A stretch of DNA of 64,000 nt from NCBI GenBank assembly GCA_016868755.1, contig VGFU01000003.1:1-64000 (forward strand), read 5' to 3'. The DNA is from Bacteroidota bacterium. Its GTDB lineage: Bacteria > Bacteroidota > Bacteroidia > Flavobacteriales > Schleiferiaceae. Shown here one piece after another: positions 1-64,000 of the stretch (positions are counted from its first letter, which is position 1; the number at the start of each line of letters is the position of its first letter). Under the pieces are notes generated by a model that saw nothing but the letters and a program-made list of their open reading frames with translations, ran no database searches and was not told where the DNA came from. The translations under genes and the position numbers were made by a program.

Positions 1-536
1 TCACCAGCTTTAAAACGCAGTTTGTCAAGGGGTTTGCCAAACCAGGCGACTCGGTTTATGTGTCGCGAGCCTTGGCGCCCGCCTACGGAATTGCGGGATT
101 TGGCCTGACCCACAAGACGGACGGCCTGGACCTGTATGCGTCGCCCGTGACCGCGAAGTTCACGTGGGTGCTCGATAGTGCGTTGAGTGCCCAAGGCGTG
201 TTTGGCTTGGTGCCGGGCCAACGGTTCCGCCAAGAATTAGGGCTGTACGGCAACGCGCGCTACCAGCATTCGTTTGAGGGCGGAATCAAAATGGACCTCC
301 GCCTCAACGCTTTTGCGAACTACCTGCAGGCGCCGTTCAGCATCGATCTCGACAGCGACTTGCTGCTGGTGTACAAGAATAAGAGTCCGCTCAGCGTTAC
401 CCTGCGGAGCCAAAACCTTTTTGACCGCGACGTGCTGCTGCGCGACACCAACGGCGACGGCAAGCTCGACGGGTCAGGAATTCAAACCAAGCAGTTTATG
501 GGCCTCGGACTCACCTACGAATTTGGCAAAAAATGA
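1..536 (+). CDS. DUF3078 family protein, C-terminal part (5' end outside window)
   Basis: The reading frame is open from the first complete codon (position 3) to the TGA at 534-536, so only about the last 178 residues are present. The pattern of alternating hydrophobic strands, the motif 'ELGLYGNARYQ', 'LRLNAFANYLQAPFSIDLD' and the closing 'QFMGLGLTYEFGKK' fit DUF3078, a Bacteroidetes-restricted family predicted to form an outer-membrane beta structure. Near the end there is an insert 'DTNGDGKLDG' that resembles a calcium-binding loop. Its stop overlaps the next start (ATGA at 533-536), so it is probably cotranscribed with the dehydrogenase downstream. Function is unknown; the family assignment is from pattern recognition. 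Confidence 0.72.
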   Translation, partial: TSFKTQFVKGFAKPGDSVYVSRALAPAYGIAGFGLTHKTDGLDLYASPVTAKFTWVLDSALSAQGVFGLVPGQRFRQELGLYGNARYQHSFEGGIKMDLRLNAFANYLQAPFSIDLDSDLLLVYKNKSPLSVTLRSQNLFDRDVLLRDTNGDGKLDGSGIQTKQFMGLGLTYEFGKK

Positions 537-2569
537 AAAAAGGCTCCGCACTTCACGCGTTTGAATTGATGGCTACCGCGAAGGCGATGGCCGAGCTGTA
601 CGAGGCCAACAAGGAGGTGACGGCTACCTACGTGCACGCTACCGCACGCGGACACGAGGCCATTCAGCTCGCGCTGGCGACGCAGCTCGAGCCCAACGAC
701 CTTTTGTACCCCTACTACCGCGACGACGCGATGCTGCTGGGCATTGGTATGACGCCCTACGACCTCATGCTGCAGCTGCTGGCCAAGCGCGACGACCCCT
801 TTTCGGGCGGACGCACCTACTACAGCCACCCTTCGCTGCGCGACGCCGACAAGCCAAAAATTCCGCACCAGTCGTCGGCGACGGGCATGCAGGCGATTCC
901 CGCGGCCGGAGCCGCGATGGGCATTCAGTACCGCGAAAAGCAGGGCCTGACGGCCGAGTGGGGCGGAGCCAAGCCGATCTCGGTCTGCTCAATCGGCGAT
1001 GCGGCCATGACCGAAGGCGAAGTGAGTGAAGCGCTTCAAATGGCGGCGCTTAAACGCTTCCCGCTGCTCGTGCTGGTCCAAGACAACGGCTGGGACATCT
1101 CAGCCAACGCCGCCGAAACGAGGGCGGCAAACGCCGCACAGTACGCCCAGGGTTTTCCCGGCATCGACGTTGTGCAGGTGGACGGAACCGACTACGTCGC
1201 CTGCCATTCCGCCCTTAAAGATGTGCTGCGCACGATGCGCAAGAAGCGCGGACCGGTGCTGGTGCACGCGAAGGTTCCGCTGCTGAACCACCACACCTCG
1301 GGCGTGCGCATGGAGTGGTACCGCGACGACCTCGACGAGGCCCGCGCCCGAGACCCCTTTCCGAAGCTGCGCGCCGCCCTGCTGGCGGACGGTCACAAAG
1401 CTGCCGAGCTGGACGCCCTGGTCGAAGCCGCCCGCGCCCGCGTGCAGGCGGACTACGAGCGCGCACTGGAGGCTCCGGACCCCACGCCCAGCGAACTTTT
1501 CACGCACCGACTGGCTCCGACGCCCGTGACCGAAGAGCGCGGAACCCGCGAGCCCGCCGGCCGCGAGCGCACCGTGATGGTCGACAGCGCTCTGTTTGCC
1601 GTGCGTGAAATCCTCGACGCCCACCCCGAAGCCCTGCTCTATGGCCAAGACGTGGGGCGCCGCCTCGGAGGCGTGTTTCGCGAGGCCGCCACACTCGCCC
1701 AGCAGTTTGGCGACGACCGCGTCTTCAACACGCCGATTCAAGAGGCGTTCATCGTCGGAAGCACCGTCGGCATGGCCGCCGTGGGCCTCAAGCCCATCGT
1801 CGAAGTGCAGTTCGCGGACTACATCTGGCCGGGCCTCAACCAGCTGTTCACCGAGCTTTCGCGCGCTCACTACCTCACCAACGGCAAGTGGACGGCCGAC
1901 ATGATTTTGCGGGTTCCGATCGGAGCCTACGGCAGTGGCGGACCGTTCCACTCCTCAAGCGTGGAGTCGGTCGTGACCGCCATTCGCGGAATCAAAGTCG
2001 TCTACCCATCCACCGGGGCCGACCTCAAGGGCCTGATCAAGGCCGCTTACGCGGACCCCAACCCCGTCGTGGTGCTCGAGCACAAAGGCCTGTACTGGTC
2101 TAAGATCAAAGGAACCGAAGGCGCCAAAACCGTTGAGCCGGACGCCGACTACGTCATTCCCATCGGCAAGGGCCGCATCGTGCGCGCTGTCGAGCCCGAC
2201 GGCGAACCCACAGCCTTGGTTGTAACCTACGGCCGCGGGGTCTACTGGGCCCTCGAAGCTTCTGCAGGAATGCCTGTTGAAGTCCTCGATTTGCGCAGCC
2301 TTTCGCCTTGGGACGAAGCCCTGGTGTTTGAACGCGCGCGCGCCCACGGACGCATTCTGGTCCTCACGGAGGAACCTTCCGTGCAGCCCTTTGCGCGCTC
2401 GATTGCCGCCCGAATCCAAGAAGAGTGTTTCACGTCCCTCGACGCGCCCGTGCGCGTGCTGGGCGCCGAAGACACCCCGGCGATACCGCTCAACAAAACG
2501 TTGGAAGCCACCTACTTGCCCAATGCGGACAAGGTGCGGGTAGCGCTGGAGGCGTTGCTCAGTTACTAG
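533..2569 (+). CDS. 2-oxoacid dehydrogenase E1, fused alpha and beta subunits (branched-chain type)
   Basis: Thiamine-diphosphate-dependent E1 component of a 2-oxoacid dehydrogenase complex, probably the branched-chain (2-oxoisovalerate) type; it decarboxylates the oxoacid and passes the acyl group to lipoyl-E2. Residues 1 to about 330 are the alpha half: the ThDP motif runs from GDAAMTEGE (about 155) to QDN (about 185), and an HHTSG segment carries the phosphate-binding histidine region. Residues from about 345 are the beta half, with LLYGQDVG, the activating glutamate in NTPIQEAF and the EVQFADYIWP segment. Fusion of both halves into one chain of 678 residues is common in Bacteroidetes. No E2 or E3 gene lies nearby. 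The stop codon (TAG 2567-2569) is part of a heptamer repeat array, and the last residues (SY) are encoded by repeat-like sequence. Confidence 0.88.
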   Translation: MKKGSALHAFELMATAKAMAELYEANKEVTATYVHATARGHEAIQLALATQLEPNDLLYPYYRDDAMLLGIGMTPYDLMLQLLAKRDDPFSGGRTYYSHPSLRDADKPKIPHQSSATGMQAIPAAGAAMGIQYREKQGLTAEWGGAKPISVCSIGDAAMTEGEVSEALQMAALKRFPLLVLVQDNGWDISANAAETRAANAAQYAQGFPGIDVVQVDGTDYVACHSALKDVLRTMRKKRGPVLVHAKVPLLNHHTSGVRMEWYRDDLDEARARDPFPKLRAALLADGHKAAELDALVEAARARVQADYERALEAPDPTPSELFTHRLAPTPVTEERGTREPAGRERTVMVDSALFAVREILDAHPEALLYGQDVGRRLGGVFREAATLAQQFGDDRVFNTPIQEAFIVGSTVGMAAVGLKPIVEVQFADYIWPGLNQLFTELSRAHYLTNGKWTADMILRVPIGAYGSGGPFHSSSVESVVTAIRGIKVVYPSTGADLKGLIKAAYADPNPVVVLEHKGLYWSKIKGTEGAKTVEPDADYVIPIGKGRIVRAVEPDGEPTALVVTYGRGVYWALEASAGMPVEVLDLRSLSPWDEALVFERARAHGRILVLTEEPSVQPFARSIAARIQEECFTSLDAPVRVLGAEDTPAIPLNKTLEATYLPNADKVRVALEALLSY

Positions 2570-2676
2570 TTGCTAGTTGCTAGTTACTAGTTACTAGTTG
2601 CTGGTTGCTGGTTGCTAGTTGCTGGCCGCTAGTTGCTGGCTGCTGGTTGCAAGTTGCTGGCTGCTAGTTGCTGGCT
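2561..2676. repeat. Heptamer repeat array A (TAGTTGC-type), longest in window
   Basis: Tandem 7-bp units TAGTTGC, TAGTTAC, TGGTTGC and close variants fill the gap between two convergent genes. The array overlaps both stop codons: TAG 2567-2569 of the E1 gene and, on the minus strand, TAG 2666-2664 of the thiolase gene. Units are imperfect, differing by transitions at one or two positions. No gene or terminator hairpin is visible inside. Confidence 0.9.
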
Positions 2677-3881
2677 CGCTCCAAGATTACCGCGTACCCC
2701 TGGCCGACCCCAATGCACATGGTGACGAGGGCGTAGCGGCCTTGGGTTTCGTCCAGGGCTCGGGCGGCCGTGAGGACGAGGCGGGCACCCGACATTCCGA
2801 GGGGGTGGCCCAGGGCGATGGCGCCGCCGTTGGGGTTGATGCGCGGGTCGAGGTCGTCGAGGCCGAGGCTGCGGGTCACGGCAAGGGCCTGCGCGGCAAA
2901 GGCTTCGTTGAGTTCGATGTGGTCGATGTCGGCCAAAGTGAGTCCGGCGCGCTTGAGGGCAAGCTGGGTGGCGGGCACGGGGCCGATGCCCATGATGCGG
3001 GGCTCGACGCCAGAGACGCCGCTCGCGACGACGCGGGCAAGGGGGTTCAGCGAATGGATGCGCAGGGCGTCTTCAGAGGCGACGAGGAGGGCGGCCGCGC
3101 CGTCGTTCAGGCCTGAGGCGTTGCCGGCGGTGACGCTTCCGTTGGGGCGGAAGGCGGGGCGCAGCCCCGCGAGTCCCTCGAGGGTCGTGCCGGGCTTGGC
3201 GAATTCGTCGTGGGCGAAGACGACGGGGTCTCCTTTGCGCTGGGGAATCGAGACAGGGGCGAGCTCGCCGGCGGTGAAGCCGCGGGTGACGGCCGCGGCG
3301 GCTCGTTGCTGGCTGCGCAGGGCGAGGGCGTCTTGGTCTTCGCGCGAAATTAAAAATTGGTCGGCGAGGTTTTCGGCGGTTTCGCCCATAGCGTCGGTTC
3401 CGTAGCGCCGCTTCATTTCGGGGTTGACGAAGCGCCAGCCGAAGGTGGTGTCGTACATCTGGCTGTCGTTGCCAAAGGCCTTCGAGGGCTTGGACATGGC
3501 GTAGGGGGCGCGGGTCATGTGCTCGACGCCTCCGGCGAGGATGAGGTCGCCTTCGCCCGAGAGGATGGCGCGGGCGGCGTGCTGAACGGCCGATAAGCCG
3601 CTGGCGCAGAGGCGGTTCACGGTTTCGGCCGGCACCGTGTGCGGAATGCCGGCGAGCAAGGTGGCCATTCGGGCCACGTTGCGGTTGTCTTCGCCGGCCT
3701 GGTTGGCACAGCCCAAAAAGGCGTCGTCGATCGCGGCGAGGTCCAGGTTGGGATGGCGGGCGACGAGGGCGCGCAGCGCGTCGGCCGCGAGGTCGTCGGC
3801 GCGGACGGCGCTCAGGCTTCCGCCGAGGCTGCCAATGGGGGTTCGTACTCCGTCAACTAAGAATGCGCTTCGGGTTGCCAT
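2664..3881 (-). CDS. paaJ: Acetyl-CoA acyltransferase, 3-oxoadipyl-CoA thiolase type
   Basis: Thiolase of 405 residues, the last step of the phenylacetyl-CoA pathway, cleaving 3-oxoadipyl-CoA (and 3-oxo-5,6-dehydrosuberyl-CoA) to acetyl-CoA units. The nucleophilic cysteine sits in NRLCASGLSA (Cys92); the catalytic His is in GHPLGMSGAR (about 359) and the second Cys in CIGVGQG (about 389). The N-terminal 'LVDGVRTPIGSLGGSLS' and the 'EHMTRAPYAM' segment are typical of the PaaJ/PcaF group. It is the last gene of the minus-strand block paaG-paaH-unknown-paaI-paaJ. Its last residues (ASN) and TAG stop are encoded by the heptamer array. A general FadA-type role cannot be excluded, but the context strongly favours PaaJ. 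Confidence 0.85.
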   Translation of the reverse strand: MATRSAFLVDGVRTPIGSLGGSLSAVRADDLAADALRALVARHPNLDLAAIDDAFLGCANQAGEDNRNVARMATLLAGIPHTVPAETVNRLCASGLSAVQHAARAILSGEGDLILAGGVEHMTRAPYAMSKPSKAFGNDSQMYDTTFGWRFVNPEMKRRYGTDAMGETAENLADQFLISREDQDALALRSQQRAAAAVTRGFTAGELAPVSIPQRKGDPVVFAHDEFAKPGTTLEGLAGLRPAFRPNGSVTAGNASGLNDGAAALLVASEDALRIHSLNPLARVVASGVSGVEPRIMGIGPVPATQLALKRAGLTLADIDHIELNEAFAAQALAVTRSLGLDDLDPRINPNGGAIALGHPLGMSGARLVLTAARALDETQGRYALVTMCIGVGQGYAVILERASN

Positions 3882-4276
3882 GGGGTGTCTTTAAAAAATA
3901 CGGTTCCGCGAAAATGGGCCACGTCGGTGCCGTCGCGGCGCACGGTGACGTCGTAGCGCCCAAGGGTTTTGCTGCGGTGGCGCTCCACAGCTTCGGCTGT
4001 TAGGAGGTCGCCGGCGGCCACGGGCTTGAGGTGGGCGATGCTGGTTTCGATGGATACGGCGTGCTGGCCGTGACCGTTGCTCGCGAAGGCCAAGGCGCTG
4101 TCGGCCAGGCTGTAGGTGAGTCCGCCGTGGGCGATGCTAAACCCATTTAGCGTTTCGGGGCGCACGCGGGCCTCGAGGACGCAGCGGCCGGGTTCCGCCA
4201 CGAGCACCGTGACGCCGAGCCATTGGCTGAAGGCGTCGCGGCGCATCATTTGGGCGACAATTTCGGGGGCGGTCAT
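3857..4276 (-). CDS. paaI: Hydroxyphenylacetyl-CoA thioesterase PaaI
   Basis: Hotdog-fold acyl-CoA thioesterase of 139 residues that hydrolyses dead-end CoA esters in the phenylacetate pathway and so recycles CoA. The hotdog signature is the 'LNGFSIAHGGLTYSLADSA' segment (His-Gly-Gly followed by the active-site acidic residue of the long helix), and the C-terminus 'VAHFRGTVFFKD' is typical of PaaI. I place the start at 4276 rather than an in-frame upstream codon because it overlaps the preceding stop as ATGA and removes an arginine-rich non-homologous leader. It overlaps the 5' end of paaJ by 25 bases, so the two are translationally coupled. Confidence 0.85.
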   Translation of the reverse strand: MTAPEIVAQMMRRDAFSQWLGVTVLVAEPGRCVLEARVRPETLNGFSIAHGGLTYSLADSALAFASNGHGQHAVSIETSIAHLKPVAAGDLLTAEAVERHRSKTLGRYDVTVRRDGTDVAHFRGTVFFKDTPWQPEAHS

Positions 4277-4764
4277 GCTTGGCCTGAGGCTCCGGGTTGT
4301 TCGACGGACTCTTCGAAGCACCCGATGAGGATGTCGACGACGAGCATGAGGTTGTGTTGGTCGGCCTCGCCGCGCGGAAGGCCGGAGCGCAGCTCTTGGT
4401 GCAGAAAATTCCGCACTTCGGCGTGTACGAAGGGCGAACGGGCCACCTGTTCGATGCGTTCGAGGTCGAGCACTTCTTCGTCGGTGTCGAGCGCTTCAAA
4501 CGTTTCAACCACTTCGGTGGTGACGTCGGTGATGCAGGCGTCTGAAATGGTTCCGACGGCTAGGCCCATGCTGCGAAAGCCCTCGCGAAGGACCATGGCG
4601 CTTCGCACCAATTGTTCGTGGACGTCGTCGTCAAATTCTTCGCTGAGGCGGATCAGCCACGAGAAGAGCATGGGCTGTTCGTCCAAAAAGGTTCCGAGGT
4701 TTGCGCCGTACTCTTCGTCGGTCCAGCTGCGCACGCGGTCTACCGCAGACATTAGGTAGTTCAT
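4273..4764 (-). CDS. Uncharacterised acidic helical protein in the paa operon
   Basis: A 163-residue protein I do not recognise. It is predicted to be soluble, almost entirely helical and acidic (runs such as EEFDDD and DTDEEV), with no signal peptide, membrane segment or cysteine pair. The start at 4764 gives an ATGA overlap with paaH; the longer in-frame version would add about 35 proline- and arginine-rich residues that look non-coding. The stop overlaps the paaI start in the same way, so the gene is firmly embedded between paaH and paaI. The context suggests an accessory role in phenylacetate degradation, but nothing in the sequence shows an activity. Confidence 0.75.
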   Translation of the reverse strand: MNYLMSAVDRVRSWTDEEYGANLGTFLDEQPMLFSWLIRLSEEFDDDVHEQLVRSAMVLREGFRSMGLAVGTISDACITDVTTEVVETFEALDTDEEVLDLERIEQVARSPFVHAEVRNFLHQELRSGLPRGEADQHNLMLVVDILIGCFEESVEQPGASGQA

Positions 4765-5924
4765 GGGGCTGAAATTTGGTCGTGAATCCAGGGGCAGACG
4801 CGGTAGCGCGGGTCGCCGGTGCGGCGGTGGAGGGCTTCGATTTGGTCGCGGACCGTGGTCCAGCCCCATTCGCGGCCCCAGGCGATAAGCCCCTTGGGGT
4901 AGTTGACGCCTTTGAGCATGGCTGTTTCGACGTCGGATTCGGTGCCGATTCCGCGGTACACGGCGTCGGCCGCTTCGTTGATCAGCATGGCCACTACACG
5001 GTTGACAATGGCGCGGCCCAGGGCTTCGTCGCGCGTCGGCTCGGGAAGCACGGCGCCGTTGCGGTAGTCATAAAATCCGCGGCCGGACTTGCGGCCCAGC
5101 CACCCCGCGTCGAGCAAGCGTTTTTGGCTAAGGCTCGGGCGAAAGCGCGGATCGTAGTAAAACTGCTTCCAGACCGTTTCGGTGACCACGTAGTTGACGT
5201 CGTGGCCAATGAGGTCCATGAGGGCAAACGGCCCCATGCGGAATCCGCCCAGTTCGGTCAGCGCCCAGTCGACGGTGGCCATGTCGGCCATTTGCTCTTC
5301 GACGAGGTGCAGCGCCTCGCCATAAAACGGCCGCGCGATGCGGTTGACGAGAAAGCCCGGGGTGTCTTGGGCGACCACGCCGACTTTGCCCCAGGTAGCG
5401 ACGGCGGCCACGCAGGCCTCGACGACCTCGGGAGCGGTGGCGATTCCGGGAACAATTTCGACCAGCGGCATCAGCGGAGCCGGGTTAAAAAAGTGCAATC
5501 CTACCACGCGCTCGGCGCGCTTAACCCCGGCAGCAATCGACGATACGCTAAGCGACGAAGTGTTGGTCGCCAAAATGCAGTCTTCGCGAACCACATCGTC
5601 GAGGGTGGTAAACACCGAACGCTTGGCGTCGAGGTTTTCATAAATAGCCTCGATGGCGAGGCTCACATCTGCGGCCTCGCGAAGCACGTAGGCAGCGCTA
5701 AGCCGCTGGTTGTAGGCGGAACGCTGCGCGTCGCTGATTTTGCTTTTTTCGAACAGCTTGTCCCACATGCTGCGCACGCGGGCGATGCCGTTTTCGAGCG
5801 CGGCGTCTTGGGTGTCGTACAGCAGGACGTCCCAGCCGGCTTCGACCAGCACTTGGGCGATGCCGCCGCCCATGGCTCCGGCTCCGACGACCATGGCTTT
5901 TTGGTTGAACAGTCGAGGACTCAT
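4761..5924 (-). CDS. paaH: 3-hydroxyacyl-CoA dehydrogenase PaaH
   Basis: NAD-dependent dehydrogenase of 387 residues that oxidises 3-hydroxyadipyl-CoA to 3-oxoadipyl-CoA. The Rossmann motif GAGAMGGG is at about residues 16-23, followed by an aspartate at the end of strand 2 (LLYDTQ). The catalytic histidine is in GLHFFNPAP (about 145), with the partner glutamate in VEIVPG. The C-terminal 3HCDH domain contains 'TPGFLVNRI' and 'LGGFRMGPFALMDLIGHD'. Its length is between the single-domain enzymes (about 280) and E. coli PaaH (about 475); a partial second 3HCDH repeat follows residue 290. It overlaps paaG upstream and the unknown gene downstream by 4 bases each. Confidence 0.87.
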   Translation of the reverse strand: MSPRLFNQKAMVVGAGAMGGGIAQVLVEAGWDVLLYDTQDAALENGIARVRSMWDKLFEKSKISDAQRSAYNQRLSAAYVLREAADVSLAIEAIYENLDAKRSVFTTLDDVVREDCILATNTSSLSVSSIAAGVKRAERVVGLHFFNPAPLMPLVEIVPGIATAPEVVEACVAAVATWGKVGVVAQDTPGFLVNRIARPFYGEALHLVEEQMADMATVDWALTELGGFRMGPFALMDLIGHDVNYVVTETVWKQFYYDPRFRPSLSQKRLLDAGWLGRKSGRGFYDYRNGAVLPEPTRDEALGRAIVNRVVAMLINEAADAVYRGIGTESDVETAMLKGVNYPKGLIAWGREWGWTTVRDQIEALHRRTGDPRYRVCPWIHDQISAP

Positions 5925-6700
5925 TGGCCGCGGAATTGGGGTTGGCGTTTTTCAAGAAAAGCCGCGACGCCTTCGGCGAAGTCGGCGGTGGCGCCGGCGC
6001 GGTTTTGAAGGGCGCGCTCGAGTTCGAGCTGCTCGGCAAAGCCGCGGAACACGCTCTCGTTGAGGGCTTCTTTGGTCAGGGCCAGGGCTTCGGTGGGGAG
6101 GGTGGCGAGTTTTTGGGCCACGGCCATCGCTTCGTCGGCGAGGACCTCGTCGGCCACAACGCGGTACACCAGCCCGTGGCGCTCAGCTTCTTCGGCTGAA
6201 ACGCTGTCGGCGAGCATCATCCAGGCGCTGGCTTTGGCGAAACCGGCGAGTCGCGGAAGCATAAGGGTTCCGCCCGTGTCGGGGATCAGGCCAATTTTGC
6301 TGAAGGCTTGAATAAACTTGGCGGACTGCGCGGCCACAACGACATCTCCCGCAAGGGCGAGGTTGGCCCCTGCGCCCGCGGCAACCCCGTTCACCGCAAC
6401 CACTACTGGTTTGCGAAGGGCGCGAAGCTGGAGCACGAGGGGATTGTAGTGCTCGCTCAAGATGCGGTCAAGGCCGGGGCCTTGCGGATCAATGGCTTCG
6501 CTAAGGTCTTGTCCGCTGCAGAAGGCTTTGCCATTGCCGGTGAGGAGCACAGCGCGCACGGCGGGGTCGCGGTCGGCGTCGGAAAGCACGCGCTGGAGTT
6601 CCAGGGCCATGCCGCGGTGGAACGCGTTAAATACTTCAGGGCGGTTAAGCGCTACGCGAAGCGTTTGGGCGTGCGTCGAAACGTCGAGGAACTTAAACAT
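5921..6700 (-). CDS. paaG: Enoyl-CoA hydratase/isomerase, PaaG-type
   Basis: Crotonase-fold enzyme of 259 residues. In the phenylacetate pathway PaaG isomerises ring-1,2-epoxyphenylacetyl-CoA to the oxepin; a related enzyme (PaaF) hydrates the dehydroadipyl intermediate. Seen here are the oxyanion-hole segments KAFCSGQDLSEA (about 58-69) and VAVNGVAAGAGANLALAGD (about 102-120), the latter with the AGAGANLALAGD form usual in PaaG. 'SKIGLIPDTGGTLMLPR' carries the aspartate of the isomerase site. Only one crotonase is present in the locus, so PaaF must be elsewhere or this enzyme serves both steps. The gene starts 8 bases inside the end of the upstream sensor-like gene. Confidence 0.82.
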   Translation of the reverse strand: MFKFLDVSTHAQTLRVALNRPEVFNAFHRGMALELQRVLSDADRDPAVRAVLLTGNGKAFCSGQDLSEAIDPQGPGLDRILSEHYNPLVLQLRALRKPVVVAVNGVAAGAGANLALAGDVVVAAQSAKFIQAFSKIGLIPDTGGTLMLPRLAGFAKASAWMMLADSVSAEEAERHGLVYRVVADEVLADEAMAVAQKLATLPTEALALTKEALNESVFRGFAEQLELERALQNRAGATADFAEGVAAFLEKRQPQFRGQ

Positions 6701-8084
6701 ACTTGAGCACTGAGGTTAAGTCGTCGCGCAGTTCGGCTTTGATGCGGTACCGGCGAATGCGGCGGTCGTCTTCGTTCGAAATGCGCTCGATGAACGAAGG
6801 TACGCCCAAGAACTCCATGCCTTTTTCTTCAAGCTCCTGCAGTACTGTGCTGCGAATTTTGCGCTGGTTGTCCCAAGCTTTATCATCAATATCGAGCAAC
6901 TGATTGAGCTCAAGGGTGGAAATGCTGTGGTTTGGGGCAAGTAGCATTAAATGCTTGAATAGGATTTTCTGCGACGGCGTAAGGGCCTCAGCAAAAGCGC
7001 GTTCTGCTTGGGGCCGTCTTTTCCGGTATCGAATGATAATAACGGTCAAGCCTACGGCACTCAACGAGAATATGCCTATTAGGCGATAATTATCGCGCAG
7101 AATGGAAACCCAATTGGGCTCAAACAACGGCCCAGCAAGTTGAGTATCTTGACGGGCTAGGAGTTCGTCTATGCTTGTTCGAATAATCTTAACGTGATCA
7201 TTGGTTGCGGTGCTAGCGGTTTCAATAATCAGCAGCCCATCGGGGTAGGCGAGTATTCCGCCCATGCCGTCATACGGCCGCGCCTGGGTATTTAAAATCC
7301 GCGTCGTGTAAAGTTCGTTCTCCTGCAAGTTTGCGAGTAAAACAGAACTCCCTTCAAATACTAGAGTCCATTTGCCGTTCCACGACGCGTATCCGAGGTG
7401 GTCCTGATTATTAAAAATGTTAAGTTCAACGGTGGGGGTGCCGAGGTGAGTATAGGTTTGATTTACCAGGTCAATATCGTACACGGCGTTCGTCACCTCG
7501 GCCCCATTAAATTCCGTTCGACTAGAAACCACGGCCCGAATTAGACCAGAATCGAGCACAGTGTAAAAGCCGTCTCCGTAGCCCTCAACAATATGGGGGC
7601 TCATTTGCTGGCGCTCCCATTCGCGGAGTTCGGTATCATAATAGACCGCTAAGTCGGTTACCCGCCAAAGTCCATACCCCCCTAGGCTCCAGAGGCGATT
7701 ACCATCAAAATACTTGAGTGCGCCAAAGTTGTATCCACTGAAGTACGTTCGATCATGGCGCTCAACCACCCCATTTTTTCGCATAAAATAAACGACACCA
7801 GAGCCAGAGAAGGCAATTATGGTGGTGTCGCGAGTTTGAATAATGCTGGGCTGCGGATGCGCATGCTGCCGAAAAATTTCAGGGAGTCTTGGCAACGAAC
7901 CGTAGTCAACCCATCGACTTTCATCAAGGCATGCGATGGTTCCTGTTTGAAAATCTAATCGCTTTATGCTGTCGTTATGGTAAAGAAAGGCGATTCCGTA
8001 CTTGTTGCTCTTGTTAAGGGAGGATTGGGCCCATAAATTGCTGAAAAACAGCAGTAAAACAAAGGTTGTGGGAATGCGATTCAC
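6693..8084 (-). CDS. Membrane protein with periplasmic sensor-like domain and C-terminal winged-helix-like domain
   Basis: A 463-residue protein of unknown function. It begins with a signal peptide (about residues 1-19, ending LWAQ) at a GTG start at 8084. Residues 20 to about 325 form a beta-rich exported domain with repeated W/G/Y motifs (for example 'NRLWSLGGYGLWRVTDLAVYY'), possibly propeller-like. One transmembrane helix follows (about 334-354, LIGIFSLSAVGLTVIIIRY), then a basic stop-transfer RKRR and a cytosolic domain of about 100 residues. That domain includes 'SISTLELNQLLDID' and 'RKIRSTVLQELEEKG', which look like a winged helix. This suggests a one-component transmembrane regulator, which is inference. 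Base composition is visibly richer in A/T than the paa genes, a possible sign of separate origin. It overlaps paaG by 8 bases. Confidence 0.7.
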   Translation of the reverse strand: MNRIPTTFVLLLFFSNLWAQSSLNKSNKYGIAFLYHNDSIKRLDFQTGTIACLDESRWVDYGSLPRLPEIFRQHAHPQPSIIQTRDTTIIAFSGSGVVYFMRKNGVVERHDRTYFSGYNFGALKYFDGNRLWSLGGYGLWRVTDLAVYYDTELREWERQQMSPHIVEGYGDGFYTVLDSGLIRAVVSSRTEFNGAEVTNAVYDIDLVNQTYTHLGTPTVELNIFNNQDHLGYASWNGKWTLVFEGSSVLLANLQENELYTTRILNTQARPYDGMGGILAYPDGLLIIETASTATNDHVKIIRTSIDELLARQDTQLAGPLFEPNWVSILRDNYRLIGIFSLSAVGLTVIIIRYRKRRPQAERAFAEALTPSQKILFKHLMLLAPNHSISTLELNQLLDIDDKAWDNQRKIRSTVLQELEEKGMEFLGVPSFIERISNEDDRRIRRYRIKAELRDDLTSVLKYV

Positions 8085-8088
8085 TCGG

Positions 8089-8096
8089 TGAAAATA
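8089..8096 (-). promoter_or_regulatory. Putative -7 promoter box 4 bases upstream of the sensor-like gene
   Basis: On the minus strand TATTTTCA lies 4 bases before the GTG start. It fits the window-wide TA-N2-TT(T/C)(G/A) pattern and would give a leaderless message. Confidence 0.35.
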
Positions 8097-8111
8097 CGTG
8101 AAAGAAATAAG

Positions 8112-8131
8112 TTCTCACAATTTCTCACAAT
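8112..8131. repeat. Perfect tandem 10-bp repeat upstream of the sensor-like gene
   Basis: TTCTCACAAT occurs twice in immediate succession (8112-8121 and 8122-8131), on the minus strand 16-35 bases upstream of the putative -7 box of the 8084 gene. The 10-bp period places both copies on one face of the helix, as expected for paired protein-binding sites. Binding is inferred only. Confidence 0.55.
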
Positions 8132-8203
8132 TAATTATACACTTTTCTAGTCTCAGTTGCACTTTTGCCTCGAAACCAAACGCGGCTTCACACCAAACCA
8201 ACC

Positions 8204-8235
8204 AAAAAACCCTGGGCGCTTGCCTGGGGTTTTTT
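8204..8235 (-). terminator. Rho-independent terminator after paaD
   Basis: A 14-bp stem (8204-8217 with 8222-8235, two G-T wobbles, 4-base loop) is flanked by A6 and T6, so it can act in both directions. It lies 25 bases past the paaD stop and separates the paaABCD unit from the 8084-2664 block. Confidence 0.85.
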
Positions 8236-8259
8236 CATTTTTAGCTTTTGTTCAGAAGG

Positions 8260-8748
8260 CTAAATGCACTTAAATGCCTCAAACGGCTCCGCGCAGTCGA
8301 GGCAGCGGTGCAGTGCCTTGCAGGCTGTTGATCCGAATGCCGAGATGCGCTCGGTGTGGGTGCTGCGGCACTTAGGGCAGGCCAAGGGTTGGTGCAGCCC
8401 GAGCAGCGATCGCTTGTCGCCGCTTCGGCGCGGGGGCGGAGCAATACCGTAGTCTTCGAGCTTGCGCCGGCCCTCTTCGCTGATCCAGTCGGTGGTCCAG
8501 GGCGGATCAAGCACAGTGGAGATGCGCACGTTACCGATTCCGACCAGCTCTTCAAGGGCTTCGCGAACGTCGCGCTCGATGCGCTCCGTTGCGGGGCATC
8601 CGGTATAGGTGGGGGTAAGGTCGATTTCGCAGCCGGCTTCGGTCGGTCGAATTTCCCGAACGATGCCTAAGTCAAGGACCGAAAGAGCGGGCACTTCAGG
8701 GTCGGGAACCCGGCTTAAGCGGTGCTCGATCTCGGTTCGGCTCACCAT
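8260..8748 (-). CDS. paaD: Phenylacetyl-CoA epoxidase subunit PaaD
   Basis: A 162-residue protein with an N-terminal MIP18/DUF59 domain ('VPDPEVPALSVLDLGIVREI', 'LTPTYTGCPATERIERDV' with the conserved Cys) and a C-terminal zinc-ribbon-like cysteine set (CPKCRST ... CKALHRCLDC). PaaD is needed for activity of the ring-1,2-epoxidase complex and is thought to help assemble its metal or Fe-S centre. The ATG at 8748 was chosen because it overlaps the paaC stop by 7 bases; upstream in-frame sequence is arginine-rich and non-homologous. It is the last gene of the paaABCD unit and is followed by a terminator. Confidence 0.88.
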   Translation of the reverse strand: MVSRTEIEHRLSRVPDPEVPALSVLDLGIVREIRPTEAGCEIDLTPTYTGCPATERIERDVREALEELVGIGNVRISTVLDPPWTTDWISEEGRRKLEDYGIAPPPRRSGDKRSLLGLHQPLACPKCRSTHTERISAFGSTACKALHRCLDCAEPFEAFKCI

Positions 8749-9506
8749 GTAGCGTCGGGGTAGGCTCGAGGCAGGCTTTGCATTTCGGCTAAGAGAAATC
8801 CGAGTGATTCGCTGTGAATTCCCTGCTTGCCGCGGAGCAGTTTGGGCGCCACGACCGGAAGCGACAGTGCGGCTTTTGCCACAACCTCGCCCACGAGTTC
8901 GAGCCAGGAAGCGCGCAGCGAGGCGACGTCGGGCCCCCATCCGCGTTCAAACGCCACGCGGTCCACCGCTGCGGCGGTGAACAGTTCTTCGACGAACGGA
9001 AGGTGGCGCGCTAAAGCTGCCGACATGCGGCGGTGGCTTTCTTCAGTTCCGTCGCCTAAGCGAACCACCCAGTCGGCGCTGTGCTGGGCATGGTAGGTGG
9101 CCTCTTTGAGCGCTTTGCGGGCGATGGCCGCGAGCTCGGCGTCGCTCGAGTGCTGGAGCGCATCGAGCTGAAGCACGTGAAAGGCGTCAAAGAAAAACTG
9201 ACGAGCCATCGTGTCGGCGAAGTCGCCGTTGGGCTGTTCCACGAGCACATGGTTCAGGAACTCCCGGTCGCTTCGCCAGTAGGCTAGATGGTCTTCGGTG
9301 CAGCCTCCGCTAATGCGCTGGGCGGCGAGCTGGTAGTACTGGCGCGCAAGCCCCACGAGGTCGAGGGCCAGGTTGCTCAGAGCAATGTCTTCTTCGAGGA
9401 TGGGGCCGTGTCCGCACCATTCGCTCAAGCGGTGACCAAGGACTAGCGCGTCGTCGCCCAAGTGCAGCAGGTACTGCACCGAGGGATCACATGTGTCCCA
9501 CTTCAT
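8742..9506 (-). CDS. paaC: Phenylacetyl-CoA epoxidase structural subunit PaaC
   Basis: A 254-residue ferritin-like subunit. In known systems PaaC pairs with catalytic PaaA in the heterotetramer core but has lost a functional di-iron site. Diagnostic segments are 'LHLGDDALVLGHRLSEWCGHGP' (split here at about residues 13-34), 'DLVGLARQYY' and 'ATYHAQHSADWVVRLGDGTEES'. Of the possible starts I use the ATG at 9506, which overlaps paaB by 20 bases; a start nearer the LHLGD segment is possible because E. coli PaaC begins close to it. The gene lies between paaB and paaD as in most paa operons. Confidence 0.88.
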   Translation of the reverse strand: MKWDTCDPSVQYLLHLGDDALVLGHRLSEWCGHGPILEEDIALSNLALDLVGLARQYYQLAAQRISGGCTEDHLAYWRSDREFLNHVLVEQPNGDFADTMARQFFFDAFHVLQLDALQHSSDAELAAIARKALKEATYHAQHSADWVVRLGDGTEESHRRMSAALARHLPFVEELFTAAAVDRVAFERGWGPDVASLRASWLELVGEVVAKAALSLPVVAPKLLRGKQGIHSESLGFLLAEMQSLPRAYPDATW

Positions 9507-9777
9507 CGGGAATCTCGTAGAAGGTCGGGTGGCGGTATACTTTGTCGTCTGAAGGGGCAAAAAGCACCTCTTTTTCGTCGGGGGCTGAGGCCACGATGGC
9601 GCTCGAGGGAACTACCCAAATGCTGGTGCCTTCGCTGCGGCGGGTGTACACATCGCGCGCATTCTTGAGGGCCATTTCGGCGTCGGGCGCGTGCAGGCTA
9701 CCGGAATGCTTGTGCGAAAGTCCGTTTTTGGAACGAACAAATACCTCCCAGAGGGGCCATTGGTCGGGCGTGCTCAT
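9487..9777 (-). CDS. paaB: Phenylacetyl-CoA epoxidase subunit PaaB
   Basis: A small 96-residue subunit. The N-terminal '[25 protein letters not shown]' region and '[21 protein letters not shown]' match PaaB throughout its length, which is normal for the family. PaaB bridges PaaAC heterodimers in the epoxidase complex and is thought to help electron transfer from PaaE. The start overlaps the paaA stop as ATGA (9774-9777), so translation is coupled. Confidence 0.92.
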
Positions 9778-10745
9778 GCGGCGTGGGGTTTAGCAGGCAA
9801 ACCAGCTGCAGGGCGCCGGGCGGACTGTTTGGCGGCATACGCCGAGGCGGCTTCGCGCACCCAAGCGCCCTCGGCGTGGGCCTTGCGGCGGGCTTCAAGG
9901 CGTTCCGTGTTGCACGGGCCGTTGCCGGCGACTACCGCAAAAAACTCGCTCCAGTCGATGGCGCCAAAGTCGTAGTGGCCCCGCTCTTCGTTCCACTTGA
10001 GGTCGGGATCGGGAATGCTGAGGCCAATAAATTCCGCTTGCGGAACCGTTTTGTCAATAAACTCCTGGCGGAGGTCGTCGTTGGACTTGCGCTTGATGCG
10101 CCAGGCCATACTCTGGGCCGAATTGGGGCTTTGGTCGTCGCTCGGGCCAAACATCATGAGCGATGGCCACCACCAGCGGTTCAGCGCGTCTTGGGCCATG
10201 GCTTTTTGCTCTTGTGTTCCGCGCGCCAAATGCATCATGATTTCGTAGCCCTGGCGCTGGTGAAAACTCTCTTCTTTGCAAATGCGGACCATGGCGCGGC
10301 TGTAGGGCCCGTAGGAAGTGCGGCAGAGCATCACCTGGTTTTGGATGGCCGCCCCGTCGACCAACCAGCCCACGGCGCCCATGTCGGCCCATGTCAGGGT
10401 GGGGTAGTTAAAAATGCTCGAATACTTGGCTTTGCCGGCGAGCAAATCGTCGATCATCTGGTCGCGTGACGTGCCAAGCGTTTCGGCGGCCGAGTAGAGG
10501 TAGAGTCCGTGTCCGCCCTCGTCCTGAACCTTTGCCAGCAGAATCAGCTTGGCGCGGAGGGACGGAGCGCGCGTAATCCAGTTGGCCTCCGGAAGCATTC
10601 CAACTACTTCAGAGTGAGCGTGCTGGCTAATCTGGCGGACCAGCGTTTTGCGGTAGGCGTCGGGCATCCAATGCTTGGGCTCAACCTTGTTTTCGGCGGC
10701 GACGTACGCTAAAAAGCGCGCTTCGAGGTCAACAGTAGGTGCCAT
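9774..10745 (-). CDS. paaA: Phenylacetyl-CoA epoxidase catalytic subunit PaaA
   Basis: Catalytic di-iron subunit (323 residues) of the 1,2-epoxidase that converts phenylacetyl-CoA to its ring-1,2-epoxide using O2 and electrons from PaaE. Both E-x-x-H iron motifs are visible: EGGH at 76-79 and ESFH at 159-162, with further acidic residues around SEVVGMLPE (45-53). '[22 protein letters not shown]' and '[21 protein letters not shown]'-like segments are strongly PaaA. First gene of paaABCD, transcribed away from paaE across a 100-base gap. A TAATTTG box about 30 bases before the start could be its promoter. Confidence 0.93.
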
Positions 10746-10828
10746 GGTTTGGAATCAAAGGGTTAATTCTGCTGCAAATTACTGCCAGTAGAACAAAATG
10801 CGACGCCCGCTGGTTCGCATTGCAGGCC

Positions 10829-10836
10829 TAGATTTG
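10829..10836 (+). promoter_or_regulatory. Putative -7 promoter box of paaE
   Basis: TAGATTTG is an exact match to the Bacteroidetes TAnnTTTG element and ends 9 bases before the paaE ATG. No convincing -33 element is seen. It lies in the 100-base divergent paaA/paaE gap (10746-10845). Confidence 0.5.
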
Positions 10837-10845
10837 TACGCAACT

Positions 10846-11985
10846 ATGTTTTCCTGGTTTAAAAAATCCCCCACCTCGGCCTCGGCTGACGGACTTCTGG
10901 CCACCAAGGCCGACCAAAAGGGCGTGAAGCCTCAGTTTCACGCGCTTGTCGTGCGCGAAGTGCGCCGCGAAACGGCGGACAGCGTGTCGGTATCGCTGGA
11001 GGTTCCGGAGGGGTCTACGTTTCGGTTTGTTCCCGGCCAGTACCTGACACTGCGCGCCCAGATCGGCGGTGCCGACGTTCGCCGGTCCTACTCCTTGTGC
11101 TCGAGCCCGTTAAGTGGCGAGCTTCGCGTGGCCATTAAGCAGGTCGAGGGCGGACTTTTTTCGACCTGGGCCAACACCCAGCTCAAGGCGGGCGATGTGC
11201 TTGACGTGATGCCCCCGATGGGCAATTTCGTGCTCGAAACCGACCCGTCGAAGCGCCGACGGTACGTCGGATTTGCCGCAGGTTCAGGAATCACTCCGGT
11301 GCTTTCGATCCTCAAGACCGCCCTCGAGCGCGAGCCCGAGTCAGAGTTCCTGCTTTTTTATGGCAACCGCAAGACGGCGAGCATTTTGTTTAAAAACGAG
11401 CTCGAAGACCTCAAAGACCGCTTCATGGGTCGCTTAGAGGTACACCACGTGCTGAGCCGCGAAGACCAAGGGAGCGATGCCCTGTTTGGACGCCTTGACG
11501 CCGACCGAATTCGCTACTTCGCCGAGCACATTCCGACCGTGACCAAGGCCGACGGCTACTACCTGTGCGGACCCGAGGCGATGATTCACGTCGCCAGCGA
11601 CGTGCTCAAGGCCGCGGGGGTTTCGTCTGAAGCCATTCATTTCGAGCTGTTTACCTCGGCAGCCCCTGCCAAAGAGTCCGCGCCTAAAGCCAAATCGGCC
11701 GCCTCAGGCGACGCCTACGTGACCGTACTGCTCGACGGCGAGGAGACCCACTTCACGCAGTCTTCCAAGGAATTTGTACTTGACGCCGCCCTCGACGCGG
11801 GGGCCGACGTTCCCTACGCCTGTAAGGGAGCCGTGTGCTGCACCTGCCGCGCTAAGGTGCTCGAGGGCAACGTCGAAATGGCGATGAACTACTCGCTGAC
11901 CGACGACGAGGTGGCCGACGGCTACGTGCTCACCTGCCAGGCGATGCCGCGCAGCGAGCGGGTAGTGGTTAGCTACGACGCGTAG
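10846..11985 (+). CDS. paaE: Phenylacetyl-CoA epoxidase reductase PaaE
   Basis: A 379-residue ferredoxin-NADP(+)-reductase-type flavoprotein with a C-terminal plant-type [2Fe-2S] ferredoxin domain, delivering NADPH electrons to PaaA. In order: FAD-binding barrel with RRSYSLCSSP (about 82-91), NAD(P) domain with GFAAGSGITPVLSIL, then the ferredoxin cluster motif 'CKGAVCCTCRAKV' with the fourth Cys in LTCQ. I start at ATG 10846 (MFSWFKK), since the upstream in-frame ATG at 10798 would place the -7 box inside the gene. It is transcribed alone and divergently from paaABCD, unlike E. coli where it is co-linear. The stop TAG is part of a degenerate heptamer array shared with the convergent GNAT gene. 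Confidence 0.92.
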   Translation: MFSWFKKSPTSASADGLLATKADQKGVKPQFHALVVREVRRETADSVSVSLEVPEGSTFRFVPGQYLTLRAQIGGADVRRSYSLCSSPLSGELRVAIKQVEGGLFSTWANTQLKAGDVLDVMPPMGNFVLETDPSKRRRYVGFAAGSGITPVLSILKTALEREPESEFLLFYGNRKTASILFKNELEDLKDRFMGRLEVHHVLSREDQGSDALFGRLDADRIRYFAEHIPTVTKADGYYLCGPEAMIHVASDVLKAAGVSSEAIHFELFTSAAPAKESAPKAKSAASGDAYVTVLLDGEETHFTQSSKEFVLDAALDAGADVPYACKGAVCCTCRAKVLEGNVEMAMNYSLTDDEVADGYVLTCQAMPRSERVVVSYDA

Positions 11986-12016
11986 ACGAGTTTCTGGCGT
12001 CTAGTTTCTGGTTTTT
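11983..12016. repeat. Heptamer repeat array H, degenerate
   Basis: CTAGTTTCTGG and TAGACGAGTTTCTGG units fill the 15-base gap between convergent paaE and the GNAT gene and include both TAG stop codons (11983-11985 plus strand; 12003-12001 minus strand). It is a diverged version of the arrays elsewhere, with TTTC in place of TTGC. Confidence 0.55.
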
Positions 12017-12462
12017 CGCATTTGAAGGTGCGGAATTCCGTCTTCGTCGTAGACGTCGCCTTCGGGCTCAAATCCAAAATCGGTATAAAACCGAAGCAGG
12101 TAGTGCTGGGCGCTGATCACCAGGTCGGCACCCGGGTAGAGTTGCTGCGCGTGCCAAATGACGCGGTGCATGAGTTCGCGACCGATGCCGGTTCCGCGCA
12201 CTGCCGACGCCGTGGCCACCCGGCCGATGCTGGGTTCGGCGTACGAGGTTCCGGGCGGTACTACGCGCGCCACGGCCACCAAGTTGCCCGGCTCGTCTTC
12301 GGCCCAGAGGTGGTGCGAAATCCGATCTTTGGCGTCGGGATCGGCGTAGGGGCAGTTTTGTTCGACGACAAAGACGTCGGCCCGCAGCGCGAGAATGCGG
12401 TGCAGGCTGTCGGCGCGAAGCGCTGAAAAAGGGGCAAACTGCCACGAAATCGGTACGGACAT
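12001..12462 (-). CDS. GNAT family N-acetyltransferase, ElaA-like
   Basis: A 153-residue acetyltransferase of the ElaA subgroup. The hallmark N-terminal 'LRADVFVVEQNCPYADPDAKD' stretch is split over residues 26-47, followed by 'GRVATASAVRGTGIGRELM' (about 80-97), which is the acetyl-CoA pyrophosphate-binding loop (R/Q-x-x-G-x-G/A). The end 'FYTDFGFEPEGDVYDEDGIPH' is also typical. The acceptor substrate of ElaA proteins is not established. It is convergent with paaE and divergent from the isomerase gene. The last residues (RN) and TAG stop derive from the repeat array. Confidence 0.85.
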   Translation of the reverse strand: MSVPISWQFAPFSALRADSLHRILALRADVFVVEQNCPYADPDAKDRISHHLWAEDEPGNLVAVARVVPPGTSYAEPSIGRVATASAVRGTGIGRELMHRVIWHAQQLYPGADLVISAQHYLLRFYTDFGFEPEGDVYDEDGIPHLQMRKTRN

Positions 12463-12478
12463 GCTGGGCTCAAGTTCG

Positions 12479-12486
12479 TACTTTTA
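12479..12486 (+). promoter_or_regulatory. Putative -7 promoter box of the isomerase-lipB operon
   Basis: TACTTTTA fits the TA-N2-TT(T/C)(G/A) pattern; it ends 19 bases before the ATG at 12506 in a 43-base divergent gap. Confidence 0.35.
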
Positions 12487-12505
12487 CCGCAATAATTCCC
12501 GCGCC

Positions 12506-13501
12506 ATGATGCTCAAGCTCATCCAAGACTTTCCACAGCATATTGCTGATTCACTGAACATTGCCGAAGGCTTAGCCAAGGTTTGGCGGCCGTTGCCCCG
12601 CAGCGTGCACCAGGTGATCGTCACCGGCTTGGGCGGTAGCGGCATCGGCGGAACCATTACCGCAGACCTGTGCGTGGGTACGGCGACGGTTCCGGTGGTG
12701 GTGAATAAGGGCTACGCGCTGCCCAACTGGGTGGGGGCCAACACCCTCGTGGTGGCCTGCAGCTACAGCGGCAATACCGAAGAGACGCTGACCGCCCTTG
12801 ACCAAGCGGTGGCGGCCGGATGCATGGTTTCTGCCATCACCAGCGGGGGCGAACTCAAGCGACGCGCCGACCACCACGGGTGGAACACCAGCGTAGTTCC
12901 CGGAGGAAACCCCCCGCGCTCGATGTTCGGCTATGCGCTGATTCAGATTTTGGCGCACTTGGACTTGGCCGGCGCCGGCGCACCGGCTCAGTGGCAGAAG
13001 CAGGCAGCCCAAGCCGTGAAGGATTTGGTGGCCCGCCGCGACGCCCACCTGAGCGAGGCTGAGGCCATTGCCGACACCCTAGAGGGCACCACGGTTGCGG
13101 TGTACGCCGCTACGGGCATGGCCGGGGTGGCCACGCGCTGGCGCCAGCAACTCAACGAAAACAGCAAAATGCCGGGCTGGGACGCCGAGGTTCCCGAAAT
13201 GAACCACAACGAAATGGTAGGCTGGGCCGGCGGCGGCGCGCGCTACAGCGCGGTCTTTTTGCATTCCGCCTTTGACGCCCCCCGCAACCGCATGCGCATG
13301 GAGCTCAACGCTCCCGCCGTCCGCGCCCACGGAACCCATGTGGCCGAACTTCACGCCCACGGCGCCTCGCCGCTCGAGCAAGCCCTCGACTTGGTGGCCC
13401 TCGGCGACTGGGTCAGCTACGTGCTGAGTGAGCGCAACGCCGTCGACATTATGGACATTAAGGTCATCGACGACCTCAAAGACGCGCTGGGCAAGGCATG
13501 A
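12506..13501 (+). CDS. Bifunctional phosphoglucose/phosphomannose isomerase
   Basis: A SIS-domain protein of 331 residues that interconverts glucose-6-P or mannose-6-P with fructose-6-P. The first SIS domain shows 'VTGLGGSGIGGTI' (about 37-49) and 'SYSGNTEETL' (about 88-97), the sugar-phosphate-binding serines. 'NENSKMPGWDAEVPEMNHNEMVGW' (about residues 215-238, split here by reading) contains the catalytic Glu and the N-H-N-E motif of the archaeal/Bacteroidetes-type PGI/PMI. The length matches that family rather than classical PGI (about 550). Two in-frame ATGs (12506, 12509) are possible. It overlaps lipB by 4 bases. Confidence 0.87.
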   Translation: MMLKLIQDFPQHIADSLNIAEGLAKVWRPLPRSVHQVIVTGLGGSGIGGTITADLCVGTATVPVVVNKGYALPNWVGANTLVVACSYSGNTEETLTALDQAVAAGCMVSAITSGGELKRRADHHGWNTSVVPGGNPPRSMFGYALIQILAHLDLAGAGAPAQWQKQAAQAVKDLVARRDAHLSEAEAIADTLEGTTVAVYAATGMAGVATRWRQQLNENSKMPGWDAEVPEMNHNEMVGWAGGGARYSAVFLHSAFDAPRNRMRMELNAPAVRAHGTHVAELHAHGASPLEQALDLVALGDWVSYVLSERNAVDIMDIKVIDDLKDALGKA

Positions 13502-14232
13502 GCCGTCGCTCCGTTCGCTTCGCCGACCTCGGCACCTGGACCTACCAGCGCGCCTGGGATTTTCAGGAGGCCATTTTTACCGAGGTCGTAGACCGCAAGA
13601 CGGCCAACCGCAAGCTCCCTGAAGCGGAGCGTGTTCCGACCCAAGACACCCTGCTTTTTGTCGAGCACCCCCACGTGTACACGCTGGGCAAAAGCGGCGA
13701 CTTCGGCAACTTGCTGGCCGACGACGAGCGCCTCAAGGCCATCGGAGCCGAGTTCTACCGCACCAACCGCGGCGGCGACATCACTTACCACGGCCCCGGC
13801 CAACTCGTGGGCTACCCCATTCTCGACCTGGACGAGTACTTTACCGACATTCACCGCTACCTGCGCACACTCGAAGAGGTCATCATTTCGACCCTCGCCG
13901 ACTACGACTTGAGCGGCGACCGCAGCCCGGGCGAGACCGGCGTCTGGCTCGACGTCGGAACCCCCTTTGCCCGCAAAATCTGCGCGATGGGCGTACGGGC
14001 TTCGCGCTGGGTGACCATGCACGGCTGGGCCTTCAACCTCAACACCGACCTGCGCTACTTCGAGTACATTATTCCGTGCGGAATCAAAGACAAAGCCGTC
14101 ACGTCGCTCCAGCGCGAGCTGGGACGCCCTGTCGACGAGGACGAGGTCAAGGCCCGTGTTGCGGGGCACTTCGCCCGACTCTTTGAAGTGGACTTGGCGG
14201 AGACGCCGGTCGACGGTTTGCTCGGGGCGTAG
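13498..14232 (+). CDS. lipB: Octanoyl-[ACP]:protein octanoyltransferase
   Basis: LipB (244 residues) moves the octanoyl group from acyl carrier protein to lipoyl domains such as E2 of the 2-oxoacid dehydrogenase complexes. Motifs: 'RGGDITYHGPGQLVGYPI' (about 91-108), the catalytic lysine in ARKICAMG (about 160-167) and the catalytic cysteine in IPCGI (about 197). 'SRWVTMHGWAFNLNTDL' is also characteristic. It is translationally coupled to the isomerase (ATGA-type overlap at 13498-13501). A lipA gene is not in the window. Confidence 0.92.
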   Translation: MSRRSVRFADLGTWTYQRAWDFQEAIFTEVVDRKTANRKLPEAERVPTQDTLLFVEHPHVYTLGKSGDFGNLLADDERLKAIGAEFYRTNRGGDITYHGPGQLVGYPILDLDEYFTDIHRYLRTLEEVIISTLADYDLSGDRSPGETGVWLDVGTPFARKICAMGVRASRWVTMHGWAFNLNTDLRYFEYIIPCGIKDKAVTSLQRELGRPVDEDEVKARVAGHFARLFEVDLAETPVDGLLGA

Positions 14233-14252
14233 ATTCCCCTAACTTGCGGCTG

Positions 14253-15392
14253 ATGAAACGCCTTCTCCTTATCCTTGCGGGCCTTGCGCTGGCCCTTACT
14301 GCCCTTTACTTTTCGTGGTACGGATATCTTTTTAACGGAATCTACGCGACCTACCTGCAGGGCCGCACCACCTCGGATCCGTTTGATGAGACGCTTTTTG
14401 ATGTGGATCAGGTTCCGGCCTCGGCCCAACCGGTCGCCTGGCCGGTCGCGCTCGGGGCGGACTGGGCGCCCAGTGAATCAACCGCCGGGCTGCTTCAAGC
14501 AAGCAAAACGGGTGCGCTGCTTGTTTTTGAGGCGGACACGCTCCGCCACGAGGCCTACTTCGACGACTTCAGGGCGGATTCTCGGGTGAATTCGTTTTCT
14601 ATGGCCAAGTCCATCGTGACCATGCTCGTGCAAATTGCCGTGCAGGAAGGTAAAATTCCGGGCTGGGAGGCGAAGGCCACCACCTACATTCCCGAGCTGA
14701 ACGGCCCCGGCGCCGCGCGGCTGACCCTACGCGATTTGAGCTCGATGCATGCCGACCTGGACTGGACCGAGAACTACTACGATCCGTTTGGCGAGACCGC
14801 CAAGTTGTACTACGGCGACGACCAGATGGCCCTCATTCTCGAGCGCGAAGTGGGCGACTCGGTAGGGCTTCGCTACGAGTACCAGTCGGCCGCGACCACG
14901 CTTTTGAGCGTTTGCCTCGAAAAGGCAGTGGGCGAACCGCTTGCGGACTACGCGGCCCGCAAACTTTGGGCTCCGCTCGGCGCGGAATCCAATGCCACCT
15001 GGCACGTCGACGGCCAAGGCGAGGCGATGGCATTTTGCTGCTTTAACGCGACGGCCCGCGACTACGCCCGCTTGGGGCACCTGCTAGTGCACCACGGTCA
15101 GTGGAACGGAACGAGCGTTTTAGACAGTGCCTGGGTGTCGGTGGCGACCTCGCCCAAATCGGCAGCCTTTTATGGCCAGAGTTTTTGGCTAGGCGAAGTG
15201 GCCGACCCGGCGGGCAAAGCTCCGGCGCGCCGCTACATGGCGCTGCGCGGGCATTTGGGCCAGTGGATCATCGCATTCCCCGAGGCGCAGCGCGTGGTGG
15301 TGCGCCTCGGCCGCACCGAGGGCGAGCGCCCCGAGGGATCGTGGGAGCCGGAGCCGTTCCGCGCGTTGGCCGAAGAATATGCGTGGAAATGA
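14253..15392 (+). CDS. Serine hydrolase, beta-lactamase/class C-like family
   Basis: A 379-residue secreted or membrane-anchored serine hydrolase. An N-terminal hydrophobic segment (about residues 5-22, LLLILAGLALALTALYF) can act as signal or anchor. The S-x-x-K catalytic tetrad is SMAK (about 115-118, FSMAKSIVTM), the Y-x-x motif is probably YEYQSA (about 207), and the third motif is HLG in LRGHLGQW (about 336). Substrate is unknown; relatives include esterases and D-amino-acid peptidases. An ATG at 14253 is preferred over an in-frame TTG at 14244. A TAACTTGC box lies 5 bases upstream, so it may have its own promoter. The stop overlaps the ABC gene by 4 bases. Confidence 0.8.
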   Translation: MKRLLLILAGLALALTALYFSWYGYLFNGIYATYLQGRTTSDPFDETLFDVDQVPASAQPVAWPVALGADWAPSESTAGLLQASKTGALLVFEADTLRHEAYFDDFRADSRVNSFSMAKSIVTMLVQIAVQEGKIPGWEAKATTYIPELNGPGAARLTLRDLSSMHADLDWTENYYDPFGETAKLYYGDDQMALILEREVGDSVGLRYEYQSAATTLLSVCLEKAVGEPLADYAARKLWAPLGAESNATWHVDGQGEAMAFCCFNATARDYARLGHLLVHHGQWNGTSVLDSAWVSVATSPKSAAFYGQSFWLGEVADPAGKAPARRYMALRGHLGQWIIAFPEAQRVVVRLGRTEGERPEGSWEPEPFRALAEEYAWK

Positions 15393-16864
15393 GTGAATTT
15401 CACGGAGAAAACCTGAGCGTTAGCGCGGGCGAAACCGTGCTGCTCCGCGGGCTCAACCTCGACCTTACGTCGGGGTCCTGCGTGGCCCTCGTCGGCGAAT
15501 CGGGCTCGGGTAAGTCGCTGACGGCGCTGACCCTAATGGGCCTTTTGCCTCCCAAACTTTCTGCCCGATGGTCGGTGGAGCGCGACGGACTCCCCCGCAA
15601 GGCCATGGTTTTTCAGGAGCCGATGTCGGCCCTCAACCCAACGATGCGGGTGGGTCGTCAGGTCGCGGAGGCTGCGGAGTCCGCACTGGGCCTTAAGCCC
15701 GAAGCCGCGCGCACTCGGGCCTTGGAGGAGCTGCGCCGAGTTCATGTTCCGCGGCCCGAAGAGGCAATGCGCAAGTACCCCCACGAGCTTTCGGGCGGTC
15801 AGCGCCAACGGGTCATGATCGCGATGGCGATGGCGATGGATCCCGAGCTGTTGATTTGCGACGAGCCGACCACCGCGCTAGATCATTCGGTGGCGTTTGA
15901 AATTTTGGACCTGCTTCGCGACCTGCAGCGCGAGCGCGGAATGGCGATGCTCTTCATCAGCCACGACTGGGAGGCCGTCGCCCACGTGGCCGACGAGGTG
16001 GTCGTGCTGCGCGCCGGCGAGGTGGTTGAGGCGGGCCCGATTGCCGCGGTGATGAATCGTCCGCAGCAGCCGTATACGCAGGGGCTGCTTGCGTCGCGCC
16101 CGCCCGAAGAGGGCCGCCCACGGCGCCTGCCGACGGTACAGGATTTTTTGAATGGGGTGCCGCTTGCGACGGCCCAGCGCCCCGTTTTTGAGGGCGGAAC
16201 GGAGGTTTTAGCGGTCCGCGGTCTGCGCAAGTCGTTTAAAGGCACACCCATTTTGCGCGATGTGGATTTTGTGGTTCGTGAGGGCGAAACCCTAGGGCTG
16301 GTTGGAGCATCAGGTTCTGGGAAGTCGACGATTGCCCGCTGCCTTGTGGGCCTTGAGCAGCCCGACGGAGGCGAGATTACCTACCGCGGCGCGCGCATCG
16401 ACACGCTTTCTCGGGATCAGCGCCGCGCCTATGCCCGCGAGATTCAGTACATTTTTCAGGATCCGTTTTCGAGCCTTCCGCCCCGAATGCGCGTGGGCGA
16501 CCTGCTTGAAGAGCCGCTTCGCGTGCACGGCCTGTGCGGCGATGCGGCCGGCCGAACGGCCCGAGTGGCGGAGCTTTTGGCGGCCGTGGGGCTTTCGCCC
16601 GAATCCGCGACAAAATACCCCCACGAGTTTTCAGGCGGCCAGCGCCAGCGCATCGGAATCGCACGCGCCCTCGCGCTCGAGCCGAAGTTTCTGATCTGCG
16701 ACGAATCGGTCGCCGCCCTCGACGTCAGCGTCCAGGCCCAGGTGCTCAATTTGCTCAACGACCTCAAGGACCGCTTTAGGTTTAGCTACCTCTTCATCAG
16801 CCACGACGCTAGGGTGGTGCGCTACATGAGCGACCGAACGATGGAGCTAGCAACTAGCAACTAG
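15389..16864 (+). CDS. ABC transporter ATP-binding protein with two fused nucleotide-binding domains (oligopeptide type)
   Basis: A 491-residue protein with two ABC domains in tandem. Domain 1: Walker A GESGSGKS (about 35-42), signature LSGGQRQR, Walker B LLICDEPTTALD. Domain 2: Walker A GASGSGKS (about 306-313), signature FSGGQRQR, Walker B FLICDESVAALD. Both resemble the DppD/DppF and YejF class that energises peptide or nickel import. In domain 2 the residue after the catalytic Glu differs from the usual PT (ESV), which is tolerated in other members. No permease or binding-protein gene is adjacent. The start at 15389 overlaps the serine hydrolase stop. The final residues ATSN and the TAG stop are encoded by heptamer repeats. 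Confidence 0.88.
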   Translation: MSEFHGENLSVSAGETVLLRGLNLDLTSGSCVALVGESGSGKSLTALTLMGLLPPKLSARWSVERDGLPRKAMVFQEPMSALNPTMRVGRQVAEAAESALGLKPEAARTRALEELRRVHVPRPEEAMRKYPHELSGGQRQRVMIAMAMAMDPELLICDEPTTALDHSVAFEILDLLRDLQRERGMAMLFISHDWEAVAHVADEVVVLRAGEVVEAGPIAAVMNRPQQPYTQGLLASRPPEEGRPRRLPTVQDFLNGVPLATAQRPVFEGGTEVLAVRGLRKSFKGTPILRDVDFVVREGETLGLVGASGSGKSTIARCLVGLEQPDGGEITYRGARIDTLSRDQRRAYAREIQYIFQDPFSSLPPRMRVGDLLEEPLRVHGLCGDAAGRTARVAELLAAVGLSPESATKYPHEFSGGQRQRIGIARALALEPKFLICDESVAALDVSVQAQVLNLLNDLKDRFRFSYLFISHDARVVRYMSDRTMELATSN

Positions 16865-16867
16865 CGG
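16846..16867. repeat. Heptamer repeat array B, running into coding sequence
   Basis: Three CTAGCAA units cover the last codons and the stop of the ABC gene (TAG 16862-16864). The array is inverted in orientation relative to array A. It sits between convergent genes. Confidence 0.8.
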
Positions 16868-16877
16868 CCGAATTCCG

Positions 16878-17537
16878 CTACAGCGTCATTTCAGGAATTT
16901 CGCCTTCGACGACCAGGCGGCCGGCGGTTTTGGCGACTATTTCGTCGACGCTGACGCCGGGCGCTCGCTCGCGCAAAATGAATCCGCGCTCGGGATCAAT
17001 GTCGAGCACGGCCAAATCGGTGACCACTTTTTTGACGCAACCGACGCCGGTGAGCGGAAGGCTGCAGGCGCTCAGAAGCTTCGATTCGCCTTCGCGGTTG
17101 CTGTGCTGCATGGCCACAATGATGCGTTCGGCGCTGGCAACGAGGTCCATAGCTCCGCCCATGCCTTTTACCATGCGCCCCGGAATTTTCCAGTTGGCGA
17201 TGTCGCCGCGGTCCGAAACCTCCATCGCCCCGAGGACCGTTAGCTGAACCTTGCGGGCGCGGATCATGCCAAACGACGTCGCGCTGTCGAAGAGCGAGGC
17301 CCCTGCGAGCGCGGTGATGGTCTGCTTGCCGGCATTGATGAGGTCCGCATCTTCCTCCCCGTCGAACGGGAAGGGCCCCATGCCAAGGATGCCGTTTTCG
17401 GACTGAAATTCCACGTCGATTCCCTCGGGAATGTAGTTGGCCACGAGCGTCGGAATTCCGATGCCCAAATTCACGTACCAGCCGTGGCGAAGCTCTTGCG
17501 CGATGCGGCGCGCGATACCGTTTTTATCTAGTGCCAT
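16878..17537 (-). CDS. scoB: 3-oxoacid CoA-transferase subunit B
   Basis: A 219-residue beta subunit of a class I CoA-transferase. The catalytic glutamate lies in the SENGILGMGPFP segment (about 46-57), and 'GRMVKGMGGAMDLV' plus 'CVKKVVTDLAVLDI' are characteristic of the ScoB/PcaJ/AtoA group. With ScoA it transfers CoA from succinyl-CoA to acetoacetate or another 3-oxoacid. A 3-oxoadipate specificity (PcaIJ) is possible given the nearby aromatic-degradation genes, but the sequence does not decide this. It starts 3 bases after the scoA stop. Confidence 0.87.
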   Translation of the reverse strand: MALDKNGIARRIAQELRHGWYVNLGIGIPTLVANYIPEGIDVEFQSENGILGMGPFPFDGEEDADLINAGKQTITALAGASLFDSATSFGMIRARKVQLTVLGAMEVSDRGDIANWKIPGRMVKGMGGAMDLVASAERIIVAMQHSNREGESKLLSACSLPLTGVGCVKKVVTDLAVLDIDPERGFILRERAPGVSVDEIVAKTAGRLVVEGEIPEMTL

Positions 17538-17540
17538 GGC

Positions 17541-18251
17541 TTAGTTCGCGGGGGTTTTAGGTCGGACCGTGCGCTGCTCAATGCGCTTTTCGTAGTGGGC
17601 CCCTTGAAAAATTCGGTGCACAAAAATGCCCGGCACGTGAATCGCGTTGGGGTCGAGCGTTCCCGCAGGCACGAGTTCTTCGACTTCGGCCACCGTTACA
17701 CGCCCGGCCATCGCCATCATCGGGTTGAAGTTGCGCGCGGTGCCCTTAAAAATCAGGTTGCCGGCCTCGTCGCCCTTCCACGCCTTGACCAGCGCAAAAT
17801 CGGCGTCAAACGCATGCTCCAAAAGGTGTGGCTTGCCGCCAAACATGCGGATTTCTTTGCCCTCGGCCACCTCGGTTCCGTAGCCTGCCGGCGTGAAAAA
17901 GGCCGGAATTCCAGCACCCGCCGCCCTACATCGCTCCGCCAGGGTGCCCTGAGGAATCAGTTCCACTTCAAGTTCGCCCGAAAGCATTTGCCGTTCGAAT
18001 TCGTCGTTTTCGCCCACGTAGGAGCTAATCATTTTGCGGATTTGCCGCGTTTCAAGCAGCAACCCCAGCCCAAAACCGTCGACACCCGCGTTGTTGGAGA
18101 TGCAGGTGAGTTGGCGGGTTCCGCGCTGGCGAAGCGCCGCAATGAGGTTTTCAGGAATGCCACAGAGGCCAAATCCCCCAACCATCAGGGTCATGCCGTC
18201 GTCGAGCCCTTCAAGGGCCACGTCGGCGTTGGCAACAACTTTGCGAATCAT
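17541..18251 (-). CDS. scoA: 3-oxoacid CoA-transferase subunit A
   Basis: A 236-residue alpha subunit of a class I CoA-transferase. '[16 protein letters not shown]' (about 21-36) is the CoA-binding G-G-F-G-x-x-G-x-P motif; '[17 protein letters not shown]' and '[25 protein letters not shown]' (in part) are also diagnostic. Forms a heterotetramer with ScoB. The gene is first in its operon: TACCTTTA lies 4 bases before the ATG on the minus strand, consistent with a leaderless transcript. It diverges from an MFS sugar transporter. Confidence 0.87.
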
Positions 18252-18255
18252 GGCT

Positions 18256-18263
18256 TAAAGGTA
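18256..18263 (-). promoter_or_regulatory. Putative -7 promoter box of scoAB
   Basis: Minus-strand TACCTTTA ends 4 bases before the scoA ATG. Confidence 0.45.
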
Positions 18264-18298
18264 GCGACGGCTAACGAGCAGCTGGCGACGGGTAGCCT
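18262..18298. repeat. Degenerate heptamer-like stretch in a divergent gap
   Basis: CTAACGAGCAGCTGGCGACGG aligns by eye with part of array D (TAACGAGCAACCAGCAACGG) with several transitions. Unlike the arrays it lies between two start codons rather than at a stop. Confidence 0.35.
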
Positions 18299-18345
18299 TA
18301 AGAACGATTGATTATATTAGTAGCCAATACCATAACACCCACACT

Positions 18346-19761
18346 ATGCGCAAGCATTTCGCCATCCTGGTTTCGGTCTTCTTTTTTTGGGGCTTTGTCG
18401 CGGCCAGCAACGACATTTTGATTCCGGTTTTTCAGAGCAAACTCAGTTTGGAACAGTGGCAGAGCCAGATGATTTCGTTCATCTTTTATGTTGCCTACAC
18501 CGTGGGGGCCCTGGGCTACCTGCTGCTGACGCGCCTTTGGGGCAAGGACTTGGTGGCCACGGTGGGCTACGGAAAATCCTTGGGCATCGGTCTTTGGATC
18601 AGCGCCCTCGGAACGCTTTTGTTTATTCCGGCGGCCAACCAAGCGTCGTTCCCGCTGCTTTTGGCGGGCTTGCTGGTGGTGGGCCTCGGATTCAGTTTGC
18701 AGCAAACGGTCGCGAATCCGCTGGCAATCGCCTTGGGCACGCCCGAAACGGGTTCGCAGCGCCTCAGCATGGCGGGCGGAGTCAACAACCTCGGAACCAC
18801 GCTGGGCCCGCTCGTCGTGAGCATCGCGATTTTTGGAATAGGGGCCAACGCCAACACCGCCTTGGATATTGAGGCCGTAAAACTTCCGTACCTGGCGCTC
18901 GGCGCACTGTTTACGCTGTTCGGGTTCATTTTTTGGAAGTCCGATTTTGGCGGACCGGCCGCCGAAGACGCTGACGCGGTGCAGGTGGAGGCGCCCTCGG
19001 GAACCCTCGGTATGACCCAAGTCTGGATGGGCATGATCGCCATTTTTGTGTACGTGGGCGTCGAGGTTTCGACGGCGAGCAACTTACCGGCCTACCTCGA
19101 AAAGTTTCAGGGCGTGGCGCTGCACGAAATCGCGCCCTACGTGTCGCTCTACTGGGCCTCCCTGATGATTGGGCGCTGGACCGCCGCTTCGGGCGCCATG
19201 GGCCTGAGCGGAACCGCACGCCAAGCCATGCGCTGGGTCATGCCGCTGGCGGCCTTTGGCGTGTTCCTCGCAGTGAACACGGCAGCCGGCCACAATGCGG
19301 TGGCGTTTTTGCCGTACTTGGCCGCCATTGCGCTGCTTACCCTACTCGACTGGAGCACTAAGGGCAACCCCGCACGCCAGCTGCTGTACTACTCGGTGGC
19401 CGGAGCCGCCGCCCTTATCCTCGGCATGAACGCGGAGGGACCGCTCGCCATTTATGCGTTCTTGAGCGTCGGTCTCTTCGCCTCCACTCTGTGGCCCTGC
19501 ATCTTCACCTTGGCCATTACAGGCTTGGGCGGACGCACTCCTCAGGCCTCGAATGCCCTCATCATGATGATTATGGGCGGCGGAATCGTTAGCCTTCTTC
19601 AAGGCTACCTCGCCGACGATGCCCTTCTCGGCCTGCGCCAGTCCTTTTGGGTCGGCGTCGCCTGCTTCGCCTACCTCGCCTTCTATGCGGTGACGGTGTC
19701 GCGCGTGCTCAAGTCGCGCGGAGTCGACCTCGACCAGCTGGCGGCAGAGGGCGGACACTGA
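18346..19761 (+). CDS. MFS sugar transporter, FucP/GluP-like
   Basis: A 471-residue integral membrane protein with about 12 predicted helices, resembling the fucose/glucose/galactose:H+ symporter branch of the major facilitator superfamily. Supporting segments are 'FFFWGFVAASNDILIPVF' near the N-terminus, 'QQTVANPLAIALGTPETGSQRLSMAGG' (split over 120-146) and 'GVNNLGTTLGPLV'. The F-x-W-G-F and N-x-x-G-T-x-x-G-P elements are typical for that branch. It is convergent with the GH13 gene that ends the alpha-glucan operon, so it probably imports glucose or a related hexose. A strong terminator follows at 19922. A TATATTAG sequence at 18313-18320 may be the -7 box. Confidence 0.82.
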   Translation: MRKHFAILVSVFFFWGFVAASNDILIPVFQSKLSLEQWQSQMISFIFYVAYTVGALGYLLLTRLWGKDLVATVGYGKSLGIGLWISALGTLLFIPAANQASFPLLLAGLLVVGLGFSLQQTVANPLAIALGTPETGSQRLSMAGGVNNLGTTLGPLVVSIAIFGIGANANTALDIEAVKLPYLALGALFTLFGFIFWKSDFGGPAAEDADAVQVEAPSGTLGMTQVWMGMIAIFVYVGVEVSTASNLPAYLEKFQGVALHEIAPYVSLYWASLMIGRWTAASGAMGLSGTARQAMRWVMPLAAFGVFLAVNTAAGHNAVAFLPYLAAIALLTLLDWSTKGNPARQLLYYSVAGAAALILGMNAEGPLAIYAFLSVGLFASTLWPCIFTLAITGLGGRTPQASNALIMMIMGGGIVSLLQGYLADDALLGLRQSFWVGVACFAYLAFYAVTVSRVLKSRGVDLDQLAAEGGH

Positions 19762-19844
19762 GTGCGGTTTGTAACGGCAACCGTGCAAGAGGTTGTTTTT
19801 GCGCATTTTGGCCCTTAAATCGATTAAAAACACCCTCAAGTTGA

Positions 19845-19855
19845 GGGGGGGGGGG
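19845..19855. repeat. Homopolymer of 11 G
   Basis: Eleven consecutive G lie in the non-coding gap between two convergent genes, as the right part of a CCCTCAA/TTGAGGG palindrome. It is outside any reading frame I support. The rest of the gap 19762-20038 holds two terminators and nothing else recognised. Confidence 0.85.
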
Positions 19856-19921
19856 TGACTCCATACTACCTTAGTAACGGTTTGGTGTGAGGTCGCTTCG
19901 GCGAACTTCACGCATTGGTTG

Positions 19922-19956
19922 GAGCGCCGTCCCGCAAGGGGCGGCGCTCTTTTTTT
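19922..19956 (+). terminator. Rho-independent terminator for the MFS gene
   Basis: GAGCGCCG-TCCC pairs with GGGG-CGGCGCTC (12 bp, GCAA tetraloop) and is followed by a run of seven T. Confidence 0.9.
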
Positions 19957-19966
19957 GGGCTGGGGC

Positions 19967-20000
19967 CCAAAAAAGAAATCCCCGGCGCTGCGCCGGGGAT
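19967..20000 (-). terminator. Rho-independent terminator for the alpha-glucan operon
   Basis: On the minus strand the stem ATCCCCGGCG/CGCCGGGGAT (19978-20000) is followed by TTTCTTTTTT. It lies 39 bases past the GH13 stop at 20039, so the seven-gene operon ends here. Confidence 0.88.
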
Positions 20001-20038
20001 CCCACCCAAAAATTCGGATAAAACCGAAGATTAAAAAA

Positions 20039-21406
20039 TCACTTCTTTGTCAGAACGAGGAACCCGTTTGCGGGAAGGCTCAAGGTTCCGCCTGCGGCCA
20101 ACGAAAACGACTCGCCCGTAAAGTGATTCACGTAGTCGCCGGCGGGGGCGCCCGAAAACGTCACCTCGGCCTTAGCCGCGTCAAAGTTGGTGAACACCAC
20201 CACCGTGTTGTCGCCCTTGCTGCGGCTGAACGCGTACACCCGTTTGTTGCCGGTGGTAATGCGCTTTTGCGCTCCGCCAAAATCGCCGCTGTTGAGGGCG
20301 GGATTCTCGTGCTTCAGCGCGCTCACCTTGGTGTAGAAGGCGGCCTGCGACGGGCGGCTCCAGTCGATCGTGTCGCGCTCAAAAAAGCGGAGCGACTTGC
20401 TGAGGCCCACCTCTTGGCCGCTGTAGATCAGGGGCATGCTCTGCTCCATGGTGGCGCAAATCACGTAGGCGGCCTGGGCGTTGGCGCCGATGCGCTTCTC
20501 GACGGTTCCGTTCCACGAATTCTCATCGTGGTTGTCGATGAAGTACATGCGGTAGCCGTCCTGCGGGAAGTCCTTCTCTTGGCGCTCCAGGTAGGCGTCG
20601 ATCGTGGCGACGTCCTCGCCCTGGCAGGCCTTGTTGAGCAGGTGGTGGAACTCCCAGCCGTAGGTCATGTCGCACTGCGACTCGTGGGCCCAGTAAAACT
20701 CGGTTTCGCCCAGCAAAAAGATTTCGGGATTTTCGGCGCGCAGCATCGCGTTGGTTTCCTGCCAAAATTCGAGGGGTTGTCCGCCCATCATGTCGTAGCG
20801 AAACCCGTCGATCTTCATGTTTGTAAGCCACCACATCAGCTCGCCCTGCATGGCCTTCCAAAGGTCTTTGTTGGCGTAGTCGAGCTCGGCCACGTCGGTC
20901 CAGTCGGTCGGCTGGTTGTGGTCGTTGCGGCCGTTGCTGATTTCGCCGGTGGCGGAATCGCGGTAGTAAAACTCCGGGTGCTCGGTCATCCAGTGGTGGT
21001 CCCAGGCGGTGTGGTTCGGAACCCAATCCAAAATCACCTTCATTCCGAGCTTGTGGGCCTCGTCGACCACGCGGGCGAAGTCGGCGCTGTCGCCAAATTC
21101 CGGATTGATGGCGGTGTAGTCCGAGATGCTGTAGTACGAACCGAGCTCGCCCTTGCGCTTTTCGACGCCAATGGGGCTCATCGGCATGAACCACAAAATG
21201 TCTACGCCCAGGTCTTTGATGCGCGGAAGCTCTTTTTCAAACGCGTCCAGCGTGCCTTCGGGCGTGTACTGGCGCACGTTGACTTCGTAGATGACGGCAT
21301 TTTTGGACCAATCGGGGTGAAAGGCATGTGCCGTTTCTTCGGCGGCTTTGGGGGCGCAGGCAGCGCCCATGGCGGCGGCTACGGCAAAAGCGAGGAGCTT
21401 CTTCAT
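20039..21406 (-). CDS. Alpha-amylase family lipoprotein (GH13)
   Basis: A 455-residue glycoside hydrolase of family 13 with a lipoprotein signal (MKKLLAFAVAAAMGAAC, lipidated Cys17), so it acts in the periplasm or on the outer membrane. All four conserved regions are present: I WVPNHT (about 136), II GFRYDM with the nucleophile Asp (about 217), III LLGETEF with the acid/base Glu (about 247) and IV IDNHDE (about 308). A C-terminal beta domain ends the protein. It probably cleaves alpha-1,4-glucans to maltodextrins or maltose. I start at ATG 21406, which gives the signal peptide. Last gene of the operon. Confidence 0.88.
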   Translation of the reverse strand: MKKLLAFAVAAAMGAACAPKAAEETAHAFHPDWSKNAVIYEVNVRQYTPEGTLDAFEKELPRIKDLGVDILWFMPMSPIGVEKRKGELGSYYSISDYTAINPEFGDSADFARVVDEAHKLGMKVILDWVPNHTAWDHHWMTEHPEFYYRDSATGEISNGRNDHNQPTDWTDVAELDYANKDLWKAMQGELMWWLTNMKIDGFRYDMMGGQPLEFWQETNAMLRAENPEIFLLGETEFYWAHESQCDMTYGWEFHHLLNKACQGEDVATIDAYLERQEKDFPQDGYRMYFIDNHDENSWNGTVEKRIGANAQAAYVICATMEQSMPLIYSGQEVGLSKSLRFFERDTIDWSRPSQAAFYTKVSALKHENPALNSGDFGGAQKRITTGNKRVYAFSRSKGDNTVVVFTNFDAAKAEVTFSGAPAGDYVNHFTGESFSLAAGGTLSLPANGFLVLTKK

Positions 21407-21413
21407 GTTGGAG

Positions 21414-23783
21414 TTACGAGTTGGATTTGAGGTAAACAAAAGATCGAGCGGGCACTTCGGCCTTGAGCGTGCTCAGGCGGGCTTCGCCGGCCACCACGCG
21501 CGCGTCAGGACCCAGGTCGTTGATGCGCACCGTAACGGGACCGGAACCGCGGTTTAGGACCACGCGCAGCGTTTCGCCCGGATAGCTTCGGGTAATGATG
21601 ATCACGTCGTCGCCGAGAGAACGCACGTCGGTCTGTCCGAAGCAGAGGGCGAGGCTGGCACGGCGCTCGCGGAACACCTTGGCGGTTTGCTCCCGCAGCT
21701 GCTTTTGGGCGGCGCTGTAGGGCGAAGGCTTTCCGGGAGCCTCAAAAGCCATGTCGCGGCGGTTGTCGGGGTCGTTGGCGCCCTCAAGGCCTATTTCGTC
21801 GCCGTAGTAGCACACGGGGATTCCCGGAATCGCGCAGTTGAATGCGTGGAGCATGGCGAGGCGGTTGAGGCCGGTTTCGGTGGCCTTGGGCGTGGCGCGG
21901 GTGTAGCCGGCCAGCTTGGTGTCTTCTTGCGGCGACACGTGGCCTGAAGCGAGCGAGACGAAGCGCGGACGGTCCTGGTTGCCGCTGATGTTGCCCATCA
22001 GGTGGTTGGTGCCGTAGGTCGCCAGGCTGGCGTTTAGCGTGGCCTCGAGCGCGGGAGCGCTTCCGCCCAAGTTTCCAAAGAAGGCGACGGCCGCGTCGTA
22101 GAGGTTAAAGTCAAACTGGGCGTCGAGAAGTCCGCTGCCCACATAGCTATTGATGAGCTCAGGAGACCCGTAGGTTTCGCCGATTTGGTAGAGCCGGCGG
22201 CCTTCGGAGTGCGCAACCCGCTCCTTGAGTTTGCGCGTCAGCGTGCGCCAGTACACCAGGTCGACGTGCTTTGACGCGTCGTGGCGGAACCCGTCAAATC
22301 CGTAGTCCTGCACCCAGGGCAGGGCCGAGTCGGTCATGGCCATAACGACGTCGGGGCGCTGCGAGTTGAGCGTGGGCAGGTGCTTGTCAAACCACGTGGT
22401 CAGCCGGTGCTCGTCCCAGCGCTCGGTGTTGAGCGACGAGTCGGGCAAGTAGAGCGACGTGATCCAGTCGGGGTGGGCCTTGAGCACCGGATGCTCGAGG
22501 TGCACGTGGTGGCCGACGAAGTCGATGAGGGTGTTGAGTCCGCGCTCGTGGGCCGCTTGGTTAAAGCGGCGAATTTCGTCTTCAGTACCCATGCGCGGAT
22601 CGGAGTGCGACGTGCTGCTCGGCCAGTAGCCGTGGTAGCCCGAAAAGCGGGTGAACACGCCCCCCTTGTTCCATAGGCCCCAGGCGCCCTGCGGGTTGCG
22701 GTGAAGCGGCGAGAGCCAGATGGTGTTGAAGCCGAGGTCTTGAAAGTAGTCCTGCTCCATGCGCTGCTGGATGCCCTCGACGTCTCCGCCGTGGTAGTCG
22801 TTGGCCGGCAGCACGTCGCTGCGGTTCAAGGGCTTGTCGTTGAGCGGGTTGCCGTTGCTAAAGCGGTCAACAAGGGCAAAATACATGGTAGCGGACTCCC
22901 AGTCGTCGCGGCGCAGTTGGGCCGTGGAATTCAGCACCGCGCCCTCGTGCAGCGGAACCATAGCTTCTCCGCCGGAGCGTTGGGCGTTAAACGTGTAGAG
23001 GTGCAGTTGGCTGCGTTCGGCGTCGCGGGCCTCGCTCGGAATGGCCACGCGCAGCGTGCCGTCTTCGGCGGTGCGCACGCGTACTTGGTAGGTGTTCCAA
23101 AACGCGAGCAGCTCCTGTCCTTTGGGCAGGGCGGCTACGGCCAGTTCGCCTTCGCGCTCGCCGAGTACGCGCAGGGGCGCACAGGCTTCCCCGGCCTCTT
23201 CGACGGCCAGCACGTCGTTGGCTCCGCCGAGCCCGTTGGGCACTTTAGTGGGGTTGTTGGGGTCGTTGACCTCGATTCCGCCCACGGTGAATTTGTACTC
23301 GTAGCGGCCGGGCTTCAGGTTGAGCTTGAGCCGCGCGACGTTGCCGGTATCGCGCGCCATGGGGTGGCTGCTGCGGTTCCACGAGTTAAATGACCCGATG
23401 AGGTAGGCGGTGGCGGAGCTGTCGCCGGGGTTAAGCGGCAGGCTAAATGCAACTTCTTGCACCGGCGCCTGGCGGAGCACCAAGTGGTAGGTTCCGCCGG
23501 CGGCCTCGATGCTGGCCACGCCCAGGGGCTGCTTCATGCGGCCTTCGATGCGCCAAATGGCCGAATCTTCCTGCCACTTCACCGTCAGTCCTTCGGGAAA
23601 GGTCCACTCGTCCAGCTCGCTGAGCAGGTAGTCGGTCGCGTAGATTTTGGTTACGCCCTCAGAAGCGAGGTCAACGGGGCGCCAACCGAGTCCGGCATAC
23701 TCGTCGCCGAGGTCTACCGATCCAGATCCTCCGCAGGCGGTGAGCACGGCGGCGGCGAGGCTAAACAGAACGAAACGGTTCAT
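21414..23783 (-). CDS. GH13 lipoprotein with N-terminal starch-binding-like domains (cyclomaltodextrinase/neopullulanase type)
   Basis: A 789-residue lipoprotein (lipobox LTAC, Cys17). After an N-terminal all-beta domain there is a CBM48/AMPK-beta-like domain at about 130-200 ('AYLIGSFNSWNRSSHPM', 'LKPGRYEYKFTVGG'). The GH13 barrel runs from about 295 to 700: region I DFVGHH, region II GFRHDASKH (nucleophile Asp), region III QIGETYG (acid/base Glu). Region IV reads GNQDRPR, so the usual His of N-H-D is Gln. Such enzymes hydrolyse maltodextrins, cyclodextrins or pullulan in the periplasm. The start overlaps the GH65 stop as ATGA. The order GH65-GH13-GH13 indicates concerted alpha-glucan breakdown. 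Confidence 0.86.
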   Translation of the reverse strand: MNRFVLFSLAAAVLTACGGSGSVDLGDEYAGLGWRPVDLASEGVTKIYATDYLLSELDEWTFPEGLTVKWQEDSAIWRIEGRMKQPLGVASIEAAGGTYHLVLRQAPVQEVAFSLPLNPGDSSATAYLIGSFNSWNRSSHPMARDTGNVARLKLNLKPGRYEYKFTVGGIEVNDPNNPTKVPNGLGGANDVLAVEEAGEACAPLRVLGEREGELAVAALPKGQELLAFWNTYQVRVRTAEDGTLRVAIPSEARDAERSQLHLYTFNAQRSGGEAMVPLHEGAVLNSTAQLRRDDWESATMYFALVDRFSNGNPLNDKPLNRSDVLPANDYHGGDVEGIQQRMEQDYFQDLGFNTIWLSPLHRNPQGAWGLWNKGGVFTRFSGYHGYWPSSTSHSDPRMGTEDEIRRFNQAAHERGLNTLIDFVGHHVHLEHPVLKAHPDWITSLYLPDSSLNTERWDEHRLTTWFDKHLPTLNSQRPDVVMAMTDSALPWVQDYGFDGFRHDASKHVDLVYWRTLTRKLKERVAHSEGRRLYQIGETYGSPELINSYVGSGLLDAQFDFNLYDAAVAFFGNLGGSAPALEATLNASLATYGTNHLMGNISGNQDRPRFVSLASGHVSPQEDTKLAGYTRATPKATETGLNRLAMLHAFNCAIPGIPVCYYGDEIGLEGANDPDNRRDMAFEAPGKPSPYSAAQKQLREQTAKVFRERRASLALCFGQTDVRSLGDDVIIITRSYPGETLRVVLNRGSGPVTVRINDLGPDARVVAGEARLSTLKAEVPARSFVYLKSNS

Positions 23784-26059
23784 ACGTTGGTAAATGTTTG
23801 TTCGCTGCCCGCGGCGAGCTTTTGCAGGGCTCCGCCCACATAGAACTCCGCCGCAGAACCCGCTAAGTTACGCACCTTCAGTTGGTTCTGCTCGACCCGC
23901 ACCGACAGGAGGGCGCCGCGCCAGCGCAGTCGGAAGGTGATTCCGCCCCACTGTTCGGGCAGGAACGGCTTGAAGTGCAGGTCCTCGCCGACCAAACGCA
24001 TTCCGCCAAAGCCGTAGACCACGGCCATCCAGGCGCCGCCCATGGCCGTCACGTGAAGGCCTTGGTACACTTCTTTGTTGTAGTCGTCGAGGTCCAGGCG
24101 CGCGGTGCGGTGGTAGAGCTCGTAGGCCTTGGCCGCGTAGCCGAGGCGGCACGCCAGCACGGTGTGCACGCTGGGCGACAGCGAGCTTTCGTGCACGGTC
24201 AAGGGCTCGTAAAAGTCAAAGTGCTTTTGGAGCGTTTCGACGGGTGTGCGGTCCTCAAAAAAGAACATGCCCTGCAGCGTGTCGGCCTGCTTGATGTAGG
24301 GCGATCGAAGGATGCGGTCCCAGCTCCACTTCTGGTTGATGGGGCGCTCGGCGGGGTCGAGTTGGGCCACCGGAACCAGTTCCTTGTCCAAAAATCCGTC
24401 CTGCTGCAGGAATACCTCGTGCCGCTCGCTGTACGGGTAGTACATGGTGCTGCGAATGGCTTCCCACTGCTCGAGCTCGTCGGCGTCGAGGTCCAGTTTG
24501 GTGCAGAGTGCCGCATAGGCCTCAGGCTGGTTCTGGGCCACGTATTCGGCGCATTCTGCGGCGTACTCAAGGCACCAGGCGGCCATGAAGTTCGTGTAGT
24601 AGTTGTTGTTGACGTTGTTCTCGTACTCGTTCGGTCCGGTTACGCCCAAAATCACGAACTGCTCTTTGTCGTCGCTCCAGTTGACGCGCTGGGCCCAGAA
24701 GCGGGCGATGGCGACGAGCACTTCGAGTCCGCCTTCAGCCAGGTAGCCGTAGTCGCGGGTGTGGCGCAGGTAGGTGTAGATTCCGTACGAAATCGCGCCG
24801 TTGCGGTGGATTTCTTCGAAGGTGATTTCCCACTCGTTGTGGCACTCTTCGCCGTTCATGGTCACCATCGGGTAGAGCGCGGCCCCGTCGGTGAATCCGA
24901 GCTTGGCGGCGTTTTCGATGGCCTTGTCGAGCTGCTTGTAGCGGTACACCAGCAGGTTGCGGCCCACCTCGGGGTCGGTCGACGCGAGGTAAAAGGGCAG
25001 GCAGTAGGCCTCGGTATCCCAGTAGGTCGAGCCGCCGTACTTCTCGCCGGTGAAGCCTTTGGGGCCGATGTTGAGGCGCGGATCTACGCCCGTAAACGTT
25101 TGAAGCAGGTGGAAAATGTTGAAGCGGATTCCCTGCTGGGCGGAATCGTCGCCGTCAATCACGATGTCGGCCAGGTCCCACTTGGCGCGCCAGGCTTGGC
25201 GCTGCTCGGCCAGCAAGGTTTCGTAGCCCGACGCACAGGCCGCCGCCGCCTGGGCCGCCGCGCGCGCCTCGACCTCCGCAGCCGGAGCGTTCATCGACGA
25301 CACCACGCCCACGTACTTGTGCAGGGTGATGGCTTGGCCCGCGCTGGCCTTTATCGTGTATACCTGCGACGCGTAGCCTTCGCGGCCTTCGGCCGCTCCG
25401 CCCGCGCCACCAACACGACACTCCATGGCCGCGGCCACGAAAAAGTCGAGCTTTTTGGTCCGCGCCTTGACCCACGCGCCGGGGGCATACCCCTCTTGCG
25501 CCCAAAACGTCTCGTCCCAGTTGGCGTCGGAATTCACCACGTTGAAATCGAGGTAGGGCTCGAGCACCACCTCGGCGGCGCGGTCGACCGTCACTCGGTA
25601 CTGCTGGGCCGAAACCTCGTCGCGCACAATGCTCAAGAAGCGCTGGGCCTCTACGGTCACGGTCGCTCCGTTGGCGAGCGCCGCGGTGAATCGGCGGGTC
25701 AGGACGCCGTGCTCCATGTCGAGCTCGCGGTAAAACGCCGCAACCTTCGCGGTGTACAAATCCACCACCTCGCCGTCGACGCGCAGGTCGATGCCCACGT
25801 AGTTCACGGCGTTCAGGACCTTGGCGAAGTACTCGGGGTAGCCGTTCTTCCACCAGCCCACCTTGGTCTTGTCCGGGTAGTACACCCCAGCGATGTAGCT
25901 GCCTTTGAGGTGCTTGCCGCTAAAGGACTCTTCGTGGTTGGCGCGGTGCCCCATGCGTCCGTTGCCGAGCGCAAAAAGGCTTTCGCTCATGATGTGGGCT
26001 TCGGGCGTCCAGGTCGTTTCTACGACGCGCCAGGGATCGATTTGAATGGGGGGCTTCAT
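23780..26059 (-). CDS. mapA: Glycoside hydrolase family 65, probable maltose phosphorylase
   Basis: A 759-residue cytosolic enzyme (no signal peptide) of family GH65. Maltose phosphorylase converts maltose and phosphate to beta-glucose-1-phosphate and glucose. The general acid Glu is in ECHNEWEITFEEIHRNGAI (about 402-420), the strongly conserved GH65 core; 'TYWDTEAYCLPFYL' and 'GANDYENNVNNNYYTN'-like 'GPNEYENNVNNNYYTN' segments also match maltose phosphorylases. The next gene upstream is beta-phosphoglucomutase, the usual partner that handles beta-glucose-1-P. Trehalose or kojibiose phosphorylase are the main alternatives, but two adjacent amylases favour maltose. A heptamer array fills the gap in front of the start. 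Confidence 0.88.
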   Translation of the reverse strand: MKPPIQIDPWRVVETTWTPEAHIMSESLFALGNGRMGHRANHEESFSGKHLKGSYIAGVYYPDKTKVGWWKNGYPEYFAKVLNAVNYVGIDLRVDGEVVDLYTAKVAAFYRELDMEHGVLTRRFTAALANGATVTVEAQRFLSIVRDEVSAQQYRVTVDRAAEVVLEPYLDFNVVNSDANWDETFWAQEGYAPGAWVKARTKKLDFFVAAAMECRVGGAGGAAEGREGYASQVYTIKASAGQAITLHKYVGVVSSMNAPAAEVEARAAAQAAAACASGYETLLAEQRQAWRAKWDLADIVIDGDDSAQQGIRFNIFHLLQTFTGVDPRLNIGPKGFTGEKYGGSTYWDTEAYCLPFYLASTDPEVGRNLLVYRYKQLDKAIENAAKLGFTDGAALYPMVTMNGEECHNEWEITFEEIHRNGAISYGIYTYLRHTRDYGYLAEGGLEVLVAIARFWAQRVNWSDDKEQFVILGVTGPNEYENNVNNNYYTNFMAAWCLEYAAECAEYVAQNQPEAYAALCTKLDLDADELEQWEAIRSTMYYPYSERHEVFLQQDGFLDKELVPVAQLDPAERPINQKWSWDRILRSPYIKQADTLQGMFFFEDRTPVETLQKHFDFYEPLTVHESSLSPSVHTVLACRLGYAAKAYELYHRTARLDLDDYNKEVYQGLHVTAMGGAWMAVVYGFGGMRLVGEDLHFKPFLPEQWGGITFRLRWRGALLSVRVEQNQLKVRNLAGSAAEFYVGGALQKLAAGSEQTFTNV

Positions 26060-26062
26060 AGC

Positions 26063-26090
26063 GAGTTGCTAGTTGCTAGTTACGGGTTAA
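26063..26090. repeat. Heptamer repeat array C
   Basis: GAGTTGC-TAGTTGC-TAGTTAC-GGGTTAA fills the gap between pgmB and the GH65 gene. The pgmB stop (minus-strand TAA, 26089-26087) falls in register with the array. Confidence 0.8.
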
Positions 26091-26722
26091 AGCTTCAGGG
26101 CTTGCTCGGGCGTCAGGTGGTCCAGGCCGCTGACGAGTAGGTCGGCGTCGAGGCCGTGGCCGATTCCGACCACCTTCATGCCTCCGCGGCGAGCGGCTTC
26201 GACTCCGGCTTCGGAATCTTCGAACACCACACACTCCTCGGCCTTGAGTCCGAGGCGGCGGGCGCCTTCGAGAAAGACTTCGGGGTCGGGTTTTGACGCG
26301 GTCACGACGTTCCCGTCAACCAGGGCGTCAAACAGCGGAATCCAGCCCAAATGCTCCAAAATGAGCGGGGCGTTTTTGGACGCAGACCCCAGCGCCACCT
26401 TGATTCCCGCGGCGCGGCTGGCGCGCAAAAATTCGTAGGCCCCGGGCAGGTAGTCGTCGGCGGGCATGCTCCGAACCAGGTCGAGGTACCAGTCGTTTTT
26501 TAGGGTCATCCAGTGCTGCTTCTCGGCGTCGGTCAGGGTTTTGCCACCCCAAGCGAGGATGCGGTTCAGGGATTCCGCCCGCGAAACGCCCTTGAGCTGC
26601 TCGTTTTCGGCCTCGCCAAAGTGAATTCCGAGCTCTGCAGCCATGCGCTGCCAAGCCAAAAAGTGGTACTGGGCCGTGTCGACCAGCACCCCGTCGAGGT
26701 CAAAAAGGAATCCGCGGATCAC
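26087..26722 (-). CDS. pgmB: Beta-phosphoglucomutase
   Basis: HAD-superfamily enzyme of 211 residues converting beta-glucose-1-P to glucose-6-P. The nucleophile and acid/base aspartates are in FDLDGVLVDTA (Asp8 and Asp10). 'ALGSASKNAP' (about 112-121) is the HAD motif II serine with the S-x-S-K-N signature of beta-PGM, and 'VVFEDSEAGVEAA' (about 164-176) is motif III. The cap has 'LKGVSRAESLNRIL', where R-x-x-x-x-x-R is the beta-PGM arginine set. It overlaps the kinase stop by 4 bases and precedes the GH65 gene, the standard pairing for phosphorolytic maltose use. Confidence 0.92.
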   Translation of the reverse strand: MIRGFLFDLDGVLVDTAQYHFLAWQRMAAELGIHFGEAENEQLKGVSRAESLNRILAWGGKTLTDAEKQHWMTLKNDWYLDLVRSMPADDYLPGAYEFLRASRAAGIKVALGSASKNAPLILEHLGWIPLFDALVDGNVVTASKPDPEVFLEGARRLGLKAEECVVFEDSEAGVEAARRGGMKVVGIGHGLDADLLVSGLDHLTPEQALKL

Positions 26723-27594
26723 AGGGCTTGGGGCTCGAGAACCCGCAGCACGTCAATGTGGTACTCCACCAAGCGGTTGACCGGTTTGGCTTGGGTGCGC
26801 CCGTAGCGCACGCCGGCTTCGGCGCAGGCTTTTTGGAGCAGCGGCTCAAAGGCCTTGGCCACCGAGCCCACGAAGTTCACCTGGGCGCCTTGGCGGGCCT
26901 CGGCGAAGCAGAGCACGTGGAACTCGATGAAGGCCTTAAATCCCTCGAAGACAATCTCTTGAATGTAGGGATGCTCGGCGTGGTCGCCCGCAAAGCGCGC
27001 GTAGTTCGCGAGGTAGACGTTGGCATTGGGCTCGTTGTAGACGGCCTGAAAGATCTCGGCTTTGCCGACGCCGTAGGCTTCGACAAAGGCGGCATGCAGG
27101 TCCGCGGGCAAGCGCTTGTACAGGAAGTCGCGCACCAACCGCTTGCCGATGTAGCTCGCAGAGCCCTCGTCGCCCAAAATGTAGGCGAGGGCCGGAACTT
27201 CTTCGTGCACGGCGGTGCCGTCAAAGTAGCACGAGTTAGAACCGGTGCCAAGGATGCACGCGATGTGCGGTTCACCAAAGTAGGTGGCGTAGGCCGCGGC
27301 GAGCAAGTCGTGGTCAACTACGACCTGGGCATTAGCAAACACGCGCTCAAGGCCTTCGGCGATGATGGCATTTAGGGCGTCTGACGAGCAGCCCGATCCA
27401 TAGAAGTAGACTTTTTCGACTCCAGCCGCGTGGGCCATGATTTCGGATTCGGCGCGCAGGGTACGCTCGACTTCGTCCGCGTCGTGAAAGTAGGGGTTGA
27501 GGCCCTTGACCGACCAGCGCCCGACCTCAGCGGCCGAAGCTTCCAAAAGAATCCAATCGGCTTTGGTGGAGCCGCTTTCGACGATAAATACCAT
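26719..27594 (-). CDS. BadF/BadG/BcrA/BcrD-type sugar kinase (N-acetylglucosamine kinase-like)
   Basis: An actin-fold (ASKHA) kinase of 291 residues. The phosphate-1 loop is ESGSTKADW (about 6-14), the adenosine-side loop is LGTGSNSCYFDG (about 115-126), and DEGSASYIGKRL (about 143-154) is typical of the bacterial N-acetylglucosamine-kinase-like group common in Bacteroidetes. In this operon the obvious need is to phosphorylate the free glucose released by maltose phosphorylase, so a glucokinase role is inferred; GlcNAc kinase is the family alternative. It starts 6 bases after the gapA stop and overlaps pgmB by 4 bases. Confidence 0.8.
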   Translation of the reverse strand: MVFIVESGSTKADWILLEASAAEVGRWSVKGLNPYFHDADEVERTLRAESEIMAHAAGVEKVYFYGSGCSSDALNAIIAEGLERVFANAQVVVDHDLLAAAYATYFGEPHIACILGTGSNSCYFDGTAVHEEVPALAYILGDEGSASYIGKRLVRDFLYKRLPADLHAAFVEAYGVGKAEIFQAVYNEPNANVYLANYARFAGDHAEHPYIQEIVFEGFKAFIEFHVLCFAEARQGAQVNFVGSVAKAFEPLLQKACAEAGVRYGRTQAKPVNRLVEYHIDVLRVLEPQAL

Positions 27595-27600
27595 AACTAC

Positions 27601-28626
<1,026 letters not shown>

Positions 28627-29598
28627 TTAAATAGACAGTATTCGAGCGATGCGCAGCAGATCTTCGTCGAGCGAAGCCTTGTTGAGTATCGCCATGGGCA
28701 GATGGGTGTGCGTGAGCTGTCCGCTCACTATGCCCACCATGACGTCAGACTTGCCGTTGAGCAAGGCTTCCACCGCCGCGACGCCGAGGCGACTCGCGTT
28801 GACTCGGTCGAGCATGCTGGGCGAACCGCCCCGCTGAATGTGTCCGAGGATGGTGACTTTGACGTCGAGGTCGGGGTTGTGTTTTTTTAGGGCGTCGGCG
28901 AGCTCGTAGGGTGTCCCGAGGCGGTTGCCCTCGGCCACGACGACGATGTTGCTGGTCTTTTTGCGCTCGGCACCCTGGTCGATGGCCGACTGAAGGGCCT
29001 CAAGGCTGGTGTTGCGCTCGGGCAGAATGATGCTGATGGCGCCGGTCGCGAGGCCCGTGCTGAGCGCGATAAAGCCGGCGTCGCGGCCCATAACCTCAAC
29101 CAGAAACAGGCGGTTGTGGCTGTTGGCGGTATCGCGAATCTTGTCGATGCTCTCGACGACCGTGTTGCTGGCGGTGTCGTACCCGATGGTGTAGTCGGTT
29201 CCAAAAAGGTCGTTGTCTATGGTGCCCGGAACGCCAACTACCGGAATTTGGTGCTCCTCAAAAAGTTTGTGGGCGCCGGTAAAGGTTCCGTCTCCGCCAA
29301 TGACGACCAGGCCGTCGATGCCTTGGGCGCGCAGGTTGGCGGCGGCTTCGGAACGCCCCTCGGCGGTGCGAAATCGCTGGCTGCGGGCGGACTTTAGAAT
29401 GGTTCCGCCCTGGGCGAGAATGTTACGTACGCTTTTGCTGTCGAGCGGAGCAAAATCGGCCTCAACCAGCCCGTCGTAGCCGCGGTACACGCCCAAGCAA
29501 TCAAGGCCATAAAAAGCGGCGGACCGCACCACCGCGCGGATGGCAGCATTCATGCCGGGCGCGTCGCCCCCCGAAGTCAAAACGGCAATTCGTTTCAT
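28627..29598 (-). CDS. pfkA: ATP-dependent 6-phosphofructokinase
   Basis: A 323-residue PfkA of the bacterial ATP type: 'VLTSGGDAPGMNA' (about 6-18), 'VIGGDGTFTGA' (about 100-110, with the G-G-D-G metal motif and Gly at the ATP-type position), and 'GVPGTIDNDLFGTDYTIGYDTA' (in two parts, catalytic Asp in TIDND). It commits fructose-6-P to glycolysis. ATG 29598 is chosen over an in-frame upstream codon because 'MKRIAVLTS' is the normal N-terminus and a TATCTTCG box lies 8 bases upstream. First gene of the pfkA-gapA-kinase-pgmB-GH65-GH13-GH13 operon, divergent from the Nudix regulator and preceded by two operator-like sites. Confidence 0.94.
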   Translation of the reverse strand: MKRIAVLTSGGDAPGMNAAIRAVVRSAAFYGLDCLGVYRGYDGLVEADFAPLDSKSVRNILAQGGTILKSARSQRFRTAEGRSEAAANLRAQGIDGLVVIGGDGTFTGAHKLFEEHQIPVVGVPGTIDNDLFGTDYTIGYDTASNTVVESIDKIRDTANSHNRLFLVEVMGRDAGFIALSTGLATGAISIILPERNTSLEALQSAIDQGAERKKTSNIVVVAEGNRLGTPYELADALKKHNPDLDVKVTILGHIQRGGSPSMLDRVNASRLGVAAVEALLNGKSDVMVGIVSGQLTHTHLPMAILNKASLDEDLLRIARILSI

Positions 29599-29606
29599 AC
29601 GTCCTA

Positions 29607-29614
29607 CGAAGATA
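29607..29614 (-). promoter_or_regulatory. Putative -7 promoter box of the pfkA operon
   Basis: Minus-strand TATCTTCG ends 8 bases before the pfkA ATG and directly abuts operator-like site 1. Confidence 0.45.
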
Positions 29615-29629
29615 GTGTTCAAAGTACAC
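29615..29629. promoter_or_regulatory. Operator-like imperfect palindrome, site 1
   Basis: GTGTTCAAAGTACAC is a 15-bp near-palindrome (five of seven base pairs match about a central A). It sits just upstream of the pfkA -7 box. Together with site 2 it is the likely target of the adjacent Nudix-type regulator. Confidence 0.6.
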
Positions 29630-29647
29630 ATAGTAGCGAGAATGTTA

Positions 29648-29662
29648 GTGTCCGAAGTACAT
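29648..29662. promoter_or_regulatory. Operator-like imperfect palindrome, site 2
   Basis: GTGTCCGAAGTACAT matches site 1 at 11 of 15 positions and starts exactly 33 bp later, about three helical turns. It overlaps the -7 box of the regulator gene (TACATTTG 29658-29665), so binding here should repress the regulator's own transcription. Confidence 0.6.
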
Positions 29663-29665
29663 TTG
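29658..29665 (+). promoter_or_regulatory. Putative -7 promoter box of the Nudix regulator-MFS operon
   Basis: TACATTTG is an exact TAnnTTTG match ending 7 bases before the regulator ATG; five of its bases are shared with operator-like site 2. Confidence 0.5.
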
Positions 29666-29672
29666 TCTACCT

Positions 29673-30359
29673 ATGCAGAATCCCAACATTTCGGTTGACT
29701 GTGTGGTTTTTGGTTTTGACGGCCAAAAACTCAACGTGCTCTTGATTGAGCAAGAGGACTTCGGTCAAGCGTGCCGCTTTGCGCTCCCGGGGGACCACCT
29801 CGAAGAAGACGAAGACTTAGACCAGGCGGCGGCGCGGGTGCTCCGCGAGCTGACGGGCTTGAGCGGACTCTACCTGCAGCAGTCGGGCACCTTTGGCGAC
29901 CCCAACCGCGTGAAGGACCCCAAGGACCTCCCGTGGCTTACCCACGTGCGTAAGGATCCGACCGCTCGAGTCATCACGGTGGCTTACTACGCCCTGGTGA
30001 AAATGACCGACTTAAACCTTTTGGCCTCAAGTTTTGCCGCCCGGGCGTTTTGGCACGACGCCAACGAGATTCCGCGCTTGGCGTTTGACCACAACGTCAT
30101 TTTTGATCAAGCCTTGGCGACCCTTCGCCGCGAGCTGAGCGAGCTCCGCGTAGGCTTCGAGCTTTTGCCCAACAAGTTCACCTTGACCCAAATGCAGTCG
30201 GTCCACGAGGCCATTTTGAATTCGAGCTTTGACAAGCGGAACTTCCGCAAGAAGGCCCTCAACGACCAGTGGGTGCTGCCCTTGGACGAAAAGCAAACCG
30301 GCGTGGTACACAAGCCCGCCCGCCTGTACACGCGCAACACCGAACGCGCCCAAAATTAA
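29673..30359 (+). CDS. Nudix-domain transcriptional regulator (NrtR-like) of the alpha-glucan locus
   Basis: A 228-residue protein with an N-terminal Nudix fold (about 1-145) and a C-terminal winged helix (about 150-228, including 'LPNKFTLTQMQSVHEAIL' and 'FDKRNFRKKAL'). The Nudix box is degenerate: where G-x5-E-x7-R-E-U-x-E-E-x-G-U is expected, the sequence reads GDHLEEDEDLDQ followed by AARVLRELTGL, with the catalytic E-E pair altered. It is therefore probably a ligand sensor rather than a hydrolase, as in NrtR and AraR-type regulators. It lies between the glycolytic/maltose operon and an MFS transporter and shares a 74-base gap with pfkA that holds two similar palindromes. The ligand is likely a sugar or sugar phosphate (inference). 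Confidence 0.85.
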   Translation: MQNPNISVDCVVFGFDGQKLNVLLIEQEDFGQACRFALPGDHLEEDEDLDQAAARVLRELTGLSGLYLQQSGTFGDPNRVKDPKDLPWLTHVRKDPTARVITVAYYALVKMTDLNLLASSFAARAFWHDANEIPRLAFDHNVIFDQALATLRRELSELRVGFELLPNKFTLTQMQSVHEAILNSSFDKRNFRKKALNDQWVLPLDEKQTGVVHKPARLYTRNTERAQN

Positions 30360-30363
30360 TTTT

Positions 30364-31695
30364 ATGGCATCTAGCACTCCTTCTGAAGGCCACATGGCCG
30401 CCGCCATTGGACCCAAAAAGACCCTGAATTTTTGGCAAATCTGGAACATGAGTTTTGGCTTTTTGGGCATCCAGTTTGGCTGGTCGCTCCAAATGGCCAA
30501 CATGAGTCCGATTTATGAATACCTCGGCGCGGAGCCCGACAAAATTCCGCTGCTCTGGTTGGCCGCCCCCATGACGGGCTTGCTCGTGCAGCCGGTCATC
30601 GGGTACTATTCGGACCGCACCTGGACCCGCTTGGGACGCCGCCGCCCCTACTTTTTGGTGGGCGCGCTCCTGGCGTCCATTGCGCTTTTTGCCATGCCGC
30701 AGTCCAGCGCCCTTTGGATGGCGGCGGGCTTGCTTTGGATCCTCGACGCTAGCATCAACATTTCGATGGAACCTATGCGCGCCTTCGTCGTGGACATGCT
30801 TCCCGAAAAGCAGCACTCGCGCGGCTTTGCGTTTCAGTCCTTCATGATCGGAATCGGTTCGGTGGTGGCCAGCGCCATGCCTTGGATGCTCTCGAACTGG
30901 TTTGGCTTCACCGACGACGGCTCGGGCGGAATCCCCGATTCCATCAAGTGGTCGTTCTACACGGGCGCCATGGTGCTCCTTGTGGCCGTCCTCTACACTG
31001 TGTTCACCACTAAGCCCTACCCGCCCGCCGACATGGAGGCATTTAAGGCGTTCCAAAAAGAGGCCAGCGTCAAAGGCATGTTCAAAGAAGTCTTTGGCGC
31101 CATCACCCACATGCCCGAAACGATGAAAAAGGTGGCGCTCGTCCAGTTTTTCACGTGGCCCGCGCTCTTTCTCTTCTGGTTTTACTACGGACCCGCCGTG
31201 GCCGTCGGCATTTTTGGTGCGGACCCTGGCACCCCCGAATACACGCGCGGGGTCGAGTTTGCCGGACTGACCCAGTCGTTTTACAACCTTATCACGTTCG
31301 CTGTGGCCCTTGCCCTGCCGTTCTTGGCCGCCCGCTTTGGCAATGCGACGACGCACATCCTCGGACTTCTTGCCGGAGCCGCCGGCCTCTTCAGCCTGCA
31401 GCTGATCGAGAATCCCAACCTTCTCTTTCTCTCGATGGCCGGAATCGGCGTTGCCTGGGCCAGCATCCTTGCCATGCCCTACGCGATGCTCGCCAGCTCG
31501 CTTCCCGCTGGCCAGACCGGGCTTTACATGGGCATTTTTAACTTCTTCATCGTGCTTCCCGAAATCATCGCGTCGCTCTTTTTCGGACCCATCATGGAGC
31601 ACGTGCTCGACAACGACCGCATGGCCGCCATCACCGTGGCCGGCGGACTCATGGTCCTCGCCGCGGTGCTCACGCTGCGCTTGCGAAGCAAGTAA
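30364..31695 (+). CDS. MFS sugar transporter, SLC45/sucrose-maltose-like
   Basis: A 443-residue transporter with about 12 helices. 'FLGIQFGWSLQMANMSPIYEYLGA' near the N-terminus (residues 33-56 in outline), 'RTWTRLGRRRPYFLVGA' (about 84-100, the loop 2-3 G-x-x-x-D/R-R-x-G-R-R motif) and 'EPMRAFVVDMLPE' are typical of the glycoside/disaccharide transporters that accompany alpha-glucan loci in Bacteroidetes. It starts 4 bases after the regulator stop, so the two are one operon. It probably imports maltose or maltodextrin across the inner membrane to feed the cytosolic GH65 enzyme. The stop TAA opens a heptamer array. No SusC/SusD pair is present in the window. Confidence 0.86.
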   Translation: MASSTPSEGHMAAAIGPKKTLNFWQIWNMSFGFLGIQFGWSLQMANMSPIYEYLGAEPDKIPLLWLAAPMTGLLVQPVIGYYSDRTWTRLGRRRPYFLVGALLASIALFAMPQSSALWMAAGLLWILDASINISMEPMRAFVVDMLPEKQHSRGFAFQSFMIGIGSVVASAMPWMLSNWFGFTDDGSGGIPDSIKWSFYTGAMVLLVAVLYTVFTTKPYPPADMEAFKAFQKEASVKGMFKEVFGAITHMPETMKKVALVQFFTWPALFLFWFYYGPAVAVGIFGADPGTPEYTRGVEFAGLTQSFYNLITFAVALALPFLAARFGNATTHILGLLAGAAGLFSLQLIENPNLLFLSMAGIGVAWASILAMPYAMLASSLPAGQTGLYMGIFNFFIVLPEIIASLFFGPIMEHVLDNDRMAAITVAGGLMVLAAVLTLRLRSK

Positions 31696-31761
31696 CGAGC
31701 AACCAGCAACGGGCAACTAGCAACGGGCAACTAGCAACTAGCTACCTTGCCAACCGTGCTA
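31691..31761. repeat. Heptamer repeat array D
   Basis: Units CAACTAG, CAACGGG and CAACCAG lie between two convergent genes and include both stop codons (TAA 31693-31695; minus-strand TAG 31761-31759). Orientation is opposite to array A. Confidence 0.85.
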
Positions 31762-32178
31762 ATCGGCTGATTCCACAGTCACCACGTTGCCGTCGCGGTG
31801 CGTGATGCGCACCTTGGTGGCGGCCGCGTAGTCGCGGTCTGCCTCAAAAGCCCAGCTGTCGCCGTCGATCTTGACGTAGCCGCGGTGGCCGGTGGTAACA
31901 GTGGACTCTACACGGCCGACCGCTCCGATCAGGGCATCGTGGTTGGTTTTGGCTCCGGTCGCGGCGAACCACGTGCGCAGCAGGGGCCGGAGCAGCCAGA
32001 GGGACAGGCCGCTAAAGATGGAAAAAAGGACGAGCTGGATCTCGATGGACCAGCCGAAGGCTGCTCCGGCCGAGGCGCCAGCGGCGCCCACCGCGAGGCA
32101 GGCCAGCAAAAATCCGGGAGTGAAGACTTCGAGAAGTAGAAGTACGGCGGCGGCGATCAGCCAAATGGTCCAGGTCAT
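31759..32178 (-). CDS. NfeD family membrane protein
   Basis: A 139-residue NfeD-like protein: two or three N-terminal helices (about 4-70) followed by the C-terminal OB-fold domain ('[14 protein letters not shown]', '[15 protein letters not shown]', '[15 protein letters not shown]'). NfeD proteins partner with stomatin/band-7 proteins in membrane microdomains. The band-7 gene is two genes upstream in the same direction, separated by a TetA-like transporter. The start overlaps the transporter stop by 4 bases, so it is cotranscribed. Confidence 0.88.
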
Positions 32179-33392
32179 GACTTAGATTTTCGGTACTGAC
32201 CTAAGATAAGCACTAGCGAGGTAGCGCTGAGGATGGCTCCGGCCACAAAAGGGGCTCCGGGAAAATAAATGGGGGCCCCGGCCTCGGTGAAGGTCGCAAA
32301 AATGGTGGTCATAAGCGGGGGACCCACGATGCTCGTGGCGCTCATCATGCTGCTCATGGCACCTTGAAGCTCACCTTGCTCGTTCTCGGGAACGCCGTTG
32401 CTCAGCAAGCCCTGAAGGGCCGGGCCGGCGAGGCCTCCGAACGCATAAGGAATCAAAAAGGCATAAAGCATCCACTGGCTCTGGACGAGGGCGAAGAGCA
32501 CGAGGCCGGTCACGTTGCAGACCATGCCCACGATGAGGGTGCGCCAGGGCCCAAGGGCGGGAATCGCTTTGCGGATCAAAAAGCCCTGCACGAAGGCGCT
32601 GAGGATGCCGACGGCTCCGAGTGAAAGGCCGATGTCTTTCGGCGACCAGTTGAATTTTTCAATGGTGAAGTAGGACCAGGTGCCCTGCACGGCGTGGCTC
32701 GCGATGTACAAGAACACCAGCGAACCGATCAAGCCGACTACCCGGGGGTAGCGTTTGAGGGCCACAAGGGTGCCGATTGGGTTGGCGCGCTTCCACTCAA
32801 AGGGGCGGCGGCGGTCGGCCGGGAGCGATTCAGGCAGCACAAAGTAGCCGTAGGCCATGTTCAGCAGGGTGAGCGCCGCAGCAACAAAGAACGGAACCCG
32901 GGGGCCGAGTTCACCTAATAGTCCGCCCGTAACCGGGCCAATGATGAAGCCGAGGCCAAAGGCGGCGCCGACCAAACCAAAGGTCTGGGCGCGCTTCTCG
33001 GGTGGCGAGACGTCGGCGATGTAGGCAAAGCCGGTGGTAAAGCTGGCTCCGAATATGCCCGAAACCACGCGGGCCACGAACAGCCAAGCCAAGGTCGGAG
33101 CAAAGGCCAGCACAAGATAGTCAAGGCCAAATCCGAGCAGCGAAAGCAACAGCACAGGGCGGCGGCCGTAGCGGTCGCTCAGCGCACCCACCAGCGGAGC
33201 AAATAGAAACTGAAAGAAGGCGTAGGCAAACAGCAGCCAGCCGCCGTAGCGCGAGGCCTCTGACACGTCGGCCCCGGTGAGCTCCTGAATCAGCTGGGGA
33301 ATGACGGGAATAATGATGCCCAACCCGATGATGTCGAGCAGTAGGGTCACAAAAATGAACCCCACCGCAGCGGGGCGCGCCGAATTTGCCAT
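32175..33392 (-). CDS. MFS transporter, TetA (TCR/Tet)-like
   Basis: A 405-residue 12-helix transporter of the drug:H+ antiporter-1 type. '[16 protein letters not shown]' (helix 1), '[24 protein letters not shown]' (motif A, G-x-L-S-D-R-x-G-R-R-P) and '[22 protein letters not shown]' resemble TetA proteins, but Bacteroidetes homologues are often of unknown substrate. I use ATG 33392: TAGGTTTG lies only 3 bases upstream on the minus strand and a TTG two codons earlier would overlap it. The gene is inserted between the band-7 and NfeD genes. It probably has its own promoter. Confidence 0.82.
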
Positions 33393-33395
33393 GCG

Positions 33396-33403
33396 CAAAC
33401 CTA
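33396..33403 (-). promoter_or_regulatory. Putative -7 promoter box of the TetA-like gene
   Basis: Minus-strand TAGGTTTG, an exact TAnnTTTG match, ends 3 bases before the ATG at 33392. Confidence 0.5.
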
Positions 33404-33410
33404 CGCGATT

Positions 33411-34394
33411 TTAACCTTGGCTTTTGAGCAGCTCCTTAATGCCGCCCAGCGAGCTGAGCACGCCGCTGGCCTCGTAGGGCAAAAAGACGGTTTTGGTGTC
33501 GTTGCCCGAGGTCATTTGATTGAGGGTCTCAAGGTACTTCTGTGCAATCAGGTACTGCACGGGGTCGCCCGCGTAGCCCTTCACGGCTTCAGACACGAGG
33601 CGAATGGCCTCAGCCTCGGCCTCGGCCACGCGGATGCGCGCTTGTGCGATGCCGTCCGCTTCGAGAATGGCAGCCTGTTTTTGGCCCTCGGCGCGCTGGA
33701 TGTCGGACTCGCGCTGGCCTTCGGAGGTAAGGATTTGGCTGCGCTTTTCGCCCTCGGCCTCGAGGATGGTCGCGCGGCGGTCGCGCTCGGCACGCATCTG
33801 CTTTTCCATCGCATCGCGGATTGCAAGGGGGGGATTGATGTCCTGAAGCTCGACGCGGTTCACCTTGACGCCCCACTTATTGGTGGCGTCGTCGAGGATG
33901 GCGCGGAGCTTGGCATTGATCGTGTCGCGGCTGCTCAAGCACTCGTCTAGGTCCATTTCACCCACGACGTTGCGCAGGGTCGTTTGCGTCAGCTTCTCGA
34001 TCGCGTTCGGAAGGTTTCCGATTTCGTAGACTGACTTGAGTGGATCCACTATTTGAAAGTAAATCAGCGCGTTGATCTCGGTGACGACGTTGTCTTTGGT
34101 GATCACGTTTTGCTTCGGGAAGTCGTAGACGTTTTCGCGCAAGTCAATGCGGTCCTGCAGCTTGAAGATGCTGATGATTTCGCCGTTAAACCCCGTCTCG
34201 GTATAGCGCCAGTTGATTTGGCGCGGACGGTCAATTACCGGAATGATCACGTTGATGCCCGACTCGAGGGTGCGGTGGTACTTGCCCAACCGCTCGACGA
34301 TCATGGCTTCAGATTGCTTGACGATGCGGATTCCTTTGGCGAGCAGCACGGCCACGAGGAGCGCCAGTACGGCGAATAAAATGAGTGTAGGCAT
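33411..34394 (-). CDS. SPFH/band 7 domain protein (stomatin-like, paraslipin type)
   Basis: A 327-residue protein with one N-terminal membrane helix (about 3-22) and an SPFH domain (about 25-190; 'IVKQSEAMIVERLGKYHRTLESGINVIIP', read in two parts). A long charged coiled coil follows with A-E-G-x-x-x-x repeats (about 205-270). The paraslipin end 'YLIAQKYLETLNQM' and 'VFLPYEASGVLSSLGGIKELL' is present. Such proteins organise membrane microdomains together with NfeD. TATATTTA lies 3 bases before the ATG, so it is probably transcribed leaderless. Confidence 0.9.
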   Translation of the reverse strand: MPTLILFAVLALLVAVLLAKGIRIVKQSEAMIVERLGKYHRTLESGINVIIPVIDRPRQINWRYTETGFNGEIISIFKLQDRIDLRENVYDFPKQNVITKDNVVTEINALIYFQIVDPLKSVYEIGNLPNAIEKLTQTTLRNVVGEMDLDECLSSRDTINAKLRAILDDATNKWGVKVNRVELQDINPPLAIRDAMEKQMRAERDRRATILEAEGEKRSQILTSEGQRESDIQRAEGQKQAAILEADGIAQARIRVAEAEAEAIRLVSEAVKGYAGDPVQYLIAQKYLETLNQMTSGNDTKTVFLPYEASGVLSSLGGIKELLKSQG

Positions 34395-34397
34395 GCT

Positions 34398-34405
34398 TAA
34401 ATATA
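34398..34405 (-). promoter_or_regulatory. Putative -7 promoter box of the band-7 gene
   Basis: Minus-strand TATATTTA ends 3 bases before the ATG at 34394. Confidence 0.45.
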
Positions 34406-34424
34406 CGGCCGGCGGCGGCTCCGC

Positions 34425-34453
34425 CGCAACTAGTTGCTAGCAACTAGAAACTA
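34425..34453. repeat. Heptamer repeat array E, head-to-head
   Basis: GCAACTAGTTGC (perfect 12-bp palindrome) runs into AGTTGCTAGCAACT (perfect 14-bp palindrome). The gatC stop (minus-strand TAG, 34453-34451) is the first TAG of the array. Confidence 0.85.
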
Positions 34454-34741
34454 CTCTTGTCCGCCGCGCGGAACCCGGAAGTAGTCGCTGTCGGCCCCGG
34501 GGGCGTTAAGCAGGGCGTCGGCGTGGCTCAAGGGCTCGGTTGGAACGTCATCGCGCAGCACGTTCTCGCGGTCGGTCATGTAGACGAGCGGTTCGACGCC
34601 GTCGAGGTCGAGGGCGCGCACTTTGTCGACGAACCCAAGCATTTTCTCGAGGTCTCCGAGCAGCGCGTCGGCTTGGGCCTCGCTGAGTTCGAGCTTGGCG
34701 ATGTCGGCGAGCTTGAGGACGTCTTCGCGGGTGAGGTTCAT
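34451..34741 (-). CDS. gatC: Asp-tRNA(Asn)/Glu-tRNA(Gln) amidotransferase subunit C
   Basis: GatC of 96 residues, the small subunit that stabilises GatAB in transamidation of misacylated tRNA. 'LTREDVLKLADIAKLELSEAQ' at the N-terminus (about 3-23), 'LEKMLGFVDKVRALDLDGVEPLVY' and 'NVLRDDVP' follow the family pattern along the whole length. gatA and gatB are not adjacent, which is common. It overlaps the plsC stop by 4 bases. Confidence 0.9.
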   Translation of the reverse strand: MNLTREDVLKLADIAKLELSEAQADALLGDLEKMLGFVDKVRALDLDGVEPLVYMTDRENVLRDDVPTEPLSHADALLNAPGADSDYFRVPRGGQE

Positions 34742-35469
34742 GATTCGGCGGCGTATCGGTTGAGTTCCGCCAAAATTAGCGCATAAACCTGGGCGTTGAG
34801 CGCGTCGGGATCGGCTCCGCCTGTCTCGATGTGGGCGTGCACGGTGGCGCGAATTCGGCCGGGGAATCCGCCCTGGTTGAAGTCAGGAAAGTGCCGACGG
34901 TTGTCGGGAAAGGTGATGGGCAGAATGGGGACTCCGGCCTCGACCGCGAGCTGGAACGCCCCGTTTTTGAACGGAGCGAGACGCACGCGCGGGTCCTTGG
35001 GAATTCCGCCCTCGGGGTAAATGCATATGCCGCTGCCGCGCGCGAGGCGGCGACGGGCCTTCTCGAGCACCTGCCGTTTGGAAGCAATCGAGTTGCGGTC
35101 CACGGGAATGCTGCTGCGCTTAAAAAAGAACCCGAAGAGCGGAAGCTTCGCGAGTTCCGCCTTGCCAATGAACACCGTCGGCGACTTGACCAGCCGGTAG
35201 CAAAACATCACGTCGAGTTCAGACGAATGGTTCGAAACCACCATGTAGGGGCGCGACCAATCGATGCGGGCCTCGTAGCGGACCTTGCGAATCAACCCCA
35301 TACCGTTGAGGATCCAGGCGGCCCAAAGGCGTCCGAAGCGGTAAAAGCGCGGAAACTGCTCCACGCGCCGGCTGTACCACAGCAGCCACGGGAACAGCCC
35401 CAAGATGCTCACAAGCATCAGGGCGTAGTACCAGAGGTGGTAGAGGATGCCGAAGGCGCGCTTCAGCAC
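34738..35469 (-). CDS. plsC: 1-acyl-sn-glycerol-3-phosphate acyltransferase
   Basis: A 243-residue membrane-associated acyltransferase of phospholipid synthesis that converts lysophosphatidate to phosphatidate. The catalytic H-x4-D motif is NHSSELD (about 79-85); the second block is 'FKRSSIPVDRNS' (about 113-124), and the third reads IYPEGGIPKDP instead of the usual F-P-E-G-T-R-S. One or two hydrophobic helices precede residue 35. The gene follows accC with a 3-base gap, a sensible coupling of malonyl-CoA supply and lipid assembly. Confidence 0.87.
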   Translation of the reverse strand: MLKRAFGILYHLWYYALMLVSILGLFPWLLWYSRRVEQFPRFYRFGRLWAAWILNGMGLIRKVRYEARIDWSRPYMVVSNHSSELDVMFCYRLVKSPTVFIGKAELAKLPLFGFFFKRSSIPVDRNSIASKRQVLEKARRRLARGSGICIYPEGGIPKDPRVRLAPFKNGAFQLAVEAGVPILPITFPDNRRHFPDFNQGGFPGRIRATVHAHIETGGADPDALNAQVYALILAELNRYAAES

Positions 35470-35472
35470 GGG

Positions 35473-36810
<1,338 letters not shown>

Positions 36811-36822
36811 GGCGCGGGCGAA

Positions 36823-37296
36823 TTAAGCCGGGTCAACCATGAACAGGGCCTGGCCGTACTCGACCGGCTTCATGTCGTCGGCAAGGACCTTGACCACCGT
36901 GCCTGAAACTTCGCACTCGATTTCGTTGAAGAGCTTCATGGCTTCGATGATACAGACCGTTTGGCCGGCCTTCACCGTGTCGCCTTCATTCACGAACACC
37001 GGCTTGTCGGGGCTTGGCTTGCGGTAGAACGTACCGATCATCGGCGCGGTAACCGTCACGTACTTTGACGTGTCTTCGGCTGGAGCGGCGGGTGCAGCCG
37101 CGGCGGGCGCGGGGGCCGCGGCAACCGGAGCGGCAGCCACAGCAGGCGCGGCGGCGACCACCGGAGCTTGGGCGTACACGACGCCGTCGGGGCCGGTTTT
37201 GACCGTAATCTTAAAGTCATCCGTCTCAAGGGAGACCTCTTGGGCGCCGCTCTTGGCGACAAAACGAATGAAATTCTGGAGTTCTTTAAGGTCCAT
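36823..37296 (-). CDS. accB: Acetyl-CoA carboxylase, biotin carboxyl carrier protein
   Basis: BCCP of 157 residues. The C-terminal biotinyl domain has the biotinylated lysine in CIIEAMKLFNEIE (Lys about 121). An alanine- and proline-rich flexible linker (about 38-74) joins it to the N-terminal segment 'MDLKELQNFIRFVAKSG'. ATG 37296 is the family start; the longer in-frame version adds a non-homologous leader. A CACTTTTG sequence 19 bases upstream may be the promoter, just after the rpmF terminator. Confidence 0.94.
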   Translation of the reverse strand: MDLKELQNFIRFVAKSGAQEVSLETDDFKITVKTGPDGVVYAQAPVVAAAPAVAAAPVAAAPAPAAAAPAAPAEDTSKYVTVTAPMIGTFYRKPSPDKPVFVNEGDTVKAGQTVCIIEAMKLFNEIECEVSGTVVKVLADDMKPVEYGQALFMVDPA

Positions 37297-37336
37297 AGCT
37301 AAGGAGTTAGAAGGGCAAAAGTGCGGCGAAAAAAGC

Positions 37337-37375
37337 AAAAACCCGGCATCAAGGCCATGCTTGAACCGGGTTTTT
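37337..37375 (-). terminator. Rho-independent terminator between rpmF and accB
   Basis: AAAAACCCGG (37337-37346) pairs with CCGGGTTTTT (37366-37375), with an inner TCAAG/CTTGA stem. It works toward accB on the minus strand and ends in a T run. Confidence 0.88.
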
Positions 37376-37406
37376 ATTCACAAAAGGGCGCAAAGCCCCG
37401 TAAGTC

Positions 37407-37613
37407 TTAGGCCTCAGCGGCTTCGGCAGGAGCGCTGTTGTCGATAACTACTTTGCCTTTGTAGTACATCTTGCCCTCGTGCCAGTAGGCGCGGTGCATC
37501 AGGTGGGCTTCACCCGTGGCCGAGCACACCGTGAGCGTAGGCATTACAGCCTTGTCGTGGGTGCGGCGCTTGTCGCGGCGGGTACTGGATTGTCGGCGTT
37601 TGGGATGTGCCAT
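37407..37613 (-). CDS. rpmF: 50S ribosomal protein L32
   Basis: A 68-residue basic ribosomal protein. The N-terminus '[19 protein letters not shown]' is the standard L32 signature (P-K-R-x-x-S-x-x-R-x-x-x-R-R), followed by '[15 protein letters not shown]'. It is cotranscribed with yceD upstream (43-base gap), a pairing widely conserved in bacteria, and lies next to accBC as in many Bacteroidetes. Confidence 0.95.
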
Positions 37614-37656
37614 GGTTCCTCAGTTTAAAAGTTCAACGTCTCGTTGGTCAAAAACC

Positions 37657-38130
37657 TTACTCTTCTTCGTCGTCTAAAAAGTCCAAATCGAATTCATCCC
37701 ATTCGTCGGTGCCGACGTCCTCGCGGAGCTCGGGCTTGACGCGCTGCAGCGGAACCGACAGCGCCACCAGTTCGTAGAGGTACTGCTTGAGGTCGGCCTC
37801 GTAGGATCCGTGCGGAAGCACGAGCACCTCGGGTTCGCTGTCGTCGAAGGCGTCACCAAACTTTACCACCACGCTAAAAGCGTTCTTGAGTTCGAGCACA
37901 AAGGGCTCGTTGCTCAGGTCGCAGGTGGTGTCCATGGCGCCTTCGTAAGCAAAATCCAGCTCCAGCATGTGGTTGGCTTTGCGCATCGTGACGCGGACGG
38001 TGGCCGGTCGCAGGCCTTCGAGATCCTGCAGGGGGAATTCAGAAAAGAACGTTTCGTCGAGGACGAACTCAAAGTGGTGCTCGCCAAGTGCAAGACCCGA
38101 AAACTGGAGTATGGTTTCACGTGGTCTCAC
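37657..38130 (-). CDS. YceD (DUF177) family protein
   Basis: A 157-residue protein of the YceD family, always found beside rpmF and, in plants and E. coli, implicated in 23S rRNA or large-subunit maturation. 'CDLSNEPFVLEL' (about 89-100) carries the conserved Cys region, and the acidic tail 'DEWDEFDLDFLDDEEE' is characteristic for Bacteroidetes members. The start is GTG (38130). A TACCTTTG box at 38153-38160 (minus strand) lies 22 bases before it and is the probable promoter of yceD-rpmF. Confidence 0.82.
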   Translation of the reverse strand: MRPRETILQFSGLALGEHHFEFVLDETFFSEFPLQDLEGLRPATVRVTMRKANHMLELDFAYEGAMDTTCDLSNEPFVLELKNAFSVVVKFGDAFDDSEPEVLVLPHGSYEADLKQYLYELVALSVPLQRVKPELREDVGTDEWDEFDLDFLDDEEE

Positions 38131-38152
38131 GACGAATTTCGCTTTGAGCCTG

Positions 38153-38160
38153 CAAAGGTA
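38153..38160 (-). promoter_or_regulatory. Putative -7 promoter box of yceD-rpmF
   Basis: Minus-strand TACCTTTG, an exact TAnnTTTG match, 22 bases before the GTG start. Confidence 0.45.
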
Positions 38161-38178
38161 CTAAAAATTCTTTATCGC

Positions 38179-39123
38179 TCAGCGCGTTGCGCGGCGATTC
38201 TTTACTACTTCGACGGCGGTGTGCAGGGCGGCGAGCATGCTTCCAGCGTCGGCCCGGCCCTGGCCCGCGAGATCCCAGGCGGTTCCGTGGTCGGGCGACG
38301 TCCGCACCAAGTCCAAGCCAGCCGTGGCGTTGACGCCGTCGTGAACGGCGAGCATTTTAAACGGAATTAGGCCCTGGTCGTGGTAGAGCGCCAAGGTGGC
38401 GTCGACGTCGCAGTAGCCCCGCCAGGCAAAAAAACCGTCGGCGGCGAGGGGACCGCGCACGTCCAAACCCTCGCGACGTGCGGCATCCACGGCTTCCAGT
38501 AGCCACGTTTGCTCGTCGGAGCCGATGCGTCCGCCGTCGCCCGCGTGGGGGTTAAGAGCGAGCAGGGCCAGACGCGGATGGGACACTACGTAGTCCCGGC
38601 GCAGCGCCGCATCCAGCGCGCGGAGTTTGCGCAGCACGAGGTCCGTCGAGAGCGCGCCCCGGACGTCGGCAAGGGCCACGTGCTCGGTTGCTAGGGCGAC
38701 GGTGAGTTCTGATCCGCGCAGCAGCATTAGGGCCTCGCCCCCCGCGGCGTGGGCCAAGTAGCTGGTATGGCCGGTGAATGCGGGCAGCGGAACGTGCTCC
38801 TTGCTCAGCGGCGGCGTGACCACCGCGTCAATTTGGCCGGCGCGCCAGGCGTCCAGGGCCAGGTTGAGGCTGTCGATGGCAGCTTGGCCTGAGGTGGAGG
38901 TTCCGTGCCCAAAGGCCCAGTCCACGGGCGGCAGAGGCCACACGAAAGGGACCGAAGGCACGGGCAAACCTAAAACCTCCGCTTGGCCCTTGACCAGTAG
39001 CGGGTCGGCAAACCAGACCAGCTCGACGTCGTCCGAGGGAGCCCACAGCGCCAGCGCCTTGAGCACCACCTCGGGCCCGATGCCGTGGGGGTCGCCTAGG
39101 GTGATGCCGACGCGAATGGCCAT
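38179..39123 (-). CDS. pdxA: 4-hydroxythreonine-4-phosphate dehydrogenase
   Basis: PdxA of 314 residues, an NAD- and divalent-metal-dependent dehydrogenase of pyridoxal-5'-phosphate synthesis (DXP-dependent route). 'GITLGDPHGIGPEVVLKAL' at the N-terminus (about 6-24), 'TGHTSYLAHAAGG' (metal-binding His, about 117) and 'ALNPHAGDGGRIGSDE' plus 'LYHDQGLIPFKML' (further metal His residues) define the family. This route uses DXP made by Dxs, whose gene is at 55188-56777. It overlaps the pepA stop by one base. Confidence 0.92.
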   Translation of the reverse strand: MAIRVGITLGDPHGIGPEVVLKALALWAPSDDVELVWFADPLLVKGQAEVLGLPVPSVPFVWPLPPVDWAFGHGTSTSGQAAIDSLNLALDAWRAGQIDAVVTPPLSKEHVPLPAFTGHTSYLAHAAGGEALMLLRGSELTVALATEHVALADVRGALSTDLVLRKLRALDAALRRDYVVSHPRLALLALNPHAGDGGRIGSDEQTWLLEAVDAARREGLDVRGPLAADGFFAWRGYCDVDATLALYHDQGLIPFKMLAVHDGVNATAGLDLVRTSPDHGTAWDLAGQGRADAGSMLAALHTAVEVVKNRRATR

Positions 39124-40541
39124 TAGGCGCGGGATTGGGCGGCCAAAAAGTGGGTGAGCAAGCGCACGCCGACGCCGGTTCCGCCTTTGCCGTAGTAGGC
39201 AACGGGGCGGTCCAAGAACGCCGGCCCGGCGATGTCGAGGTGCACGTAGGGGTAGTCGATGAAGTACTCCAGGAACTTGCCGGCGGTGATCATTCCGGCT
39301 TCGGCGCCCCCGATGTTCTTGATGTCGGCGATGTCGCTCTTAATCAACTCTTTGTAGTCGTCCCAGAAGGGGAACTCGACGAGGCGCTCGTGCGTCATTC
39401 CGGCGCTGGCCTGCAGGGCGTCCCAGGTGGCGCGGTGGGCGGTTCCCATGGCGACGGTGGCGTAGGGGCCGATGGCGCGCGAGGCGGCTCCGGTCAGGGT
39501 GGCCAGGTCGATAACGAGCTTGGGCTGGTACTTTTTGGCGTAGTGCAGCGCGTCGGCCAAGATCAGTCGGCCCTCGGCGTCGGTGTTGAGCACCTCGACG
39601 GTCACGCCGTTCGAGATGGTGATGACATCGCCCGGAACCAACGCGTTGCCGTTCAGTCGGTTGTCGGTGGCCGGAATCAGGCCCACCACGTTCACCGGAA
39701 GCTTGGCGGCGGCCACGGCGCAGAAGGTGCCGAGCACGGCCGCGGCGCCCGACATGTCGCACTTCATGTCTTCCATGAAGTTGCTGGGCTTCAGGCTGAT
39801 GCCGCCGGTGTCGTAGACCACGCCCTTGCCAACCAAGACGGTGGGATGCTCCTGGGGAGCCCCTTCGCCGCGGTACTCAAGCACGATGAACACGGGCGGA
39901 TCGACCGATCCCTTGTTTACGCCCAGCAACCCGCCCATCTTCAGGGCCTCGATTTGGGCCTTGTGGAGCACCGTGCACTTGAACCCGTGCTGGGCGCCGA
40001 GCTGTTCGGCCCGGGCGGCGAGCTCGAGGCTTCCGAGCTGCAGCACCGGTGTGTTGATGAGGTCCCGCGCCTCGGTCACCCCGTCCATCAGGGCGTTCCA
40101 GGTGGCGAATTCGGCGGAATCGCTGCCGACCACGTCGAGCTGCTCGAGGGTCCACTGGTCCTTGGCCTTGGTGCCAAAGAGCTTGGTGTAGCGGTAGGCG
40201 TTCAGGGCCAGGCCTTCAGCCACGGTCAGGGCGGCGGGCTGGGCGTCGAGGGCCACGTGGCGGAGCTTGTTTTTGGCCAAAATTCCGCCCAAATCGGCCC
40301 CGAGCTGGCGCAGCGCATGCAGTCCGTCGGCGGTCGCGGCGTCGGCGTCGCTGGTGGCGAGCAGCAGGTCGCCGGTGGCGGTGGCCAGGTGCATCCAACC
40401 CTTCACCCCGCGGTCGACGCGGTTTTGGTAGGCATTGAGCGCGGAATCTTCGATGCCCGTCGCACGCAAAGCATCAGTACTGGGGCGGAGCACGGCGCGC
40501 ACGGCGGCGCCGGCAGAGGAGGGAACAAGGCTGCGTTTCAT
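39123..40541 (-). CDS. pepA: Leucyl aminopeptidase, M17 family
   Basis: A 472-residue cytosol-type aminopeptidase with two zinc ions. Metal and catalytic residues are in 'VGKGVVYDTGGISLKPS' (about 237-253), 'KCDMSGAAAVLG' and the family signature NTDAEGRLILADAL (about 315-328). N-terminal domain about 1-160 is the regulatory macro-like domain and is shorter than in E. coli PepA. TACCTTCG on the minus strand lies 5 bases before the ATG, and the divergent ribE promoter box is 7 bases further, so both genes share a 32-base gap. Confidence 0.93.
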   Translation of the reverse strand: MKRSLVPSSAGAAVRAVLRPSTDALRATGIEDSALNAYQNRVDRGVKGWMHLATATGDLLLATSDADAATADGLHALRQLGADLGGILAKNKLRHVALDAQPAALTVAEGLALNAYRYTKLFGTKAKDQWTLEQLDVVGSDSAEFATWNALMDGVTEARDLINTPVLQLGSLELAARAEQLGAQHGFKCTVLHKAQIEALKMGGLLGVNKGSVDPPVFIVLEYRGEGAPQEHPTVLVGKGVVYDTGGISLKPSNFMEDMKCDMSGAAAVLGTFCAVAAAKLPVNVVGLIPATDNRLNGNALVPGDVITISNGVTVEVLNTDAEGRLILADALHYAKKYQPKLVIDLATLTGAASRAIGPYATVAMGTAHRATWDALQASAGMTHERLVEFPFWDDYKELIKSDIADIKNIGGAEAGMITAGKFLEYFIDYPYVHLDIAGPAFLDRPVAYYGKGGTGVGVRLLTHFLAAQSRA

Positions 40542-40546
40542 ACCTA

Positions 40547-40554
40547 CGAAGGTA
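40547..40554 (-). promoter_or_regulatory. Putative -7 promoter box of pepA-pdxA
   Basis: Minus-strand TACCTTCG ends 5 bases before the pepA ATG at 40541. Confidence 0.45.
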
Positions 40555-40561
40555 GCGCTCG

Positions 40562-40569
40562 TACCTTTG
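40562..40569 (+). promoter_or_regulatory. Putative -7 promoter box of ribE
   Basis: TACCTTTG, an exact TAnnTTTG match, ends 4 bases before the ribE ATG. There is no room for an FMN riboswitch or Shine-Dalgarno sequence. Confidence 0.5.
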
Positions 40570-40573
40570 CCCC

Positions 40574-41188
40574 ATGTTCACCGGTATCATCGAAAACCTC
40601 GGCCAAATCGCGGCCATCACCCCCGACGGAGGCAACGTGCACTTCGACGTTACGTCGACCCTGGCGCCTGAGCTCAAGATCGACCAGAGCGTGGCCCACG
40701 ACGGGTGCTGCCTGACCGTGGTGGCGCTGCACGGCGAGCGGGTTCCGCACGGGTTCCGCGTCACGGCCATCGCCGAAACCCTCGACAAAACCTGCCTCGG
40801 AACCTGGACCGTAGGCCGAACCGTCAACCTCGAGCGCGCCGCCCTGGTCGGAAGCCGCCTCGACGGCCACACCGTGCAGGGCCACGTCGACTCGGTGGGC
40901 CGCGTCACCGAAGTATCTGAAACCCACGGCAGCTGGCGCTTCGCCGTCGAGCACCCCGCCTTCGAGCTGCACCGCACCGTCCCCAAGGGATCGATCACGC
41001 TCAACGGCGTGTCGCTGACCGTGGTGGATTCCGGGCCGACCCACTTTAGCGTGGCGCTGATCCCTTACACCTGGGAGCACACCAACCTTTCAAAGCTGAA
41101 GGTCGGAGACCCCGTCAACCTCGAATTTGACGTGCTGGGCAAGTACGTGCTTCAGTACCTGCGCGAGCTCGGAAGCCTTCCGCGCTAA
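40574..41188 (+). CDS. ribE: Riboflavin synthase, alpha subunit
   Basis: A 204-residue protein made of two lumazine-binding beta-barrel repeats; it dismutates two 6,7-dimethyl-8-ribityllumazine molecules to riboflavin. The start MFTGIIE and 'HDGCCLTVVAL' belong to repeat 1; 'LDGHTVQGHVDSVGRV' (about 96-111) and 'SITLNGVSLTVVDSG' belong to repeat 2. Normal length. No other riboflavin gene is nearby. Confidence 0.95.
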   Translation: MFTGIIENLGQIAAITPDGGNVHFDVTSTLAPELKIDQSVAHDGCCLTVVALHGERVPHGFRVTAIAETLDKTCLGTWTVGRTVNLERAALVGSRLDGHTVQGHVDSVGRVTEVSETHGSWRFAVEHPAFELHRTVPKGSITLNGVSLTVVDSGPTHFSVALIPYTWEHTNLSKLKVGDPVNLEFDVLGKYVLQYLRELGSLPR

Positions 41189-41203
41189 AGGCCGCCGGTG
41201 GGC

Positions 41204-41211
41204 TAACTTTA
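41204..41211 (+). promoter_or_regulatory. Putative -7 promoter box of the exonuclease gene
   Basis: TAACTTTA ends 5 bases before the ATG at 41217. Confidence 0.4.
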
Positions 41212-41216
41212 AGCCC

Positions 41217-41705
41217 ATGCGCCACTTTGCTGTAGACGTCGAAACCGCGACCAACCAACGCTCGAGCATTTGCCAAATTGGCTTGGTCGAGGTGCTGGAC
41301 GACCGCGTGGTGCCGGTCTACAGTTCGCTGGTGCGTCCGCCGGGCAATGCCTACAGCTACCACAACATTTGGGTGCACGGAATCCAGCCCGAGGACACCC
41401 GCGATTCGCCCACGTTTGAAGAGGTTTGGCCCGACATCGCCGCCTACTTTGCCCACACGGTTTGGGCGCACAACGCGCCGTTTGACTTCGGATGCCTGAC
41501 GGCCACGCTGGAGTACTACTTTTTGCCGGTTCCGACCTGGAAGAAGGGCTGCACCTACCGCGAAACCCGCATGGGCCTCAAGAAGGCCTGCGAGCACTAC
41601 GGCATTTTTTTGCTCAACCACCACGACGCCCTGGCCGACGCCACCGCCTGCGGCGAGGTCCTGCGCCGGGTGCGCTTGGAGCGGACTCCGGAGGGGTTGC
41701 GGTAG
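41217..41705 (+). CDS. DEDDh 3'-5' exonuclease (DnaQ-like)
   Basis: A 162-residue stand-alone exonuclease domain. Exo I is AVDVETAT (Asp6, Glu8), Exo II is WAHNAPFDFGCL with the third Asp (about 88), and Exo III is HHDALADATA (His and Asp, about 139-145), the DEDDh arrangement. Such small proteins trim single-stranded DNA or RNA or act as proofreading-like subunits; the substrate here is unknown. ATG 41217 is preferred since upstream in-frame sequence overlaps the ribE gene. Convergent with the AddB-like gene. Confidence 0.87.
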   Translation: MRHFAVDVETATNQRSSICQIGLVEVLDDRVVPVYSSLVRPPGNAYSYHNIWVHGIQPEDTRDSPTFEEVWPDIAAYFAHTVWAHNAPFDFGCLTATLEYYFLPVPTWKKGCTYRETRMGLKKACEHYGIFLLNHHDALADATACGEVLRRVRLERTPEGLR

Positions 41706-41715
41706 GAGGTTTCGT

Positions 41716-44433
41716 CTATTTGCTGGACGCCGGCCGCTCCACTTGAAAAAAATCCACAATAGACTGCGCCAGTGGCCGCAGGACCTCAGCTTCAAAGGTA
41801 TCAAGGTCGGCGCGGGTGAGCAGGCTTCGCTTGGCAATGCTGAACCAGAGCACGGGGTCGTGGGGGCGCCGCATGGGGGCGATTCCGACCTGGAATTCAC
41901 GGGCGTCGGGGTAGCGCTGGCCGAGCATCCAGGCATAGGTCATCAGCTGGAACCCCTTGGCCCTGCTGGGTTTTTGAAGCTCGGCCCAGTCGGATTTGCA
42001 GCGCGTGCTGGCCTCGTCGACCGAGCCCGTTTTAAGGTCTACTACGACTAGGCGGCCGTCGGACCAGCGCTCGATGCGGTCGGCGGTTCCGCGTACGGGG
42101 ACCGGGCCGAAGTCCAGCTGCAGCATGGCTTCGAGCTTTTCTTCGACGCCAATGATTTCAAAGTCGAGTTCGCGGTCGTCTTCGTTGCGCTGGCCTTCGG
42201 CCTCAGCCCAGGCTTGGGCCATGTGCAGGGCGATTTGGCGCGTCAGCATCGGGTACCCGGTGTCGAGCGACGAGGGCATTTCTTTGTTGATGCCTTCGTG
42301 CGTCCAGGCTTCGACGCGGTCCAGGGCCCATTGGCCCTCGGCCTTGAGGGCCTTGTAGAGCTGCTCGTGCACGAAGTGCAGGGCGGTTCCGAGGGCGTCC
42401 GCCGCGACGCGGTCGTGGGTGCGCGATTCTTCGCGGATCTCGAGCACGTTGCGCACCAAAAAGAGGTAGGGGTCTTCGAGGAATCTCTGGAATCCGGTGG
42501 GGCTCAGACCCTTGCGCTGAAGCGCGTCGGCCACCAGGGGCCACACCTCGGGACCGGTGGGCACGTCGGCGCCTTCGGGCTGAAACTGGTCGGGGCGCAG
42601 CGGCCAGTTGAGGCGGCGGTCGGTCACGCGGATGCCGGGGTAGCGGGCGAGTTCGAGCTGGGCCTGGCGCACCCAGCGGCTGGCCTCGCCTTTGCCGAGT
42701 CCGTCGGGCTCGCTGTTGACGACCATCACGACGGTTTCGGCGCGCTGCATCAGGCGGTAGAGGTGGTAGGCCGCCACCGACTCGCGGTCCTGGGGCAGCG
42801 GAAGCCCGTACGCCTTGCGCAAGTCAAAGGGCAAAAAGCTCGCGGTACTGCGGCCCTGCGGCAGCACGCCTTCATTGAGCGGAGCCACGATGAGCCGGGT
42901 AAAATCCAGGGCACGGGTCTCGAGTAAGCCCATGATTTGCAGCCCGTTGAAGGGCTCGCCAAAAAAGGCCACCGGCGACTCCGTAGCCAGCGAACGGTAG
43001 AGGCGCAAGAGGCTTCCGACGCCCAGCACCTCTTCGGGCAGCATGCCCTGCAGCCGTTCGAGGATTTGGAGCACGGCGCGGGCCGGCTCGCCCTCCCAGG
43101 CGGGGCGCGGAACCGACAGCCAATGTGCCGTGCGCTGGGCGAGCTCCTGAACGAGCTGCCGCGGGTCGTGGGCGGGGCGCCACAAGGCTGCGTCGGCACC
43201 CAGCAGGGCCACGACCTGGGCCGCAGACCAGTGGGCCCGGCGCGCCCGGCGAAGCTCAAATTGTGCCCAGACCAGCGCGCTGGGGTCAGCGACCACCATC
43301 GCGGCAAAGGGGTGAATCAGGGTAGCTTCGAGCAGGTGGCGCGGGTAGCTTCCGCGGTTTTGCTCGCGGGCCTCGTGGAGCTGCAAAAAGACCTCCACCC
43401 CGGCGTAGGGCAGAGTCAGGTAGAGCGGAAGGCCCATGGTCACGTTGGCCTCTTCGATGCCCTCGGGCAGGGCCTGCAGCACGGGCACCAAAAGGCTCTC
43501 GTCGCCCAGTACCACGGCGGTTTGCCGGGCCATTTCGGGACCCCATTCTTCGAGCAGGGCCCCCACCGACTGAGCGACGCCCAGGTGGCGGCTTGCCGAG
43601 ATGATTTCGATATGCTGCTGCCCCGTGGCCCAGTGCGCGGGGGCATCCTGAAGGTCAAGCGTCAGCCCCTCGGGCAGGCGCTGGGCAAGGTCGCGCAGGG
43701 CTTCGCCCGCCTCGTGCACCTCGAGGTCGAGGTAGTGGCGGTCGGCGTCCCAGAGGGCTTGTGCGCCGAGGTGCAGGTGGGCGGAGCGCAGCAGCGCTTC
43801 CTCAGGTGGCGTCAGAGCATTGAACCCAGCAAAAAACAAGCGGTCGACTCCGTGGCGGGTGCGCCAGGTCAGCCATTGGGCCTCGGTTGGGCCGCTGGGC
43901 GGAGGCGAAGCGCGGCGAAACTGCATTCCGGGTGTGGTCATCCCCTGGGCCCCGAGGGCCTCGTGGTAGGCGTCGTAGAGTTCGGGAAGCTGGCGCCACA
44001 GTCCTAGACGGCGCAGCATCAGCTCGGTGGGCTCTTCAAGGCCCCACTCGCCGAGGGCCTCGATTTCGCGCAGCTCGCGCAGGGCGGCATTCGCATCGGC
44101 TCCGTGGCGGTCGAGCTCGCCAAAGTCGCGCAAAATGGTCGGAGCCCAGCGCAGAAACTCGTCCAAGGGATCCGCATGAGCCCCGGCCACCTGGCGGTGG
44201 GCACTAAAGAGCGCCAGCAGCTGCTCGGTGGGGCTGGCGGCGGGGATTCCGGCCAAATCAGCCATGACCTCCTCGATGGCCCATACGCTCGGACTCAAAA
44301 CCGGCTGATCCTGAGCCCAGTAGCGCCGAAGGCTCCGCTCGGCCCGACGGGTGGGAAGCACGATTCCGACCCGGTGCAGCGGAACGCCGCACCCGGCCGC
44401 AGTTTGGGCGACGCGCTGCAAAAAAGGGGTCAT
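41716..44433 (-). CDS. PD-(D/E)XK nuclease family protein, AddB-like
   Basis: A 905-residue protein with an inactive helicase-like N-terminal two-thirds and a C-terminal RecB-type nuclease. No Walker A is seen; the N-terminus 'VGIVLPTRRAERSLRRYW' resembles the degenerate motif of AddB. The nuclease motifs are ALGTALHFVHE (about 645), GTADRIE (about 790), VVVDLKTGS with catalytic D-x-K (about 805) and QLMTYAWML (about 832). In Bacteroidetes this protein is thought to act with an AddA-like helicase-nuclease in double-strand-break processing, but no addA is adjacent. It follows nadD with a 6-base gap. Confidence 0.85.
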   Translation of the reverse strand: MTPFLQRVAQTAAGCGVPLHRVGIVLPTRRAERSLRRYWAQDQPVLSPSVWAIEEVMADLAGIPAASPTEQLLALFSAHRQVAGAHADPLDEFLRWAPTILRDFGELDRHGADANAALRELREIEALGEWGLEEPTELMLRRLGLWRQLPELYDAYHEALGAQGMTTPGMQFRRASPPPSGPTEAQWLTWRTRHGVDRLFFAGFNALTPPEEALLRSAHLHLGAQALWDADRHYLDLEVHEAGEALRDLAQRLPEGLTLDLQDAPAHWATGQQHIEIISASRHLGVAQSVGALLEEWGPEMARQTAVVLGDESLLVPVLQALPEGIEEANVTMGLPLYLTLPYAGVEVFLQLHEAREQNRGSYPRHLLEATLIHPFAAMVVADPSALVWAQFELRRARRAHWSAAQVVALLGADAALWRPAHDPRQLVQELAQRTAHWLSVPRPAWEGEPARAVLQILERLQGMLPEEVLGVGSLLRLYRSLATESPVAFFGEPFNGLQIMGLLETRALDFTRLIVAPLNEGVLPQGRSTASFLPFDLRKAYGLPLPQDRESVAAYHLYRLMQRAETVVMVVNSEPDGLGKGEASRWVRQAQLELARYPGIRVTDRRLNWPLRPDQFQPEGADVPTGPEVWPLVADALQRKGLSPTGFQRFLEDPYLFLVRNVLEIREESRTHDRVAADALGTALHFVHEQLYKALKAEGQWALDRVEAWTHEGINKEMPSSLDTGYPMLTRQIALHMAQAWAEAEGQRNEDDRELDFEIIGVEEKLEAMLQLDFGPVPVRGTADRIERWSDGRLVVVDLKTGSVDEASTRCKSDWAELQKPSRAKGFQLMTYAWMLGQRYPDAREFQVGIAPMRRPHDPVLWFSIAKRSLLTRADLDTFEAEVLRPLAQSIVDFFQVERPASSK

Positions 44434-44439
44434 CGGGGG

Positions 44440-45021
44440 CTAGCGGTAGAGATCGTGATCTCGAATATACGCAGCGACCGCAGCCGGCAGGTCGTCAAGG
44501 CCTTCGGAACCTTCAGCCACGCTTCGGCGCACCGCGGTGCTGCTGCGCGCCATCAGAGCGTCGTCAACGCGGCGAACGCGGGGATGCTGCAGCCAGCTCG
44601 ACTCGGGGTCGAGCCCCGAATCGGGGCGTGGGTACACGACCAGCTCGGCCAGTTCCAGAATGCGTTCGGGATGGCGCCAGCGTTCAAAACCCGCCAAGTT
44701 GTCTTCGCCCATGAGCAGCGCGTACTGGTGTTCGGGGTGCCGCGCCGCCAGGAGTTCCAAGGTGTCGACCGTGTAGTTGGGCTGGGGCATTCCGAGCTCG
44801 ACGTCGCTCGCCGCCAGCCCCGACCGACCGGCCACCGCGAGCTGCAGCATGGCAAACCGGTGGGCGTCGCTCGCAAGCGTTTCGCCCTGCTTGAACGGAT
44901 TGCGCGGGGTCAAAACAAGCCAAACTTCGTCGAGGTGGGCGTGCTTTTGAAGGCGCTCGGCCACCAGAACGTGGCTCAGGTGCACGGGGTTAAACGTGCC
45001 CAGCAGCAGTCCTATGCGCAC
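44440..45021 (-). CDS. nadD: Nicotinate-nucleotide adenylyltransferase
   Basis: NadD (193 residues) adenylates nicotinate mononucleotide in NAD synthesis. The nucleotidyltransferase T/HxGH-like motif is LGTFNPVHLSHV (about 8-19; the second His is in LSH), 'LVLTPRNPFK' is the family basic loop, and 'ARSSTAVRRSV' (about 168-178) is the ISSTxxR motif. It overlaps the gmk stop by 10 bases. Confidence 0.93.
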   Translation of the reverse strand: MRIGLLLGTFNPVHLSHVLVAERLQKHAHLDEVWLVLTPRNPFKQGETLASDAHRFAMLQLAVAGRSGLAASDVELGMPQPNYTVDTLELLAARHPEHQYALLMGEDNLAGFERWRHPERILELAELVVYPRPDSGLDPESSWLQHPRVRRVDDALMARSSTAVRRSVAEGSEGLDDLPAAVAAYIRDHDLYR

Positions 45022-45587
45022 GACGGAGCAAAGGCTAATATTGCCGCAAGGGCTTCGGCTTCGGCTCGGTCAAGGTCGTCGTTAACCACCACGCGGTCAA
45101 ATTCAGATGCTTGGGCAAGCTCCCACTCGGCCTTGGCCAAGCGCTGGGCGATTTGGTCTTCGGTCTCGGTTCCGCGCCCGCGAAGCCGCTGGCCCAGCAC
45201 CTCAAGGCTGGGCGGAGCCACAAACAGCGCCAACGCCCGGTCGCCAAACTGCTGCTTGAGGTTGCGGCCGCCGACCACGTCGATGTCAAAAGCCACCACC
45301 TTGCCCTCGGCCCAGAGTCGCTCGACCTCGCTGCGCAAGGTTCCGTAGTAACGGCCCGGGTAGACCTCTTCCCACTCGAGGAATTCGCCGCGTTCCGCCC
45401 GCGCCCTAAAGTCTTCGGCCGTCAAAAAGTGGTAGTCCACCTCGTGCTCTTCGCTGCCGCGCGGAGGCCGCGTCGTCGCCGAAATACTGAACGCCAGACC
45501 CGGCAACTTCGCCATCAACCGGCGCACCAACGTGGTTTTGCCGGCGCCCGACGGGGCAGAAAGAATGAGGAGTTGGCCGGAGGACAT
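45012..45587 (-). CDS. gmk: Guanylate kinase
   Basis: A 191-residue GMP kinase. P-loop 'LSAPSGAGKTTLVRRL' (about 9-24), GMP-binding 'SATTRPPRGSEEHEVDYHFL' (about 37-56) and 'EWEEVYPGRYYGTLRSEVE' (about 71-89). Normal length. In Bacteroidetes yicC-gmk-nadD is a frequent order, as here. A heptamer array lies between the yicC stop and the gmk start. Confidence 0.95.
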   Translation of the reverse strand: MSSGQLLILSAPSGAGKTTLVRRLMAKLPGLAFSISATTRPPRGSEEHEVDYHFLTAEDFRARAERGEFLEWEEVYPGRYYGTLRSEVERLWAEGKVVAFDIDVVGGRNLKQQFGDRALALFVAPPSLEVLGQRLRGRGTETEDQIAQRLAKAEWELAQASEFDRVVVNDDLDRAEAEALAAILAFAPSCA

Positions 45588-45593
45588 TTTGGC

Positions 45594-45660
45594 TTGTTGG
45601 TTTCTGGCTTCTAGCCGCTAGTTACTGGTTGCTGGTTGCTAGTTACTGGTTGCTGGTTTA
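45594..45660. repeat. Heptamer repeat array F
   Basis: Units TAGTTAC, TGGTTGC and TAGTTGC fill the gap between yicC and gmk, two genes in the same direction. The yicC stop (minus-strand TAA, 45660-45658) is the array's right edge. Confidence 0.85.
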
Positions 45661-46515
45661 CAGCACGTTGAGGACTTGTTCCTTGATTTTTTCGAGCTCT
45701 TCTTTCATCTGCACCACCTGGCGCTGCATACCGATGTGGTGGGCCTTGTTGCCCAACGTATTGATTTCGCGGCCAAGCTCTTGGGCCAAAAATCCGAGTT
45801 TGCGGCCTTCGCCGGCGGCTAGGGCTTCGCGGAAGTGCTGAATGTGCGCCTTGAGGCGGACTTTTTCTTCGTTGATGTCGATTTTTTCAACATAAAAAAG
45901 CAGTTCTTGCTCCCAGCGCTGCAGGTCCATGGGCTGGTCGTCAGCGGCCTTCACGGCGGCCTTGGTCAGGTGGCCCTTAAGGGTTTCAAGTCGCTCGGGT
46001 TCAGCAGATTCGATCACAGGAAGGCCCCGCTCAATCGTCGCCAGGTTGGCCTCAAGGTCTTTGGCCAGAGCGGAACCTTCGTGGCTGCGAAACGTTTGAA
46101 ACGCGTCCAGCGCGGAACGGATCAATGCTTCCACAGCTTCAGCCTCCAAGGGATCCAATTCAGCCGCAGGCCCCTGCTCGGCCGGAACGCGCAAGGCCAT
46201 CGCCAACGCCTCAGCAGGAGTCAAGCTTCCGCCCGCAATGCGCTGCAGGTCGTCCATGGTTTGGCGCAGGTGGGCCTCGTTCAAGCTGCTCCCGCGGCCC
46301 TCGGCCTGTTCGCGGTTGATGCTGACGTCGACTTTGCCGCGCTGCACCGCATCTCCAACCATTTTGCGCCACACCAAGTCGCGCTCGCGGTAGCGGTGCG
46401 GCATGCGCAAATTGAGGTCGAGGCCGCGGCTGTTAAGCGAGCGGATTTCTACCGAGATGCGGAGCCCCTCGAACGTGGCACTTGCCTGGCCGAAGCCGGT
46501 CATGGATTGAATCAT
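45658..46515 (-). CDS. YicC/YloC family endoribonuclease
   Basis: A 285-residue protein of the YicC family, reported as an endoribonuclease acting on small RNAs. N-terminus 'QSMTGFGQASATFEGLRISVEIRSLNSRGLD' (outline of residues 3-33, with M-T-G-F-G and the N-S-R motif) and the C-terminus 'GRKLGFLAQELGREINTLGNKA' and 'QVVQMKEELEKIKEQVLNVL' are diagnostic. The start overlaps the gluQ stop as ATGA. Confidence 0.92.
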   Translation of the reverse strand: MIQSMTGFGQASATFEGLRISVEIRSLNSRGLDLNLRMPHRYRERDLVWRKMVGDAVQRGKVDVSINREQAEGRGSSLNEAHLRQTMDDLQRIAGGSLTPAEALAMALRVPAEQGPAAELDPLEAEAVEALIRSALDAFQTFRSHEGSALAKDLEANLATIERGLPVIESAEPERLETLKGHLTKAAVKAADDQPMDLQRWEQELLFYVEKIDINEEKVRLKAHIQHFREALAAGEGRKLGFLAQELGREINTLGNKAHHIGMQRQVVQMKEELEKIKEQVLNVL

Positions 46516-47426
46516 AACGGCAAAGGTAGGAAGGAGGCGGCCGCCACCTCGCCGCAGGCGAGGGTGGCCGGGCCGCGCGCCCGCCAGTCATCGATCAATT
46601 CGCGGGGGGTACAGGCGTCCGGGCGGTCGCGCAGCCCCAGGCCGTGGGCCAGGAGGCCCACGGCTTGGGCCGCCTCCAACTCCGAATTCCGCACGCCCAC
46701 CGACCCGTGCCGCTTGCTCAACCGGTGCCCGTCGGGGCCCATCCAAAGGGGAGCATGTGCCACCTGCGGCGGCTGCGGATTGCCCAGGGTGCGGTGCAGA
46801 AACTGCTGGAGCGGGGCACTGTCCTCCAAATCGCGGCCGCGTACAATGTGCGTCACGCCCTGATCCAGGTCGTCCACCACGACGGCCAGCTGGTAGGCCC
46901 AGGCGCCGTCGGCGCGGCGAAGTACCACCGCATCATTAAGCGCCAACTGTCCCGGAGCGGCAGGCTCATCGCGAAGATTGGCGCCGTCGCGGCCAAAAAA
47001 ATCATGAGGAATCCGCAGGCGCCGCGCGCCCGGACCGTCGAGCGGCCATCGGCCGTCGGCGCAGGTTCCGGGATAGGAACCCATGAAGCTTCCGTGGGGC
47101 GCTGAAACCGCGTCTTCCATGTCGCGTCGGGTGCAGCGGCACGCAAAAACAAGCCCTTGGGCGGCTAGGTTGGCGAGGGCCTCCGCGTAGCGGGGTCCGC
47201 GCTGCGACTGCGGCGCCACCTCTTCGTCCCAGTCTAGGCCCAGCCACGAGAGGTCGCGCCGCCAACCGTCGGCAAACTCGGGCTTGCTCCGCTGCGGGTC
47301 GACGTCTTCCATGCGGAGCAGCATACGTCCGTCCTCAGCCCGCATTTGAAGCCATGCCGCGAGTGCTGTGGAGGCGTTGCCCCAGTGCATGATTCCGGTG
47401 GGAGAAGGGGCGAAGCGTCCGACCAT
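46512..47426 (-). CDS. gluQ: Glutamyl-Q tRNA(Asp) synthetase
   Basis: A 304-residue truncated glutamyl-tRNA synthetase paralogue that attaches glutamate to queuosine-34 of tRNA(Asp). The class I signature is APSPTGIMHWGNAS (about 6-19; HWGN for HIGH), the KMSKS-like loop is RLSKRHGS (about 236-243), and Cys residues in FACRCTRRD and YPGTC form the zinc site of GluQ-RS. It lacks the anticodon-binding domain of full GluRS, as expected for the family. TACCTTCG is 4 bases before the ATG, so it heads the operon gluQ-yicC-gmk-nadD-addB-like. Confidence 0.87.
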   Translation of the reverse strand: MVGRFAPSPTGIMHWGNASTALAAWLQMRAEDGRMLLRMEDVDPQRSKPEFADGWRRDLSWLGLDWDEEVAPQSQRGPRYAEALANLAAQGLVFACRCTRRDMEDAVSAPHGSFMGSYPGTCADGRWPLDGPGARRLRIPHDFFGRDGANLRDEPAAPGQLALNDAVVLRRADGAWAYQLAVVVDDLDQGVTHIVRGRDLEDSAPLQQFLHRTLGNPQPPQVAHAPLWMGPDGHRLSKRHGSVGVRNSELEAAQAVGLLAHGLGLRDRPDACTPRELIDDWRARGPATLACGEVAAASFLPLPL

Positions 47427-47430
47427 GACC

Positions 47431-47438
47431 CGAAGGTA
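47431..47438 (-). promoter_or_regulatory. Putative -7 promoter box of the gluQ operon
   Basis: Minus-strand TACCTTCG ends 4 bases before the gluQ ATG at 47426. Confidence 0.45.
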
Positions 47439-47513
47439 GGCCGCAGCGCAAAATAGTTACGAGCTGCTCGCAACCCGGTCGCAAGCAACCCGCAACCAGG
47501 TGCTCAATTGACG

Positions 47514-47521
47514 TAGATTTA
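47514..47521 (+). promoter_or_regulatory. Putative -7 promoter box of the cystathionine synthase gene
   Basis: TAGATTTA ends 4 bases before the ATG at 47526. Confidence 0.45.
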
Positions 47522-47525
47522 CCCT

Positions 47526-48674
47526 ATGCATTTTGATACCCTTGCCATCCACGGCGGCCAGCACCACGACCCGTCTACTGGGGCGGTGATGCCCCCGATT
47601 TACCAGACGTCTACGTACGCCCAAGAAGCTCCGGGCGTGCACAAAGGCTACGAGTACAGCCGCACCCACAATCCGACGCGGCGCGCACTCGAGAATGCTA
47701 TTGCAGCCATAGAGGGCGGAACCCACGGCCTCGCCTTCGGCAGCGGCCTCGCGGCAGTCGATGCGTGCATGAAGCTTCTAAAGCCCGGCGATCATGTGGT
47801 CAGCACGAGCGACCTCTACGGCGGAACCTACCGCCTCTTCACCAAAGTGTTTGAGCCCTTTGGCCTGAAGTTCAGCTTTGCTCCTCTGGCTGACCCCGCT
47901 GAGTTGCGCGCGCTCATCACTCCGGCAACCAAGATGGTGTGGCTTGAGACGCCGACCAACCCCATGCTCAATGTGCTCGACATCAAAGCCTTGGCTGACG
48001 AGGCCAAAAAGGTGGGCGCGCTCGTGGTGGTTGACAACACGTTCGCAACGCCCTACCTGCAGCGCCCGCTGGAGCTTGGGGCCGACATCATATTGCATTC
48101 GGCGACCAAGTACCTTGGCGGCCACAGCGACATCGTGCTTGGCTTGCTTGCCGTGGGCGACGCGGCGTTGGCCGAGCGCCTGTACTTCATACAAAACGCT
48201 TCGGGCGCGGTCTGCGGCCCAATGGATAGCTTCTTGGCGCTGCGCGGAATCAAAACGCTGCACGTGCGCATGGACCGCCACTGCCAGTCAGCGGCCGCCG
48301 TGGCGGAGCACTTGGCCAAGCACCCCGCGGTCCGCAAGGTATACTACCCTGGCCTCAAGGACCATCCGGGCCATGCGGTGGCGGCGCGCCAGATGAAGCA
48401 GTTTGGCGGAATGGTGTCGTTTGCCCTGCACGAAGACGACTTGGCCAAGGCCAGCGCAGTGGTTTCGGCTCTCAAAGTCTTCACGTTGGCCGAATCTCTG
48501 GGCGGCGTGGAGTCACTCGCCGGCCACCCGGCGACCATGACCCACGCGAGCATTCCGAAGGCCGAACGCGAAAAAACGGGCGTAACCGACGGACTCATTC
48601 GTCTGAGTGTGGGCCTCGAAGACGTGCGCGATTTAACGGCCGACTTGGATCAGGCACTTTCCGTACTTTCGTAG
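47526..48674 (+). CDS. metB: Trans-sulfuration PLP enzyme, cystathionine gamma-synthase/beta-lyase type
   Basis: A 382-residue Cys/Met-metabolism enzyme. The PLP lysine is in ILHSATKYLGGHSD (Lys195), 'SRTHNPTRRALENAIAAIEGG' (about 45-65) and 'VSTSDLYGGTYRLF' (about 92-105) line the cofactor site, and 'SLGGVESLAGHPATMTHAS' (about 329-347) is the C-terminal substrate segment. Family members include cystathionine gamma-synthase, gamma-lyase and beta-lyase, which cannot be separated from sequence alone; metB is the most likely. TrkA follows 16 bases later. Confidence 0.85.
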   Translation: MHFDTLAIHGGQHHDPSTGAVMPPIYQTSTYAQEAPGVHKGYEYSRTHNPTRRALENAIAAIEGGTHGLAFGSGLAAVDACMKLLKPGDHVVSTSDLYGGTYRLFTKVFEPFGLKFSFAPLADPAELRALITPATKMVWLETPTNPMLNVLDIKALADEAKKVGALVVVDNTFATPYLQRPLELGADIILHSATKYLGGHSDIVLGLLAVGDAALAERLYFIQNASGAVCGPMDSFLALRGIKTLHVRMDRHCQSAAAVAEHLAKHPAVRKVYYPGLKDHPGHAVAARQMKQFGGMVSFALHEDDLAKASAVVSALKVFTLAESLGGVESLAGHPATMTHASIPKAEREKTGVTDGLIRLSVGLEDVRDLTADLDQALSVLS

Positions 48675-48690
48675 TAAGTTATTCAAAACC

Positions 48691-49365
48691 ATGGCGGACA
48701 AATTTGCCGTAATCGGGTTGGGCCAGTTTGGTTCCGCCATTTGCCGAAAGCTTTCTGAAAAGGGCGCCGAGGTAATTGCCATTGACATCGACGAAGACAA
48801 GGTCGAGAACATTAAGGACCAAGTTGCCTATTCGGTGGTAATGGATTCAACTGATCCGCGCGCGCTCAAGGCCCAAAACATTCTCGAAATGGATGCCGTC
48901 GTGGTTTCAATTGGTCAGAATTTCGAAGGCATGCTGCTGACCACGGTGAAGCTCATGGAGCTGGGTGTTGGTCGGATTATTGCGCGAGCTCAGGGTGAGA
49001 CGCAGCGCAAAATCCTCGAAAAAATGGGAGTTAAGGAGATCCTTTCGCCCGAAGAAGAGGTGGGTAAAAACGTCGCCGAGCGCCTGATTAACCCGGGGAT
49101 GATGATGTGCGTTACCCTGCCCGATAACTACGAGATTGTTGAAATTGCTGCTCCTCGAAGCACGGTGGGGCGCTCGCTCAAAGACATTGGCCTGCTCGAG
49201 AAGTACCGATTAAACCTCGTTACCGTTATTCAAAAAGGCGGAGATGATGAAGTGGCTCACATCAAGGGGGTTCCGCAAGACGACATGATTATCGAGGAAA
49301 TTGACGAGCTGGTTGTTTTTGGCAAGGTCAAGGACGTAGAGCGCTTTATCGACATCAATGGCTAA
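48691..49365 (+). CDS. trkA: TrkA/KtrA family potassium channel regulatory protein
   Basis: A 224-residue RCK protein: RCK_N Rossmann domain (G-L-G-Q-F-G-S-A motif at about 8-15, acidic residue in IDIDEDK) and RCK_C domain (about 135-224). It gates a TrkH/KtrB-type potassium channel in response to nucleotides. The channel gene is not adjacent. A TACTTTCG box (48664-48671) overlaps the metB stop region and could serve as promoter. The stop is 8 bases inside the next gene, so trkA, the lipoprotein and blh form one operon. Confidence 0.9.
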   Translation: MADKFAVIGLGQFGSAICRKLSEKGAEVIAIDIDEDKVENIKDQVAYSVVMDSTDPRALKAQNILEMDAVVVSIGQNFEGMLLTTVKLMELGVGRIIARAQGETQRKILEKMGVKEILSPEEEVGKNVAERLINPGMMMCVTLPDNYEIVEIAAPRSTVGRSLKDIGLLEKYRLNLVTVIQKGGDDEVAHIKGVPQDDMIIEEIDELVVFGKVKDVERFIDING

Positions 49366-49879
49366 GGCAACCGGTTTTTGGTTTCTAGCGGTCGCCGTAC
49401 TGTTGGGCTGTAAAGACCCCAACCCATCGGGCGGCCTGCCCCCAGAGGCCACTGGTCCCTTTTTGCCTCGGCTGACTGCGGGGTGGACCCTTGATTCGGT
49501 GACGTACACCGCCGACTTGCCGATGAATGTTGGAGATACGGTTGTTCCGGTTCGTGTTCACAATAAAGCACGAGACGTAACCGGGCGATTTGATTTTTTT
49601 CGCCGAAACGACTCCGACCTAGTTGACTACCAAATCCAGTTCACGGCTGATTTATTGCCGAGTGTTGCACCGTTTACCTATTCTAAATCACGCGTCGGCA
49701 CCTACTGGTATAAGCCGGTTGAGCGCGAAATCTGGTTTTACGACTATCCTGACACCTTAGTCTTCAAAGTGGATTGGGACGCGGAAACCCTCCAGCTCTG
49801 GCATTCGGAGCTTCAGGTAGTCGAGCCGGGATTGGGAATCACGTTCCCGCTGCGCTTGGACTTTAGGCTCGTTCCGTGA
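49358..49879 (+). CDS. Small lipoprotein of unknown function, between trkA and blh
   Basis: A 173-residue protein with a lipoprotein signal (MAKATGFWFLAVAVLLGC, Cys18) and a beta-strand-rich body; 'PRLTAGWTLDSVTYTADL', 'RFDFFRRNDSDLVDYQIQF' and 'FPLRLDFRLVP' alternate hydrophobic and polar residues as in a small beta barrel. I do not recognise a family. It overlaps trkA by 8 bases and blh by 4, so it is cotranscribed with the retinal-synthesis gene. A link to the rhodopsin is possible but not shown. Confidence 0.8.
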   Translation: MAKATGFWFLAVAVLLGCKDPNPSGGLPPEATGPFLPRLTAGWTLDSVTYTADLPMNVGDTVVPVRVHNKARDVTGRFDFFRRNDSDLVDYQIQFTADLLPSVAPFTYSKSRVGTYWYKPVEREIWFYDYPDTLVFKVDWDAETLQLWHSELQVVEPGLGITFPLRLDFRLVP

Positions 49880-50718
49880 CGGAACTCCTTCTGGTCACCC
49901 TTCTCGGAGCGCTCTTGTTTGCCCTTCCGGCCAGTGCGCATCCGCTCATTTTAGCCCTCGGAATCGCCACGGGAATGCCCCATGGGGCCACGGACATCCT
50001 CACGGACCGCGGGGGGCTATCTCGCCCTGCTTTGGGCTACTATGCGGTTAGCATTCTGCTCCTTAGTGCGCTTTGGTTTTGGTCGCCCTCGTGGGCGCTC
50101 GCAAACTTCTTGACTCTGAGCATGCTTCACTTTGGCTCAGAAGACGCCGCCACCGAATCTGGCACCGCGCTGTTTTTGCACGAAACCCTCGTGCGCGGAA
50201 TGCTCGTCGTCTTGGCACCCAGCATTTTTCACGAAGCCGAGGTGCTGCGGCTATTTGGCCTTCTCGCCGAAACCTCGTGGGCAGGTCCCGAATGGACGCA
50301 AGGCCTTTCGTTCGCACGGAGCCTTTGGATTTTCTTGGCGTTCACGCTTTTTGGCCACTATGCGGTGCGGTCTACCCAGTGGCGGCACGTCGTTTTTGTG
50401 TTTGCGCAGATTTTGGTGCTTGTGGCTGTGTTTCGTTTGCTCCAGCCCTTGACGGCCTTCGTGGCCTACTTTGTTGGCGGACACTCGCTGCACAGCGCCC
50501 GCAAAATTTGGCCGGTACTCAAGGAGCACCGCACCATGGTCTTGGGCGCTACCGCATTCACGTTTATCGTCGCGGCCGGGGTCTTTTGGGCTTCAGGCGA
50601 AAGCGCACTCGACGACCGCCTTATTCGTACGGCGTTTATCTCGCTGTCGCTTTTTGCGGTTCCGCACGGAATCTGGCGGACCGCAGAGGTGCTGCGCGAT
50701 CGCTGGGTGCGGGCCTAA
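49876..50718 (+). CDS. blh: Brp/Blh family beta-carotene 15,15'-dioxygenase
   Basis: A 280-residue integral membrane enzyme cleaving beta-carotene to two retinal molecules, the chromophore of the proteorhodopsin next door. Conserved iron-ligand histidines are visible in MPHGATDI (His36), SMLHFGSED (His85), GGHSLHSARKI (about 199-209) and VPHGIWRT (about 262-269). About eight hydrophobic helices. The start is GTG (49876) overlapping the previous stop. It is convergent with the rhodopsin gene; a hairpin separates them. Carotenoid synthesis genes are not in the window. Confidence 0.92.
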   Translation: MTELLLVTLLGALLFALPASAHPLILALGIATGMPHGATDILTDRGGLSRPALGYYAVSILLLSALWFWSPSWALANFLTLSMLHFGSEDAATESGTALFLHETLVRGMLVVLAPSIFHEAEVLRLFGLLAETSWAGPEWTQGLSFARSLWIFLAFTLFGHYAVRSTQWRHVVFVFAQILVLVAVFRLLQPLTAFVAYFVGGHSLHSARKIWPVLKEHRTMVLGATAFTFIVAAGVFWASGESALDDRLIRTAFISLSLFAVPHGIWRTAEVLRDRWVRA

Positions 50719-50725
50719 ATGCAAA

Positions 50726-50747
50726 GAGCCGCCCCGAGGGGCGGCTC
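50726..50747. terminator. Hairpin between convergent blh and rhodopsin genes
   Basis: GAGCCGCCCC pairs with GGGGCGGCTC. On the minus strand it is followed by TTTGCATTT, a weak T-rich tail; on the plus strand there is none. It probably stops both transcripts. Confidence 0.7.
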
Positions 50748-50771
50748 CGTGCACAAAATCCGAGGTTAGAC

Positions 50772-51485
50772 TTAGTCCTTTTGAGCTAAGGTGTAGATTA
50801 CCAAACCGAAGCCAATCTTGTTGATGGCATCGCCGATGTTGTACACCAAGTCCATTGACAGGCCTTCGAGCACTTTCACGCCGAAGAGTCCGCCCTCGGT
50901 GCCGGCAATGTACCCAATTGGGTAGATAGCCCAGCCTACGAGTACGAACCAGCCCAGTGCCTTAACGGCAGTCTGAACTTTGCCACCTGCATTGGCGGCC
51001 AAGGTTGCAACCTCGCCTTTCCAAACAAGCCATACAATGTAGAAGTATGCAAGACCTGACATAGCACCCCATACCCAAGATTGGGTTTGGTCCGCGTAGA
51101 AGGCCTCACCGATGTAGCCGAGCAGCAGCATCGCAACTGAGGCCCAAATCAGGCGCCAAAGTAAGCCGCTGGTGCCGCCTGCTTTTTTGGTGATTAAGTA
51201 AAACTCCACACACATCAAGGGAACCGTGAGGGTCCAGTCAATGTAGCGAAGGGCGATCGGGTTGGTTCCGGTCGCTTGGTAAAAGTCGCGCATGTAGTAG
51301 TAGTGCACGGCTGCGATACCGGTAATCAAACCAGATACCAACAGCGAGAGCTTCCACTCGTCAGCGACACGGCTGCGCTCCATAAAAAAGAATACAGAGG
51401 CAGCGAACATGGCCATGTAGCCCGTGAAAAACGTAAAGCTTACGGGATCGGCCGGATCAATGGTGAGTACTTCGAGAAATTGCAT
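50772..51485 (-). CDS. Proteorhodopsin, DTE-type light-driven proton pump
   Basis: A 237-residue seven-helix retinal protein. Helix C reads RYIDWTLTVPLMCVEFYL: Asp83 (primary acceptor), Thr87 and Glu94 (donor) give the D-T-E set of outward H+ pumps, not the N-D-Q set of sodium pumps. Met91 is at the spectral-tuning position (GPR 105), which predicts green absorption. His61 corresponds to the His that pairs with the acceptor in proteorhodopsins. The retinal Schiff-base lysine is Lys223 in INKIGFG, with Asp219 as counter-ion partner. It is transcribed alone from an A/T-rich upstream region. Blh, the retinal synthase, is convergent and 53 bases away. Confidence 0.95.
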   Translation of the reverse strand: MQFLEVLTIDPADPVSFTFFTGYMAMFAASVFFFMERSRVADEWKLSLLVSGLITGIAAVHYYYMRDFYQATGTNPIALRYIDWTLTVPLMCVEFYLITKKAGGTSGLLWRLIWASVAMLLLGYIGEAFYADQTQSWVWGAMSGLAYFYIVWLVWKGEVATLAANAGGKVQTAVKALGWFVLVGWAIYPIGYIAGTEGGLFGVKVLEGLSMDLVYNIGDAINKIGFGLVIYTLAQKD

Positions 51486-51769
51486 AAATCAGGTTTTAGG
51501 TGGATTTTGTGTCTTAAACAACATTTAATGAATTGTATAGTTTAGGAAAAGTAGAAAAAAATTCAACACTATCCGCATTAGTCACGCCACCCTACCGAAA
51601 TTTAATTAGTACAATGAATTGAAAGTGAAGATAAAATAGGCATAAACCTAGGGTTTTGCTATTGATTTTATTAAGGGTCTTAGTTGGACTGATAAATAAT
51701 GTTTATAAAACATTTTAAGGCTTTGGTGTTACCGCCAAGCGCTACGGATGTCGGGGTTAACTTCGCAGT
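51486..51769. other. A/T-rich gap upstream of rhodopsin and trpS
   Basis: This 284-base divergent gap is much richer in A/T than its surroundings. Minus-strand TACTTTTC (51546-51553) could be the rhodopsin -7 box, leaving a leader of about 55 bases, unlike the leaderless genes elsewhere. An AATGTTT/AAACATT hairpin (51698-51714) has no T run. TAACTTCG (51758-51765) lies 4 bases before trpS. I see no RNA gene. Confidence 0.5.
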
Positions 51770-52741
51770 ATGGCACGCATCCTCACAGGAATTCAAAGCA
51801 GCGGACGCCAGCACCTTGGGAATGTGCTGGGCGCGATTCTTCCGGCCATTGAATTGGCCAAGGACCCACGGAACGAGTCCTATTTATTTATCGCAGATCT
51901 GCACTCGCTGACTACGGTTAAAGATCCTGAGGCGCGTAAGGCCAATTTGCTTTCGACCGCAGCGGCTTGGCTGGCGTGCGGATTGGATCCGCAGCGCACG
52001 GTGTTTTATGCCCAAAGTGACCTGCCCGAATGTACCGAGCTCACATGGTACCTCAACTGCTTCACGCCCTACCCGATGCTGGCGAACGCGCATAGCTTTA
52101 AAGACAAGTCAGACCGTCTCAGCGACGTCAATGCCGGACTCTTTGATTATCCGGTCCTGATGGCCTCTGACATCTTACTGTACGACGCGCACGTTGTCCC
52201 GGTCGGTAAAGACCAGCGCCAGCACCTTGAGATTGCGCGCGACATCGCGGAGACGTTCCACTGGACCACGGGTCGGGAGGTATTTGTGCTTCCCGAGGCG
52301 CGCATTCAGGAGTCAGTAATGACGATTCCCGGCACGGACGGCCAAAAAATGTCCAAGTCCTACGGTAACGTAATCGACATCTTTTTGTCTGAAAAGGAGC
52401 TGAAAAAGCAAATCATGGGCATTGTCACCGACTCCACGCCGCTCGATGACCCCAAGGACCCCTCGAAGTGCAACGTCGTGACGCTCTACCGCCTCATTGC
52501 TAACCCTTCGCGCGTTGCTGAGATGGAAGCGGCCTACCGCGCCGGTGGATACGGTTACGGACATGCCAAGACGGCTCTATTTGAGGCCATTCTGGAGCGT
52601 TTTGCCGGACCCCGCGCCGAGTTTGACCGCCTTATGGCCGATCCCGAGGCCGTGCATGCAGTCCTGCGGGCCGGGGCCGACACAGCCCGTCCGGTTGCCC
52701 AGGCCACCCTGAAGCGCGTGCGCGAGGCGTTGGGCTTTTAA
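51770..52741 (+). CDS. trpS: Tryptophan-tRNA ligase
   Basis: A 323-residue class I synthetase. HIGH-like motif in GIQSSGRQHLGN (about 7-18), 'ASDILLYDAHVVPVGKDQRQHLE' (about 131-153) in the active site, and KMSKS in DGQKMSKSYGN (about 192-202). Normal length for the bacterial enzyme. TAACTTCG ends 4 bases before the ATG, another probable leaderless start. Downstream 52742-53003 (262 bases) is A/T-rich and holds no terminator or gene I can recognise. Confidence 0.95.
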   Translation: MARILTGIQSSGRQHLGNVLGAILPAIELAKDPRNESYLFIADLHSLTTVKDPEARKANLLSTAAAWLACGLDPQRTVFYAQSDLPECTELTWYLNCFTPYPMLANAHSFKDKSDRLSDVNAGLFDYPVLMASDILLYDAHVVPVGKDQRQHLEIARDIAETFHWTTGREVFVLPEARIQESVMTIPGTDGQKMSKSYGNVIDIFLSEKELKKQIMGIVTDSTPLDDPKDPSKCNVVTLYRLIANPSRVAEMEAAYRAGGYGYGHAKTALFEAILERFAGPRAEFDRLMADPEAVHAVLRAGADTARPVAQATLKRVREALGF

Positions 52742-53003
52742 GAACAGAACTGATACTATTCCGGGCCCTAAAGTCGCCCAACATGGTTTTTTATGGACCT
52801 GGGCTTGACCAGCCTTAGTCCGTTATTTAGTTGATATATAATGATTTATGAATTCGTAACACGGCGCGATCTCGTATAAATATTGATTACCAGTCAAAAA
52901 AAATACAAATTGAGTCAATTTATAGATGTTTCGAGTGATTAAATGTTTAATTTACAGTACAAAGTTATAATTTCAAGAAACCTAAACATTAACTACTCAA
53001 AAC
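52742..53003. other. A/T-rich gap between trpS and the large membrane protein
   Basis: Only short A/T-rich runs are seen here; no hairpin terminator, tRNA or small ORF is convincing. The region presumably holds the promoter of the 53004 gene. Confidence 0.5.
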
Positions 53004-55067
53004 ATGCAAGAACTGATTGTCATATTTATAGGGCTTGTCCCCGCTTTATACCTCGTTGGTCGGTTGTATTCGGACCTTCGAGGAAAAGCGTGTAATGCTA
53101 CACTAAATCTGGATGAGGTCCGAGATAATATTCGGAAGTCGAATGGATTTTGGGAGTGGTTTGTACCCATTGCCGTAGCGTTTGCATTTGCATACAACAT
53201 TGTAGCAACTGCTGCATGGATGGTTGCAGAATTGGTTCAACTTGGACTATCTGCAGCGAAGTGGGGTTTCAAAAATATCTTCGTGACGGGCCCGTGGTTC
53301 ATCCTAAAGATGGTATGGCACTACCTGGTCGTTTGGCCTTGGAAGTTGCTTCGAATGGCGTTTGGAGAAATCATGCCTTCGCTCACGCGTTCGCAATTCA
53401 TTATCGCATTTACCGGCATTTCCCTATGCTTGGCGATTTATTTTATCGGAGTTTACGACGCTGAGAGTTCAGACTGGTTAACGTATGCCATGTCGGTTCT
53501 GTCGGTGTTCCCATTGGGTTGGGCCGTTGGCAAAATTGGATTGGCTGCGAATGGTAAAAGCTACACAAGTAGTGAGCGCAATACTTACTTCAAGCATCTG
53601 GGATTCTTGATCGCCCTATTTGCGGTTGTAACGCTTGCCGAGGCATTTGTTATTAATCTCGGAACCCACACCTCAATGAGCTCGGCGCTTTCGCATTTGT
53701 TCTTATTCGGAACATTTTGGGGTTCCGCGCTGCTGCTGTTCAATGGGTTAATCCTTCTGTTTAGCATTAGTGCACTTCCGTTCATCAGTGCGGACTTTTC
53801 AGGATCGTACAAGGATCTGTTGTTCGCCGTCTGGGCAACGATTCGAACAAAAGGCCTTCGATTTGCCGTTGCGGTTCCTGCTATGTTGCTACCGATGACG
53901 ATTCTCGGAATTGTTCCTAAACTACTCACGGAGGGCATTAACCATATTTCGAACACCATTACCGAAGAGGTTTACGCGAACCGGTTGGTTTCGTTGAAAT
54001 TTGATGAGCCCGGCACGATGAATGTGTATGACTTGTCGATTCCTGAGGATTCAGTAGCGATGTACTTTGACGAGTGGGTGGGGTTCTACACCGCTACGGT
54101 AAACAATCGGGCCATTGAGCTTGACCGCGATGGAGTTACGGGAATCTTGTCTAGCAATTCTGACGAGAAGGCAGCAACTCCGTACTACCTTGTATTTGGA
54201 ATGCTGGACTCGTTGAATCGCACGCAATACAATGCTATTGCGTTGGATGAATTCAAAGTAGGCACTAGCGATTTGTCGGAGGCCTCTGAACAGCTGGTAG
54301 AAGAAACACAGAGCCGTGTTAATACTGCAGAAAAGGGATTAACCTATGCTTCGGCCATTCTGAAAGATGCCGAAGCAGATCGCAATAAAATTTGCAATCT
54401 GACTGAAGAAGCAGCCAAAGAAAAAGAAGATCCGAAGGCTGAAAAAGACGCTAAAAAAGAGGACACTCCCAAGGCTGCTGAAGGTACGGCATGCGACCGA
54501 GCCAATGAGCGCGTCAATGCGGCACAAGACAATTTGAACAACGCCAAAACCGTGAAGGCACGTGCAGACTTTATTGCTGCCCAAGTAGAGGGACTTAATG
54601 CACACATAGAGAGCCTGTCGAGTTCAACGGGATGGTCTACAAAATTAGCTTGGGTCCTAGGAGCCATCTTCTTAGCACTGCTGGCCGCCCTACAATTTGG
54701 ATTGCCATTCGTGCTCTTTGCGCGCGTAAATGCACGCATCTATGCTGAAGACGATGACCAATCCATTGTTGTACTGGACTCAATTCGCGCCATGCAGCGT
54801 GAAGACAAGAACCAACCTTTGTTGGGCTTGGGCGTCACCCTGCTTATTTACCTCATGTATACAGGTACACCGTTGATGAATTTTGAGTTTCCTGACTTGC
54901 CATCTCCGGTGAGGTCGAGTATTGATTACGGCGTTGACGTTTATGAAGACGTTCTTGGCTCTTACCTTAATGAAGGCACCACTTCAGAAGATGAAGTGGT
55001 CGTTGAAGAGGTTAGTGATGAAGACGAATACGGTGAATATCTTGATACTGAAGAAGCCTGGGAATAG
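53004..55067 (+). CDS. Large uncharacterised membrane protein with coiled coil and acidic tail
   Basis: A 687-residue protein I do not recognise. One hydrophobic segment starts the protein (about 3-21), a cluster of about six to eight helices follows (about 50-315), then a soluble part (about 320-540). The soluble part contains a charged coiled coil (about 425-540) interrupted by a K/E/D/A-rich low-complexity stretch with paired cysteines at either side (NKICNLTEE ... GTACDRAN). Two more helices (about 555-575 and 605-625) and an acidic tail (EDEVVVEEVSDEDEYGEYLDTEE) finish it. Codon and base composition are A/T-richer than most neighbours. It is monocistronic: an upstream gap and a strong terminator at 55107 isolate it. 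Nothing indicates an enzyme activity. Confidence 0.78.
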   Translation: MQELIVIFIGLVPALYLVGRLYSDLRGKACNATLNLDEVRDNIRKSNGFWEWFVPIAVAFAFAYNIVATAAWMVAELVQLGLSAAKWGFKNIFVTGPWFILKMVWHYLVVWPWKLLRMAFGEIMPSLTRSQFIIAFTGISLCLAIYFIGVYDAESSDWLTYAMSVLSVFPLGWAVGKIGLAANGKSYTSSERNTYFKHLGFLIALFAVVTLAEAFVINLGTHTSMSSALSHLFLFGTFWGSALLLFNGLILLFSISALPFISADFSGSYKDLLFAVWATIRTKGLRFAVAVPAMLLPMTILGIVPKLLTEGINHISNTITEEVYANRLVSLKFDEPGTMNVYDLSIPEDSVAMYFDEWVGFYTATVNNRAIELDRDGVTGILSSNSDEKAATPYYLVFGMLDSLNRTQYNAIALDEFKVGTSDLSEASEQLVEETQSRVNTAEKGLTYASAILKDAEADRNKICNLTEEAAKEKEDPKAEKDAKKEDTPKAAEGTACDRANERVNAAQDNLNNAKTVKARADFIAAQVEGLNAHIESLSSSTGWSTKLAWVLGAIFLALLAALQFGLPFVLFARVNARIYAEDDDQSIVVLDSIRAMQREDKNQPLLGLGVTLLIYLMYTGTPLMNFEFPDLPSPVRSSIDYGVDVYEDVLGSYLNEGTTSEDEVVVEEVSDEDEYGEYLDTEEAWE

Positions 55068-55106
55068 GTATCGTTGCTAAACTGGGAAAGCGGTTTTTAA
55101 TTGAAG

Positions 55107-55136
55107 TGCCCTGCAGAATTTCTGCAGGGCATTTTT
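55107..55136 (+). terminator. Rho-independent terminator after the large membrane protein
   Basis: TGCCCTGCAG pairs with CTGCAGGGCA around an AATTT loop (further A-T pairs possible), followed by TTTTT. Confidence 0.9.
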
Positions 55137-55187
55137 AATTCGCTTCGGCTTGGCGCGTAAAACGTTGGGTGCGACCCAAGCGATGAT

Positions 55188-56777
55188 TTAGCGCTGAGCA
55201 TCCTTAATCTGCTGCTCGCGCGGAGCGTGGTCCACGAAGCGGTCGGCATAGCCATGGCGATGCAAGGCGATATGGCCGTAGCCATTCTCGAGAAGCCATG
55301 TGCCTAGGGCTTGGCCCACGCCGTTTATGGCTTGGGCGTCTTCCCAGACGTGCCAGGTGTGGTGGTTGCGGGCGAAGTAGTGAAGCGAGTTGGGGTCAAT
55401 CGGCTTGGCACGGCGCAGATCGATTACGCTGTGGCCGGGCGCGGCCGCTTCGAGGGCTTTACTGAGGGCGGAACCTAGCGCAAAGTGGGCCACGCCGGTG
55501 CCGGACTGCATCCAATCCATTCCGCCGCGGCGCTGCATGGGGTTCGGGTAGTGCGGAAACTTGCCCTTCGGGTAGCGGATGATGGAAGGTCCGCCGTAGG
55601 CAAGGGCCTCCTCGAGGGCCTCGCGAAGGGCGACTCCGTCGCGCGGAGCCCAAATGGCCGTGTGCGGCACCGCCCGGAACATCGCCAGGTCAAATACGCC
55701 GTGGTGGGTGGCGCCGTCTTCGCCGACCATTCCGGCGCGGTCGAGGCACAAAATCACAGGTAGTTGCTGTAGGGCCACGTCGTGGATCCACTGGTCGAGG
55801 GCGCGCTGCGAGAAGGTGGAGTAGAGGTTGACTACGGGGCGGAGGCCGGCGGCGGCCATGGCCGCCGCGGCCGTCAGGCAGTGGGGCTCGGCGATTCCTA
55901 CGTCGTGCACGCGGTCGGGGAACTGGGCGCGCACCAAGTCAAGGCTGCATCCCGGAGCCATTGCCGCCGTGAGCGCATGGATGCGGGGGTTTGTGGCGGC
56001 GAGCGAAGCGAGGGCCGCCGCAAAATGCGACTGGAAGTGTTCAGGTCCAGGGGCAGATTCGTCGAGTCCCAACTCGGTGATATTTGGGCGGCGGGTGCGC
56101 ACGTGCAGCACGCGCGGGCCGCGGAGCGCCAGCGCGCGCTCCAGGGCGCCCACCACGGCGGGCAGGTCGTTCCCGTCCACCTCGCCACCGGCCCAGGCCC
56201 AGCCGAGGGATTCAACTAGGCCGCGGTAGGCATCGGGCCCGCCGCGGTGCAGGGCGCCGACGTTTTCTTCGATGGCCATTCCGTTGTCGTTGATGACCAG
56301 CAAAACGTCGGCGCCCCACCCGCCTCCGTCGTTGAGGGCTTCAAACACCATTCCGCCGGTCATAGCCCCGTCGCCGACCACCGCTACGCGGTGGCGTTGG
56401 GTTCCAAGGGCGAGGTCCGCGCGGGCAAAACCCACGGCCGCCGACAGGGCCGTGCTGGAGTGGCCCACGCCCCACGCGTCGAAGGGCGATTCGCTGCGGC
56501 GGGGGAAGCCGCTGGGTCCGCCTGGGGTACGGTTCGCTGCAAAAACGGCCGCTCGGTCCGTCAGCACTTTGTGGATGTAGGCTTGGTGACCCACATCCCA
56601 CAGGAGCAGGTCGTTCGGCGTATCGAGCACCCCGTGCAGCGCCACCGTCAGTTCGGCCGCGCCAACGCTCGAAGCAATGTGGCCGGCTTTGTCGCGGGTG
56701 CTCGCAAGCACGTGCCGCGAGGCGGCTTCGGCCACCTCAGCCCATCGGGCCACAGGCCACTGGCGCCATTCGTTCAT
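55188..56777 (-). CDS. dxs: 1-deoxy-D-xylulose-5-phosphate synthase, short form
   Basis: A transketolase-like enzyme of about 529 residues condensing pyruvate and glyceraldehyde-3-P to DXP for isoprenoids, thiamine and PLP. Motifs: 'LLLWDVGHQAYIHKVLT' (catalytic-site His, about 64), GDGAMTGG (about 135-142) to INDNG for ThDP, 'YSTFSQRALDQW', and 'DRAGMVGEDGATHHGVFDL' (about 346-364). It is roughly 90 residues shorter than usual, mainly by loss of the linker between the two catalytic domains. The usual A-E-Q-H motif reads AEPHCLT. Starts are ATG 56777 or GTG 56789; a TACTTTTG box lies at 56794-56801. It supplies precursors for carotenoid and retinal in this rhodopsin-bearing organism. Confidence 0.85.
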   Translation of the reverse strand: MNEWRQWPVARWAEVAEAASRHVLASTRDKAGHIASSVGAAELTVALHGVLDTPNDLLLWDVGHQAYIHKVLTDRAAVFAANRTPGGPSGFPRRSESPFDAWGVGHSSTALSAAVGFARADLALGTQRHRVAVVGDGAMTGGMVFEALNDGGGWGADVLLVINDNGMAIEENVGALHRGGPDAYRGLVESLGWAWAGGEVDGNDLPAVVGALERALALRGPRVLHVRTRRPNITELGLDESAPGPEHFQSHFAAALASLAATNPRIHALTAAMAPGCSLDLVRAQFPDRVHDVGIAEPHCLTAAAAMAAAGLRPVVNLYSTFSQRALDQWIHDVALQQLPVILCLDRAGMVGEDGATHHGVFDLAMFRAVPHTAIWAPRDGVALREALEEALAYGGPSIIRYPKGKFPHYPNPMQRRGGMDWMQSGTGVAHFALGSALSKALEAAAPGHSVIDLRRAKPIDPNSLHYFARNHHTWHVWEDAQAINGVGQALGTWLLENGYGHIALHRHGYADRFVDHAPREQQIKDAQR

Positions 56778-56793
56778 CAAGGGGATCACCCTA

Positions 56794-56801
56794 CAAAAGT
56801 A
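56794..56801 (-). promoter_or_regulatory. Putative -7 promoter box of dxs
   Basis: Minus-strand TACTTTTG, an exact TAnnTTTG match, 4 bases before a possible GTG start and 16 before the ATG. Its T run also serves as the tail of the terminator hairpin just upstream. Confidence 0.45.
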
Positions 56802-56825
56802 CGGAAGCGGCCCGAGGGCCGCTTC
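56798..56825 (-). terminator. Terminator hairpin of the RND efflux operon
   Basis: GAAGCGGCCC pairs with GGGCCGCTTC (56804-56825). On the minus strand it is followed by CGTACTTTT, so the T tail is the dxs -7 box. Confidence 0.65.
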
Positions 56826-56840
56826 TGCGCGTATTCATTT

Positions 56841-56882
56841 AGCCAACCAGCAACCAGTAACTAGTTACTAGCAACTTGCTAA
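56841..56882. repeat. Heptamer repeat array G
   Basis: CAACCAG, CAACCAGTAACTAG, TTACTAG and CAACTTGC units cover the 3' end of the efflux operon; the RND stop (minus-strand TAG, 56881-56879) is part of it. It contains a CTAGTTACTAG head-to-head junction. Confidence 0.8.
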
Positions 56883-59800
56883 TTCACCAACTTCGTGTAG
56901 TAGCGCCGCGATTTGCTCCGCTCGGTGAGGAAGAGCAGCACGGGCATGATCACCAGCGTGAGGAAGGTCGCGAAGGTGAGACCGAAAATGACGGTCCACG
57001 AAATGGGCCCCCAGAAGGCTACGGTGTCGCCACCGAAGTAAATGTGGGGGTTGTTTTCTGAGATGAGCGTAAAGAAGTCGAGGTTCATGCCCGTGGCCAG
57101 CGGAATGAGTCCGAGTACCGTCGTTATCGCCGTCAGGAGAACGGGGCGCATGCGGGTTTTGCCAGCCTCAGAAAGGATGGGCGCAAGTTCCGCTTCGGGT
57201 AAGGGCACTTCGGCCTCAAGGCCCAGTTCCGCCTTGCGGCGGTCAATGAGCTGGCTTCCGTAGTCCGCCAGTACAATGGCATTATTCACAACCACTCCGG
57301 CGAGCGAAATGATTCCGATCATGGTCATGATGATCACGAAGTCCATTCGGAAGATCAGGAGTCCGAGGAACACCCCGATAAACGACAGGATTACGGTGGT
57401 CATGATGAGGAACGGAATGCGGGCCGAGTTGAACTGGCCCACAATGATCAAGAAGATCAGGAAGACGGCGATCATCAAGGCTTTGGAGAGGAAGCCTAGC
57501 TCTTTGGCTTGCTCCTCTTGCTGGCCGGTGAACGACATCGTTACGCCTTTGGGAAGCTCGTAGTTTTTAAGTACTTGCATCATTTCGAGCACGATAGCGT
57601 TAGCATTGGCGCCCTCTTCGATTCCGGAATAGACCGTGATTACCCGGTTGAGGTCGTTGCGCTTCACGGCAGTAAAGGTTGAGGTCTTTGTCGGAGCTGC
57701 AATGGTGCTGATGGGGACCTGCTTGATGCGTCCCGAGCTCTGGTCGCGGAACGTGATCTTTTGGTTCATCAAACTCTCAATGTTGTAGCGGAACTCATCG
57801 GCAAAGCGAAGGTTGATGGGGTAGTCATCTTCGTCGTCTTTGTAGCGGCTGATTTCTTTGCCAAAGAGGGCGGTGCGCAGAGCGTCGCCGATCTGTCCAG
57901 TACTTACGCCCAGGCTGCGTGCCTTGGAGCGGTCTACGGTAATCGGAAGCTCGGGTTTGTCGCCCGCAACGTCCAACTTGAGTTCGTCGTAGCCCTTGAC
58001 GCGAGAATTGACCAAGGTTCGACGAACATTTTCGGCTGCGGCGAGCAATTCGTCGTAGTCGTTGCCCGAAAGTTCAATGTTGATTGGAGCGCCTTGCGGG
58101 GGTCCATTTTGATCTTTTTCGACGGCAATCAGTACGCCCGGGATGGATGAAATGTTCTCGCGAAGCACGTTGAGGACTACGGAGCTTGTGACGCGTTCGC
58201 CCTCTTCGTTGAGGCGGTACTTCATTTCTCGGAAGGCGACAACCACCTTGGCTTTGTGCGGAGTGGCTACGTTAGAAGGCCCTTCGCGCGGATCGCTCGT
58301 GCCCTTGCCCACTTGAGCGATGACTGATTCGACCATGAAGTTGTAGGGTTCACCATCTTTGGTGTACTCATAGGCCTTGAGGAGTTCGGTGATTTGTGCT
58401 TCGATTTCGAGCGTAATGCGGTTGGTCTCCTCGATGTCGGTTCCGACCGGCATTTCAATGTAAATGTTGGCCAAGTTGGGCTGGTTATCTGGGAAGAAGA
58501 CCACTTTGGGCGGAATAATGCCCATGAGCACAATGCTGAAGACAAACAAGCCGACGGTAGACCAAAAGGTCTTAGAGGCGTTGTTTTTGGACAGCACCCA
58601 AGCTATTTGTCGCTCGTACCAGGCCTCGAGCTTCGGAAGTCCGCTGGCCATGAACCGGTTCGTCATCGGCTCAATGGCCCAGATGTACAGCAGCGTCAAA
58701 AATCCAGGCCAGAAGAGCAGGTTTCCGATGACGGTAAGCCCCACGGCGACGTTGAGAATGAGTCCCACTACGGTCAGTGCCGAACCGATTTTGGTCCATT
58801 TGGGGCGGTTGACCACGTCCGCTTCGATTTTCATGTATCGGGCGGCCAGTGCGGGGTTAATGACGAGGGCCACAAAAAGCGAGGAGCCCAAAACCACAAT
58901 CAGCGTCAACGGAAGAAACTTCATGAATTCACCGATAAGTCCGGGCCAAAGGGCAAGCGGAATAAAGGCGGCCAAGGTGGTAGCCGTTGAGGAAATGATG
59001 GGCATGGCAACCTCTCCTGAGCCAAGTTTTGACGCTTCTGACGCGCTGTAGCCCAAGGTGCGGAATCGGTAGATGTTCTCGACAATAACGATTCCGTTGT
59101 CCACGAGCATTCCGAGGGCAAGTACGAGCCCAAAGAGCACCATGAAGTTGAGCGTTACGCCCATGCTGTTGAGAATTAAGAAGCTCAATAGCATCGACAG
59201 CGGAATCGCAATGCCCACAAACAGCGCGTTGCGCAAGCCCAAGAAGAAGGTCAATACGATTACGACCAAGATCACGCCAAAAATGATGGAGTTCTCGAGT
59301 TCGCCCACTTGGTTTTTGGTGCGGTTCGACTGGTCGTTGGTAATCGAGAGCAGGAGGTTCTTCGGAAAGTAATTCGCCTGGGCTTCGGCCACCACTTGGT
59401 TAATCGCCGCCGACACCTCGATTAGGTTTTCGCCCGAGCGCTTTTTTACGTCGAGGGAGACCACGGGGCTCTTGAACTGGCGGGCGTAGCTTTCGCGCTC
59501 GACACTCGTAAATTCGACGTTGGCGATGTCGCGCAGGTACACAATGGCGCCTTTTTCTTGCTTGACGATGATGTTCTCGATGTCTTGGATTGATTCAAAC
59601 TCACCAAGTACGCGAATGTTGCGGCGGTAGCCGTCGACGAGCAAGTCGCCACCCGATACCGACATGTTTTCGTACTTGATGGCGTCGGCGATTCCGTTAA
59701 AGCTGATGTCGAGGTCCTCCATTTTTTGAAGGTCCACGGCAATGCGGACTTCTTTATCGTCGATTCCGCGCAAGTCTACCGAAGCAATACTAGGAATGTC

Positions 59801-60334
59801 TTCGATCTGTTCTTCGAGGTACTTGGCGTAGTCTTCGAGCTGGTCCGCCGTGAATTCCCCCGAAAGGTTGATGTTCATGATCGGCTGAAGCTCGGCGATG
59901 TTGAGTTCAAAAATGTTGGGGTCGGCCGGCAAATCCTTGGGGAAGTCGGGCGACGCCTGCACCGCGTCGACCTTGTCTTTAACCTTGCGCAGGGCCTCGT
60001 CGACGCCCACGCGGAAGTCAAACTTTACTTCGATCGAAGAGAATCCTTGAATCGAGGTGGATTTGATTTTATCAACCCCGCTAATGGTGTTGAGTTGCTT
60101 TTCCAGGGGACGGGTTACGAGGCGCTCCATGTCCACCGGAGAGTTACCGGGGTAGGGGGTGCCAATGTAAATCGTGGGTTGGGCGACTTCAGGGAAGCTC
60201 TCGGCGGGCATCGCGCGGTAGGCGATCAAACCGGCCACCGCAATGATAACCGTGAGCACACTGATGGTGATTCGGTTGCTTACCGCCCAATTAACGAGCG
60301 GAAAGCGGCGAAAAAGGGAATTCTGTTCTGACAT
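56879..60334 (-). CDS. RND efflux transporter permease, AcrB family
   Basis: A 1151-residue inner-membrane proton-driven pump with the usual 12 helices and two large periplasmic loops. Helix 1 begins at about residue 19 (ISVLTVIIAVAGLIAYRAMP), followed by the pore-domain 'EVAQPTIYIGTPYPGNSPVDMERLV' start. 'LALGMLVDNGIVIVENIYRF' (about 405-424) carries the helix-4 Asp of proton translocation and the helix-10/11 part has 'SLAGVVVNNAIVLADYG'. It is about 100 residues longer than E. coli AcrB, with an extra hydrophobic stretch near 505-560. It follows the adaptor gene by 16 bases. Substrate is unknown. Confidence 0.92.
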   Translation of the reverse strand: MSEQNSLFRRFPLVNWAVSNRITISVLTVIIAVAGLIAYRAMPAESFPEVAQPTIYIGTPYPGNSPVDMERLVTRPLEKQLNTISGVDKIKSTSIQGFSSIEVKFDFRVGVDEALRKVKDKVDAVQASPDFPKDLPADPNIFELNIAELQPIMNINLSGEFTADQLEDYAKYLEEQIEDIPSIASVDLRGIDDKEVRIAVDLQKMEDLDISFNGIADAIKYENMSVSGGDLLVDGYRRNIRVLGEFESIQDIENIIVKQEKGAIVYLRDIANVEFTSVERESYARQFKSPVVSLDVKKRSGENLIEVSAAINQVVAEAQANYFPKNLLLSITNDQSNRTKNQVGELENSIIFGVILVVIVLTFFLGLRNALFVGIAIPLSMLLSFLILNSMGVTLNFMVLFGLVLALGMLVDNGIVIVENIYRFRTLGYSASEASKLGSGEVAMPIISSTATTLAAFIPLALWPGLIGEFMKFLPLTLIVVLGSSLFVALVINPALAARYMKIEADVVNRPKWTKIGSALTVVGLILNVAVGLTVIGNLLFWPGFLTLLYIWAIEPMTNRFMASGLPKLEAWYERQIAWVLSKNNASKTFWSTVGLFVFSIVLMGIIPPKVVFFPDNQPNLANIYIEMPVGTDIEETNRITLEIEAQITELLKAYEYTKDGEPYNFMVESVIAQVGKGTSDPREGPSNVATPHKAKVVVAFREMKYRLNEEGERVTSSVVLNVLRENISSIPGVLIAVEKDQNGPPQGAPINIELSGNDYDELLAAAENVRRTLVNSRVKGYDELKLDVAGDKPELPITVDRSKARSLGVSTGQIGDALRTALFGKEISRYKDDEDDYPINLRFADEFRYNIESLMNQKITFRDQSSGRIKQVPISTIAAPTKTSTFTAVKRNDLNRVITVYSGIEEGANANAIVLEMMQVLKNYELPKGVTMSFTGQQEEQAKELGFLSKALMIAVFLIFLIIVGQFNSARIPFLIMTTVILSFIGVFLGLLIFRMDFVIIMTMIGIISLAGVVVNNAIVLADYGSQLIDRRKAELGLEAEVPLPEAELAPILSEAGKTRMRPVLLTAITTVLGLIPLATGMNLDFFTLISENNPHIYFGGDTVAFWGPISWTVIFGLTFATFLTLVIMPVLLFLTERSKSRRYYTKLVN

Positions 60335-60350
60335 GGTGCAGCGCGCAGTA

Positions 60351-61496
60351 TTATTCGTTAACCGATTTAACCGTTTCGCCGTTTTGGACGCTGCGGATTC
60401 CGCGGTCGATAACCTGCTCGCCGGCCTTGAGCCCGCTAAGAACTTCGGTGGCGTCGTTGTTTGATACGCCCAAGGTGAGCTCGCGGCGCTCGACGTTACC
60501 TAAACCTTTTTGGGCCGGAACAAAGACGTAGGTGTAACTGGCTCCTTTGGTGTCTTGAAGAATCAACCGGTTCGGAAGCGTAAGAACACTCGTGGATGCG
60601 TAGTCGACCACCTGAGCGCTCGCCATCATGTTGGGCTTGTACTGCCCGTTTGAAGGAAGGTTGACGCTCACCATAAACGTGCGGCTGTCGGGGTTGATAA
60701 AGTCACCCACTTGGCTGATGCTCGCGGTAGTTTTCACACCAATCGAATTAAAGTCGAGGGCAATCTTTTGGCCCACCTTGAGGCGGGTGATGTAGGTTTC
60801 GGGCACGTCGAGCTCGAGGCGAAGTCCGCCCGAGCTAATCAAGCGCGCCATGGGCATGCCGGGTGCTGCGTACTCGCCTTGCTTGGCAAACACTTCGTCG
60901 ACGCTACCCGCAAACGGGGCGCGAACCGTCGCCATCGCCGCCTGCTTTTGGGCGGTGCTCAGGCGCTTTTGTAGGCCCTCGAGCTGCGTCTTGGCCTGCA
61001 GAAACTGCACTTCGCTGCCAATGCCTTGCTCCCAGAGGCGCTTTTGCTTGTCGAATAAGGTTTGGGCCAGGTCGAGCTGGGTCTTGATTTCGGCGAGGCT
61101 CGATTGAACCACGCTGTTGTCGAGCTCCACAAGAACTTGGCCTGCGCTAACCTTTTGACCGGCGCGCACGACGACGCGCTGAATGCGTCCGGCGCTTTCG
61201 GGGTACAGCGTCACGCTCTGGTCAGATTTCACCGTGCCGTACACATTGAAGTCGTGCTGAAACTGTCCCGCGCCCGCTTGAATCAGGGTGACCGTGTTCC
61301 ACTGCGCAGAACTGTCGAGGACCGCGAGCTGCAGGTCGATCTCGGCCAGTTCGCCTTCGGCTTTGGCGATGATGGCGGCAAGCGAGTCGCGCTGGGCGGT
61401 GAGCGCAGCGGTGTCGCCTTGGGCGGATTCCTTAGATCCGCATGATGCCAAAACTGCAGCGGCAGAAACGGCAACGATGAGTTGGGTCTTCTTCAT
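60351..61496 (-). CDS. RND efflux periplasmic adaptor (HlyD/AcrA family), lipoprotein
   Basis: A 381-residue membrane-fusion protein with a lipoprotein signal (AAAVLASC, Cys19). Order: N-terminal coiled coil (about 30-60), barrel-sandwich 'VKSDQSVTLYPESAGRIQRVVVRAGQKV' (residues about 87-114 in outline), a helical hairpin (about 130-190), lipoyl/beta-barrel 'ATVRAPFAGSVDEVFAKQGEYAAPG' and a C-terminal membrane-proximal domain. It links the RND pump to the TolC channel. Three bases separate it from tolC. Confidence 0.92.
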   Translation of the reverse strand: MKKTQLIVAVSAAAVLASCGSKESAQGDTAALTAQRDSLAAIIAKAEGELAEIDLQLAVLDSSAQWNTVTLIQAGAGQFQHDFNVYGTVKSDQSVTLYPESAGRIQRVVVRAGQKVSAGQVLVELDNSVVQSSLAEIKTQLDLAQTLFDKQKRLWEQGIGSEVQFLQAKTQLEGLQKRLSTAQKQAAMATVRAPFAGSVDEVFAKQGEYAAPGMPMARLISSGGLRLELDVPETYITRLKVGQKIALDFNSIGVKTTASISQVGDFINPDSRTFMVSVNLPSNGQYKPNMMASAQVVDYASTSVLTLPNRLILQDTKGASYTYVFVPAQKGLGNVERRELTLGVSNNDATEVLSGLKAGEQVIDRGIRSVQNGETVKSVNE

Positions 61497-61499
61497 GAT

Positions 61500-62846
61500 T
61501 TATTCGGGCTTCGAGGTGTTGTACATACCCAGGACTTTTTCAAGGGCAATGCGTTTGTTGAGGGTTTCGTTGGCGCTCGCGAGCATAGTTGCGACCGTTT
61601 GCTGGTACTGGGTTTCGGCTTGGCTGTATTCCAGGCTGCTGGCAACGCCTTCCATAAACTTGATGCGGGCCTTGTCACGAAGGCGCTTGGCCAACGCCAC
61701 GTTGTCGGACTGCAGTCGGTAGGTCGTCAAGGCGTTTTCAAATTCGGCCGTGGCTTGAAGGTGCTGTACGGTGATTGCGCTGCGCGTCTGCTCGAGCAGG
61801 GCGTCGAGTTGGGCTACCTTGAGTCGGCTTTCTTGAGCCTTGAAGAGGCGGCGTCCTGAGGTAAATAGGGGGAACTGCGCACTCACGTTCCACGATTGAA
61901 AGGCTACGTTGTTGGCAAAGTAGCCGTCGGGGTTCCACACGTTGGCGTCTTCGCTGACGAACTGCTTGGTCCACGAGTAGCCGGCATAAACCTTCGGAAG
62001 AAACCCAACGAGGTCGTTTTTGTAGAGCAGCGATTGGCCCATTCGGCCGGCAGCCAGCACGCGGTAGTCCACATGCTGTTCCGGAGTGAACTTGGCCTGA
62101 AGCAGGCCCTCGCCAGCCACGGCGCCCTGTATGAGTTGATCGAGGCTCGAGGTGAGCACGACGTTTTGCTCCACCGGAAGTCCGCAGGTGAGCAGCAGCA
62201 TTTTGGCAGCAATGGCCTTTTGCTGGCGCACGTTGCCCAAGCTGGCTTCGAGCTGGCGCGCGACGAGGTTAATTTGGTCTACGTTCTCGAGTTCCGCCAA
62301 GCCCTCTTTGGCCATCGCCGCCATTTGGGCTGCCGTCGATTGGCTCAAGCGAAGGTTTTCGGCGAGCACCTTTTCGTTTTCGGCCAAAATCACGTTGAGG
62401 TGGTAGAACTGCGCGGCTTGCTGCCGCACCTCGATCTCCGTTTTTTCTTTGTTCAAGGCCGCCTGATCGCGGAGCACGTCGGTGGCCATCACGGCCACGA
62501 TGTAGCTGCCGTCAAACACCAATTGGTTGATGCTGAGGTTGCCCAACGACGTGTAGCGCGTACCAAACTGGAGTTTGTCAATGACGCCGTCTTGGTTAAT
62601 GTCAAAAAACTGCGCGGGCAGCTCGATGTTGTCGGTGTACTGGCCGGCGGTGGTAACGCTCGGCAGGCCGAGGGCGATGTTCTGCCACAGCACTTTTTCG
62701 GTCGCGCGCTGCTCGAGGCTTCGCACCTTGTTTTGGGCGTTGTGCTTTTGGGCCTGCTCGAGGGCTTGTTCGAGCGACAGCGAGGTTTGGGCAAACCCTG
62801 CGCTCGTCCCAGCGAGGGCGGCCGCGATTAGGAAGTGTTTGATCAT
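61500..62846 (-). CDS. TolC family outer membrane efflux protein
   Basis: A 448-residue outer-membrane channel protein with a cleavable signal (about 1-19, ending AGFAQ). It begins 'SLSLEQALEQAQKHNAQNKVRSLEQ' (about 21-45), the standard OEP repeat start, and the second repeat lies at about 235-440 with long coiled helices. It forms the exit duct of the tripartite efflux system. The start overlaps the tetR stop by 4 bases (ATGA). Confidence 0.92.
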   Translation of the reverse strand: MIKHFLIAAALAGTSAGFAQTSLSLEQALEQAQKHNAQNKVRSLEQRATEKVLWQNIALGLPSVTTAGQYTDNIELPAQFFDINQDGVIDKLQFGTRYTSLGNLSINQLVFDGSYIVAVMATDVLRDQAALNKEKTEIEVRQQAAQFYHLNVILAENEKVLAENLRLSQSTAAQMAAMAKEGLAELENVDQINLVARQLEASLGNVRQQKAIAAKMLLLTCGLPVEQNVVLTSSLDQLIQGAVAGEGLLQAKFTPEQHVDYRVLAAGRMGQSLLYKNDLVGFLPKVYAGYSWTKQFVSEDANVWNPDGYFANNVAFQSWNVSAQFPLFTSGRRLFKAQESRLKVAQLDALLEQTRSAITVQHLQATAEFENALTTYRLQSDNVALAKRLRDKARIKFMEGVASSLEYSQAETQYQQTVATMLASANETLNKRIALEKVLGMYNTSKPE

Positions 62847-63472
62847 GAGTTAAATGGTTCCTTGAGTTCGTTGAAGTAGTGCAAGCCTTGGGCGGTGCTT
62901 ATGGATCGTATAAAAAGACTGATCGCAGTCCAAATCAATTTGCGTCGCTCGTCAACACTGTAGGGCTGCTGGTCCCCATCGGCGAGCCCCACCATCGTGG
63001 TAAAGTGAATTTTGGCGACCAGCTCGGCGTCGAGGTCGTCGCGAAACAAACGTTGGGCCTGCCCGTCGCGAATCGTTTGAACTAGGGCTTCGACCATGGT
63101 CTGCTGCCGCTGGGCAAAGAGCCATTCAAACGTTTTCGGGTAGTACTTTTTAAGCGGATACATCATGTTGGGCCCGTGCGACTCAATCATCCTCATCAAA
63201 AAAGCATATCGGTGGACCATGCGGTCAATGGCGTTTTCGTGCGCAGAGCCGATCTCATCCATGGCCACCTTGTGCGCACAAAAAACGTGGTGTACCGCTT
63301 GATCCACGAGGTCGGCCTTGTTGCTGAAGTACTGGTAAAGCGTTTTTTTGCTCATCGACAGCTCGCGGCACACGTCGTCCATGGTCATAGCACGCAGTCC
63401 GTAGCGCTGGAACATGTCCATTGCCCGCTGCAAGATGCTTGTTTTGAGTTCGTTAGCTGCTTGGTCGCTCAT
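62843..63472 (-). CDS. TetR/AcrR family transcriptional regulator
   Basis: A 209-residue repressor-type regulator. The N-terminal helix-turn-helix reads 'RAMTMDDVCRELSMSKKTLYQYFSNKADLV' (about 28-57, given in outline), typical of TetR. The C-terminal ligand-binding domain is all-helical. It is the first gene of tetR-tolC-adaptor-RND, so autoregulation is expected. ATG 63472 is chosen; an in-frame TTG at 63484 would lie in the -7 box (TACTTTTG, 63482-63489). Confidence 0.9.
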   Translation of the reverse strand: MSDQAANELKTSILQRAMDMFQRYGLRAMTMDDVCRELSMSKKTLYQYFSNKADLVDQAVHHVFCAHKVAMDEIGSAHENAIDRMVHRYAFLMRMIESHGPNMMYPLKKYYPKTFEWLFAQRQQTMVEALVQTIRDGQAQRLFRDDLDAELVAKIHFTTMVGLADGDQQPYSVDERRKLIWTAISLFIRSISTAQGLHYFNELKEPFNS

Positions 63473-63481
63473 TTTCGCCGG

Positions 63482-63489
63482 CAAAAGTA
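63482..63489 (-). promoter_or_regulatory. Putative -7 promoter box of the efflux operon
   Basis: Minus-strand TACTTTTG, an exact TAnnTTTG match, ends 9 bases before the tetR ATG. Confidence 0.5.
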
Positions 63490-63505
63490 CGCCGAGTTAC
63501 CCATT

Positions 63506-63534
63506 GGAAACGTTTTGTGGTAAAAATTGTTTCC
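63506..63534. promoter_or_regulatory. Possible TetR operator
   Basis: GGAAAC (63506-63511) and GTTTCC (63529-63534) form an inverted repeat separated by 17 bases, and AAACGTTT (63508-63515) is itself a perfect palindrome. The element lies upstream of the tetR -7 box, where the -33 region and a repressor site would be expected. The divergent asnS gene starts at 63657. Confidence 0.35.
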
Positions 63535-63656
63535 CCGGAGGGCTATATTGGGCTCGTTTTCTGTGTGGGCCGCGGTAAATTTTGGCTGAGGGGCCGAGGA
63601 ATTCCAAAAAACCTCGTACTTTGCAGCCGGCCACATCACAAACTGTGCCACGAATT

Positions 63657-64000
63657 ATGACTGTTTCGCAAATCCTTCAAACTCCGCCCCAGCAGCAGCC
63701 TGTGACCGCACGCGGATGGGTGCGCACCTTTCGCTCCAACCGCTTCATTGCCCTAAACGACGGGTCGACGGGGTCCAATTTGCAGTGCGTAGTCAACTTT
63801 GAGCAAACGCCCGAAGAAGTGCTCAAGCGCATTACCACGGGAGCATCGGTTGAGGTTCGCGGACTCCTCGTCGCGTCGCAAGGCAGCGGTCAGGTGGTAG
63901 AAATTCAAGTAGACGAGATCATTATTCACGGCGACAGTTCGCCCGAAGAATTTCCGCTGCAGCCTAAGCGCCATAGCCTGGAGTTTCTGCGCGAGATCGC
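63657..64000 (+). CDS. asnS: Asparagine-tRNA ligase, N-terminal part (gene continues past window)
   Basis: The first 114 residues of AsnRS. The N-terminal OB-fold anticodon-binding domain is clear: 'VTARGWVRTFRSNRFIALNDGS' (about 16-37, outline), 'LQCVVNF', 'GASVEVRGLLVASQGSGQVVEI' and the bridge 'EEFPLQPKRHSLEFLREIA' leading into the class II catalytic core. A TACTTTGC sequence 33 bases upstream of the ATG may be part of the promoter. The catalytic domain lies beyond position 64000. Confidence 0.92.
   Translation, partial: MTVSQILQTPPQQQPVTARGWVRTFRSNRFIALNDGSTGSNLQCVVNFEQTPEEVLKRITTGASVEVRGLLVASQGSGQVVEIQVDEIIIHGDSSPEEFPLQPKRHSLEFLREI

Follow-up and report, generated by a model that had tools for sequence, protein, structure and literature searches.

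A rare family of membrane proteins with an exchangeable middle in Bacteroidia, and its member at the trpS/dxs junction of a Flavobacteriales genome

The Locus and Its Surroundings

The window, that is, the whole stretch of 64,000 nucleotides analyzed here (positions 1 to 64,000 of contig VGFU01000003.1, assembly GCA_016868755.1), carries between trpS and dxs a large gene for a membrane protein of 687 residues (Table 1). The gene begins 262 bp after the end of trpS on the same strand and is convergent with dxs, and it is likely monocistronic. Both its GC content (0.472; mean 0.607, z -3.0) and its GC3 (0.491, z -3.1) are the minimum among 55 ORFs of the window, a set chosen mechanically and including shadow ORFs, in agreement with an initial interpretation of the letters alone (hereafter the sequence-only reading), which had called the gene A/T-richer than its neighbors. 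The A/T-rich upstream intergenic region contains no exact match to the flavobacterial promoter consensus. Downstream, a hairpin at 55108-55130 precedes ATTTTTAATT. A folding energy of -24.7 kcal/mol (z -6.15) was calculated for the 54-nt stretch, and none of 200 shuffles folded equally well, which bears out the proposal that the gene is bounded by a terminator of its own. A scan for consensus terminators did not list this hairpin. An assembly chimera is unlikely, because the two flanks neighbor each other in congeners and the gene lies inside a 107-kb contig.

Two further observations concern the neighborhood. The Dxs encoded at 55188-56789 has a length of only 533 aa and, at 433.4 bits, falls below the TIGR00204 cut-off of 465.95, and the remaining Dxs matches in the same genome are partial. 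In addition, a beta-carotene dioxygenase gene (Blh/BCD) at 49876-51485 adjoins a rhodopsin gene, the helix-C stretch of which, YIDWTLTVPLMCVEFY, fits a proton pump of the DTE type with a Met tuning residue.

Table 1. Features at the trpS/dxs junction of the window, with the parts of the encoded membrane protein
Feature	Position	Strand	Basis or remark
trpS, left flank, neighbor at the insertion site	51770..52741	+	Pfam/NCBIfam, congener comparison
A/T-rich intergenic region upstream of the gene, GC 0.332	52742..53003	+	sequence composition
Family-member gene, stop codon included	53004..55067	+	ORF call and homology; 687 aa, ATG start
N-terminal membrane bundle, aa 4-305, with 6 helices clear and 8 probable	53013..53918	+	hydropathy, N-core profile E 2.2e-30
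WHYLVVWPW, aa 105-113	53316..53342	+	Y107 in 15/15 aligned rows, H106 in 14/15
First arm of predicted helical hairpin, aa 421-463	54264..54392	+	periodicity, AlphaFold (moderate local confidence)
Cys464-Cys497 with K/E/A-rich loop, presumed hairpin tip	54393..54494	+	hydropathy/composition; FN3 or PKD modules here in relatives
Second arm of predicted hairpin, aa 498-540	54495..54623	+	periodicity, AlphaFold
C-terminal membrane helix 1, aa 554-572	54663..54719	+	hydropathy, C-core profile E 2.2e-11
NQPLLGL, aa 603-609, start of last helix	54810..54830	+	P605 in 15/15 rows, Q604 in 12/15
C-terminal membrane helix 2, aa 606-624	54819..54875	+	hydropathy
Acidic tail, aa 625-687 (63 residues)	54876..55064	+	21 D/E, 1 K/R; nearest relatives acidic too
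Intrinsic terminator, hairpin and T-rich run	55108..55140	+	folding
dxs, right flank, neighbor at the insertion site	55188..56789	-	Pfam/NCBIfam, congener comparison

A Family Scattered over Several Orders

The protein had been described as an orphan, which proved wrong, since searches across the order and the class revealed a patchy family within the same class. A single-sequence protein search of 60 relatives returned only the own genome, single-sequence searches of genome and viral contigs missed the family, the window protein alone had no match among 50,697 phage and 72,556 plasmid records, and four scans of viral contigs gave no relative. Among 395 genomes of the order, weak matches to long ORFs were obtained (best E 1.1e-10); five order-level ORFs that were read out encode 819-859 aa with the same N- and C-terminal membrane regions, and profile searches brought further members. 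Profiles of the two membrane cores, made from 12 members outside the window clade, match the window protein with E 2.2e-30 (99.5 bits; best of 200 shuffles, 5.8) for the N-terminal core and E 2.2e-11 (37.6 bits; best of 200 shuffles, 6.5) for the C-terminal core, where the shuffles kept composition within blocks of 20 residues and a mild circularity arises from cutting the profiles out of an alignment made with the window protein present. Five unrelated proteins of the window (RND, rhodopsin, Blh, and two transporter-like proteins) were outside the best eight matches of either profile.

In the alignment, 14 columns are conserved in at least 12 of the 15 rows; N65, W87 and Y107 are invariant, H106 is found in 14 of 15 rows, and no residue among these columns is acidic or, except for H106, charged. 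The window protein possesses the invariant N, W and Y with the HY motif in the N-terminal core, as well as QP..G at the start of the last helix in the C-terminal core, and we consider its membership of this newly defined family, as judged by sequence comparison, nearly certain. The membrane core had no significant match among Pfam, NCBIfam and PDB families, and PHROGs gave nothing significant for it; the earlier statement that no family is recognized therefore holds for the named libraries searched (Pfam, NCBIfam, PHROGs, and PDB sequences). Likewise, the titles and opening parts of abstracts retrieved by literature searches contained no description of such a family. Several matches were treated as chance, namely LmuB (PADLOC, 4.8e-4, residues 416-540, in the coiled part), Cas12a (PADLOC, 0.0043, residues 309-443), ATG27 (Pfam, E 0.0094), and an IS110 transposase model matched by one member (NCBIfam, 3.6e-4).

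From these searches, the family appears to be rare and scattered over several orders of the class. A phylogenetic profile, which the sequence-only reading had proposed as a check, was run order-wide and, by membrane-core matches, found the family in 7 of 395 genomes, own included; the corresponding figures are 8 of 395 in the class-level set (own included), 1 of 395 in a phylum-wide draw (the own genome), 4 of 88 in the taxonomic family of the window (the own genome plus three from a single other genus), 2 of 16 in the family of G425 (G425 and G743 themselves), and 6 of 13 in the genus of G448 (three of them new), all of them rough frequencies, as the genome sets overlap and the profiles differ between searches. 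Before members were counted in the order and the class, matches confined to the variable middle (profile columns about 400-700, mostly FN3-like) were removed. Besides the own genome, 18 genomes carry the family: G343, G781, G783, G187, G242, G092, G157, G223, G484, G425, G743, G768, G448, G635, G773, G1089, G1095, and G1096; the members read out exclude the last three, and that of G783 is a fragment. Weak partial core matches were also seen in G397 (columns 44-85) and in G657 and G522 (columns 239-366). A weak early candidate, G237, was rejected, as its ORF (L077) is unlike the family and gave no match to the core profile.

Nearest Relatives

The closest relatives of the window protein are found in G425 (MAG LaPlata_bin-1703, CAIKAF010000025.1; E 1.5e-64) and G743 (casp15-mb.160, JAQCBQ010000073.1; E 1.4e-68), with 29% identity in full-length alignment, and this identity with G425 rules out an annotation artefact or a chance ORF. 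The window protein and these relatives have in common WHYLVVWPW, FARVN, NQPLLGL, both loop cysteines (in the full-length alignment) and an acidic tail, whereas the relatives differ in their length of 735 aa, their longer N-terminus, their loop sequence and their genomic neighbors. Because an alignment of the soluble part only leaves the first cysteine unaligned, homology of the loop cysteines is likely but not certain from the alignments. In the core tree, the window protein groups (support 100/99) with G425/G743, which are assigned to a different order of the class. The g6 members, which belong to the taxonomic family of the window, group with G484 of another order (100/100). Deeper forks are weakly supported. 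The MAG of the nearest relative belongs to another order in one taxonomy and is an "uncultured Flavobacteriales bacterium" at NCBI, so that the distance between the hosts is taxonomy-dependent.

Architecture of the Window Protein

The layout given by the sequence-only reading, consisting of an N-terminal bundle, a soluble helical part, a charged insert flanked by cysteines, two more helices and an acidic end, was confirmed on the 687-aa ORF. Hydropathy (Kyte-Doolittle, averaged over 19 residues) shows six N-terminal and two C-terminal hydrophobic segments in this protein and 8+2 in its nearest relative in G425; since the third and fifth segments of the latter align with residues of about 92-110 and 162-180, we estimate 8+2 membrane helices for the window protein as well. 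The soluble stretch between the membrane segments comprises residues 306-553. Cysteines occur at positions 30, 142, 464 and 497, and the 32 residues between the last two include 7 K, 7 E and 7 A.

The alignments establish that a variable insert separates the conserved cores, and a helical hairpin between these cores is predicted with moderate local confidence. Both flanking arms of the window protein exceeded shuffles in helical periodicity (p = 0.023 and 0.025), and neither arm of G425 did (p = 0.12 and 0.81). In an AlphaFold model of the soluble part (mean pLDDT 49.0), the most confidently predicted elements are two long helices at 421-473 and 496-540, connected by a loop, with block means of 56-77 for residues 426-475 and 51-75 for residues 496-545; the full model, made with three sequences, has a mean pLDDT of 36.7, and both models are of low quality as a whole. 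At 45-50 residues, each arm would measure about 7 nm. A structure search, which had also been proposed as a check, was performed with Foldseek on the model of the soluble part and gave no match at E <= 0.001, the best 50 matches being mostly generic helical proteins. Structural modeling lends the stalk proposed below little support.

Exchange of the Middle and a Partner Gene

Among 14 members scanned with Pfam (E up to 0.1), fn3 was found in five and PKD_6 in four; three PKD_6 matches examined singly exceed the curated cut-off, and the fn3 match of G223, examined singly, lies below it (E 0.0061). The insert varies by clade, being a cysteine-flanked charged loop in the window protein and its nearest relatives, a short middle with neither an fn3 nor a PKD module in G635 and G773, and of PKD type (by eye) in G781. 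The exchange of modules between conserved cores is thus evident at the level of sequence.

In all five f8/f11 members read, a partner gene lies directly downstream on the same strand, with spacing from an 8 bp overlap to a 48 bp gap. The partner proteins have an N-terminal hydrophobic stretch (by eye) followed by a long low-complexity region, and they resemble one another in their N-terminal parts (8.7e-20 for the best pair, 7.4e-5 for G092 to G187). Four of them have a common C-terminal stretch by eye, with blastp between the two subgroups giving only E 0.02-0.23, and that of G092 ends in a TonB_C domain (E 3.3e-20); the TonB_C-bearing partner, at L080 7369-8400, also has a long lysine run near its C-terminus. 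No such partner was present among the neighboring ORFs read in the window, G425 and G484. In f8/f11, no more than about 20 residues follow the last membrane helix of the large protein, whereas the acidic tails extend over 63 residues in the window protein and 77 in G425; tail and partner may do related work. Tails of other members were also inspected. Those of G448 and G768 looked SPOR-like by eye and failed tests with a SPOR profile and solved structures. In G773 (L156 4579-4806), the acidic tail is followed by a Cys-rich stretch resembling an LDL-receptor class A repeat by eye, to which Pfam gave no match.

The Junction and the Origin of the Gene

Protein and profile searches found the family in none of 21 congeners; a 61-residue match in G001 (E 0.02, two stops) was dismissed as noise. 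In 16 congeners, all but G004, G007, G008, G015 and G020, trpS and dxs were located on one contig, and 15 of these 16 junctions are empty, with gaps of 14-220 bp; for G015, the matches point to a spacing of about 45 bp where a contig ends. The junction of G005 holds 1,151 bp with an ORF resembling an alpha/beta hydrolase, and in G008 (L085 1-7200) about 7 kb separates the trpS 3' end from dxs and contains ORFs resembling a glycoside hydrolase, a hydrolase similar to that of G005 and a tyrosine recombinase, all labeled by eye. A small, stop-containing trpS fragment (residues 88-128) lies beside dxs in G008. The 7 kb of G008, with its tyrosine recombinase-like ORF and the trpS fragment, suggest repeated insertion at this junction. 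In G001, two trpS copies occur on separate contigs (L088 and L089), one of them cut by the contig end, indicative of mixed strains or duplication.

Horizontal acquisition of the window gene is favored over repeated loss, because the junction is empty in most congeners, no remnant of the gene was detected at the congener loci examined by blastn or tblastn, the tree groups members across orders, and transposase-like ORFs lie near other family genes. Three copies of one transposase-like ORF pair (by eye; the first cut by the locus end) surround the family gene in G768 (L153 1-766, 3236-4563, 11728-13055), and transposase-like ORFs (by eye) lie about 1 kb from the family gene in G484. Composition is weak evidence for transfer because low GC is largely a trait of the family: in 11 of 13 relatives the family gene has a lower GC content than the remainder of its own locus, the difference being at most 1% in some. 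This trait would also suit an ancestral gene that was retained here and lost in congeners with no transfer at all, as would the presence of members in another genus of the same taxonomic family (three besides the own genome, of 88). However, the tree places those three members elsewhere (support 100/100), a PKD-type insert is present in the two of them whose middle was read (G343 and, by eye, G781), and no remnant was found at the congener loci examined, so that we regard simple retention as improbable. With transfer, a small-genome relative of the Flavobacteriales would have gained a single large gene at a junction that holds other cargo in two congeners.

A Proposed Membrane-Anchored Stalk and Its Alternatives

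We propose, with a probability of about 0.42 and hence tentatively, that the protein, acquired horizontally, is anchored in the inner membrane and carries a periplasmic stalk with an exchangeable tip, and that it functions as an anchor or scaffold. About eight N-terminal and two C-terminal membrane helices would hold both ends of an antiparallel helical hairpin, which would project about 7 nm into the periplasm, with a tip loop probably tied by a disulfide between Cys464 and Cys497. The tip and the C-terminal tail may contact partners in the envelope, and the protein may thereby tether or scaffold something between the inner membrane and the wall or outer membrane; in relatives the tip would be swapped for FN3 or PKD modules, and in one clade a separate membrane-anchored partner gene would replace the tail. 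We place the middle in the periplasm on account of its acidic composition, its cysteines, and the FN3/PKD modules and TonB_C of relatives, FN3 and PKD alone being insufficient as proof, and we likewise infer the disulfide, the hairpin geometry and the scaffold function. The sequence-only reading had speculated on either a membrane-anchored scaffold or a mechanosensitive-like protein. The scaffold is favored as an interpretation, because FN3/PKD modules occupy the corresponding position in relatives and the partner found in one clade is anchored in the membrane and in part TonB-like, whereas the mechanosensitive likeness is unsupported, since no mechanosensitive-channel model was among the matches of the window protein (E up to 10) or of 14 members (Pfam, E up to 0.1; also none in NCBIfam).

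Alternatively, the protein could be a transporter or channel whose eight-helix bundle carries a solute or ions across the membrane, with the periplasmic hairpin serving as a gate or docking to a partner in the outer membrane, in the manner of adaptor hairpins. The polytopic core, in which N65, W87 and Y107 never vary and H106 is found in 14 of 15 rows, and the TonB_C partner of one member would accord with this, and the best PDB profile match is an RND transporter, at only E 0.13. Yet a clear match to a transporter or channel family, which the sequence-only reading had named as evidence against itself, was looked for in Pfam, NCBIfam and PDB sequences and was absent; no such family is significant in Pfam or NCBIfam for the 14 members, the sole transporter-type NCBIfam name being a sodium-translocating pyrophosphatase at E 0.037 in one member. 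H106 is moreover the only charged residue among the 14 conserved columns, and the lack of an acidic residue there argues weakly against an ion pump or motor. We therefore regard transport as unlikely.

A rare, patchy family with exchangeable, binding-type modules, at a junction that in G005 and G008 holds other cargo (labels by eye), would also suit a membrane sensor or an anti-phage or surface-exclusion protein carried as cargo at the variable junction, the tip of which binds an incoming molecule while the loop between the last two helices signals inside. We hold this to be rather unlikely, as Pfam and NCBIfam gave no signaling or effector domain, PADLOC matches are only partial, and neither phage and plasmid records (for the window protein) nor the four viral-contig scans (for relatives) gave a match. 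A more ambitious proposal would make the protein the base of a new envelope-spanning apparatus of Bacteroidia, with a polytopic base, a hairpin stalk, an interchangeable tip and a TonB-like, periplasm-crossing partner, which would have spread between orders as a compact cassette and in which the partner would be a separate gene in one branch and reduced to the acidic tail in the window branch; we consider this a long shot.

The former orphan can now be assigned to a family that is delimited by its motifs and clades, has an architecture open to testing, and is unnamed in the libraries searched. If this architecture holds, the family offers a natural set of stalk proteins whose tips (charged loop, FN3, PKD) have been swapped by evolution, and it would help in identifying the envelope components that inner-membrane stalks of Bacteroidota contact.

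Comparison with Known Systems

Mechanosensitive channels of the MscK type have large periplasmic helical domains. The window protein is like them in being polytopic with a large soluble helical region and differs in matching no mechanosensitive-channel model. DUF4407 (Pfam PF14362), in which membrane helices flank a coiled coil, matches the coiled part of the window protein at only E 0.28 (10.8 bits against a cut-off of 31.3), with the membrane cores outside the match. As for TonB/ExbB-ExbD, Pfam found no TonB_C in the window protein, its flanks are trpS and dxs with no TonB-like neighbor, and members gave no ExbB/MotA/TolQ-type model; the likeness, a resemblance only, lies in the f8/f11 partner, which has a hydrophobic N-terminus and a low-complexity region and in one case TonB_C. 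The conserved core constitutes an undescribed family of a broad known kind, that of inner-membrane anchors with stalks.
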